Shown here piece by piece: positions 1 to 39,539 of a DNA stretch of 39,539 nt. Origin of the DNA: Campylobacterales bacterium (lineage in GTDB: Bacteria; Campylobacterota; Campylobacteria; Campylobacterales; QNZT01); the NCBI GenBank assembly GCA_027066435.1, contig JAMONX010000067.1, positions 1 through 39,539 on the forward strand, given 5' to 3'. The notes beneath the pieces are model-generated. The model made no database searches. It had not been told where the DNA came from and saw nothing but the letters and a program-made list of their open reading frames with translations. Position 1 is the first letter of the stretch. Each line of letters starts with the position of its first letter. The translations under genes were made by a program, and so were the position numbers.

Positions 1-1
1 T

Positions 2-115
2 CACAGGTTGAATTCAAGACCTAGAAAGTGTCTTGATTATGCAACTCCTTATGAGGCTTTTATGGAACTTACAGGTTTAGATGCTATAGTTTTGGTTAAG
101 GGTATTCGCTTATGA
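2..115 (+). pseudogene. IS30-family transposase, C-terminal end (cut by window edge)
   Basis: The frame is open from base 2 to a TGA at 113-115 and encodes about 37 residues, including RPRKCLDYATPYEAF. This matches the conserved C-terminal end of IS30-family integrase-core transposases (N-x-RPRK-x-L-x-Y-x-TP-x-E-x-F). The start lies outside the window, so an intact element cannot be distinguished from a remnant. Bases 116-170 would be the non-coding end of the element. No terminal inverted repeat can be confirmed because the other end is not visible. Confidence 0.65.
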
Positions 116-179
116 GTCGAATCTGCCCCATTCAAATTTCATACTTAGATTATATCAATTTTTCTACGAGTTTTTGAGC

Positions 180-197
180 ATCTTTTTGAAAAAAGAT
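180..197. other. Short palindrome downstream of potC
   Basis: A near-perfect inverted repeat (ATCTTTT, four-base centre, AAAAGAT) lies 14 bases beyond the potC stop on the minus strand. It has no trailing T-run in that direction, so it is a weak terminator candidate. Otherwise the stretch 116-210 holds nothing recognisable apart from the probable IS end. Confidence 0.25.
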
Positions 198-210
198 ACA
201 GAGTTTCCAT

Positions 211-1062
211 CTACTTTTTACGATTTACAACAAAGTTCACAACTGCAAAAATTGTTATAAAAACAACAATCATAAATGATACAGCGTTTAAAACTGGTGT
301 TGAACTAAATTTAATTCTTGAATATAAATCAACTGGCAAGGTTGCATCTGAACCAACTAGGAAAATAGTTGTATTAAAGTTTGAAAAACTAATCAAAAAA
401 GCGACAACAAAAGCACCGACAATCGCAGGTTTTAAGTATGGAATGGTTATATACCAGATAGCTTCTAGGCGATTTGCTCTAAGACTTAAAGCTGCCTCTT
501 CTAGTGTCCTGTCAAATTTTTTAAGTCTTGCAGATACTAAAAGCATCACATATGTCGCTCCAAATGAGAACTGTCCAAAGACAACAAGCCAAAAGCTAGG
601 TCGTAAAAACTCTAAATCTAATCCATAATTATCTTCCATATAATTTCCAGCAAATGTAGAGCTAAGTAGTATGGATATACCTAAAATAACCCCAGGGATT
701 ACCAAAGGAGAGAGAGCTAAAAAGTATAAAAAACCTTTAAATCTAAAATTTTCCTCTTCAAATAAAAGAGCTGCAATCGTGCCAAATATCGTAGAGAGCA
801 GGGCAACTACAAACCCAGTTTGTAAACTTGTCCAGATGCTAGCCATCAAATCTTCATCTTTAAATAGACCCAATCTATCACCAGAATCCGCAAAAAACCA
901 ATCAAATGTAAATCCATGCCAAGGAAGAGAGATGAAATTTGAATCATTAAAAGCCAATATCGAGATGGTAATCAAAGGCATAGTTAAAAATATAAAAAAG
1001 AGTATTATGAAAACTCTAAAAAGAATCTTATATGGTGTTGAGTTTGGTAATGATCGTATCAT
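211..1062 (-). CDS. potC: Spermidine/putrescine ABC transporter permease PotC
   Basis: Inner-membrane permease of a polyamine importer, 283 residues, the usual PotC length. It has about six hydrophobic segments. The first (about residues 15-36) is followed by a periplasmic loop, and the cytoplasmic EAA loop that docks on the ATPase lies near residues 186-206 (EEAALSLRANRLEAIWYITIPYLKP). The start codon overlaps the end of potB by four bases (ATGA type), so the two are translationally coupled. It is the last gene of the potDABC operon. The family assignment is firm. Whether the substrate is spermidine, putrescine or another cation cannot be decided from the permease alone. Confidence 0.9.
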   Translation of the reverse strand: MIRSLPNSTPYKILFRVFIILFFIFLTMPLITISILAFNDSNFISLPWHGFTFDWFFADSGDRLGLFKDEDLMASIWTSLQTGFVVALLSTIFGTIAALLFEEENFRFKGFLYFLALSPLVIPGVILGISILLSSTFAGNYMEDNYGLDLEFLRPSFWLVVFGQFSFGATYVMLLVSARLKKFDRTLEEAALSLRANRLEAIWYITIPYLKPAIVGAFVVAFLISFSNFNTTIFLVGSDATLPVDLYSRIKFSSTPVLNAVSFMIVVFITIFAVVNFVVNRKK

Positions 1063-1913
1063 GAGCCAACCTTTTCAAGTTTTTGTCCAGTTAGTTTAAG
1101 TGTTACCCAGATAATTGTCGATGAGAGTGCCAAAAGTAAAAATCCAAATGCTGCACCTTCATTCCAGTTAAATGTTGATAAAAATTTATTGTAAATCTGC
1201 TCTGTAAACCAGAGTGAACTTTTTCCACCTAAGATATTTGGTGCGATATAATCTCCAATAACTAGCATAAATACGATAATTCCACCAGAGACAATTCCTG
1301 GCATCGAGTATGGTATGACAATTTTCGTAAATATTGTCCATTTTGAAGCACCTAAATCACAAGCAGCTTCTATCAGAGAATCATCCAAACTCTCTAACGC
1401 AGCCATGATAGGTATAATCATAAAAATCATCGACATATAAACCAAGCCTATTGTCATACTAAAATCTGTATATAACATAACTATTGGAGTCTCAATAAGA
1501 CCAATACCCATCAAAAATTGGTTAATAACCCCATTGTCACTAAGAAGTATCATCCAGCCATAAATCGTTACAAGTTCCCCCACCCAAATAGGTATCAAAA
1601 GAAGAACAACCATAAAACCGCTATATTTTCTAGCAACAACTTTAACAAGATAAAAAGCAACAGGAAATGTAATGATAAAAACTATAAAAGTAACCACAAT
1701 AGAGTAAACCGCAGTCTTAACAAATGTAAGCCAATATATTTTATCTTCAAAAAATGCTAAATAGTTGTTAAATGAATAGACTAAATCCCCATCATCATTT
1801 TCAAACTTAAATGAGCTTAAGAGCAAATCAAAGTGAGGTAAAACTATAAGTATTATAAGCCAAAGAAGAACAGGAACAAGAAGTAGATAAAAAGTTAGGT
1901 CAATTTTTCTCAT
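1059..1913 (-). CDS. potB: Spermidine/putrescine ABC transporter permease PotB
   Basis: Second inner-membrane permease of the polyamine importer, 284 residues. A signal-anchor-like first helix (about residues 7-27) is followed by five more hydrophobic segments. The EAA loop is recognisable around residues 176-200, with the pattern EAACDLGASKWTIF followed by IPYSMPGI. It begins five bases after the potA stop and overlaps potC by four bases. PotB and PotC are expected to form the heterodimeric channel, with PotA in the cytoplasm and PotD in the periplasm. Confidence 0.9.
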   Translation of the reverse strand: MRKIDLTFYLLLVPVLLWLIILIVLPHFDLLLSSFKFENDDGDLVYSFNNYLAFFEDKIYWLTFVKTAVYSIVVTFIVFIITFPVAFYLVKVVARKYSGFMVVLLLIPIWVGELVTIYGWMILLSDNGVINQFLMGIGLIETPIVMLYTDFSMTIGLVYMSMIFMIIPIMAALESLDDSLIEAACDLGASKWTIFTKIVIPYSMPGIVSGGIIVFMLVIGDYIAPNILGGKSSLWFTEQIYNKFLSTFNWNEGAAFGFLLLALSSTIIWVTLKLTGQKLEKVGS

Positions 1914-1917
1914 AAAA

Positions 1918-2976
1918 TCACTCTTTATAACATTTTAGATCATCACAATATATACCAACCAAAATCTCATCATTCTCTTGCATCTGGTCAAATTGTGCAT
2001 TTTGAGGAAGTGAGATAAGAACTTCATCACTACTTTCATTGATAATAGCTGATAACTTCGTGTTTGAACCATCAAATAAAATTGTTTTTATCTTCATCTT
2101 GACTATGTCTATATTTTCTAAATTAGAGTCAGGATTTAGTATAAAAGCTTCTGGACGGATGAAGAGTTTTGTGGGGTTAAAATCAAGATTTGGCTTTTCT
2201 AATTTCCATCCGTTTGAAGTTGTCAATATGCCATTTTCATAGCTTACTATCTCAAACTTATTGTTCTCACCTACAAAACCTGCAACAAAAGAGGTCTTTG
2301 GATTTTTATATAGATTTTTTGGAGTATCTATCTGTTCAAATCGTCCATTGTTCATAACAGCAACTTTATCACTCATAACCAAAGCTTCTGATTGATCGTG
2401 AGTGATATATATAAAAGTTGTTCCTATCTCTTTTTGAAGAAGTTTTAGCTCTATCTTCATGTGTTCTCGAAGTTTTCTATCTAACGCGCCAAGGGGTTCA
2501 TCAAGTAGCAAGATAGAGGGTTTTAAAACTAAAGATCTAGCAATCGCAACTCTTTGTCTTTGACCGCCTGAAAGCTTTGTCACCTTTTTCTTTTCATAAC
2601 CTTCTAATCCAACACGACTAAGCATTGCAGCAACTCTTTTTGAAATCTCTTTTTTGCTTAACTTTTGTCTTTGAAGTCCAAATGCAACATTTTGTTCAAC
2701 ATTCATCATCGGAAAAAGTGCAAGGTTTTGAAAGACGATATTTACAGGTCGTTTCTCTGGTGGAATCCCTTTCATAGACTTTCCATCTATAAGTATATCA
2801 CCTTGGCTCTGTTCTTCAAATCCAGATATCATCCGTAAAAGTGTAGTTTTACCACAACCTGAAGGTCCTAAAATTGAGAAAAATCCCCCCTCTTTGACGC
2901 TGAAATCTATAGAGTTTACAGCGGTAAAGCCAGGAAAATGTTTTGAAAGATTTTTAATTTCTAGTATAGGCTTCAT
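1918..2976 (-). CDS. potA: Spermidine/putrescine ABC transporter ATP-binding protein PotA
   Basis: ATPase subunit of the polyamine importer, 352 residues. Visible motifs are Walker A GPSGCGKTT (about residues 38-46), the Q-loop, the ABC signature LSGGQRQRVA (about 136-145), Walker B SILLLDEPLGALD and the switch histidine ITHDQSEA. The C-terminal third (about residues 235-352) fits the TOBE/OB regulatory domain of the PotA/MalK group. It lies between potD (four-base gap) and potB. The combination with a PotD-type binding protein supports polyamine rather than iron or sulfate import. Confidence 0.92.
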   Translation of the reverse strand: MKPILEIKNLSKHFPGFTAVNSIDFSVKEGGFFSILGPSGCGKTTLLRMISGFEEQSQGDILIDGKSMKGIPPEKRPVNIVFQNLALFPMMNVEQNVAFGLQRQKLSKKEISKRVAAMLSRVGLEGYEKKKVTKLSGGQRQRVAIARSLVLKPSILLLDEPLGALDRKLREHMKIELKLLQKEIGTTFIYITHDQSEALVMSDKVAVMNNGRFEQIDTPKNLYKNPKTSFVAGFVGENNKFEIVSYENGILTTSNGWKLEKPNLDFNPTKLFIRPEAFILNPDSNLENIDIVKMKIKTILFDGSNTKLSAIINESSDEVLISLPQNAQFDQMQENDEILVGIYCDDLKCYKE

Positions 2977-2980
2977 ATTG

Positions 2981-4030
2981 CTATTTTGCCGCTTTGATTC
3001 TATCTAAAACTTTTGCTTCGATTCTTTCAAACCCTTCTGGTACCGGTGGATGCCACTTGATGTTTTCTAAATCTGCTTTTGAAAATGATCTATTGAAGTT
3101 ATCTTTTATCTCATCACTTAAGTATTTATCAGCCTCTTTAGATGCAGTGCCATATCCCTCTTTGTTTGTAAAATGTGCTGCATTTTTAGCTTTTAACATA
3201 AAGTTAATCCACTTGTATGCTCCTTCAACATTTTTTGATTTTGCTGGAATTGCAAATGTATCTATCCAACCCAATGCTCCACTTTTTGGTGCAACAAAAT
3301 CGATATCAGGATTTATCTTATGCAAACTCCAACCTTTACCATCCCAACCTGAGATCACATTTGCATCTCCACTCTTGATGATATTTACCTGAGTATCCCC
3401 ACTTGTCCAGTAGTTTTTGACATATTTTTTATTTTCAATCAGTTTTGTTTCAACTCTCTTCATCAATGCTTTATACGCTTTCTTATCGTTATAAAGAGCA
3501 AAAGGATCTTCACCCATACCAAAAGCGGTAGCGATTAATAGTGGTCTTTTCAATCTATATGAGATTTTCCCATCATATTTTGGATTCCATAAGTCTGACC
3601 AATCATTTGCATCTGGAGCTAATTTTTTATTTACAATCAAACCTGTTGTTCCATAGCAAAATGGTAGGGCATAAACTTTACCTTCAACCGTTGTATTTTT
3701 CTTTATACTATCTACCATTGCAGGTTTTAACTGTTCTAAATTTACCTTAGAAAAATCGATAGGTTGATAGATAGGAAACTTACTTTGAGCAAAAAAGACT
3801 CTATCTCCACTAGGCTGAGCCAAATCAAACCCACCACCTCTAGTTGCTCTAAGCTTTGCTATCATCTCTTCATTGTTAGAGTAAGTGATTTTTACTTTTA
3901 TTCCAGTCTCTTTCTCAAACTCTTTTACAAATTCTGCTGGTGCATAACCTTTCCAAGTGATAATCCTTAGAGTATCTCCTGCCATAATAATAGTTGACAT
4001 CAATGTTATAAGTAGTACAATTTTTTTCAT
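2981..4030 (-). CDS. potD: Spermidine/putrescine-binding periplasmic protein PotD
   Basis: Periplasmic solute-binding protein of the polyamine importer, 349 residues. An N-terminal signal peptide of about 17 residues (MKKIVLLITLMSTIIMAG) is followed by the family opening LRIITWKGYAPAEFVKEFEK. Internal blocks typical of PotD/PotF are LAQPSGDRVFF, ALPFCYGTTGLIVNK and GALGWIDTFAIP. It is the first gene of the operon, with a TATAAT sequence and an AAGGA ribosome site upstream. Binding specificity among polyamines is not determined here. Confidence 0.92.
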   Translation of the reverse strand: MKKIVLLITLMSTIIMAGDTLRIITWKGYAPAEFVKEFEKETGIKVKITYSNNEEMIAKLRATRGGGFDLAQPSGDRVFFAQSKFPIYQPIDFSKVNLEQLKPAMVDSIKKNTTVEGKVYALPFCYGTTGLIVNKKLAPDANDWSDLWNPKYDGKISYRLKRPLLIATAFGMGEDPFALYNDKKAYKALMKRVETKLIENKKYVKNYWTSGDTQVNIIKSGDANVISGWDGKGWSLHKINPDIDFVAPKSGALGWIDTFAIPAKSKNVEGAYKWINFMLKAKNAAHFTNKEGYGTASKEADKYLSDEIKDNFNRSFSKADLENIKWHPPVPEGFERIEAKVLDRIKAAK

Positions 4031-4061
4031 AATTTTTTAATCCTTTAGTTTTGTTAGTTTG

Positions 4062-4067
4062 ATTATA
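4062..4067 (-). promoter_or_regulatory. Predicted -10 box for potDABC
   Basis: On the minus strand this reads TATAAT, 31 bases before the potD ATG, with an AAAGGA ribosome site between. Campylobacterota sigma-70 promoters typically rely on a strong -10 and a poor -35, which this fits. The rest of 4031-4138 shows no gene. Confidence 0.5.
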
Positions 4068-4138
4068 TTGTAAAGAAATTAAAGCTAGTGAAATTTGATG
4101 TATATATTGTTTTAATAGATTATTCTCAAGGACTCTTG

Positions 4139-4654
4139 TTAATCCTTCTTTCTAACAACTTTATAAATCTCTTTTACTATTTTAAGGGGAGTTTTGTCTT
4201 CAACATCTATTATGATATCTGCTACTTTTTTATACTCTTTAACTCTCTCTTTATAGAGTTTTTTAGCCTCTTTTTGGTCTTGAAATAGTGGTCTTTTAGC
4301 TAATTTTTTTTGGGCATTTGGATGTTCTACAATTCGCTTTAATATCGCATCAAATGAAGAGTCTAAAAGAACTACTGAGCCTATCTTTTTTAAATCTTTA
4401 ACTTTAAAAAAACCACCTCCTGTTGAGATGATAGAGTTTTTTACACTAGAAGATAACCATTTTGCACACTTTTGTTCAAGGATCCTAAAATACTCCTCTC
4501 CCTCTGTGTTAAAAATATCTTTAATTTTTCGGTTTTCCATACTCTCTATCAAGTCATCGGTATCTATACAAAATGCACTGTACTCTTTAGCATAAGCTCT
4601 TGCAATTGTTCCTTTTCCTACTCCCATAAAGCCAATTAAAATGATATTTTTCAT
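4139..4654 (-). CDS. aroK: Shikimate kinase AroK
   Basis: Phosphorylates shikimate to shikimate-3-phosphate with ATP in aromatic amino acid synthesis; cytoplasmic. It has 171 residues, the usual length. The P-loop GFMGVGKGT is at residues 8-16, the shikimate-binding segment includes DTDDLIE near residue 32, the GGG motif STGGGFF is near residue 78, and the lid region has RPLF around residue 120. Its start codon overlaps the der stop by four bases, so der and aroK form a minus-strand operon. Confidence 0.93.
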   Translation of the reverse strand: MKNIILIGFMGVGKGTIARAYAKEYSAFCIDTDDLIESMENRKIKDIFNTEGEEYFRILEQKCAKWLSSSVKNSIISTGGGFFKVKDLKKIGSVVLLDSSFDAILKRIVEHPNAQKKLAKRPLFQDQKEAKKLYKERVKEYKKVADIIIDVEDKTPLKIVKEIYKVVRKKD

Positions 4655-6036
4655 TCGCCAAAATTCTCACTGCTTTTTTTCTTTTTAGCCTCTAATATGA
4701 GTTGTGTTCCTTCAAAATCAAAAAACTCTCTTAGTTGATTTACTAGATATCTTTTATAACTAAAATGTAATGCTTTTGGACGATTCATGATAAGGGCAAT
4801 TCTAGGTGGTTTTATATCAAACTGTGTAGAGAAGTAGATTTTTACTAACTTCCCGTGGTCTGCTGGCATGTGGTGTCTTGAATTTGCTATCTTCATAACT
4901 TCATTTAATTTTGAAGTTGAGATTCGCCTAGAGTAATTTTCATATACTGATAAAATTTTATCATTTATCTTATGAACTCTCTTATGCGATAAAGCTGAGA
5001 TGGTGATAACAGGAGCATATGACAAAAACTTAAAACGATCTCTTACCAATTGAACACTTTTATCATAATCATAAAGTGCTTCATCCCATTTATTTAAAAC
5101 CACCATGACACCTAATTCAAACTTATCAACAAGATGTGCTATTTTTTCATCAAGCTCCTTAAATTCCTCACTTGCATCTATAACCAAAAGTGCGATATCA
5201 GCACCTTCTAACATCTTTTGCGTTCTTTGGAGTGCATGTCTCTCTATTCCTTCGATTTTGCCTCGTTTTCGTATTCCTGCTGTGTCTACAAAAGTAATTG
5301 TTTTGTCTTTATAGATTAACTTTTCATCAACTGGGTCTACAGTTGTACCTGCAACATCGCTTACAATTGATCTCTCTTCTCCAAGTAGGGCATTTAAAAG
5401 AGAGCTTTTTCCAACATTTACACGACCGATAATTGCAACTTTTATCTCACTATCATCTTCTTCCTCTGGAATTTCAACCTCTTCTTGGAGTATCAAATCT
5501 TCAAGGGAAAAATCATCATCCTCTTGTAAAATTAGCTTTTCTTCCTCTTTTTCGATGTTGGAATCTATCCAATTTATAAGTTTTCTTGTTCCTCTATTGT
5601 GTGAAACTGATATAAAAAACATATTTTCTGCTCCAAAAGAGCTAAATTCCCAGCCCATATCTTCTTCAGATTTGTCATTGTCCAATTTATTTACAATAAG
5701 AGCTAGTTTTGGGCAGTTTTTTTGAAGATTATAGAAGATTTTTTTATCTTCATCATCTGGAAGAGTTTTTCCATCAACCATAAAAAGAACAATATCTGCC
5801 TCTTTTGCTGCTTTTAAAGATTTTGCTTGTACAGCTGCAAAAAGTTCGGTTGAGTCATCTAACCCTCCTGTATCAATAAGAAGAGCTGGAGTTTGGTTTA
5901 TAAGTACTTCTCTTTTTTTTATATCTCTAGTTGTTCCGCTTTCATCTGAAGTGATTGCATCCCATTGTCTTGAAATTCTATTAAAAAGGGAACTTTTTCC
6001 TACATTTGGTTTGCCTATAAGTGCAATTTTAGTCAT
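4651..6036 (-). CDS. der: Ribosome biogenesis GTPase Der (EngA)
   Basis: Tandem-GTPase protein needed for 50S ribosomal subunit maturation, 461 residues. The first G domain starts with GKPNVGKSS (residues 8-16) and has DTGG and NKLD motifs. The second starts with GRVNVGKSS (about residues 204-212), followed by DTAGIRKRG and NKWD. A C-terminal KH-like domain covers about residues 370-461. The acidic linker between the G domains (about 162-197, rich in E and D) is typical of this protein. It is transcribed away from the DUF3108 gene. Confidence 0.95.
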   Translation of the reverse strand: MTKIALIGKPNVGKSSLFNRISRQWDAITSDESGTTRDIKKREVLINQTPALLIDTGGLDDSTELFAAVQAKSLKAAKEADIVLFMVDGKTLPDDEDKKIFYNLQKNCPKLALIVNKLDNDKSEEDMGWEFSSFGAENMFFISVSHNRGTRKLINWIDSNIEKEEEKLILQEDDDFSLEDLILQEEVEIPEEEDDSEIKVAIIGRVNVGKSSLLNALLGEERSIVSDVAGTTVDPVDEKLIYKDKTITFVDTAGIRKRGKIEGIERHALQRTQKMLEGADIALLVIDASEEFKELDEKIAHLVDKFELGVMVVLNKWDEALYDYDKSVQLVRDRFKFLSYAPVITISALSHKRVHKINDKILSVYENYSRRISTSKLNEVMKIANSRHHMPADHGKLVKIYFSTQFDIKPPRIALIMNRPKALHFSYKRYLVNQLREFFDFEGTQLILEAKKKKSSENFGE

Positions 6037-6122
6037 TTTTGTATCTTTTTTGTCTGCAATATATCGATATTTTGGTTAAAGTAATTTAAATAAAGAATTA
6101 AATCAGTATATTTTTGTACAAT

Positions 6123-6129
6123 TATAGAT
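6123..6129 (+). promoter_or_regulatory. Possible -10 box in the der/DUF3108 divergent gap
   Basis: The 121-base gap 6037-6157 separates two outward-facing genes and should hold both promoters. TATAGAT here is a fair -10 for the plus-strand gene. On the minus strand TATATT at 6058-6063 is a candidate for der. Both are weak matches. Confidence 0.3.
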
Positions 6130-6157
6130 ACTATTAAAAGAAAAGAGTATAAAAAAT

Positions 6158-6907
6158 ATGATAAAAATAGCACTCTCTTTAATGTTGTTGATTGGAACGC
6201 TTTTTAGTAAAGACTATACCTTGGATGCAAAGTATGATATTCACTATGGTTTTTTTGGAACGATTGGTGAAGCTAATGCAAACTTAAAAATAGATAACGA
6301 TACTTACAAGATAAAACTAGAAGCAAAAGCACAAGGACTTGTAAAAATACTTAGTAGCAATCGTGTTGAAATATATGAAAGTACAGGAATTGTAAAAGAT
6401 GGATTATTTGTGCCAAATATATTTATCAGTACCAAGATAAAAGGTGACAATAAAAATGTTAGACGATACTTGATTGACCATAAAAAAAAGGAGGTAGTTC
6501 TTCTTCGGTCTAGCATAAATGATGGAGTAGCAAGTGACTCTAGGACTATACTTCCATACTACTCAAAAAATGATATCTTAACACTTTTTTTCAATTTAAA
6601 ATATCTTTTAGGTGAAGATTTTAAAGTCAAAGATGGACAAAAATTTGTAGCAATTGGTGCAAGCAAAAGAGATGGCAAAGTCAATATCGAAAATATTCCT
6701 AAACAAAACTTTAGAGATATAGCAAAACTTCTTAAAAAACCTGAAAATTTACTAACTGTAGTTTTAAATCAAAAGATTTTCTCAAGCCAAAAAGGTGAAA
6801 TGTTTGTAAATTTAGATGATGATGGGATCTGTCTTTCGGCAGTTTTAAAAGATGTTGTTATGTTTGGCGATATCAGAGGTGAATTGGTAAGTTTGATTAA
6901 AAGATAG
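6158..6907 (+). CDS. DUF3108-type periplasmic protein, function unknown
   Basis: 249 residues with an N-terminal signal peptide ([14 protein letters not shown], residues 4-17), so exported. The mature start, [18 protein letters not shown], and the later alternating beta-type sequence with a [13 protein letters not shown] segment resemble DUF3108 proteins, which are often encoded near lipopolysaccharide genes and proposed to form an outer-membrane-facing beta structure. It ends eight bases before kdsA, so the two are probably co-transcribed. The link to Kdo or lipopolysaccharide is inferred from position only. Confidence 0.7.
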
Positions 6908-6915
6908 GAGAACAA

Positions 6916-7710
6916 GTGATATTGATAGCAGGACCTTGTGTTATAGAGAGTCGTGAAAGTTTGATGAGGATTGCCCAAAATCTTAAAAAATATGAAGATA
7001 ATAAAAATATAGAGTTCTATTTTAAAGCTAGTTTTGACAAAGCAAATCGTACCTCTTTAGAGAGTTTTAGAGGACCTGGTTTAGAGAAAGGGTTAAAACT
7101 TTTACAAGAGGTTCAAAAAGAGTTTGGTTATAAACTTTTAACTGATATACACGAAACTTCTCAAGTAGATGCAGCATCTGAAGTTGTAGATGTTCTTCAA
7201 ATTCCCGCTTTTTTATGTCGCCAAACTGACCTTTTGGTAAAAGCTGCCAAGAGTAAAGCAGTTGTCAATATAAAAAAAGGGCAGTTTATGAATCCAGCTG
7301 ATATGGAGTATTCTGCACTCAAAGTTCTAAAAACTAGAGGCTATGAAAATGCTACTTATGAAAATAGTAAAAAAGCAGGTTTGTGGCTAACTGAGAGAGG
7401 TAGTAGTTTTGGATATGGAAATTTAGTTGTAGATATGAGAAGCTTACTTATTATGAGAGAATTTGCTCCTGTGATTTTTGATGCAACTCATGCAGTTCAG
7501 ATTCCAGGAGGGGCTAGTGGAAAGAGTAGTGGTAAAAGAGAATTTGTTGCACCTTTGGCAAAAGCCGCCGCTGCTGTTGGTGTAGATGGGTTTTTCTTTG
7601 AGACTCATTTTGATCCCTCTATTGCTTTGAGTGATGGGGCAAATATGCTTAAGTTTGATGATTTAGATAAAACTATAAAGAGTGTGGTGAACATTAGAAA
7701 TATATGTTAA
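6916..7710 (+). CDS. kdsA: 2-dehydro-3-deoxyphosphooctonate aldolase (Kdo-8-phosphate synthase) KdsA
   Basis: Condenses phosphoenolpyruvate with arabinose-5-phosphate to make Kdo-8-phosphate, the precursor of the lipopolysaccharide inner-core sugar. 264 residues. Conserved blocks are IAGPCVIES (residues 4-12), [48 protein letters not shown] and [12 protein letters not shown]. The start is a GTG preceded by AGGAGAAC, a good ribosome site. The 3' end overlaps the flippase gene by seven bases, tying Kdo synthesis to the polysaccharide locus. Confidence 0.95.
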
Positions 7711-8969
7711 AAGTTTCAGAGTCAAGTGCTATTAAAAGACTAGGAGACAATTTTGCTGCCTTGGTTGTTCTTCAGGGGGTTAACTATTTAGTACCGCTTA
7801 TTGTCTTTCCATATCTTGTGCGAGTATTAGGAATTGATGGTTTTGGTCTTTATTCATTTGTTTTTTATGTAATTTGGATAGGTATTGTTATATCAGATTA
7901 TGGTTTTGATTTAACAGCTACAAGACTCATCTCTACACATAATGGTAATAGTCATAAAATTAATGAAATATTTTCATCTGTTATGATATTAAAGATGTTT
8001 TTATCATTTTTATTTTTAGGATTATTGACACTTGCAATTTTAACAGTTGATAAGTTTTCGCAAAATTATGAGCTTTATTATTTGGGATTTGGTTTTGTGC
8101 TAGGTCAAGCTCTCTTTCCTGTTTGGTTTTTTCAAGGAATTGAAAAGATGCGTTATATTACAATTTTAAATGCTGTTTCAAAGCTTATTTTTACACTTCT
8201 TATATTTATTTTTGTAAAGTCAATTGATGATCTTTATCTTGTATTTGCTTTCAATGCTTTAGGGGCAATTGTCGCAGGAATCTGGGCACTCTATATCGCT
8301 TTTACAAAATTTGGGGTATCGTTTAAATTTCAAGCCCTCTCTACACTTATACACTATTTTAAAGATGGTTGGTATGTTTTTACTTCTAGAGTAGCAGTTC
8401 AACTCTATAGTTCTGCAAATATAATTATTTTAGGTTTTTTTGTAAGTAATACAGCACTTGGATATTTTTCAATTGTTGAGAAAATTATTCGTGCTTTAGG
8501 TAGTATTTTGGAACCACTTACTGGTGCAACTTATCCGTATCTAAATAAAATTTATCAAAGCTCAAAAGAGTTGTTTTATAAAAGAAATGATCAACTATTT
8601 TTTGTTATTTTGATAATCATGATGCCACTTGCAATAGTTATTAATTATTTTGGTTATGAAATATTGAAGTTGGTTTCAGGAGAAGAGCCACATGAGATTA
8701 TGATTGAAGTTCTTTTTATCCTTAGTTTTCCTTTAATTAGTTATCAGTATGGAAGTCAATTTACAAATATGCTTGTAACATTGAACGAGACAAAACTTTT
8801 AAATCGTATAGTACTTGTGGCAGCTTTGATAAATTTAATTATTGCTCCGATTGTTATATATTTTGCTGGTATTATAGGTCTTGCTTGGCTTAATGTTTTT
8901 ATAGCTTTTTTTATTGTTTTTACAAAGGGATATTTTATTTATTTTAAATTTAGAGGTAGGGGTGTATGA
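7704..8969 (+). CDS. Wzx-type polysaccharide flippase
   Basis: 421-residue polytopic membrane protein with about 12 hydrophobic segments. It opens with [20 protein letters not shown] and continues [18 protein letters not shown], the signature start of the RfbX/Wzx family of the MOP exporter superfamily, which moves lipid-linked repeat units across the inner membrane. It overlaps kdsA at its start and the next gene by four bases at its end, so it is translated within one operon. The repeat-unit structure cannot be inferred from this protein. Confidence 0.88.
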
Positions 8970-10279
8970 GTGTAATTTTGACGCAAAAATATAAGCATTT
9001 GATTGAGAAAGAGGGGTTTGATAGAGTATTTCATATCGTTTTATCTTTTTTCCCTTTATTGATGGATGTGATAAAGAGTGGAAAACTTGTAGAAATAGTT
9101 TCATTTGGTATTTGGGAGCTTAGATATAAGCTTGGATTGTATTCAAAAGATCAATATATCATCTTTGATGATAGTGAGCCATTTATTATCAAAGATGGTG
9201 ATGAGGTTGGGACTCTTGACTTTGAAAGTTTCACTAAAAACCAGCCATTTGAGATAAAACGAATTCAAAATTGGAAACTTATTTATAAAAATAGTGAAAA
9301 TGTTATTTTTGGATGTTTAGCTAGTGATGATAAAGTGCTTTATGGAAGTAAAGATGATGGTAAAACTATTTATAAAATTAAAGAGTTTGAACGGGGTATT
9401 AGCTCTATCTTTGTAAGTTTCGAAAATATTCTTTTTGTAAATACTTGGGGAACACTTTATAGAAGTAGCAATCTTGGCAATAGTTTTGAACTATCTTTAA
9501 CTCTTTCTCAGGAAGATAGTTACATCTATCATAACAATGGTATGACAGAGATTCCAAGCGGAGAACTGCTTATCGGTGAGTATGGAAATGTTTCTAAAAA
9601 CGGAGTATGGGCAAATTTAGCCTATATATATGCAAGTAGCGATAGTGGCAAAACTTGGAAAAAATCAGATTTTTTGAAAAAAAAGGGTATTAACAAACAT
9701 GTGCATCTGATAAAATATAGTAAACTTTTAAATCGTATAGTATTAACAGATGGAGACAATAAAAAGAAACTTTGGCTGAGTTCAAATCTTAATAATTTTG
9801 ACTTGCTATCACATCCTTGGCAGCTTATAAATAGGTTTCATATTCAAATAGGCGGATATACCTCTATGGTGGAAAATGAGTCAAAAGTTTTTTTAGGAAC
9901 TGATTATCTAGGTGGAACCAACTTTTTAGTGGAGACAAAAGATGGTAAAAAATACAAAAAAAAACTAATTCCAGATCCGTATAGAAGAAGCCCTATTATG
10001 AATTTACTAAGAAGAGTATCAAAAGAGAATGATGAGATATGGGCAATTTTAAATAATCAAATCTCAAGTAATGCTAAATGTCTTTTGATGTGCTCAAAAA
10101 ATGGCGGAAAAAGCTGGAGCAGGATTTTAGAATGCGATGGAACTAAAAATTTAATCCTAATAAATAGTGCAGGAACAAAACCATCAAATACAATCTCTAT
10201 TGCACTCACTTCTAGTAAAATAGATGCTGATGATAAGAATGGTGTATCTTATGAAATTAGAGATAAAAACAATGGCTAA
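8966..10279 (+). CDS. Asp-box (BNR/sialidase-like) beta-propeller protein, function unknown
   Basis: 437 residues, no signal peptide and no clear membrane helix, though residues 20-60 are fairly hydrophobic. Four Asp-box-like turns are visible: GSKDDGKTIYK (127-137), SSNLGNSFE (167-175), SSDSGKTWKK (224-233) and CSKNGGKSWSR (376-386). The third is a textbook S-x-D-x-G-x-T-W. This predicts a sialidase-type or VPS10-like propeller. No arginine triad or other active site of true sialidases could be assigned. It sits between the flippase (ATGA overlap) and the acyltransferase (eight-base overlap), so it belongs to the polysaccharide operon. It could be a glycan-binding or glycan-modifying protein. 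Confidence 0.6.
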   Translation: MSVILTQKYKHLIEKEGFDRVFHIVLSFFPLLMDVIKSGKLVEIVSFGIWELRYKLGLYSKDQYIIFDDSEPFIIKDGDEVGTLDFESFTKNQPFEIKRIQNWKLIYKNSENVIFGCLASDDKVLYGSKDDGKTIYKIKEFERGISSIFVSFENILFVNTWGTLYRSSNLGNSFELSLTLSQEDSYIYHNNGMTEIPSGELLIGEYGNVSKNGVWANLAYIYASSDSGKTWKKSDFLKKKGINKHVHLIKYSKLLNRIVLTDGDNKKKLWLSSNLNNFDLLSHPWQLINRFHIQIGGYTSMVENESKVFLGTDYLGGTNFLVETKDGKKYKKKLIPDPYRRSPIMNLLRRVSKENDEIWAILNNQISSNAKCLLMCSKNGGKSWSRILECDGTKNLILINSAGTKPSNTISIALTSSKIDADDKNGVSYEIRDKNNG

Positions 10280-10868
10280 ATTAAAAAAAGATATCTTAAG
10301 AACCTTTGAAACAAGTACAGGAAGTAAGCCAAAACGATTTATATCCTCTATGCTCTCTGCTGGAGTTAGAACTATGATAATTGTCCGCTTTGGACAGTGG
10401 ATAGATAATAAAAATATTGTAATAAAGTTATTTTTAATGCCTATATATTTTATCTTAAACCAACGGGTCAAATGGAAATTTGGTATACAGATACCAAAAT
10501 CTGCACAAATAGGTGAAGGTTTTTATATTGGTCACTATGGAGGCATAACAATAGCTTCAGATGCAGTTATAGGTAAAAATGTAAATATATCCCAACTTGT
10601 AACAATAGGCGAATCAGGACAGGGTGAAAAAGCGGGTGCTCCAACAATAGGAGATAATGTCTATATAGGAGCAGGAGCTAAAATAATAGGCAAAATTAAA
10701 GTAGGAAATAATGCAAAAATCGGTGCAAATGCAGTCATATATAAAGATATTCCAGATAATGCGATAGTTGTCTCATATCCTGGATATAAAATCATCTCTT
10801 ATAATGGAAATTATCCTGTTAAAACCCTGAAAACAATGGGGTCAGTTGCCACCTTAAAACCCCATTAA
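10272..10868 (+). CDS. Left-handed beta-helix (hexapeptide) O-acyltransferase, CysE-like
   Basis: Probably transfers an acetyl group to a sugar or serine-like acceptor. I place the start at the ATG at 10272 (AKLKKDILRTFE), which overlaps the previous stop by eight bases; an upstream in-frame ATG at 10224 lies deep in the previous gene. A helical N-terminal part of about 65 residues is followed by hexapeptide repeats (IPKSAQIGEGFYIGHYGGI, VIGKNVNIS, IGDNVYIGAGAKIIG, KVGNNAKIGANAVIYKDIP). The histidine of IGHYGG matches the catalytic histidine of serine acetyltransferase-type enzymes. The last 15 or so codons run into an inverted repeat abutting an IS110 relic, so the C-terminus may be altered. 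Confidence 0.78.
   Translation: MAKLKKDILRTFETSTGSKPKRFISSMLSAGVRTMIIVRFGQWIDNKNIVIKLFLMPIYFILNQRVKWKFGIQIPKSAQIGEGFYIGHYGGITIASDAVIGKNVNISQLVTIGESGQGEKAGAPTIGDNVYIGAGAKIIGKIKVGNNAKIGANAVIYKDIPDNAIVVSYPGYKIISYNGNYPVKTLKTMGSVATLKPH
10835..10866. repeat. Inverted repeat (AATGGGG/CCCCATT) at acyltransferase end
   Basis: A perfect 7-base inverted repeat with an 18-base spacer spans the last codons of the acyltransferase and abuts the IS110 transposase relic. It has no T-run on either side, so it is unlikely to be a plain terminator. It may be an insertion-sequence end or a recombination scar. Confidence 0.35.
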
Positions 10869-11257
10869 AAACTAAGGGAATTTGTTGCAACCATTGCAGC
10901 CATAAAAAGAGTACCACGAAAGATTTTTCCTCCAGCTTTAGAGATACTACTTTTACCTTTTATGGATGTTCCTGATTCTCTTATAATAGTATCAAGCCCA
11001 ACTAAAGATGTTATTTGTCCCTGGTTTGCATTTGGATATTTTATAAAAAGATAAATGAGAATAATTGCAGTTATTTTGCCAATACCATCTATTGAGAAAA
11101 TTGATTTATATTTTTGTAAAAGATGGTCATCTTTTGCAATCATAATAGCGAGTGAAAGCATTTTTGCATCTGTCTTATCACTTTTATTTCTTTGAGAAAT
11201 AGCTTTTGCGAAGTTATGGGATTGTTTAGGATTTATGATAAAAACTTTTATCTTCAA
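10865..11257 (-). pseudogene. IS110-family transposase relic, truncated and internally deleted
   Basis: About 130 residues against the usual 300 or more. The first part (VFIINPKQSHNFAKAISQRN, then KSDKTDAKMLSLA) is the middle of the DEDD RuvC-like domain. It jumps after AIMIAKDD to the later domain (SIDGIGKITA, GLDTIIRESGTSIKGKS, ISKAGGKIFRGTLFMAAMVA), so the intervening segment is deleted. The true N-terminus and the last part of the C-terminal domain are also missing. The only usable start is a TTG. It overlaps the acyltransferase stop by four bases, as expected for old insertion debris. It is not expected to be active. Confidence 0.8.
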
Positions 11258-11288
11258 CCCTTAATCAACGTTAAGCTAAAATACTCCC

Positions 11289-12143
11289 ATGAGAGAGAAG
11301 AAAAAAGAACAATTTATCTACGATAGAACCATAAGAGAGATCTTCCAAGAGATCCCAACAACATTCGTAAAACTACTAACCAATAAAGAAGCAAAAGAAC
11401 TCCTAGAGACAAAGTTCCCAAAAGTAGAAGAAAAAGAGGCAGATCTTGTAGTAAGATTGGAAGATGATACTATATTTCATTTAGAGATCCAACTTTCAGA
11501 TGATAAAACTATGCCAACTAGAATGTTATACTATGCCCTACTAATAGAAAATAAACATAAACAGTACCCACTACAAACAGTACTATACCTAGGAGAGAAT
11601 AAAAATCAAACTCTAAATAGTATAAAAACAAAAAAACTACAATATAGCTATGGAGTAAAATATATAAAAGATATAGATTGTGAAACACTAATAGAGAGTG
11701 AAGATATAAACGATAATATACTAGCAATACTATGCAGTGTAAAAGATATAAACCTCCTACTAAAAAGACTATCAAAAAGATTAAACAGTTTAAGTGAAAA
11801 AAAAAGAGAAGACTATATCAGAAAACTTCTATTTCTTTTTAGACTAAGACCAAATTTATATGATATAATAACGCAAGATACAAAAAAGGAGTTAAGCATG
11901 CCATTTGTAATAGATAAAGTAAAAGATCCGTTTTATAAAGAGGGTATTGAAAAAGGTATTGAAAAAGGTATTGAAAAAGGTATTGAAAAAGGTATTGAAA
12001 AAGGTAAGATAGCTGGTAAACAAGAAGAGCAAAGAGCTATAGCTATAAGCTTACTAGATATACTAGACGATAAGACAATATCACAGAAAGTTGGATTGAG
12101 CTTAGAAGAGGTTAAAAAGTTAAGAGATTCTCAAGGTTTGTAA
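11289..12143 (+). CDS. Rpn/YhgA-type PD-(D/E)XK nuclease family protein
   Basis: 284 residues. The N-terminal part (YDRTIREIFQEIPTTFVKLL) and the nuclease core, EADLVVRLED followed by TIFHLEIQLSDD, match the Rpn/PD-(D/E)XK transposase-like family, with catalytic D and ExQ residues near positions 53 and 66-68. Members of this family promote RecA-independent recombination in E. coli. The C-terminal region carries five exact GIEK repeats and then a helix-rich tail (ISLLDILDDKTISQKVGLSLEEVKKLRDSQ). It sits among transposase relics, so it is probably an accessory gene. Function in this host is unknown. Confidence 0.75.
   Translation: MREKKKEQFIYDRTIREIFQEIPTTFVKLLTNKEAKELLETKFPKVEEKEADLVVRLEDDTIFHLEIQLSDDKTMPTRMLYYALLIENKHKQYPLQTVLYLGENKNQTLNSIKTKKLQYSYGVKYIKDIDCETLIESEDINDNILAILCSVKDINLLLKRLSKRLNSLSEKKREDYIRKLLFLFRLRPNLYDIITQDTKKELSMPFVIDKVKDPFYKEGIEKGIEKGIEKGIEKGIEKGKIAGKQEEQRAIAISLLDILDDKTISQKVGLSLEEVKKLRDSQGL
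11943..12002 (+). repeat. Five perfect tandem copies of a 12-bp unit
   Basis: The unit GGTATTGAAAAA occurs five times without mismatch inside the Rpn-type gene and encodes (Gly-Ile-Glu-Lys)x5. The unit is a multiple of three, so changes in copy number keep the frame. Similar GxEKG runs occur at this place in the family as a length-variable, probably helical linker. Confidence 0.95.
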
Positions 12144-12155
12144 AAAACAAACCTT
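12133..12155 (+). terminator. Hairpin at the stop of the Rpn-type gene
   Basis: A perfect 9-base stem (AAGGTTTGT/ACAAACCTT) with a 5-base loop includes the TAA stop. It is not followed by a T-run on the plus strand, so intrinsic termination is uncertain. It could instead stabilise the mRNA end or mark an element boundary. Confidence 0.35.
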
Positions 12156-12291
12156 CCATTAAAAACAAGTCAATATCTATAAATTATAAATATAAGGTTT
12201 ATAATGCACCCTTTTTTCAAGACCAGTAAATCAGATTTTTTAATTCCACTACTTCATGATACTTTTTGTAACAGTTTTTCTCCTTTAAAAT

Positions 12292-12360
12292 TTAAATTAT
12301 TAACAGCTTGATAATAAATTCATCTGGAGTTTTATAATCAATTATAATACCCCAAGAGAA
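12292..12360 (-). pseudogene. Possible relic of an integrase-core transposase C-terminus
   Basis: On the minus strand a short open frame ends IIIDYKTPDEFI... and stops. Y-K-T-P-D-E-F is the usual C-terminal block of integrase-core (IS3/IS30-like) transposases. Only about 22 codons are readable before an upstream stop, so this is debris at best. The rest of 12156-12429 holds nothing recognisable. Confidence 0.35.
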
Positions 12361-12429
12361 TCAGACAGAAGAATCTAAAATCTTATTCCTAAAAAGTTAA
12401 AATAAGAAAAAGAGATTAAGGGGAAAAAG

Positions 12430-12551
12430 ATGAGTCGAAAAAGGAAGATTATGAAAAATAAAAAAAAAGTATTCCTGATAAGGAAATTTATACAAAAGAT
12501 GAGTTAGAACTGTTTAAACAAATAGAAACAGGTAATTATGATTCTATTTAA
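12430..12551 (+). pseudogene. Frameshifted small gene, possibly antitoxin-like
   Basis: An ATG at 12430 sits behind AAGGGGAAAAAG, a good ribosome site. It opens a frame (MSRKRKIMKNKKK) that runs across an A-rich stretch and stops after about 25 codons. A different frame downstream reads SIPDKEIYTKDELELFKQIE to a TAA at 12549-12551. The downstream sequence looks like real protein and is joined to a start only if one or two bases are restored in the A-run at 12454-12468. The style resembles small antitoxin-type proteins of this phylum, but the family is not certain. Confidence 0.35.
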
Positions 12552-12593
12552 AAATTAAATTATTAAAATAAAACTCCATTTTGTCGATATATA

Positions 12594-12600
12594 TATAAAT
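12594..12600 (+). promoter_or_regulatory. Possible -10 box for the wzy-like gene
   Basis: TATAAAT lies 21 bases before the GTG start at 12622 in a strongly AT-rich stretch. AAGGT at 12609-12613 is the likely ribosome site. Placement is plausible but the AT background makes chance matches common. Confidence 0.3.
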
Positions 12601-12621
12601 ATCTACATAAGGTAAATACAA

Positions 12622-13965
12622 GTGGCTCTTTTTATCTATTTTTTACTAGGTGCTGTTATTGTCATTTATGAGTTGACTCGTAAAAAGTATTTTAAAATAG
12701 ATTTAATTACCTTTTTCAATCTTTTTTTCTTTTTAAGTTATTCATTTGCACCAGCAGCTCTAATAATTGGGGGAACCCATCTGATTTTGGATGATATGCC
12801 TTATGGGAGTGAATATTTTGGGCGTTATTATTTTACACCATACATTGTATTTTTATCATATTTCTTTTTCCTTGCAGGATTTCATACTCTCTCATTAGGA
12901 GGCAATGATTATAAATGGGAATTTAAATTTTGGTGGAGTGAAGATACAATTATGTCACTTATCCCTTTTGCCTATCTACTTCTTTTTTTATTTATTTTTA
13001 TTTATATCAATGAATTTGGTGGTTTGTTTAGAACTATCGAATTAGCCCAAGCTTACAGAGGTGGATCAATAGAGTATAATACATTTGGATTTGTTTTAAA
13101 GTTCTTTCCTTTAAATGCTATTTTATTATATTACACATATTATAAGTACTTTTTGCAAAAGCGTAAAAATAGGCTATTACTTTTGTATTTTTTGCTTTCA
13201 CTATCTTTTGTTCTCCTTTTTACTGTAATTCAAAATAGTAGAGGTTATTTAATTTTTCAATTATTAGGTCTTTATGTGATTACCGCAAATTATTATAAAA
13301 ATCTTTTTTTAAAATATCTTATTCCTACACTCTTTATTGTTATAATTATTATCAAATATGCCGGTGCATTTTTTAATGCAATCCAATTTTTATTTATGGA
13401 TGGATTTGATGCATTTATAGCAGCATATATGACTGCAGTTGAGTTAAAAGCACAAGAAGGTGCTTCAATAATTTCATATTTTACGCATCCTATTGTTTCC
13501 CTAGAAGTTAGTTTAATTCATTCTGGTTATGATGTTGGGCTTAGATATTTTCGGGATATAAAAGATGCATTTGTTATGATTATACCAAATGAATTGCTAG
13601 GTATCAAAGAACCCGAGATGGTGCTTATGAAGCAAAACTCACTATTTCTTCAAGGAAGGGCTGTTGAAATTGTGCTACCAGGAATATTAGGTTATTTTTC
13701 ATATGCGGCTCAAGTAGTTGGAGTATTTATAGGCTCATATCTATATGGTTTGATTGGTGTGTTGCTTATGCGTCTTTTTATCAACCTTTATAAAGTAAGT
13801 AAGTCTTCTATTGTTTATATATATCTTTTCTCTTTAGCATATGGATATTTTGTTTTTAGAGGAGTGCCAGGACATGTATTAGAAGATTCTTTTATGTATT
13901 TTGTTGTTATAGGTTTTTTATTGATTTTTTCAAAGTTAAGTATTACCAAGGTATCAAAAGATTAA
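12622..13965 (+). CDS. Wzy-type O-antigen/oligosaccharide repeat-unit polymerase
   Basis: 447-residue integral membrane protein with roughly 11-12 hydrophobic segments and a large loop between about residues 275 and 350 (EGASIISYFTHPIVSLEVSL and onward). This topology is characteristic of Wzy and the related oligosaccharide repeat-unit polymerase family. Sequence conservation in the family is low, so the call rests on topology and location next to Wzx and glycosyltransferase genes. The start is a GTG behind AAGGTAAATACAA. It stands alone between an accessory patch and the GT4 gene, with its own promoter region. Confidence 0.72.
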   Translation: MALFIYFLLGAVIVIYELTRKKYFKIDLITFFNLFFFLSYSFAPAALIIGGTHLILDDMPYGSEYFGRYYFTPYIVFLSYFFFLAGFHTLSLGGNDYKWEFKFWWSEDTIMSLIPFAYLLLFLFIFIYINEFGGLFRTIELAQAYRGGSIEYNTFGFVLKFFPLNAILLYYTYYKYFLQKRKNRLLLLYFLLSLSFVLLFTVIQNSRGYLIFQLLGLYVITANYYKNLFLKYLIPTLFIVIIIIKYAGAFFNAIQFLFMDGFDAFIAAYMTAVELKAQEGASIISYFTHPIVSLEVSLIHSGYDVGLRYFRDIKDAFVMIIPNELLGIKEPEMVLMKQNSLFLQGRAVEIVLPGILGYFSYAAQVVGVFIGSYLYGLIGVLLMRLFINLYKVSKSSIVYIYLFSLAYGYFVFRGVPGHVLEDSFMYFVVIGFLLIFSKLSITKVSKD

Positions 13966-14000
13966 TTTAAATTATATACTTAGGTTTTATGAACTACAGA

Positions 14001-14006
14001 TATAAT
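14001..14006 (+). promoter_or_regulatory. Predicted -10 box for the GT4 gene
   Basis: A perfect TATAAT lies 30 bases before the ATG at 14037, with an AAGGT ribosome site at 14026-14030. It probably drives the glycosyltransferase and the gene directly after it. Confidence 0.5.
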
Positions 14007-14036
14007 AACTGCTTATATTTATAGCAAGGTAAGTGC

Positions 14037-15134
14037 ATGGACAAAAAGCGAAAAAAGATCCTTTTTATTATTCCTAATTTAGGCGGTGGTGGTTCTGAGA
14101 GAGTATTAGTAACTCTGTTGGCAAATATTGATAGAGTGAAGTTTGAACCTATTTTGCTTGTTGTGAAGAAAGAGGGCAGATATAAAGATGATATACCTAA
14201 AGATATAGAAGTTATTGATTTAAATGCATCTCAACTTAGATATGCGATATTTAAGATTGTAAAGTCTATAAAATCTATCAAGCCTGATATCGTGTATTCT
14301 ACCCTTGGTCATCTAAACCTTGTTATTGCCATGATAAGACCTTTTTTTTCAAAACAGATAGCTTTTGTAGCAAGAGAGTCAAATACCGTAAGTTCACATA
14401 ATCAACAAGAGAGATATCCAAAACTTTTTGATTGGCTTTTTAGAAAAGTTTACAATAATTTAGATCTAATTATTAACCAATCAAAGTATATGAAAAATGA
14501 TTTAATTAAAAATTATTATATAGATGAAAACAAGATAAAAGTTATATATAATCCAGTTGATTTTAAAAAGATAGAAGAGTCTATAGATGCAGATAATAAA
14601 ATATTATTTGATAAAGATAAGATTAATCTTCTTTGTGTTGGTAAACTAGCTTATGAAAAAGGTTATGATATCTTGATTGAAGCTGTAGCTAAACTTGATG
14701 ATAACTTTTTTATCACAATTCTTGGAGAAGGTGGTGAAGAAGAGTCTCTTAAGAAGTTAGCAAAAGAGAGAGGAGTTAGTCAAAAGATAAATTTTATAGG
14801 ATTTGTACAAAATCCTTATTCTTATATGAGTCAAGCTGATATGTTACTTTTGCCTTCAAGATATGAAGGACTTCCAAATGTAATTTTAGAGGCTCAAGCT
14901 TGTGGTAAACCTGCTATAACATTTGATGCTCCAGGAGGAATGAGAGAGATAATAGAAGATGGTTTTAATGGATTTTTAGTAACTCCATTTAACACAGATG
15001 AATTTGCACAAAAGATACAAAAGGCAAGTAATCATGATTTTAACTCTATTGATATAAAAGAGGATTGTAGGAAAAAATATAGTGTTAAAAAGATAATTAG
15101 AGAGTATGAAGATATATTAGAAAAGGTTAATTAA
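14037..15134 (+). CDS. Glycosyltransferase family 4 (GT-B) protein
   Basis: 365 residues. The N-terminal domain begins KKILFIIPNLGGGGSERVL, with the glycine-rich acceptor loop of GT4 enzymes. The C-terminal domain has LLCVGKLAYEKGYDILIEAV, ILGEGGEEESLKKLA and the donor-binding block LLPSRYEGLPNVILEAQACG, with the E-x7-E motif. It transfers a nucleotide-activated sugar to a glycan acceptor at the cytoplasmic face of the membrane. The exact sugar cannot be told. The next gene starts at the base after its stop, so they are one transcript. Confidence 0.92.
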   Translation: MDKKRKKILFIIPNLGGGGSERVLVTLLANIDRVKFEPILLVVKKEGRYKDDIPKDIEVIDLNASQLRYAIFKIVKSIKSIKPDIVYSTLGHLNLVIAMIRPFFSKQIAFVARESNTVSSHNQQERYPKLFDWLFRKVYNNLDLIINQSKYMKNDLIKNYYIDENKIKVIYNPVDFKKIEESIDADNKILFDKDKINLLCVGKLAYEKGYDILIEAVAKLDDNFFITILGEGGEEESLKKLAKERGVSQKINFIGFVQNPYSYMSQADMLLLPSRYEGLPNVILEAQACGKPAITFDAPGGMREIIEDGFNGFLVTPFNTDEFAQKIQKASNHDFNSIDIKEDCRKKYSVKKIIREYEDILEKVN

Positions 15135-17039
15135 ATGCGTATTTTTTTTATAATAATAGTTGGTTTATCAATACTAGATGCAAATAAAGATATGTCATAT
15201 CTTTATCAAAATTATATAGATATCAAAGTTAATATACTCCGTGTTGATGACCAAAGCTCTGTTAAAGTCAAAAAAGTAAAAGATAAAAAACTTTTAATTG
15301 ATACAAGAGGAGAGCCTTTTTTCATAGATAAATCAAAAGGGGTTTTAGATATCTCATACAATATTATAAGTAAAGTTGGTGGATTTGATATAAATTATAA
15401 AGTTAAAAATAGTACAAATAAAACTCAGTTAATGCCAGATTTTCAAGTACCTGGGATTTTGCTTAGTGCTGATAAAACTCTTGATATTTTAAATACAAAT
15501 ACAAAGCATTATATGGAAAAGAGAGATTTAGATGAACTAAGAAATTTTTCTAAAAACTATTTTTCTGTATCAGCATTTAGACAAATTGGTAATGATGGTA
15601 ATATTCAAGAAGAAGAGAAGTATTATGGAGGTAATACTCTCTCTCCTTATTCTCCTGTAATTACTGCAAAAGATATAGAGTTTGCAGTAGGAACCTCTTT
15701 AAATTATCCAATACTAAAATATGAAGATAATACAAAAAGAAAAAGAGGCAGACAAAATGTTTTGATGAACAAACTCTATCCAAAAATGCGTATATACAAA
15801 GATGATAAAAGTTGGACTTTTAAATACAGTTTTGATAAATATGGAGTTTTTGTAGGTAGAATCGGAGCAAAAAAAGAGTATGAGTTTACAATCCCTGTGA
15901 GATTTTCTAAGCCTAAGTCTTGGTTATTTACGATGCATCCATACAAAGAGTATTTTTTAAAACTGTATGAAACTGATAATAATAAAACTAAAGATGTAAG
16001 TCCTATTATGATGGCTACTTTTTCATTTTATGGAGATAGTGTAACTGAAAAAAGCAAAAGAGGTTGGTCGTGGGCTTTAGAAAATGTAGATAAAGATGGC
16101 TACTCATATATGCCTTTAAAGTTAGTCTCCAAAGGTATAAGTTTGACAATGGCAAAAAATGGATATAAAAGGATTATATTTGGTACTTTTTCAGGTGTTT
16201 ACAATGCCAATATAAGTCCTTTACTCTATAATGAACTTCCTTTTCAATTTATAACAAATCTTGAACCAAATATGGAAAAAGAGTTAAATGAGAGTTTAGC
16301 TATATATAAAAAAGCTGGACAAAAGTTTGGTTTTTGGTGGGGAATTGCTGGAATGATGCCAATTGATGAAAAAGGTGATGTTATAAGTTTTGATACTTGG
16401 CAACCTCATAGTGATACACCTTTTATATATAATAATCCCAAACATAGACTATATGCTCTAAGACAACTAAAGGTAGCAAAAGATGTAAAAGCTGATTCTC
16501 TATCACTAGATGCATATGTAAGAATGGAGGAGAACTCTCGCCTAGCTTGGCTTCAAGATATGAAAGAGTTAGCACCTAAAATAAGTTTTTATACCGAAGA
16601 GCAGGTTGATTTTATGCACACAAAAGCAGCTATTTTACTCCAACCTGAAAATGTTGCATTTGGTGATACAAATTATTCTAAAAACAGATTAACAAAACCT
16701 GCAGTTTTTTCACACTATCTAAATCCAAACAAAGAGGTACAAGTGTGGTTAATACACAGTACAACAAGAGATAAAACAGAGTATGTCAAAAGACTTGTAA
16801 GTTGGGGATATACTCCGATAATTCCAATGCCTATGAAAAAAAGTTTTAACCATGATGAGAGAAATGTGACAAAGAGAATATTAGACAATGCAGACTATTT
16901 TATTCCTGTTACAAATCTTGATAACTCAAAAATAGTCGCTTGTTTTGATGGTATAGATAATGATGGAGATGGTAAAATTGATTGGCCTTATGATGAAGGA
17001 TGTACAAGTTCTAGTGATGACAGTGAACTAAAGAGGTAA
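15135..17039 (+). CDS. Large exported protein with C-terminal calcium-loop motif, possibly glycoside-hydrolase-like
   Basis: 634 residues. The N-terminus (FFIIIVGLSILDA) looks like a short signal peptide, so it probably acts in the periplasm or at the surface. Residues up to about 280 are beta-rich. The next 300 residues contain segments such as KFGFWWGIAGMMP and ADSLSLDAYVRMEE, which suggest a TIM-barrel hydrolase of the alpha-galactosidase type, though I could not fix catalytic residues. The last 33 residues carry C-x-DG-x-DNDGDG-x-x-D-x-P-x-D-x-GC, an EF-hand/thrombospondin-3-like calcium loop closed by two cysteines, followed by a Ser/Asp-rich tail. It follows the GT4 gene without a gap, suggesting a role in handling the same polysaccharide. 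Confidence 0.55.
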   Translation: MRIFFIIIVGLSILDANKDMSYLYQNYIDIKVNILRVDDQSSVKVKKVKDKKLLIDTRGEPFFIDKSKGVLDISYNIISKVGGFDINYKVKNSTNKTQLMPDFQVPGILLSADKTLDILNTNTKHYMEKRDLDELRNFSKNYFSVSAFRQIGNDGNIQEEEKYYGGNTLSPYSPVITAKDIEFAVGTSLNYPILKYEDNTKRKRGRQNVLMNKLYPKMRIYKDDKSWTFKYSFDKYGVFVGRIGAKKEYEFTIPVRFSKPKSWLFTMHPYKEYFLKLYETDNNKTKDVSPIMMATFSFYGDSVTEKSKRGWSWALENVDKDGYSYMPLKLVSKGISLTMAKNGYKRIIFGTFSGVYNANISPLLYNELPFQFITNLEPNMEKELNESLAIYKKAGQKFGFWWGIAGMMPIDEKGDVISFDTWQPHSDTPFIYNNPKHRLYALRQLKVAKDVKADSLSLDAYVRMEENSRLAWLQDMKELAPKISFYTEEQVDFMHTKAAILLQPENVAFGDTNYSKNRLTKPAVFSHYLNPNKEVQVWLIHSTTRDKTEYVKRLVSWGYTPIIPMPMKKSFNHDERNVTKRILDNADYFIPVTNLDNSKIVACFDGIDNDGDGKIDWPYDEGCTSSSDDSELKR

Positions 17040-17810
17040 ATCTTCCCAAGTTTTACTCTTACAAGGTTTAAAAGATAGATAACATTGGTCTTGATTATAG
17101 TTCCAGTGAAGTACCATAGGATCAATTGAAATATCACTATGTGTTTTATCATATATATCAACACCTAACATCACTCTTTTATACTCGTGGTGGAGTTGTG
17201 AAAAGCTTATAAAAAGCATGTTTATTTTTTCACTTTGATGAAGTCTTTGGCGAGAAAGTTTACTAACAAAGTCTAGGTAACTTGTCAAGATAAGACCACA
17301 TCTTGGTATAATTTCTCCATTTTCACCAACAAATCCAGCAGCTAAATCATGTTTGTAATCATCATCTTTTAAGTAAGCTTTACCATCAATTTTTATAAAA
17401 CTTTGAGCTAAATTGCTACTATTTTTAAGGGCTTTAAAAGCACGATTTTTAAGATTTCTTTCAGAAACAATTTTTAGTGATTTTTTATTTATATACTTTT
17501 TATCTTTTAGCATCTGATCTATGATTTCTTCAAATGTATTTTCATCATTATCTTCAAGATTATTTATCAAAAGAGTGGGGATTATCTTAAATTTATGTTT
17601 ATATTTTTTGATAATATTTTCACAGATAGAGTTTGCAAATGAGATATTTTTAAAAGCCCATTCAAGGTTTTTTGTATCTTTTGGTAACATAAAATGTCCG
17701 ATTTCAAGAACTATGACCGTAGGAAGTTTTACATATGAAAGTTTTTTTTCTATAAGGGTATTTATCTCTTTTAGCTTATCAATTGACCAATCATCATAGC
17801 AATCATGCAT
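17028..17810 (-). CDS. Conserved-looking protein of unknown function paired with the asparagine-synthase-like gene
   Basis: 260 residues with no signal peptide or membrane segment; not recognised. Visible features are a hydrophobic strand PTVIVLEIGHFMLP (about residues 30-43), a strand FKIIPTLLINNL near residue 74, a lysine-rich middle, a FVGENGEIIPRCGLIL segment and a C-terminal part with HHEYKRVMLGVDIYDKTHSD and LHWNYNQDQC. Its ATG directly follows the stop of the asparagine-synthase-like gene, indicating tight co-expression and perhaps joint function. Its 3' end overlaps the tail of the exported-protein gene by 12 bases on the other strand. Confidence 0.65.
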   Translation of the reverse strand: MHDCYDDWSIDKLKEINTLIEKKLSYVKLPTVIVLEIGHFMLPKDTKNLEWAFKNISFANSICENIIKKYKHKFKIIPTLLINNLEDNDENTFEEIIDQMLKDKKYINKKSLKIVSERNLKNRAFKALKNSSNLAQSFIKIDGKAYLKDDDYKHDLAAGFVGENGEIIPRCGLILTSYLDFVSKLSRQRLHQSEKINMLFISFSQLHHEYKRVMLGVDIYDKTHSDISIDPMVLHWNYNQDQCYLSFKPCKSKTWEDLPL

Positions 17811-19544
17811 TTATTTAACCTGTGTTATATTTTCATACCAGAGCTGAAATATAAATAGTGACCATAGTTTATATTTATATGCATCATTACCACCATAAAA
17901 ACCATCTCTTATCTTTAGAACAGACTCTATATCAAATATAGAATCGTCCTTAACTCTTTTTTCATTAATTTGTTCATATACCAACTCTTTTAATGGTCCC
18001 TTAAACCAAGTCGAAAATGGTATACTAAAACCACTTTTTGGGCGTTGAAGTAACTCTTTTGGCATGTATTGGTGGGCAATCTTTTTTAATATATATTTTT
18101 TTTCACCATTTTTAATTTTTATCGATTGTGGAACTCTTGCTAAGTATTTTATAACTTCTATATCTAAAAGAGGGAGTGATATATCTAGCTTTTGAGCTCT
18201 TGCTGCTCCAAAAGTTTTTACAAGCTCAGCATCTGTCATAGATGTTTTAAAGTAACTTCCTATTATCTTATCTACATTTTCGCTAAAAGGTGGGAAGTTT
18301 ATATCATCAAATGTAGTATGAAGACTTAAACTTTTGTTATTTATTAATTTTTCTATCTCTGCCTCATTAAAAAGTATATTTTTAGCCTCAACCATTTGCG
18401 AAATATCTGTTGCTTTTAAAATTTTTAAAAATTTATAATATTTTGTTGGGATATTTTTATAATCATTTAGTATCGGAATCTTAGAAATTTCAACTTTGTT
18501 TAATATCTTATATAGAGACTGTTTTAAAGGAGTTGGAAGCTTTAGCAATCTCTCAAACTTTTTTACATCATCAGCCGTGGCAAACACTTCATCTCCACCA
18601 TCTCCTGCAAAAAGAGTATTAAAACCATTTTGTTTTACAAGAGAGTTCATTAAAACTGTAGGAGTCGCAGCATAATCTGCAAATGGCTCATCATAAACTT
18701 CACAAAGCTTAGGAATAATAGCAAGTGCATCTTCAGCACTGAAGTAGTGTTCGTGATGATTTGTCCCCAAGTTTTGTGCAATCTTTTTTGCATCTGGAGC
18801 TTCATTTATACTATCTTGACTAAATCCAATTGTAAAAGTATCTATTTTTTTTGAGTGAAGTTTTGTCAAAAGTGCTGTAACCATAGAGCTATCATATCCG
18901 CCACTTAGAGATACAGCTATTTTTTGATTTTTATGTAATCGTTTGTTTATCGATTTTTGTAAAAGTAAATCGATATTTTCTATTATAGCGTCTTCATTTA
19001 TCCCTAACTTCTCTTTTAAATAACACTCTTCTAAAGACCAATATTTTTTTTGATAAAAACTCTGCTTATTTAAATCATAACATACATAGTGTCCTGATTT
19101 TACCTTATGAGTATTTTCAAAGATTGTATGAGATTGCAATATATGACCATATCTAAGATAGAGTGTTAGAGCCTCTTTATCTATCTTTTTTGAAAAAGTA
19201 GAGATGTTATAAAAATCTTTTAAATTTGAACCAAATATAAGAGATTGATTGTGAGAATAGAAATAAAAAGGTTTTATTCCTATTTTATCTCTTGCCAAAA
19301 AGAGCAAATTTGATTTTTTATCATAAATAGCTAAATTAAATATACCATCAAGTTTTTCAAATAGTGAAGTTTTAAATAGTTTATAAGCTTCTTCTATTAA
19401 TTTACTATCTTCTATCTCTTCCACTATATTACACTCTTTTTTTAGAGCCTGATTATTATAAAGAGAGCCAGAAAAGATAATAGCTTCATCGGTAGTCAAT
19501 GCAGGGGTTTTACTAAAATCAACAAATCTAAAAAAATCTTCCAT
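17811..19544 (-). CDS. Asparagine-synthase-like protein lacking the glutaminase cysteine
   Basis: 577 residues. The synthetase half is intact: PP-loop SLSGGYDSSM (about residues 212-221), TIGFSQDSINEA, YDEPFADYAA and AGDGGDEVFA (about 313-322). The N-terminal half is a shortened Ntn-type glutaminase domain that keeps SGSLYN, LDGIFNLAIYD and RDKIGIKPFYF but lacks the usual opening M-C-G-I, so the nucleophile Cys-2 is absent. Upstream in-frame sequence reaches a stop after about 11 codons with no start codon or MCG motif. It may use free ammonia, take ammonia from a partner, or have another adenylating role. Position suggests amidation of a sugar acid in the polysaccharide. Free asparagine synthesis is the alternative. 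Confidence 0.8.
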   Translation of the reverse strand: MEDFFRFVDFSKTPALTTDEAIIFSGSLYNNQALKKECNIVEEIEDSKLIEEAYKLFKTSLFEKLDGIFNLAIYDKKSNLLFLARDKIGIKPFYFYSHNQSLIFGSNLKDFYNISTFSKKIDKEALTLYLRYGHILQSHTIFENTHKVKSGHYVCYDLNKQSFYQKKYWSLEECYLKEKLGINEDAIIENIDLLLQKSINKRLHKNQKIAVSLSGGYDSSMVTALLTKLHSKKIDTFTIGFSQDSINEAPDAKKIAQNLGTNHHEHYFSAEDALAIIPKLCEVYDEPFADYAATPTVLMNSLVKQNGFNTLFAGDGGDEVFATADDVKKFERLLKLPTPLKQSLYKILNKVEISKIPILNDYKNIPTKYYKFLKILKATDISQMVEAKNILFNEAEIEKLINNKSLSLHTTFDDINFPPFSENVDKIIGSYFKTSMTDAELVKTFGAARAQKLDISLPLLDIEVIKYLARVPQSIKIKNGEKKYILKKIAHQYMPKELLQRPKSGFSIPFSTWFKGPLKELVYEQINEKRVKDDSIFDIESVLKIRDGFYGGNDAYKYKLWSLFIFQLWYENITQVK

Positions 19545-19577
19545 GATAAAATCATCTTTCCCTATGCATAAGTTCTA

Positions 19578-19583
19578 TATAAT
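19578..19583 (+). promoter_or_regulatory. Predicted -10 box for the methyltransferase pair
   Basis: TATAAT lies 27 bases before the ATG at 19611 in the 66-base divergent gap 19545-19610. No clear Shine-Dalgarno sequence precedes 19611. The opposite strand carries TTATAT in the same place, a candidate for the asparagine-synthase-like gene. Confidence 0.4.
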
Positions 19584-19610
19584 AACAACATCTTACCAAA
19601 AAGTCGTCAA

Positions 19611-20927
19611 ATGTATTATCTAAAGTGGATTTTAACAAGATTTATCTTTTTAAAAAGAGTAATGTTTGAACTAATAAATAGAGCTTTATATCAAGAAGAG
19701 TCACGATATCTTGTTCAGGCTTGGAGTGCAAAGATAAGCCCTTTTAAATCTACCCTTTTTTATAGCTTCATTGGTCGTATTCTTTGGAGTACAAAAGAGT
19801 TTTTTGCACTCTTGTTAAAGGGTAGGGTATTTAAAAAAAGTATCTCCCTTGAAGGTTTTGATACAACTCTTGATAAGTTACAAAAGTCATACATTAGGGG
19901 AAATTATCACATCTTGTGGCCAAAAACTCCAATGGTACAATCTAAAACTTATCAGTTAAGCGATGATTTTTCTCAAAAAATTGCTAACTCCTTAAAAATA
20001 GCAGAAAAAAAAGAGTCACAAAACTTTAACAAAACAAAAGAGTGGGAGAGAATAGCAACTGCCATAAGAGAACAATTTTTATATAAAGACAACTCAATAA
20101 AAAAGAGAAATTTAATAAACTTTAGAAGTGATACAAAGCTTTATGAAGAGCTGTTTAACGACCAATTTAGTTATCTTGATAAAGATAAACCCTATATAAA
20201 ATCTTATCTTGAATCGATTGATCTTGTGTTAGAATATCACAGATTTGCCAAAAAGATTGATAAAACTCTTTTAGCTTCTATAAGTGAGAGTAGTGCTGGA
20301 AATAATTTATGTGTACAGTATAGAGGTAAAAGGTTAAGTCATAAAAGCCTTTTTCATTCGGTGGTTGTAAATGATTTGATTAAAACTTTACCACTGAGTG
20401 AACTTAAAAAAGGTGTGATACTTGATATCGGGGCAGGGTATGGAGGATTGTCTCGGATGCTAAAGTTTTATACTCCTAAAAGTTGCCATATTTTATTAGA
20501 TTTGCCAGAAACTCTCATAATGACTTCATATTTTATAAAGTACAATTTTCCAGATGCAAAGATTGCACTTTTAAATACCATAGAGGATAAATTGAATGAT
20601 TTTAACAACTTAACAAAGGAGTATGATTTTATCATCATACCACCATCAATTTTAACATATATAGACAGTGAGAGTATTGATCTTGTTATAAATAGTGTAT
20701 CTATGGGATTTATGCAAGAGGAGTACCTAAATTTTTATCTCAAACAGATAAATAGAACTCTAAAAACTGGCGGATATTTTTATAGTTTAAATAAAGAGTA
20801 TGATGATAAGTGGGGCATAGGAACTTTTAACTGGGATTTTAAAGCAGAATATCTAACCCTTTTATATGAACACAATAATAGATTTTCCTATCCACAATGG
20901 CTAGGACAAAAACAAGGGAAAAAATGA
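19611..20927 (+). CDS. Putative sugar O-methyltransferase (NanM-like family)
   Basis: 438 residues. The C-terminal half holds a class I SAM-binding fold with VILDIGAGYGGLSRMLKFY (motif I, about residues 269-287) and the acidic residue of LLDLPETL. The preceding region FNDQFSYLDKDKPYIKSYLESID and ESSAGNN resembles the putative sugar O-methyltransferase family found in O-antigen clusters. A family-typical late block is VINSVSMGFMQEEYLNFYLKQI. It is divergent from the asparagine-synthase-like gene and overlaps the next methyltransferase by an ATGA. It is expected to methylate a sugar hydroxyl in the cytoplasm before export. Confidence 0.75.
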   Translation: MYYLKWILTRFIFLKRVMFELINRALYQEESRYLVQAWSAKISPFKSTLFYSFIGRILWSTKEFFALLLKGRVFKKSISLEGFDTTLDKLQKSYIRGNYHILWPKTPMVQSKTYQLSDDFSQKIANSLKIAEKKESQNFNKTKEWERIATAIREQFLYKDNSIKKRNLINFRSDTKLYEELFNDQFSYLDKDKPYIKSYLESIDLVLEYHRFAKKIDKTLLASISESSAGNNLCVQYRGKRLSHKSLFHSVVVNDLIKTLPLSELKKGVILDIGAGYGGLSRMLKFYTPKSCHILLDLPETLIMTSYFIKYNFPDAKIALLNTIEDKLNDFNNLTKEYDFIIIPPSILTYIDSESIDLVINSVSMGFMQEEYLNFYLKQINRTLKTGGYFYSLNKEYDDKWGIGTFNWDFKAEYLTLLYEHNNRFSYPQWLGQKQGKK

Positions 20928-21619
20928 GAAAAACCCATACAAATGCAGATATGTCACACCAAAATAGTTTAGCTTACAAAATTGGTGATTTTTTTAACTC
21001 ACTAAAAGCAAATGGAGTTAAAAAAACTGTTGATAAGATTTTTCAAAGAGTAAAGTATAAGATAAAAGGAGTTGATTTTTCTACACAAAATATTTATGAT
21101 TTGACTCTTACAGGTGATTATAAAGAGCATGGAACTGCTCTGGTATCAACTCATAAAGATTTATTTGCAGAAGTTTTTTTAGGCTTAGAAGAAGCCGTTG
21201 GAAAGAAAATAGAAAAAAATATATTTTTAGACTATGGTAGCGGAAAAGCAGGGGCGATAATTCATGCTAAAAATTTTGGATTTAAGAAAACTATCGGAGT
21301 TGAATTTGCAAAAGAGTTACATCAAATTGCAGAAGAAAACATCAAGAAACTAGCTCTCTCAAATGTAGAATCAAACTTTGCAGATGCAACAACATTTCTC
21401 CCACCATTAGATGTATCAGTGATATATCTTTTTAACCCTTTTGATGAAGTTGTTATGGAAAAAGTTGCACAAAATATAGTATCTTTAAAAGGAAAGTATG
21501 AAAACGATGTTTACATCATCTATGGAAATCCTTCATGTAAAGTATTAGAAAAGTATTTTACAACATTGAAACAAGTTTGTCATCAAAGTGGGGCGATGTT
21601 CCATTATTATAGGGTTTAA
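20924..21619 (+). CDS. Class I SAM-dependent methyltransferase
   Basis: I place the start at the ATG at 20924, which shares ATGA with the previous stop and follows AAGGGAAAAA. A longer form from 20897 would overlap 31 bases. It has about 231 residues. Motif I, FLDYGSGKAGAIIHAKNFG, is near residues 101-119, followed by the acidic SAM-ribose residue in GVEFAKEL and motif IV-like VSVIYLFNPFDE. The pattern recalls the DOT1/KMT9-type fold of small bacterial methyltransferases, whose substrate is not predictable. Translational coupling to the sugar methyltransferase suggests the same pathway. Confidence 0.78.
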   Translation: MRKTHTNADMSHQNSLAYKIGDFFNSLKANGVKKTVDKIFQRVKYKIKGVDFSTQNIYDLTLTGDYKEHGTALVSTHKDLFAEVFLGLEEAVGKKIEKNIFLDYGSGKAGAIIHAKNFGFKKTIGVEFAKELHQIAEENIKKLALSNVESNFADATTFLPPLDVSVIYLFNPFDEVVMEKVAQNIVSLKGKYENDVYIIYGNPSCKVLEKYFTTLKQVCHQSGAMFHYYRV

Positions 21620-22368
21620 ATCGGTGATTTATACCAAAAAGGCGAAACACTTATATCTGGAAAACCATCAAGTATTTGCTGTGGTTTAAAGTTTGGTTTA
21701 TATGCAAATGCCTTGCATCCCTCAACCCAGTAGCCTAGATATATCCAGTCAAGTTCTAAAATTTGAGCTAACTCTATCTGGTAGAGAAGAGAGTAAGTAC
21801 CAAGTGATAATCTTGAGTAGTCTGGGTCATAAAAAAAGTATATTGAGCTTATGCCATCTTCTAAAATATCTATTAAATCAACTCCGATAAGCTTATCATC
21901 CTTGATATAAAGTACCTCTTTACCAAAAACTCCAGCTCCTTCTACAAAGTTTTCTATATATTCGTCTCTGCTTATATTTCTTTGTCTCCAACCATCTTTT
22001 TGGTTTTTAAAGTTATGAAATTTATTGTATAAATCTATATGAAGGCTACTTACTGTTGGTTTTTGTACGACTATTTTTGTATCTCTGTTTCTATTTGTTG
22101 CTTTTTTTTGTGATTTTGTAGGGCTAAACTCTCCTACATCTATACGAAGGCTCTTGCATCCATCACAATCTTTGCAAATTGGGTGAAAATAGTAACGACC
22201 AAATCTTCTCCAGCCTCTTTGAATTACGGCAGTGTTAAACTCTGAAGTTGCATTGTGTACATATTTATAATTCATGCGAACACTGTTTTGTGGAATATAG
22301 GCACAGTCATAATCGAGCATACTAAAATCTTTTGAGTCAGGATTTAGTAAATCTTGTGCTTTGTTCAT
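21616..22368 (-). CDS. bpt: Aspartate/glutamate leucyltransferase Bpt
   Basis: Adds leucine from Leu-tRNA to proteins with N-terminal Asp or Glu, tagging them for ClpS/ClpAP decay. 250 residues, normal length. The N-terminal domain has the cysteine cluster DYDCAYIP and CKDCDGCKSLR. The C-terminal GNAT-like domain has VEGAGVFGKEVLYI, GISSIYFFYDPDYSRLSLG and the conserved WIYLGYWVEGC with AYKPNFKP. It is tail-to-tail with the second methyltransferase (four-base overlap) and marks the end of the polysaccharide locus. It begins one base after the stop of the ATPase gene, so they share a transcript. Confidence 0.92.
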   Translation of the reverse strand: MNKAQDLLNPDSKDFSMLDYDCAYIPQNSVRMNYKYVHNATSEFNTAVIQRGWRRFGRYYFHPICKDCDGCKSLRIDVGEFSPTKSQKKATNRNRDTKIVVQKPTVSSLHIDLYNKFHNFKNQKDGWRQRNISRDEYIENFVEGAGVFGKEVLYIKDDKLIGVDLIDILEDGISSIYFFYDPDYSRLSLGTYSLLYQIELAQILELDWIYLGYWVEGCKAFAYKPNFKPQQILDGFPDISVSPFWYKSPI

Positions 22369-24753
22369 CTAAACTCTACTCTCCCATAAAATTGCTAATT
22401 CAATATCATAGATATCACTTCGTCTTGGTTTGATATAAAACTCTTCAATTTTATAATTATCCAACACAAACTCTTCGCTAAGATTTTCTATCTCAATTTC
22501 TAACTCATTAGCTAAAGCTTTTATCTCTTCTTCAATTTCCATCACATTTTGTTCTGCTAACTTAACATCGTCTTTTTCACTATAAATCTTTCTAGCATTT
22601 CTTAGAGTGCTTCCAGCTCTACTAGCGGTGCTTCTTTTTATGGAACTTCTACCTAAAAATGCATCTAAAATTGTCATTCCAAAAGCTAAAACCGTATCTG
22701 TAGTTTTAGCACTTACATCAGCTTCCTCTTTTTCAAGTTTCGTGATTGCTCTTTGGTATCTTCTATCAATCACTGCTTTTTTCTTATCAAATTGGATTCT
22801 AAGTTTTTCTATCGCTTCATCTTTCTCTATTTTCAAAAGATCATTTATACGGATTTTAAAACTTGAAATACTCTCATCAAGCTTTGACTCAATTTTTAGT
22901 TCAGAAACTTTATAAAGAGTTAACAGCTTCTGATGGTAGAGATAGTTTGAAAACTCTTTTTCAAAGCTTCTTAAATTATCTGCTGATAATATCTCTTTTG
23001 GCAAAGATGCAAATGTAGTATTTTGCGAACTTTTTGTATCATAAAGATTGAAATCATCACTGTTTTTCTCACCTTCATCCCACTCTATATCACCTGATCT
23101 CTCATCAAGATAATATTTATATCTAAACTCTTCTTCTTTATCAATCGATCTTTTTGCATTGTAATATCTAATTTTTGCATTTGCTATCAAATATGGTTCA
23201 AATTCTGCATTTTGTACAGGGGAGGGGTGAAAAAAATATTGCTTAATTTTATCTGACAGCATTGGGGGAGTTGACTCTTTTTTAGTGATACTCTTTTTAG
23301 TGATTTTAGGCTCTTCTTTCAAAGCCGCTATCTGCTCTTTTTTATCACTCATCAAAAGTTCAATTTGTGGTTTTGACAAAGGGCCTCTTAGATATGAGAG
23401 TACCCATCTTGTAGTAAAGAGTGAAATTTTATCTCTATGTGCACTTTTAAATAAAAAGACTCTTTTGTTTAAGTTTGCCAAAAGATTAGATATTGTCTTT
23501 TTATCCATTGCATCTGAACCGCTCTTTAAGAGTCCGTCAATCACTCTATCAATATCTTGTTTTGTTTGTAGTCTTCCTATAAACCAAGAGCCTATGTTTG
23601 AGAGACCTTTATAATCTAAATCTACTGGGTTTTGAGTTGATAAAGTTATATTGATACCAAATGCACGAGCTTGTTTTAGAAGTAGTAGCATCGGATTTTT
23701 AGATGGAGGATTTGAAGTAGCTGGGAAAAAACCATAAATTTCATCCATATAAAGCATAGCCCTTAGAGATGAAGTTCCGCTTTGAGTTCGCATCCAAGAT
23801 ATAAATTTATTTAAAAATAGTGTTACAAAAAACATTCTCTCATTGTCATTTAGGTGTGCGATAGAGAGTATTGAGACTCTAGGTTTTGCATCTTTTGTGT
23901 ATAAAAGTTTTTCGATATCAAGTGCTTCTCCTTCAAGCCATGCAGAAAAAGTTGGACTTGCTAAGATATTGTTTAAAAGCATAGCAAGGCGAAGTCTATC
24001 TTTTTGAGGATAAAAACTTTTAAGTGGCAAAACACCAACTTTTTCAAATGGAGGATTTGCGATATGTCCGATAAGCTCTTCAAGAGTTAAGTTTATCTCT
24101 TTTTTCCAAAAGTAATTAAAGATAGTAGTAAGGAGTAGATACTCTCTGCTTTGAAGTGGGTCACCATCAACTCCAATAAGTGCTAGTATAGAAGTAGCAG
24201 TAGAGTTTAAAAGATAAGCAAATGTATCAGGATCGTTTAATACATCTTTGGAAGGAGCATCAAAACTACTAAGGGCTGATATACCAATCCCAGCAGAACT
24301 TCCTGGAGTATATATAGTAAAGTCTGCTCCCTCTTTAAACCTTTTTACTCTATCTCTATTTTGAAATGAATTAAGTATGCCATGTTCCCAGTTTTGAGCA
24401 GTTATCTGTGCATAGTCACTTTTGCTCATCCCTTTTTTTTCCGCTTCTCCTGCATCTATCCACTTTTCAAACGAGTCTGGATTAAAATCATCAAATGCTA
24501 AGAGTAGATTGCCCATATCTCCTTTTGGGTCGATTATGATAGTAGGGATTTTATCTAAAACTGCCTCTTCTATCATCGAAATCCCAAGACCTGTTTTTCC
24601 ACTTCCTGTCATCCCGATAATTGCAGCATGGGTTGTAAGGTTTTTGTTTTTTACAAGTAAAAGTTCATCAGTTTTTTCGCCACTTTTTATATCAATCTCT
24701 TGACCTAAGTAAAAAAGTCCTAATTTTTCATAAAGTTTAGCCTTGTTCATCAA
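22369..24753 (-). CDS. HerA/DUF87-type ATP-binding protein
   Basis: 794 residues. Walker A GMTGSGKT lies at residues 47-54, followed by [16 protein letters not shown]. Walker B is near [15 protein letters not shown] (about residue 337), and a sensor-like block [27 protein letters not shown] follows. This is the layout of HerA/FtsK-type DUF87 ATPases. The C-terminal 300 residues are highly charged, with a likely coiled coil around 630-760. It overlaps mnmA by 17 bases and abuts bpt. HerA-like proteins act in DNA end processing or as phage-defence motors, but no NurA-type nuclease or other partner is present here, so the role is open. Confidence 0.75.
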
Positions 24754-25774
24754 TCTCTCCTTTTATCCATCCTGAGCCTATCACTTTTTCACCATCATAA
24801 AAAACAGCAGCTTGTCCCGGAGCTAATCCTTGTACGCTTTGAAGGACTTTGACAATTGCTTTGTCATCTTTTATCTCTACTTCACAAGGAGTTTTTGGGC
24901 TTCTATATCTTATCTTTACCAAACACTCAAACTTTAAATCATCTATAAACATATTAAGTTCATTTATAAGAAAAGAAGAGACATTTAACTCCTCTTTAGT
25001 TCCAACTGTGATTTTATTATTTTTTGCATCAATTGAGAGTACATAGTGAGGGTCGTGGGCTCCGTGAACTGTAAAACCTTTTCTTTTTCCTATCGTGTAG
25101 TGCATATAACCTTTATGAACTCCTATCACATTACCTTTTGCATCTAGAACATCGCCTGGTTTCTCTAAGTCAGTAAGATCCTCTAAAACTTCAAGATATG
25201 TATCATCTACAAAGCATATTTCACTACTTTCAGCTTGTGTTGCAAAAGATTTTAAGACTTCAATTTTACTAGCTTGGGCTTTTACATCCTCTTTAAATCT
25301 CTCTCCAAGAGGAAACTTTACAAACTCTAAAGCCTCTTTTTTTACATTTGATAGAAAATAACTCTGGTCTTTGCTCTTATCAACAGCTTCGGTGATAAAT
25401 CCATCTTTAATTTGAGCATAATGTCCAGTCGCAAGAAAATCAAACCCACCATCTTTTGCAAAATCTAGCAGTGCTCCTAGTTTTATATTTCTATTGCAAA
25501 GTACACATGGATTTGGAGTAAGTCCCTCTTTATAAGTATCAATAAAAGGAGCAAAGACAGCTTCATTAAAACTCTCTTGTAAATCTAGAATATGGTGTTT
25601 TATCCCTAAAAAGGAGGCAACTTTTTCAACTTTTTTGATATTGTTTTCGTGGTAAATTGGGCTATCGTGAAGCTTCATATAAGCTCCTTCTACTTCAAAC
25701 CCTTGCTCTTTTAAAGTATAAGCGACGATGGTTGAATCAACACCACCACTCATTGCGACTAAAATTTTTTTCAT
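24737..25774 (-). CDS. mnmA: tRNA-specific 2-thiouridylase MnmA
   Basis: Places sulfur at position 2 of the wobble uridine in tRNA-Lys, -Glu and -Gln. 345 residues. The PP-loop MSGGVDST is at residues 8-15. The two catalytic cysteines are Cys93 in [11 protein letters not shown] and Cys187 in SSEICFVDD, both conserved. Other blocks are [26 protein letters not shown] and [12 protein letters not shown]. It sits 40 bases downstream of fliY on the same strand, so read-through from the flagellar genes is possible, and its end overlaps the ATPase gene. Confidence 0.95.
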
Positions 25775-25814
25775 TATCCCGACCTTTTAGGATAAATTTT
25801 ATCAAACTTTAATA

Positions 25815-26639
25815 TTATCTTAGCTGAGAGAGTATCTCTTTTTTTGTGCCAATTTCAACGATTTGAACGCCAAAGTTTCCGTCGATGATTACAACTTCAC
25901 CTTTTGCGATTATTTTCTCGCCTACTAAAACATCTAACGGTTCATTTGCAAGTTGATCTAACTCTACTACTGAGCCAATATCCATACTGAGTACATCTTT
26001 TAAAAGTACTGTTTTTGTTCCTATTCTAACTCGAACAGGTAGAGGAACATCAAGTAAAAGCTCCATGTTTTTAAGCTCGTCTGCACTCAATGATGTTGAT
26101 TGTTTATCTTCTTGTTGATTATCTTCATCAGCACTCTCATCTATGCTTTGAAAATTTGAGATAAATTCATTATCAGCTGCAAAGTACATTACAGCCGTAG
26201 TATTTGCAACTTTAACCTCAAATGAGTTGATAGTAGAAAAATTTTCAAAATTTGAACCCTCTTCAAAAAACTCTATATCTTCTATCTCAAAAGTTAAGTT
26301 TGGCAAATCATTATCAGCAGAGAGTGCAGTTGAAATGGCTCCAAAGATATTTGACATAATCTCTTTGGTTGCATCTATGTCATCTTCACTCATACTTGTC
26401 TGTTCTTCGCCTTCACCACCTAACATCATATCACTTAATGCAGTTGCAAGTGATGTATCCATACCAAATGCGATAGAACCTGATTCACACTTTAAGTTAG
26501 CAAGAGCCATTGAATGTTGGTTTATAAACTTTTCATCAATATTAGTGCTTCCTTGATGTAAAATCTCTGGAGCATGCCCTGTCAATCCTTCAATAACTGA
26601 TGCAGTTTCTGAGTTTAATAGATTTATGAAATTATTCAT
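25815..26639 (-). CDS. fliY: Flagellar motor switch protein FliY
   Basis: Component of the cytoplasmic C-ring, in Campylobacterota a FliN-related protein with an added CheC/FliM-like N-terminal part. 274 residues. The N-terminal region (HSMALANLKCESGSIAFGMD, SDMMLGGEGEE) is CheC-like. The acidic linker is near 160-185. The C-terminal SpoA/FliN domain starts LLLDVPLPVRVRIGTKTVLL (about 192-211) and ends NFGVQIVEIGTKKE. It overlaps fliM by eight bases, the arrangement usual in this phylum. Confidence 0.93.
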   Translation of the reverse strand: MNNFINLLNSETASVIEGLTGHAPEILHQGSTNIDEKFINQHSMALANLKCESGSIAFGMDTSLATALSDMMLGGEGEEQTSMSEDDIDATKEIMSNIFGAISTALSADNDLPNLTFEIEDIEFFEEGSNFENFSTINSFEVKVANTTAVMYFAADNEFISNFQSIDESADEDNQQEDKQSTSLSADELKNMELLLDVPLPVRVRIGTKTVLLKDVLSMDIGSVVELDQLANEPLDVLVGEKIIAKGEVVIIDGNFGVQIVEIGTKKEILSQLR

Positions 26640-27708
26640 TGATTACTTCTTTTTTAATATTTTTAGTGATATTTTTGAGTTTTTCATATTTTTCCAACTC
26701 ATATTTTTGTAAAATTTCTTTTATCTCATCTTTATCATTTTTAATTACTTTTGATATCTTAAGTGTTTTATGATATCTGTGTATTCCCATTTGAGCTTCA
26801 AAAATCTCTTTTTTATCTACAGATATGACCGCTGTATCAGAAGCTGGACGATTGAGCCTTATTATACTACCTTTTTCTAATGATAATAAATCTTTAACAT
26901 TAAGTGTAGTTTCACCTAATATTCCTTCATAAATGATGTCAGCTCTCTTTACAAGTTCTCTAAGTTCACTATTTCTACTCTTTTTTACACTAGTTTCACC
27001 AATCATGATATCTTTATTTGCTAACTTTGAGAGTATTGGTTCAAGATAGATTACAGGATAAGCTAAATTTATCATCCCACTTGTCTCTCCAATCGTAATC
27101 TCTAATACTATCATAATGACAATTTCATTTTGTGCAACAATTTGAATAACATTTGGGCTTGACTCTTTAGATTCAACTATAGGATAAAGTTCAGTTACTC
27201 CAGCCCATGCATCTTTTAATTTGCTCATAATAAGTCTTAAGATTGTCTCTAAAAGGTTGAGCTCAATATCAGATAGTTCTCTTTCACTATCATAGCTCTC
27301 ACCCTTACCACCAAGTAATCTATCAAGCATAGGAAATGCAATAGAAGGGTTTAATTCTAATACGGCACTTCCATCTAATGGTTTTAGGGAAAAGATATTA
27401 AAACTTGTAGGACTAGGAAGAGACATCAAAAACTCTCCATAAGTCATCTGATCAACGGATTGGAGTTGTATTTCAATAATCGAACGCATGACAGTTGATA
27501 TATGAGAAGCCAAATTTCGTGATAATTTATCATGAATACTTTTGATTGCACGAAGTTGCTCTTTTGAAACACGATTAGGTCTTTTAAAATCATAGAGCAT
27601 GATCTTTTCATCAGGCTCACTTGACTCTTCTAGTCTCTGTTCATCTTCTTCATCAACACTACCATCAAGAAGTGCATCAATCTCATTTTGACTTAATATA
27701 TCTGCCAT
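26632..27708 (-). CDS. fliM: Flagellar motor switch protein FliM
   Basis: C-ring protein that binds phosphorylated CheY and sets rotation direction. 358 residues. The N-terminal CheY-binding segment, ILSQNEIDALLDG (residues 4-16), is intact. The middle domain shows YDFKRPNRVSKEQLRA, the HISTVMRS block and a LLGGKG motif. The C-terminal SpoA domain includes TTLNVKDLLSLEKGSIIRL. It lies seven bases after fliA and overlaps fliY. Confidence 0.95.
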   Translation of the reverse strand: MADILSQNEIDALLDGSVDEEDEQRLEESSEPDEKIMLYDFKRPNRVSKEQLRAIKSIHDKLSRNLASHISTVMRSIIEIQLQSVDQMTYGEFLMSLPSPTSFNIFSLKPLDGSAVLELNPSIAFPMLDRLLGGKGESYDSERELSDIELNLLETILRLIMSKLKDAWAGVTELYPIVESKESSPNVIQIVAQNEIVIMIVLEITIGETSGMINLAYPVIYLEPILSKLANKDIMIGETSVKKSRNSELRELVKRADIIYEGILGETTLNVKDLLSLEKGSIIRLNRPASDTAVISVDKKEIFEAQMGIHRYHKTLKISKVIKNDKDEIKEILQKYELEKYEKLKNITKNIKKEVINE

Positions 27709-27715
27709 GTTTTAC

Positions 27716-28405
27716 CTAAACAGTTAATCTGTCTCTTATAAGTTTCATAAGCTTTTTATGAAGTTGTGAAATTCTTGATTCGCTAATTTCCAATATTTCA
27801 CTGATCTCTTTTAAGTTTAATTCCTCAAAATAGTAAAGTTGTATGATAATCTGTTCTCTATCACTTAGTGTTGTCAAAATCCCTTTAACCGCTTCAATAA
27901 GTTGCTCTTGTTCTACTCTCTCTTCAACACTATCTACTTGGTTTGTCATTATTTGCTCATTAAGGGGAACATTGTTTGCAATCTCTGCAGCTACTTTAGC
28001 ATCTCTGATTTTTGATAAACTTTCACCTAGTTTTTCTGCTAAAAATTTATCGGTTGGTTCACGGCTATGTTCTGTCAAATGTTTACTAGTCTCTGTGTCA
28101 ATTGCTTTTATTATTCTTCTGTTATTTCGACTAACTACATCTAAGCTTCTTAGGTGATCTAACATAGAGCCATAAACCCTCTTTTTTGCATAACCCCAAA
28201 ATGAGTCATTTTGACTAATGTCATATCTTCTTGAGAGTTTAACCATCTCTTCTATTCCAATTGCTATTAAATCATTAACATCAATTGATGAAGGCAATCT
28301 CTCTTTTAATCTAAATGACATAGCTCTAACCGCTGGTAAATACTGAATTACCATCTCATTTGTCTCTGTATATCTTCCTTTTTTCTCTAATACTTTACTG
28401 CTCAT
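27716..28405 (-). CDS. fliA: RNA polymerase sigma factor FliA (sigma-28)
   Basis: Directs RNA polymerase to late flagellar promoters. I choose the ATG at 28405 (MSSKVLEKKGRYTETNEMVI), which gives 229 residues and an 11-base overlap with the upstream gene; an upstream in-frame codon at 28444 would overlap 50 bases. Region 2 is visible in LPAVRAMSFRLKERLPSSIDVNDLIAIG and DSFWGYAKKRVYGSMLDHLR, and region 4 in LSDREQIIIQLYYFEELNLKEI followed by SESRISQLHKKLM. Its downstream neighbours are fliM and fliY. The nearest promoter is the sigma-54-type site at 28821-28836. Confidence 0.93.
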   Translation of the reverse strand: MSSKVLEKKGRYTETNEMVIQYLPAVRAMSFRLKERLPSSIDVNDLIAIGIEEMVKLSRRYDISQNDSFWGYAKKRVYGSMLDHLRSLDVVSRNNRRIIKAIDTETSKHLTEHSREPTDKFLAEKLGESLSKIRDAKVAAEIANNVPLNEQIMTNQVDSVEERVEQEQLIEAVKGILTTLSDREQIIIQLYYFEELNLKEISEILEISESRISQLHKKLMKLIRDRLTV

Positions 28406-28730
28406 CAACCCTAATCTCCTTCTTTTTATATCCGTCGTTCTCATAAATGCTTTTCAAAATAGCTGTAATTAACTCTTCTCGCTTTTTAATTTCAGCTATT
28501 TGACTGTTTACCGATGTTTCATACTCATGTTTGTCAAAATACTTATCTTCAGCCTCTTTTGCGGAGAGAAAAAAGATTAAGACAATATGAATAAATAGAT
28601 AGAAAAAAAGTGTAATCGCTAAGGTGGAAAATAGAAATCCAGATGCAGTATCAATTTTTACCATAGAAAAAATTATCCCAATGAAAAAACCACAAATTAT
28701 AAAAAATGCGACATAATTTTCACTTCTCAA
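28395..28730 (-). CDS. Small membrane protein in the flagellar operon (Cj0062c-like position)
   Basis: 111 residues from a TTG start preceded by AGGAAGAGAT. Two hydrophobic segments (about residues 7-24 and 29-54) are followed by a charged cytoplasmic tail with a short coiled-coil-like part (SQIAEIKKREELITAILKSI). It holds the place occupied by Cj0062c between flhG and fliA in C. jejuni, a putative membrane protein without known function. In this genome the accessory island separates it from flhG. It overlaps fliA by 11 bases. Confidence 0.75.
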   Translation of the reverse strand: MRSENYVAFFIICGFFIGIIFSMVKIDTASGFLFSTLAITLFFYLFIHIVLIFFLSAKEAEDKYFDKHEYETSVNSQIAEIKKREELITAILKSIYENDGYKKKEIRVDEQ

Positions 28731-28820
28731 ATCTCTTCCTTTTCGTAAAATATTAAATATTACTAAAAGTTGACTATTAAACGCCTTAGGGAAACTTCAC
28801 AACCTCTCTATAGGTCTATA

Positions 28821-28836
28821 AGCAAGTAGTGTGCCA
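28821..28836 (-). promoter_or_regulatory. Sigma-54 (RpoN) promoter, -24/-12 elements
   Basis: The minus strand reads TGGCACACTACTTGCT: TGGCAC, five bases, TTGCT. This matches the consensus TGGCAC-N5-TTGCW exactly. The predicted start of transcription is near 28811, about 80 bases before the TTG of the small membrane protein. The predicted transcript covers the small membrane protein, fliA, fliM and fliY. The remainder of 28731-28975 contains no convincing gene. Confidence 0.75.
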
Positions 28837-28975
28837 ATTTTTTATTGACATAAATCAAATGAATATTGTTATTTCTATTATCTGTTTTGATCTCTTCTAT
28901 GGCTTGCTAAAACATTCAGGTGTCATAGGTATAAAGACTATGAACTAAATTTATTTGAGAAGTGCATTTGTTATT

Positions 28976-29014
28976 TTATATATTTGAGATAGTTTCTAAT
29001 TGCTTTTTAGACAT
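28976..29014 (-). pseudogene. Possible truncated HepT-like toxin start
   Basis: An ATG overlapping the end of the nucleotidyltransferase gene opens MSKKQLETISNI and stops after 12 codons. HepT/DUF86 toxins usually follow MNT antitoxin genes with just such an overlap, so this may be the stub of a lost partner. The stub is too short for proof. Confidence 0.3.
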
Positions 29015-29330
29015 AAATCACCTCTTTTGGAATATCACTCTTTTTTAAACCTGAAATATCACAGATATCTACCCTAATACCACCAAATCTATTAGATATA
29101 CTCTCTCTAATCTCTTGAAGTCTTGAAAATGCTCTAAAAGCTGGATAGTTTTTCAAAAAAAGTTCATCAGTCTCAATCAATATATCTATATCACTACCAA
29201 AAGATGCATCACCTCTTGCAAACGAACCAAAAAGACCAAGCTTTTTAATACCCTCTTTTTTTAATGCAGTCTTAATCTCTTTTAGATACTCCAAAACATT
29301 GTCTTTGCTTATAAAGTCAGTGATTTGCAT
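29007..29330 (-). CDS. MNT-type nucleotidyltransferase domain protein (orphan antitoxin)
   Basis: 107 residues of the minimal nucleotidyltransferase family. The catalytic motif GSFARGDASFGSDID lies at residues 35-49 (G-S-x10-D-x-D), followed by the third acidic residue in VDICD near residue 95. Family members adenylylate a HepT (HEPN) toxin and so neutralise it. Here the downstream HepT gene is missing or reduced to a 12-codon stub, so the protein looks orphaned. It is part of the accessory block inside the flagellar operon. Confidence 0.85.
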   Translation of the reverse strand: MQITDFISKDNVLEYLKEIKTALKKEGIKKLGLFGSFARGDASFGSDIDILIETDELFLKNYPAFRAFSRLQEIRESISNRFGGIRVDICDISGLKKSDIPKEVIYV

Positions 29331-29372
29331 AAAAGTGACCTTTTTTGTTTAAATTATACCATGAGTTTGAAA

Positions 29373-29419
29373 AACCTCAAAACCAGTAAACTGCATCTAT
29401 TTCAAAAGGTTGTGACTCA
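29373..29419 (-). repeat. Imperfect 47-bp direct repeat, copy A
   Basis: Matches 30404-30450 at 44 of 47 bases by eye. On the minus strand it encodes SQPFEIDAVYWF and a stop, a second copy of the C-terminus of the DUF5615-like gene at 30408-30599. No open reading frame leads into this copy, so it is a gene fragment. The gap 29331-29479 otherwise holds nothing recognisable. Confidence 0.85.
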
Positions 29420-29479
29420 TCACATATACCTTTATTTCTACCACTAGTACCGTTCCCACTAAGTATCACCTAGTTTTGT

Positions 29480-29971
29480 TTATTTTACATCCTTTAAAAT
29501 CATATCTAGTAGTTTCTTACTCACTCGAAAATCTGATTGTTCTAACCTCTCTAGTAGTAATAAAACTCTTTTTTTTGATATCTTTTTAGTATCATAGAGT
29601 GCTTTTATAATACCTATTAGTCCTATTATCTCTATATCCATATTTTTGGCTACACTTCTGCCTTTTTTTTCATCTATGATTAGAGGAAGTTTTAGTTCTA
29701 TTGCTAGTGTTATTGCGGCTGATTCTCCACTATCTAGGTTGATTTTTAGTTTATTATAGAGATTTTTGTTGTTTACTTTTTGTATTACAATAATTTTGGT
29801 TTTGATTTTTTGATCCAAAAATTTTTTTGCATTATCAAAAATACTCACTTCATCATAAACCTCTTTTGGAACTATTATTTTTGTTGCAAACTCCTCAAGT
29901 AGCAAAAACGACTCTATATTTATCAGTGTTATAAGTGCAGTTGCATCTGAGATGATTAGTTGTTTAGCCAT
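29480..29971 (-). CDS. DUF3368-type PIN-domain toxin
   Basis: 163 residues. The PIN nuclease acidic residues are present: Asp9 in ISDATALI, Asp80/Glu83 in LDSGESAAITLA and Asp100 in LIIDEKKGR, followed by IEIIGLIGII, a layout typical of DUF3368. Such proteins are thought to be RNases of type II toxin-antitoxin pairs. The start overlaps the antitoxin stop by 16 bases, supporting a coupled pair. The gene appears intact. Confidence 0.85.
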   Translation of the reverse strand: MAKQLIISDATALITLINIESFLLLEEFATKIIVPKEVYDEVSIFDNAKKFLDQKIKTKIIVIQKVNNKNLYNKLKINLDSGESAAITLAIELKLPLIIDEKKGRSVAKNMDIEIIGLIGIIKALYDTKKISKKRVLLLLERLEQSDFRVSKKLLDMILKDVK

Positions 29972-30294
29972 TTTTCTACTATTTTTGCTTCATCATCCAG
30001 CTCTTTTTGAGTATATTCAACCCAATCGATTTTTAAATCGTTTAGAAGTTTCATCGCTTCAGATTTGGAGATTTGTAGTATCTCTGCCATCTTTCCCATA
30101 GAGATAGCACCACTTTTATAAAGCTCCAAAGCAACAGCTTTTTTAATGCCTATAGATAAAATATTTTCATTTAGAGGTAGTGTGATACCTATTGGTTTGC
30201 CATGCTTTGTTACAAATACAAGCTCATTATTTTCAAGATGTTTTGTCAAATCTGATGGATTGTTTTTAAGATCTCTGATAGCCATAGTCTGCAC
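29956..30294 (-). CDS. Antitoxin with Phd-like N-terminus and UPF0175-type helix-turn-helix
   Basis: About 112 residues. The first 45 or so (MAIRDLKNNPSDLTKHLEN, then ELVFVTKHGKPIGITLPL) look like Phd/YefM antitoxins. The following part (KKAVALELYKSGAISMGKMAE, then ILQISKSEAMKLLNDLKI) is a UPF0175-type helix-turn-helix. I prefer the GTG at 30294, five bases after AGGAG; an ATG at 30285 and a GTG at 30300 are alternatives. It precedes and overlaps the DUF3368 toxin, as UPF0175 antitoxins usually do. It should bind both its toxin and its own promoter. Confidence 0.8.
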   Translation of the reverse strand: MQTMAIRDLKNNPSDLTKHLENNELVFVTKHGKPIGITLPLNENILSIGIKKAVALELYKSGAISMGKMAEILQISKSEAMKLLNDLKIDWVEYTQKELDDEAKIVEKWLNN

Positions 30295-30326
30295 TTCCAC
30301 TCCTTTTTACTACATTTTGTAGGTAT

Positions 30327-30332
30327 ATTATA
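30327..30332 (-). promoter_or_regulatory. Predicted -10 box for the UPF0175/DUF3368 pair
   Basis: The minus strand reads TATAAT 32 bases before the GTG at 30294, followed by AAAAAGGAG. This implies the pair is expressed from its own promoter and not only by read-through from flhF-flhG. Confidence 0.5.
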
Positions 30333-30403
30333 CTAAAGTTTAACAATTTTTCATAGCATTTGAGCTAGTTATTTTCTTTAAAATTTCTTAATATTTTAGC
30401 ATA

Positions 30404-30450
30404 AACCTCAAAACCAGTAAATTGCATCTAGTTCAAAAGGTTGTGGCTCA
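30404..30450 (-). repeat. Imperfect 47-bp direct repeat, copy B
   Basis: Partner of 29373-29419. This copy forms the 3' end of the DUF5615-like gene (PQPFELDAIYWF and stop). The two copies bracket the UPF0175/DUF3368 pair in the same orientation. Confidence 0.85.
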
Positions 30451-30599
30451 CTTTTAAAAGTTCTTTGGTTAGTTTTATATTTTGTATCGATATTGTCAGA
30501 GTACCATCCTAAACCTATTTGAGGAAGAGTCCATACTTCATCTTGTGTAAAAAACTGAGTTAGCTTTTTTGGCAGACACTCATCTATGATAATTTTCAC
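30408..30599 (-). pseudogene. DUF5615 PIN-like toxin, internally deleted
   Basis: 63 residues from a GTG start. MKIIIDECLPKKLTQFF is the standard opening of DUF5615 PIN-like proteins, normally about 110-120 residues long. After VWTLPQIGLGWYSDN the central part with the remaining acidic residues is missing, and the sequence passes into a short C-terminus ending DAIYWF. It is probably a non-functional remnant, although the frame is open. An antitoxin tail lies directly upstream. Confidence 0.7.
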
Positions 30600-30601
30600 A
30601 A

Positions 30602-30658
30602 TTAGGCAGCTTGGTTTTTCTCTATAAATACTTCAGCACTTTGCAAAACATGTTGTAC
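30602..30658 (-). pseudogene. C-terminal remnant of an antitoxin-like gene
   Basis: In one minus-strand frame, VQHVLQSAEVFIEKNQAA ends in TAA two bases before the DUF5615-like start. DUF5615 genes are usually preceded by a DUF433-type antitoxin, so this is plausibly its tail. A stop codon lies immediately upstream of the readable part. Confidence 0.4.
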
Positions 30659-30712
30659 TTATTCAAAAGAAACCGTTAAGCACTTCTTTTTTACTCTCTA
30701 CAAATGAGATAG

Positions 30713-31534
30713 TTAAAAGTTGTCAATAACTCTTTTGATAAAGAGTTTAAAGCTATTTTTTGTTTTCTTAGGAGGGGCTTGGTTTTCTAATTGTAAAATG
30801 AGATTATCAACTATTTCACTTAAGTGAAAGGAGGAGAGAGAGCTTGGAGTTGTTTTTGTAAAAAGTTGACGAAATTTTATACTTTTTGATATATTTTTAG
30901 ATGTTTCTATATGACCTAGATAATTTAAGGAAAATGGAGTCTCTATATTGTTTTTAGCAACTTTTCTAATATTTTCATATATAACTTTTCCCTCTTTCTC
31001 ATTTTCAGTCATATTTACAATGAGATTTAAGTTTTTATTTATAGTAGAGGTGATTTTGATAAGAGTATATGCATCTGTAATAGCAAGGGGATTTGAAGTA
31101 GTAACGATAATTATCTCGTCTGCACATTGTAAAAATATTTTAGTAAAATTTCCTATACCGCTACTTGTATCGATGATAAGATAATCAAGTTTATCTAAAA
31201 ATGAAGACTTTTTTAATAAAGCCTCTTGTATCACTTTAGGCTCATATTGTAAAATCTCATCACCACTTTCACTTGGTATAAGAGTAAGATTATTATCAAT
31301 TGTGATTTTGATATCTTCAAGCGTGCATTCACCCTTTAGTACATTTAAAAAGTTGTTTTTTGATTTTACATTAAATATGATGTCAAGATTAGAGAGACCG
31401 ATATCTCCATCAAATATACCAACTTTGTACCCCTTATCAGCCAAGAGAAAAGAGATGTTTGCAGAAATCATACTCTTGCCAACTCCACCTTTTCCACTTG
31501 CGATTGCTATAACCTTTGTTTTTTGGTCAATCAA
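30713..31534 (-). CDS. flhG: Flagellar number regulator FlhG (MinD/ParA-like ATPase, YlxH)
   Basis: Limits flagellar number by acting on FlhF and the assembling motor. 273 residues. The deviant Walker A GKGGVGKS lies at residues 14-21, followed by VGIFDGDIGLSNLDI and the Walker B-like YLIIDTSSGIG (about 137-147). The start is a TTG that shares TTGA with the flhF stop, and an in-frame TAG lies directly before it, so the protein has only 13 residues before the P-loop. The downstream neighbour should be the small membrane protein, but the accessory island intervenes. Confidence 0.92.
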   Translation of the reverse strand: MIDQKTKVIAIASGKGGVGKSMISANISFLLADKGYKVGIFDGDIGLSNLDIIFNVKSKNNFLNVLKGECTLEDIKITIDNNLTLIPSESGDEILQYEPKVIQEALLKKSSFLDKLDYLIIDTSSGIGNFTKIFLQCADEIIIVTTSNPLAITDAYTLIKITSTINKNLNLIVNMTENEKEGKVIYENIRKVAKNNIETPFSLNYLGHIETSKNISKSIKFRQLFTKTTPSSLSSFHLSEIVDNLILQLENQAPPKKTKNSFKLFIKRVIDNF

Positions 31535-32781
31535 CTATAAGCCTTTGAAGCAAATCCTTCAAGCAGACACTTAACCAAAAAATCTCCCGTAGCTACCTCT
31601 ATATCGTCGGGAACTTCTTGACCAGTTGAAAAGTAGCTTGTAGGTTTTTTACTTTCATAAATCAAAGAAAATATATTTCCAAAACTTCTAGTTTCATCAA
31701 GTTTAGTCACTATCAATGTGTCAATATCTAAAAATGAGAAACTTTTATATGCATCTTTTAGATCTTCAATCTTAGAGGATGCAGAGAGTACTAAATTAAC
31801 ATCAATTTGTCTATCAGTATGCTTTATAAAGTTTGCAATTTTTAGAATCTTCTTTTTGTCATAAGGGGAACTTCCAACAGTATCAATCAAAATCAAATCA
31901 CAATGTCTCAAATTTTCTAATGCTCTCTCAAAGTCAATAGTATCAAGAACATCTTCGATAGGTAGTTTCATCATCTTTGCATATTGGAAAAGTTGTTCTA
32001 ATGCACCAATTCTATAAGTGTCGAGGGTTATAATTCCAACTTTGTTTTTATATTTCAAAAAGGAGTATCTAGCGGCTATTTTTGCTAAAGTTGTTGTTTT
32101 TCCAACTCCTGTAGGTCCTACGAGCATCATAATTTTCTTTTCACCGTGAGATATCTCTTTTTCCACTCGTGAAGGAACCATCTTTTTTAAAAGTACATGA
32201 AAATATCTTTTGATAGTTTGTGAATTGTTTTTCATATATGGAGGCATTAGCTCAATAGTTTGGCTCATAATTTCATCTAAATGTTTAGTCTCAATTCCAC
32301 TCTCTTTAGAAGCTCTATAAATCTCAGCAAATTCAGGAGGTATGGAGAGCTTTTTAGCAGATTCATTTTCATTCCAAAGCATATTTTGAAGTATTTTTAT
32401 CTTATCGCTTAGTGAGCCTATATCATCTTTTATCTGTTTAAATTCATCATTTTTTATCTCTAAGCCTACTTTTTCAAAACTACCTTTTTTACTTGTCGCT
32501 TCTAATGGTTGGGTTAATTTTTCAAGCTTTGATAATTGTGAAGCAGTTTGTGAAATATTATCAAGTATCTCTTCATCAAAAATAGCTTTTGGACTAGATC
32601 TTTCTTTTTTTAACACCACTCTATCTTCAACAGCAACTACAAGCTCATAAAGGCTCTCTTGTGTGAGGGATTTTTTGCGAATCTGTTTTGTACTCACAAC
32701 TAATGCATCTCTGCCACAACTTCTTTGTGCTTTTTTTAGTGCTTCAGATGGAGTTTGTGCGGTAAATGTAAATAATTTCAT
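31531..32781 (-). CDS. flhF: Flagellar positioning GTPase FlhF
   Basis: SRP-type GTPase that sets the place of flagellar assembly at the pole; in this phylum it is also needed for sigma-54 flagellar gene expression. 416 residues. A basic N-terminal region (B domain, residues 1-130) is followed by an N domain and the G domain with VGPTGVGKTTTLAKIAARYS (221-240), ITLDTYRIGALEQL, LILIDTVGSSPYD and VTKLDET. It begins with a four-base overlap with folK and ends overlapping flhG. Confidence 0.95.
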   Translation of the reverse strand: MKLFTFTAQTPSEALKKAQRSCGRDALVVSTKQIRKKSLTQESLYELVVAVEDRVVLKKERSSPKAIFDEEILDNISQTASQLSKLEKLTQPLEATSKKGSFEKVGLEIKNDEFKQIKDDIGSLSDKIKILQNMLWNENESAKKLSIPPEFAEIYRASKESGIETKHLDEIMSQTIELMPPYMKNNSQTIKRYFHVLLKKMVPSRVEKEISHGEKKIMMLVGPTGVGKTTTLAKIAARYSFLKYKNKVGIITLDTYRIGALEQLFQYAKMMKLPIEDVLDTIDFERALENLRHCDLILIDTVGSSPYDKKKILKIANFIKHTDRQIDVNLVLSASSKIEDLKDAYKSFSFLDIDTLIVTKLDETRSFGNIFSLIYESKKPTSYFSTGQEVPDDIEVATGDFLVKCLLEGFASKAYS

Positions 32782-33248
32782 CTTTGAACTCTTTTTGCGA
32801 GATATGCCAATGGTATCAACACCGATTCTCTTTTTTGATAGTGAGGATGAGGAATAACCAAATTCTCTCTATTTATGGTTATTTTATCAAAAAATATTAT
32901 ATCAATGTCTAAAGTTCTTGGACTATTTTTAAAACTTCTATCTCTCTTAAAAAATTGCTCAACTCTTAGTACAAACTTAAGTAAATTGTTTGGATTTAGA
33001 TCTGTTTTTACGATTATCACAGCGTTATAAAAATCTTTCTGTTTTGTATAACCAAAAGGTGGGTTTCTTAAAATCGGAGAAGTGTAAAGTATATCAACAA
33101 CATTTGATTTTGAGAGGTAGATAAAAAGTTTTTGAAACCTTCTTCTTGTATTTTTTATATTTCCACCAATTCCAAGTGTTGCAAGATGAGCCTTTTTTGA
33201 TTTTTTTGGGGTTGTGAAAGGATAGTTTTTGTCAAAATGGAGTTTCAT
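32778..33248 (-). CDS. folK: 2-amino-4-hydroxy-6-hydroxymethyldihydropteridine pyrophosphokinase FolK
   Basis: Transfers pyrophosphate from ATP to the pterin in folate synthesis. About 156 residues from the ATG at 33248, four bases after the upstream stop; a start at 33272 would overlap the peptidase by 20 bases. Conserved blocks are ATLGIGGNIKNTRRRF, LYTSPILRNPPFGYTKQKDFYNAV, RDRSFKNSPRTLDIDIIFFD and IPHPHYQKRESVLIPLA. The N-terminal extension before the first strand is typical of Campylobacterota FolK. Confidence 0.93.
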   Translation of the reverse strand: MKLHFDKNYPFTTPKKSKKAHLATLGIGGNIKNTRRRFQKLFIYLSKSNVVDILYTSPILRNPPFGYTKQKDFYNAVIIVKTDLNPNNLLKFVLRVEQFFKRDRSFKNSPRTLDIDIIFFDKITINRENLVIPHPHYQKRESVLIPLAYLAKRVQR

Positions 33249-33252
33249 ATCA

Positions 33253-34278
33253 TTACAATATTTCCACTCCATCTCCTGTAACTCTTATCGTATCTTCTAT
33301 TCTAACACCAAATTCATTTGGCAGATAGATACCAGGTTCTATCGTAAAGACCATATTTTCTTCTATAACCATAGAAGATTTTTTTGATATCACAGGAAGT
33401 TCATGGATATCAAGTCCTACACCATGTCCTGTTGAGTGTACAAAAAACTCTCCAAATCCAGCTTTTTCGATAACATCTCTTCCTACTTTATCAATCTCAT
33501 TTGCTTTTACTCCTGGTTTTACAGCTTTTATTGAAGCCTCTTGTGCTTTTAAAACTGTATCATAAATTTTTTGCATCTTGAGATTTTTAAATTTTTGTAC
33601 TTTTTCAAAATTTAATTTTGACGTAAATTGTGCAGTTCTTGTACGGTCAGAACAAAATCGTTTATATTTCAATCCTGCATCTACAAGTAAAAGTTCATCA
33701 ACTTCTAACAATTTCTCTCCTGCATATGCATGAGGTTTAGCAGCATTTTCACCAACTGCGGTTATAGGGTGAAAACTAAGGTCATATTTACCATTTGAAC
33801 TAAGTTCTCTAACAGCTTCAAAGTTGATATATTGTTCACTCTTTTTTGCTCCACAGTTTTGCAAATATTTTGCATATCTATCAAAAGCTTCACTTCCAAG
33901 TTTTGCTGCAATTTTTAATAACTCTATCTCTTCTTGGCTTTTGATAATTCGTTTTTTTTGTGAAAAATTTGGAGAAGCTTTAAATGTTACTCCAACAGTT
34001 TTTTTGAGTTTTTCAAAATCAGCAACTGTGAAATTTTTTGGATCAAAAAAGATTTTTTTAACAGAAGATTTCTTTAGTATCTTTTTGGCTTCAATATATA
34101 AATCCCTTGGAGCTTCGATAACTTCCGCATTTTTTACGCTCTCTTTTGCTTCAACAGTATAACGAGGGTCGGTTATAAAAAATGCTTCACTCCCTAGTTT
34201 TATAAAGAGTACATTATCACATGAAAAGCCGCATTCGTGATATACGGCATTTTCATCTTTAAGGATATAGTTTATCAC
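33253..34278 (-). CDS. pepQ: M24 family aminopeptidase P / Xaa-Pro peptidase
   Basis: Cytoplasmic metallopeptidase acting on peptides with proline in the second position. 341 residues. The N-terminal creatinase-like domain (1-110) precedes the pita-bread domain with the dimetal ligands: two Asp in [17 protein letters not shown], His in [13 protein letters not shown], Glu in [10 protein letters not shown] and Glu in GVRIEDTI. It lies between folK and aroQ and overlaps aroQ by four bases. Whether it is a dipeptidase (PepQ) or an aminopeptidase P (PepP) is not resolved, so the symbol is tentative. Confidence 0.88.
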
Positions 34279-34769
34279 TTATCTTGTTTTGGTGCTGCTG
34301 CTTGTTGGGTATTTTGAGCCTCTTGCATAGCTTTTACTTCACTAAGAATTTGAACCATAGCAACCATCGCAAGATGATAAGAGAAAGGTCCAAAACCAGT
34401 AATTTGTCCAGAACAAACAGGAGCTACTATGCTTTTATGTCTAAACTCTTCTCTAGCATAGATATTTGAGATATGAACTTCAATAGTTGGAACTTTTACT
34501 GCCATTATCGCATCTCGAATCGCTATAGAAGTGTGCGAGTAAGCCGCTGGATTTATGATAATTCCATTTGCATCATCGATACACTCTTGAATCTTATCTA
34601 CTATTTCACCCTCTAAGTTTGATTGAAAAAACTCAACTTCAATACTGCTTTGTTTCGCATAACCTTCCATTTGACTATGGATATCTTCAAGTTTCATAGG
34701 ACCATAAATATTTTGCTCTCTTAAACCTAACATGTTCAAATTTGGACCTTGAATTACAACTACTTTCAT
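34275..34769 (-). CDS. aroQ: Type II 3-dehydroquinate dehydratase AroQ
   Basis: Converts 3-dehydroquinate to 3-dehydroshikimate in aromatic synthesis. 164 residues. The opening [20 protein letters not shown] holds the lid and the catalytic tyrosine. [16 protein letters not shown] carries the active-site histidine region, and VEVHISN-type and SGQITGFG blocks follow. A 15-residue Gln/Ala-rich tail ([14 protein letters not shown]) is unusual but likely harmless. It is the first gene of the minus-strand block leading to the flagellar genes. Confidence 0.94.
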
Positions 34770-34798
34770 CTTTTTCCTTTTAAATATATAAATGTAAT

Positions 34799-34806
34799 AG
34801 TATAAT
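34799..34806. promoter_or_regulatory. Overlapping divergent -10 boxes between aroQ and the deaminase gene
   Basis: AGTATAAT contains TATAAT on the plus strand (34801-34806) and TATACT on the minus strand (34804-34799). Each lies 29 bases from its own start codon (34836 plus, 34769 minus). The 66-base gap leaves little room for other sites, so both genes probably use this shared core. Confidence 0.45.
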
Positions 34807-34835
34807 AACTAATATATGGTAAAAAGGAAGAGAGT

Positions 34836-36038
34836 TTGACAATAGTAAGTGCAGATTATTTATTAACTTGTGATAAAGAGTTTAAAATAGTGAAAAATCA
34901 AGCGATATGTTTTGATTCAAAAATAAAAGAGATAGCTCCACTAAAAGATCTTACAAAGAGATATCCAGATGCAAAAGTAATTTTGTGTGAATCAAACTCA
35001 GTTTTGATGCCAGGACTCATAAATGTTCATATGCATCTAGAGTTTTCAGCAAATAAGACAACGCTAGATTATGGAGATTTTATATCTTGGTTAAACTCTG
35101 TGATAAAGAGTCGTGATGATTTAAGTAGCAGATGCGATGAAGCTTATATAGATGGTGTTTTAAAAGATATATTAAAAAGCGGAACTACAACTATCGGGGC
35201 GATTAGTAGCTTTGGAGCTGATTTGAACTCTTGTGTGAAAACCCCTATAAATGTTGTATATTTTAACGAAGTGTTAGGCTCAAACCCTGCTGCTGTAGAT
35301 GCACTTTATAATGATTTTTTAGGAAGGTTAGAAGAGAGCAAGAGATATGAGAGTGACTCTTTTACTCCTGCTATCTCTATCCATAGCCCTTACTCAACAC
35401 ATCCAATTTTAGCTAAAAAGGCACTTTTGCAAAGCTTGCTAGTCTCTACTCATTTTATGGAGTCAAAAGCTGAGAGAGATTGGCTTGATTGTTCAAGTGG
35501 TGATTTTGTGCAATTTTTTAAAAATTTTGCTCCAGATGCAAAGCCAGTAAATGAAGCAATCTCTTATCTAGAACTTTTTAAAGGATATAAAACTCTTTTT
35601 ACTCACGCGACACTAGCAACAGAAAAAGAGTTAGAAATGATGAATGATATAGGAACTATAACGCATTGTCCAGTTTCAAACAGACTTCTAGGAAGCAAAA
35701 AATTAGATATAAAAAAGGTGAAAAATTTAACTTTAGCAACAGATGGTCTAAGCTCAAATAGTTCATTAAATCTTTGGGATGAGATGCGAGCAGCTCTTAT
35801 GATACATGAGAGTATAGATCCAAACTTACTTGCAAAAGAGTTAATTCTTGCATCTACTGCAAATGCATCTAAGGCTCTGTATAAAAATAGTGGTATGTTG
35901 GAAAAAGGACTTGATGGTGATATAATATCTCTAAAATTACCAGATGTAGTAGAAAATCTAGATGCACTTGCACTTTTTTTAGTTTTGCATATTGATAAAG
36001 CTGAACACATATTTATAAAAGGGATAAAACAACAATGA
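34836..36038 (+). CDS. Aminofutalosine-deaminase-type amidohydrolase
   Basis: Probably deaminates aminodeoxyfutalosine in the futalosine route to menaquinone, the route used by Campylobacterota. 400 residues from a TTG start behind AAGGAAGAGA. It is a metal-dependent amidohydrolase: HMH metal ligands (His65, His67) in PGLINVHMHLEF, then IHSPYSTHP, HFMESKAE, FTHATLATEKEL and the Asp in TDGLSSNSSLNLWDEMR. The place next to aroQ and sppA matches Cj0067, annotated as this type. The name mqnF is used for such enzymes; a related guanine- or chlorohydrolase-type activity is the alternative. Confidence 0.78.
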   Translation: MTIVSADYLLTCDKEFKIVKNQAICFDSKIKEIAPLKDLTKRYPDAKVILCESNSVLMPGLINVHMHLEFSANKTTLDYGDFISWLNSVIKSRDDLSSRCDEAYIDGVLKDILKSGTTTIGAISSFGADLNSCVKTPINVVYFNEVLGSNPAAVDALYNDFLGRLEESKRYESDSFTPAISIHSPYSTHPILAKKALLQSLLVSTHFMESKAERDWLDCSSGDFVQFFKNFAPDAKPVNEAISYLELFKGYKTLFTHATLATEKELEMMNDIGTITHCPVSNRLLGSKKLDIKKVKNLTLATDGLSSNSSLNLWDEMRAALMIHESIDPNLLAKELILASTANASKALYKNSGMLEKGLDGDIISLKLPDVVENLDALALFLVLHIDKAEHIFIKGIKQQ

Positions 36039-36901
36039 ATTTTTTTAAAAAACTTTTTTCACCAATTACAGCAACCTTGGGATTTATACAGAAATATTTT
36101 AAATCGATGATATTTTTATTGATTTTATTTTTGATTTTTGGAGGTCCTGGTGCTGAAAATATACATAAACCAAATTTAATGAAGATAGAGCTTAATGGTC
36201 CTATTTTTGATAGTACCGCATTTTTAGAAGAGGTAAAAAGAGCAGAATCACCAAATATAAAAGGTGTGCTTATGGTTGTAAATTCACCAGGAGGTGCAGT
36301 TGCTCCTTCTATAGAGATGGCACTTGCTATAAAAAGACTTAAAGAAAAAAAACCAGTCATCTCATATGCAGGAGGAGTTATGGCAAGTGGAAGTTACTAT
36401 GCCTCAATTTATAGCGATAAAATCATAGCAAACCCAGGAGCGATGATAGGCTCAATCGGTGTCTTGTTTCAATCTCCAAATATTAAAGAGTTAGCAGATA
36501 AAATAGGAATCAAAGAACAAACAATAGCCGCTGGAAAATATAAACAAATTGGCACACCAACAAGAGAGTGGCTCCCACATGAAAAGAAAGAGTTAGAGAC
36601 TATGATAGACGACACTTACAACATGTTTGTAACTGATGTAGCAAATGCAAGAGGTTTAGATATAAACAATAGTAGCTCATATGCTGATGCACATGTTTTT
36701 ACTGCAAGAATGGCAAAAGATGTAGGTCTTATAGATGAAGTAGGATCTATCTACACTGCAACAAAAGAGATAGAAAAATTAAGTGGTGTAAGCGAACCAA
36801 TATGGCTAAAAAAAGATAAAATTGAAAAATTTATGGATAAATTTATAGCGGAAACTTCATCAAAGGTCTATAGTTATTTTTATGGCTTAAAGGCGTATTA
36901 G
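36035..36901 (+). CDS. sppA: Signal peptide peptidase SppA, short form
   Basis: Serine/lysine protease of the inner membrane that degrades cleaved signal peptides (family S49). 288 residues, the single-domain form. One membrane anchor (about residues 23-37) leads to VVNSPGGAVAPSIE (about 81-94), the catalytic Ser118 in VMASGSYYAS and the likely catalytic lysine in AAGKYKQIGTP (168 or 170). The start overlaps the amidohydrolase by four bases, so the two form an operon ending at the hairpin at 36895. Confidence 0.92.
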   Translation: MNFFKKLFSPITATLGFIQKYFKSMIFLLILFLIFGGPGAENIHKPNLMKIELNGPIFDSTAFLEEVKRAESPNIKGVLMVVNSPGGAVAPSIEMALAIKRLKEKKPVISYAGGVMASGSYYASIYSDKIIANPGAMIGSIGVLFQSPNIKELADKIGIKEQTIAAGKYKQIGTPTREWLPHEKKELETMIDDTYNMFVTDVANARGLDINNSSSYADAHVFTARMAKDVGLIDEVGSIYTATKEIEKLSGVSEPIWLKKDKIEKFMDKFIAETSSKVYSYFYGLKAY

Positions 36902-36927
36902 AGATTTAAACACTCTCTAATACTTTT
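36895..36927 (+). terminator. Intrinsic terminator after sppA
   Basis: A perfect 10-base stem (GTATTAGAGA/TCTCTAATAC) with a 9-base loop is followed by TTTT. It overlaps the ends of both convergent genes, so it may also slow transcription coming from the other side. Confidence 0.65.
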
Positions 36928-39374
36928 ACCCTATACGAGTTAAAAAATTTATCCCATTCACTTGCACTTTTTGGTTTTGAAAAGTAGTAGCCTTGTATAT
37001 ATTCAACTCCTATTTTTTCAAGAAATTTTACATTATCTTTTGTCTCAGCACCTTCAGCTATTATCTCTATACCAAAGTTATGAGCTAATGAGACAATAGT
37101 TTTGCAGATATTGCTATTATTTTTATCATCAGGAGTATCCATAACAAAAGAGCGGTCTATCTTTAAAAAATCAGCTGGATAATCTTTTAGATATCCGATA
37201 GATGAGTAGCCTGTTCCAAAATCATCAATACTTATTTTTATACCAAGAGAGCGAAACTTTGTTAAGGCATCATATACTAGTTCTTTGTTTTCTATGATTA
37301 CATTTTCTGTGATTTCTAATTTTAAATTGCAAGGAGAGAGAGCAGTTTTGTTTAAAATCTCTTCTACTTTTTCAACTAAATCACTTTGTAAAAAATGAAC
37401 TGGTGATATATTTACAGAAACATAGAGATTTTGAGAATATTTTTTATTCCAAAAATTTATTTGATTACAAGCATTTTCGAGCATCGCTAAAGTATACTCA
37501 GCTATCAGTCCTCTCTCTTCAGCAATACCTATAAAGAGTTCAGGAGAGACAAACCCCAAATCTTTATGTATCCATCGTGAAAGTACTTCAAAGCCTTTTA
37601 TCGTTCCATATTTTGAAGCTATAATTGGTTGATAGACTACCGTTATTTGATTCTCTTTTATAGCAACTCTTAATTCTTGTTCGATTTTATATCTATATCT
37701 TATCTCAGATGCGATATCTCCACTATAAACTGTATAACAATTTCTACCACTATCTTTAGCATGATACATTGCAGTGTCAGCATACTGCATAAGTTCATCT
37801 ATATTTTTTGCATCTCTTGGATAGAGTGCAATTCCTATACTTGAACCGATACTTAACTGATTGTTATCAATGATAAAGACGCTATTTAGAGCTTCAATTA
37901 TTTTATTTGCTTTTTCTATCGCTTTTTCTTCGCAAAGCTTTGACTCTATAGTACTCTCTGTAAAAATTGCAAACTCATCACCTCCAAGTCTTGCAAAAAA
38001 ATCATCATGATTTAAAAGTTTTTGGATTCGTTTTGCGACACTTCTAAGGAGTTCATCGCCAACTTTATGTCCTAGTGAATCATTGACAATTTTAAATCTA
38101 TCGAGATCTAAATAAATCAAAGGTATATTTAACCCAGGTTTTAACTCTTTGATTGTAACTGCTAACTTTTTTTGAAAAAAGTTACGATTAGCGATTTTTG
38201 TCAAAGAGTCAAAATGTGCAAGATTATAAATACTTTCTTGAGTCTCTCTTTTGTCATTTACATCAGTAAATACAGCGATATAGTGAGTTATATATCCTGC
38301 ACTATTTGTAGCAGCTGAGATATGAAGCATCTCATCATATAGTTCACCATTTTTTCTTTTATTTGTTATCTCACCTTCCCAATATCCTCTTTGGGCTATG
38401 CTTTCCCACATCTGCTTATAAAATGTTGCATCTTGTTTTCCAGATTTTAAGATAGAGATATGTTTACCAATCACTTCATCTTTTGTGTATCCAGTAATCT
38501 TCGAAAAAGTTTTATTTATATCAATTATAATACTGTTTGTATCACAAATCGTTATAGCTTCAGTTGCATTTTCAAAAACTGAAGTGGTATGATTAAATCT
38601 TTGAGTTTGTTTTTTTATATTTTTGTTAAAATTTTCATTTAATTGTTCTAACATTTTCTTTCGATTTATAGAGATAAAAGAGAAATAGGAAACTAAAAAA
38701 ATAACATTAATTGCAATAAAAATTAATATATTTTTTTGTATATCATTTTTTGCACTTAACTCATCATTTATAGGTGTGATGATTTCAATAGCACCTCTAA
38801 CATCTCCAAGTCTCCAATCTACCTTTGGACTGTCAGCTCTTTGGTTATGACAATTTACACATCCTTGATTTGTTAAAAAATCAGCAACTGCATATCTTAC
38901 TACTTTCTCACCATTTAATGTCTCTTTTTTTATATACGGGGTATTTGGATTTTTTTCAAAAAACTTTAATGACTCTTCTTCAAAGCTATCAAGTTTTCTA
39001 TCTTTTCTATTTGGAAAGGGATAGTCACTGTACATTCTAACTTCTGTATCAGTTCCATCAGTAAAAAGCTTTCCCAAATCGTGAATTGAAGTTGCTGGAA
39101 GGGGAATGGTATCACTTTTTATCTCATGATCATAATTTACTTTTAAATCTGTTTGTGATTTAACCTTTGCTAATATCTTTTCTGAATAATAGGAGCGAAA
39201 AATACGCATCTGAGTTACTAAATCATTACTATTTTTTGTTGTAGTTGAGATAGTATTTTCAAGTGCAACTTTTGGCATATAGTAAGAAAATGCAATTATC
39301 AAAGCTGATGAAGCAATCAAAATTGGTATGATAATACTGTTTTTAAATAGTTCGGATACATTTTTCATTCTCAC
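36906..39374 (-). CDS. Membrane sensor: heme-motif DUF3365-like domain, PAS, GGDEF, EAL
   Basis: 822 residues, predicted to make and/or break cyclic di-GMP. A first membrane helix (about 13-33) is followed by a periplasmic domain with a c-type heme motif CVNCH (172-176), resembling the DUF3365/Tll0287 family, then a second helix (about 215-235). A PAS domain lies at about 265-375 (ITGYTKDEVIGKHISIL). The GGDEF domain has GGDEF intact at 464-468. The EAL domain (about 565-815) has EVL for EAL, but DDFGTGYSSIGYL and QGYYFSKP are conserved. Two starts are possible, at 39374 and 39368. The heme motif suggests redox or gas sensing. Confidence 0.88.
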   Translation of the reverse strand: MRMKNVSELFKNSIIIPILIASSALIIAFSYYMPKVALENTISTTTKNSNDLVTQMRIFRSYYSEKILAKVKSQTDLKVNYDHEIKSDTIPLPATSIHDLGKLFTDGTDTEVRMYSDYPFPNRKDRKLDSFEEESLKFFEKNPNTPYIKKETLNGEKVVRYAVADFLTNQGCVNCHNQRADSPKVDWRLGDVRGAIEIITPINDELSAKNDIQKNILIFIAINVIFLVSYFSFISINRKKMLEQLNENFNKNIKKQTQRFNHTTSVFENATEAITICDTNSIIIDINKTFSKITGYTKDEVIGKHISILKSGKQDATFYKQMWESIAQRGYWEGEITNKRKNGELYDEMLHISAATNSAGYITHYIAVFTDVNDKRETQESIYNLAHFDSLTKIANRNFFQKKLAVTIKELKPGLNIPLIYLDLDRFKIVNDSLGHKVGDELLRSVAKRIQKLLNHDDFFARLGGDEFAIFTESTIESKLCEEKAIEKANKIIEALNSVFIIDNNQLSIGSSIGIALYPRDAKNIDELMQYADTAMYHAKDSGRNCYTVYSGDIASEIRYRYKIEQELRVAIKENQITVVYQPIIASKYGTIKGFEVLSRWIHKDLGFVSPELFIGIAEERGLIAEYTLAMLENACNQINFWNKKYSQNLYVSVNISPVHFLQSDLVEKVEEILNKTALSPCNLKLEITENVIIENKELVYDALTKFRSLGIKISIDDFGTGYSSIGYLKDYPADFLKIDRSFVMDTPDDKNNSNICKTIVSLAHNFGIEIIAEGAETKDNVKFLEKIGVEYIQGYYFSKPKSASEWDKFFNSYRVKVLESV

Positions 39375-39397
39375 ATATCGGCAAAAATGAATTTTAT

Positions 39398-39539
39398 TTA
39401 AACCCTAAAATACTCTTTTAATGCTTTTAAATCTTCTCTATCTTTTGAATAGACAAAGCCGTAGTTAAAACTTGTAGTTTTGACTACAGTAGTAAGCTGT
39501 GTTGGATTTCTAAATATAGTTGGATTAGTGTAAGAGTCT
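39398..39539 (-). CDS. C-terminal part of an unidentified protein (cut by window edge)
   Basis: The minus-strand frame is open from the window edge to a TAA at 39398-39400 and encodes about 46 residues, including QLTTVVKTTSFNYGFVYSKD and a lysine-rich end LKALKEYFRV. The sequence reads as genuine protein, not frame noise. The family is not recognised from this piece. It stops 24 bases before the sensor gene on the same strand, so the two may be co-transcribed. Confidence 0.55.
   Translation of the reverse strand, partial: DSYTNPTIFRNPTQLTTVVKTTSFNYGFVYSKDREDLKALKEYFRV

Follow-up and report, generated by a model that had tools for sequence, protein, structure and literature searches.

Which promoter serves the sigma-28 gene fliA and the switch-protein genes fliM and fliY when an island lies between them and flhF-flhG, and where did that promoter come from? 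The locus that raises this question lies in a stretch of 39,539 nucleotides (the window), contig 67 of a Campylobacterales genome that was searched in all its 159 contigs. Here, we find on the minus strand, at 28821-28836, a sigma-54 (-24/-12) promoter element, TGGCACACTACTTGCT (Table 1). We give a probability of roughly 80% to the reading that it is a working sigma-54 promoter of smp-fliA-fliM-fliY, where smp encodes a small predicted membrane protein, and that it was once embedded in flhG and became uncoupled from it by duplication of the flhG tail. What makes the site interesting is its origin, more than its perfect match.

Table 1. Features around the fliA promoter region, with positions in the window
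Feature	Position	Strand	Evidence or remark
fliY/fliN-type switch protein	25815..26639	-	Pfam FliMN_C, E 2e-21
fliM, switch protein	26632..27708	-	Pfam FliM, E 2e-73
fliA, sigma-28	27716..28444	-	Pfam Sigma70_r2/r4
smp, small predicted membrane protein, TTG start	28395..28730	-	kept between flhG and fliA order-wide
Second leader block, TAAGGCnTwTAATAGn6TTTTAGTAAnATTTAATAT	28750..28788	-	alignment of detached loci
Candidate sigma-70 -10 box, TAATAT (TAANAT in relatives)	28757..28762	-	predicted; ~20 nt before smp
Non-coding degenerate second copy of flhG 3' end	28763..28846	-	now promoter and 5' leader
Sigma-54 promoter element TGGCACACTACTTGCT	28821..28836	-	same place in 11/11 detached loci (window, L068-L074, L076-L078)
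Island between flhG and promoter	29007..30599	-	absent from L068, L069, L071, L072
MntA-like nucleotidyltransferase (island)	29007-29330		
DUF3368 protein (island)	29480-29971		
UPF0175 protein (island)	29956-30300		
ORF fragment (island)	30408-30599		
Intact flhG	30713..31534	-	tail codes LENQAP; sigma-54 site gone
Codons TTA GAA AAC CAA GCC CCT in intact flhG	30773..30790	-	place of the embedded promoter in relatives

A sigma-54 element ahead of the fliA operon

As a previous sequence-only reading of this DNA had claimed, TGGCAC-N5-TTGCT is present as a single copy in the window; its mean count in 100 dinucleotide-preserving shuffles is 0.01. The GG and GC dinucleotides have the spacing of a sigma-54 promoter, and the match is exact over the core TGGCAC-N5-TTGC. 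Directly after TGGCAC the textbook consensus prefers G, and the window has A. The distance to the smp TTG start at 28730 is 90 nt, so the earlier figure of 80-90 bases before smp and fliA fits smp, while fliA starts further downstream, at 28444. Transcription is predicted to start near 28810 if C28822 is taken as -12 (28811 in the earlier reading).

The genome encodes the machinery that such a site would need. There is one rpoN (G000:C111, 421 aa, RpoN box region present) and one strong Sigma54_activat match, a FlgR-like enhancer-binding activator of 406 aa with receiver and AAA domains. This activator stops directly after the AAA domain and, because it has no C-terminal HTH, an upstream activator site may be dispensable for it. 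The extended pattern TTGGCAC-N5-TTGCTT occurs exactly twice in the whole genome, the second occurrence lying 33 nt upstream of a flgF/flgG-like rod gene, and the next-best intergenic sigma-54 sites include ones before flgI-like (P-ring) and fliK-like genes, all these genes being named by sequence without a family search. By this shared pattern TGGCACACTACTTGCT resembles the flagellar sigma-54 sites of its own genome, and its promoter type is common to the rod, P-ring and fliK-like genes. Sigma factor, activator type and kind of site are likewise those of the FlgSR/RpoN middle genes of Campylobacter and Helicobacter (PMC3930126). However, the known FlgSR/RpoN regulon comprises rod, hook and minor flagellin genes, and fliA, fliM and fliY count there as early genes under sigma-70 (PMC3930126).

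The conservation of the site, of its distance to smp and of the gene order strongly suggests that the site drives fliA-fliM-fliY and provides a direct link from sigma-54 to sigma-28. RpoN holoenzyme and the FlgR-like activator would start transcription at the predicted position and raise smp-fliA-fliM-fliY together with the rod and hook genes, in the middle flagellar class, and sigma-28 and the switch proteins would rise after the export apparatus has been built. If this is true, RpoN stands directly above FliA and the switch proteins, an unrecognised link through a site that is kept by selection at synonymous positions.

In textbook schemes for both Campylobacter and Helicobacter, fliA belongs to the early sigma-70 genes. 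Could the sigma-54 share then be minor or conditional, with the main fliA promoter a sigma-70 promoter, either at the TAANAT box of the leader or further upstream? We regard this as doubtful, with a real if minority chance of being right. In C. jejuni, fliA is classed as sigma-70-dependent and early (PMC7105676), and the text of an RNA-seq study of a C. jejuni rpoN mutant, in which 17 genes were reduced, does not mention fliA as one of them (PMC3353397). The leader, moreover, holds a second block that is conserved despite being non-coding in the window and that includes a -10-like box; this TAANAT box fits the published C. jejuni -10 motif gnTAnaAT (PMC3847290) and may be a basal sigma-70 promoter. 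On the other hand, the strict conservation of the sigma-54 site throughout the phylum implies an important role, and in the window 2 kb of island part the operon from flhF-flhG. Lower fliA, fliM and fliY expression in a C. jejuni flhF mutant (PMC7105676) may reflect polarity. Because the C. jejuni literature calls fliA sigma-70-dependent, a second promoter for fliA is likely, and the candidate in the leader would reconcile the sigma-54 site with that literature: in addition to the proposed sigma-54 promoter, it probably gives basal fliA expression.

Transcription of fliA from sigma-54 promoters, predicted here, has precedents elsewhere. In Pseudomonas putida an flhA-flhF-fleN-fliA operon is sigma-54-driven, with an additional promoter within the operon (PMC6424431), and in Vibrio cholerae early genes including fliA are under sigma-54 (PMC3930126). 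Unlike the present case, these systems have FleQ/FlrA master regulators, and their promoters lie upstream of flhA or flhF, not inside flhG. Our literature search, which covered article texts, found no report of a sigma-54 promoter inside flhG serving fliA in Campylobacterota.

The smp product (111 aa, no Pfam family) is a predicted two-helix membrane protein whose gene lies between flhG and fliA throughout the order (window, L068-L147), and this constant place suggests a flagellar function.

A decayed flhG tail around the site

What is the DNA in which the site lies? In translation it reads ..KKLAHYLLIDL*RGCEVSLRRLIVNF*, where relatives have KLEHKVLNS..FVRRLIEKF*, and the bases that follow the site are a broken flhG tail (..LRRLIVNF*). 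The sequence-only reading had recognised the site and overlooked the decayed second flhG 3' end that surrounds it. Aligned with the flhG tail of L079, the degenerate copy reaches a Smith-Waterman score of 91 (at most 51 in 1000 shuffles). With the flhG tail of the window itself the score is 29 (p 0.03); these two tails are too diverged for direct proof of a duplication, and their relationship shows through sister genera. Where flhG and smp adjoin, in genera of the same family, the codons for the tail K-L-E-H-K-V/L-L are AAA TTG GAA CAC AAA GTG CTT, and these form an in-frame sigma-54 site. At this place the intact flhG of the window's genus (g1) encodes LENQAP or LEHQAP, with leucine as TTA, CTT or CTA and without a site. 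In the sister genus g4 the intact flhG has retained the site as well, so that it is present in both copies.

These observations suggest the following course of events. The ancestral state, still present in nearly all sampled Campylobacterota, would be a promoter written in frame in the end of flhG. In an ancestor of g1, perhaps shared with the sister genus, the flhG tail, probably together with smp-fliA, would have been duplicated in tandem. The upstream copy would then have kept the protein and, in the window's genus, lost the promoter; the downstream copy would have kept the promoter, lost the frame and drifted to the full consensus (TGGAAC to TGGCAC, GTGCT to TTGCT). Inserts, including the window's toxin-antitoxin island, would from then on have been tolerated between the two copies. 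In a tree of FlhG, FliA and FliM, g1 and g4 belong to one clade, in which an unsplit genus comes between them at bootstrap 49. A constraint that unites g1 with g4 has a cost of 0.15 log units (AU p 0.50); a single duplication common to both is possible, and there may have been one event or two.

In g4, a small ORF lies directly after flhG, below the embedded site (L073 4370-4597, L074 1759-2016, L077 1679-1930). It matches Pfam Sigma70_r4 with E 0.003 and 0.008, below the cut-off, and the FliA profile with ~11 bits. This ORF may be what is left of a second fliA copy, or else a new regulator under RpoN, and it hints at a duplicated unit that extended through smp and fliA.

A history without tandem duplication, in which a related copy took the place of the front of flhG (or flhF-flhG), or that front was displaced, and the old tail stayed behind, would also account for a remnant that is far closer to sister-genus tails than to the window's own (91 vs 29). 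We consider it unlikely, as the intact FlhG proteins of g1 and g4 look vertically inherited, with tails NSFxLFxKR common to both, and g1 is a normal clade in the FlhG+FliA+FliM tree, where FlhG enters only within this combined set.

Under duplication-degeneration-complementation (subfunctionalisation), two ancestral functions are divided between duplicates. Duplication of the flhG tail would similarly have split two functions of one ancestral sequence between copies, each half losing the function of the other. Here, unlike in the standard model, the two functions would have been a protein code and a promoter that shared the same bases, and no more than the gene end would have been kept twice. 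If true, the window's lineage is a natural experiment in uncoupling a promoter from coding sequence; our literature search found no description of embedded-promoter release by partial duplication for the flhG-fliA system.

Selection on the embedded site across Campylobacterota

In a first sample of 80 named loci, the order flhG-smp-fliA is kept wherever flhG is on the same fragment. NTGGAAC-N5-NTGCT occurs in frame 0 in the flhG tail, within about the last 80 bases of the gene, in 63/63 contiguous flhG-smp-fliA loci, a set that leaves out the detached genera (g1, g4) and six gastric-type Helicobacter. C. jejuni NCTC 11168 carries it in flhG as TTGGAACACAAAATGCTT, just before Cj0062c-fliA. Each protein and its codon usage together predict 1.86 occurrences where 63 are observed, these loci being related by descent, so that neither the 63/63 nor the column statistics are independent trials. 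When FlhG proteins less than 75% identical are compared, motif codons take ranks 1-4 of 273 FlhG columns in synonymous-identity excess, and the third base is invariant in 3 of 269 columns, all three within the motif. The 63 flhG tails thus show what is expected of an intragenic sigma-54 promoter, namely selection beyond the protein, on the sense strand, inside a coding sequence. The window's own site is no longer intragenic, as the flhG tail around it is non-coding.

Could selection on the FlhG C-terminus (L-E-R/H/Q-x-V/M/L-L) keep the motif without any selection on the DNA? The tail is conserved as protein, with the Glu and the last Leu invariant in 63/63 loci. However, four of the six residue positions vary (L/M/V, E, R/Q/H, variable, V/M/L, L) and the bases T, G, GAA, C, TG and CT are fixed; third bases are invariant only in the motif, and Arg codons are without exception CGN, Leu codons NTG or CTN. 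In two families (f5, f11) and one genus (f2g19) the leucine has become Ser or Lys and GGAAC-N6-TGCT is still there, and the genus of the window has conserved the motif in sequence that has ceased to be coding. Protein-level selection is thus a very improbable explanation.

A second sample of 40 genomes (26 genera and 8 further families, from an even draw of 120 phylum genomes) contains rpoN in 40/40. The full motif is present in 32/40 and the core GGAAC-N6-TGCT in 7 more (39/40), those in which the first codon is now Ser or Lys; one genome has lost it. The conserved core equals the C. jejuni sigma-54 motif from mapped starts, GGaa-N6-tTGCTt (PMC3847290). In family f5 (L148-L152), TCG (Ser) replaces NTG before GGAAC and the T before GG is lost, which makes these sites a natural variant of the -24 element.

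The exceptions are of one kind: six gastric Helicobacter in the first sample and one gastric-type genus in the second are without the site, which, being lost there, is dispensable in these bacteria. Among these gastric-type loci (L097, L102, L112, L122, L125, L135, L167), five have kept TGGAAC and lost the -12 GC. The loss suggests that control of fliA has been rewired in this group.

E. coli has conserved intragenic sigma-54 promoters in nagB, yqeC and rlmD (PMC4591121). As there, a sense-strand site inside a gene would drive the next gene and is conserved across species. The E. coli leaders measure 360-760 nt, and conservation is reported chiefly within a single family (PMC4591121), whereas the site here lies ~90 nt from the next gene and is conserved order-wide. 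A further difference is that in one lineage here the site has become separated from the coding sequence.

Detachment of the site before arrival of the island

The five same-genus relatives all carry the site, 106-128 bp before smp. In four of them (L068, L069, L071, L072) nothing is inserted between flhG and smp and the gap measures 162-247 bp; the fifth has a cytochrome c7-type gene in the gap. The sister genus g4 has TGGCACnnnACTTGCT or a close variant 108-124 bp before smp, and its gap holds other inserted genes (CAP-domain and DUF7477 genes). Altogether, the detached site is present in 11/11 loci of g1 and g4, and 11/11 of these non-coding copies have changed to TGGCAC and TTGC. Because same-genus relatives without an insert and g4 with other inserts all carry it, the site is older than the island. 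The sequence-only reading had allowed that the site may be native and had proposed a comparison with island-free relatives; run on all four, this comparison bears it out, with the addition that the site derives from a phylum-wide one inside flhG.

It is hardly credible that the island or some other insert brought the promoter in, even though it sits directly at the island edge: the four insert-free relatives, the different inserts of the sister genus and the derivation from the flhG tail stand against it, and the relatives without the island refute it. A chance match to a short consensus, conceivable in an AT-rich genome with 458 forward-strand matches at up to three mismatches, is refuted by conservation and has practically no probability left, the site being exact, unique in the window and conserved at an equivalent position in every relative of the genus.

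At least three different inserts occupy the flhG-smp gap among relatives. The earlier suggestion that the site may have been essential for the island to be tolerated is plausible if modified so that the promoter had already been detached from flhG before the island came; because of this detachment, inserts in the gap leave fliA connected, and the freed promoter would have made the operon junction tolerant of mobile genes. The wider proposition, that the fliA operon is fired phylum-wide from an in-frame sigma-54 promoter in flhG, that a partial tandem duplication split the overlaid codes in this lineage, and that the freed promoter reached the full consensus and left the junction open to mobile inserts, appears to us somewhat more likely than not.

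The island itself is a toxin-antitoxin island between the intact flhG and the degenerate copy of its tail. A search of plasmid records for similar DNA found none. The MntA-like nucleotidyltransferase (28967-29330) is without an obvious HEPN partner, and a few codons of a following frame are left between it and the promoter. A 48-nt direct repeat (94%) at 29372-29419 and 30403-30450 flanks the DUF3368/UPF0175 pair, its second copy forming the 3' end of the ORF fragment, which suggests two related insertions or one duplication. Elsewhere in the window, visual inspection of the ORF list points to an apparent transposase fragment (10865-11257) in the polysaccharide gene region, together with an ORF (11289-12143) that resembles a PD-(D/E)XK/Rpn-type protein.
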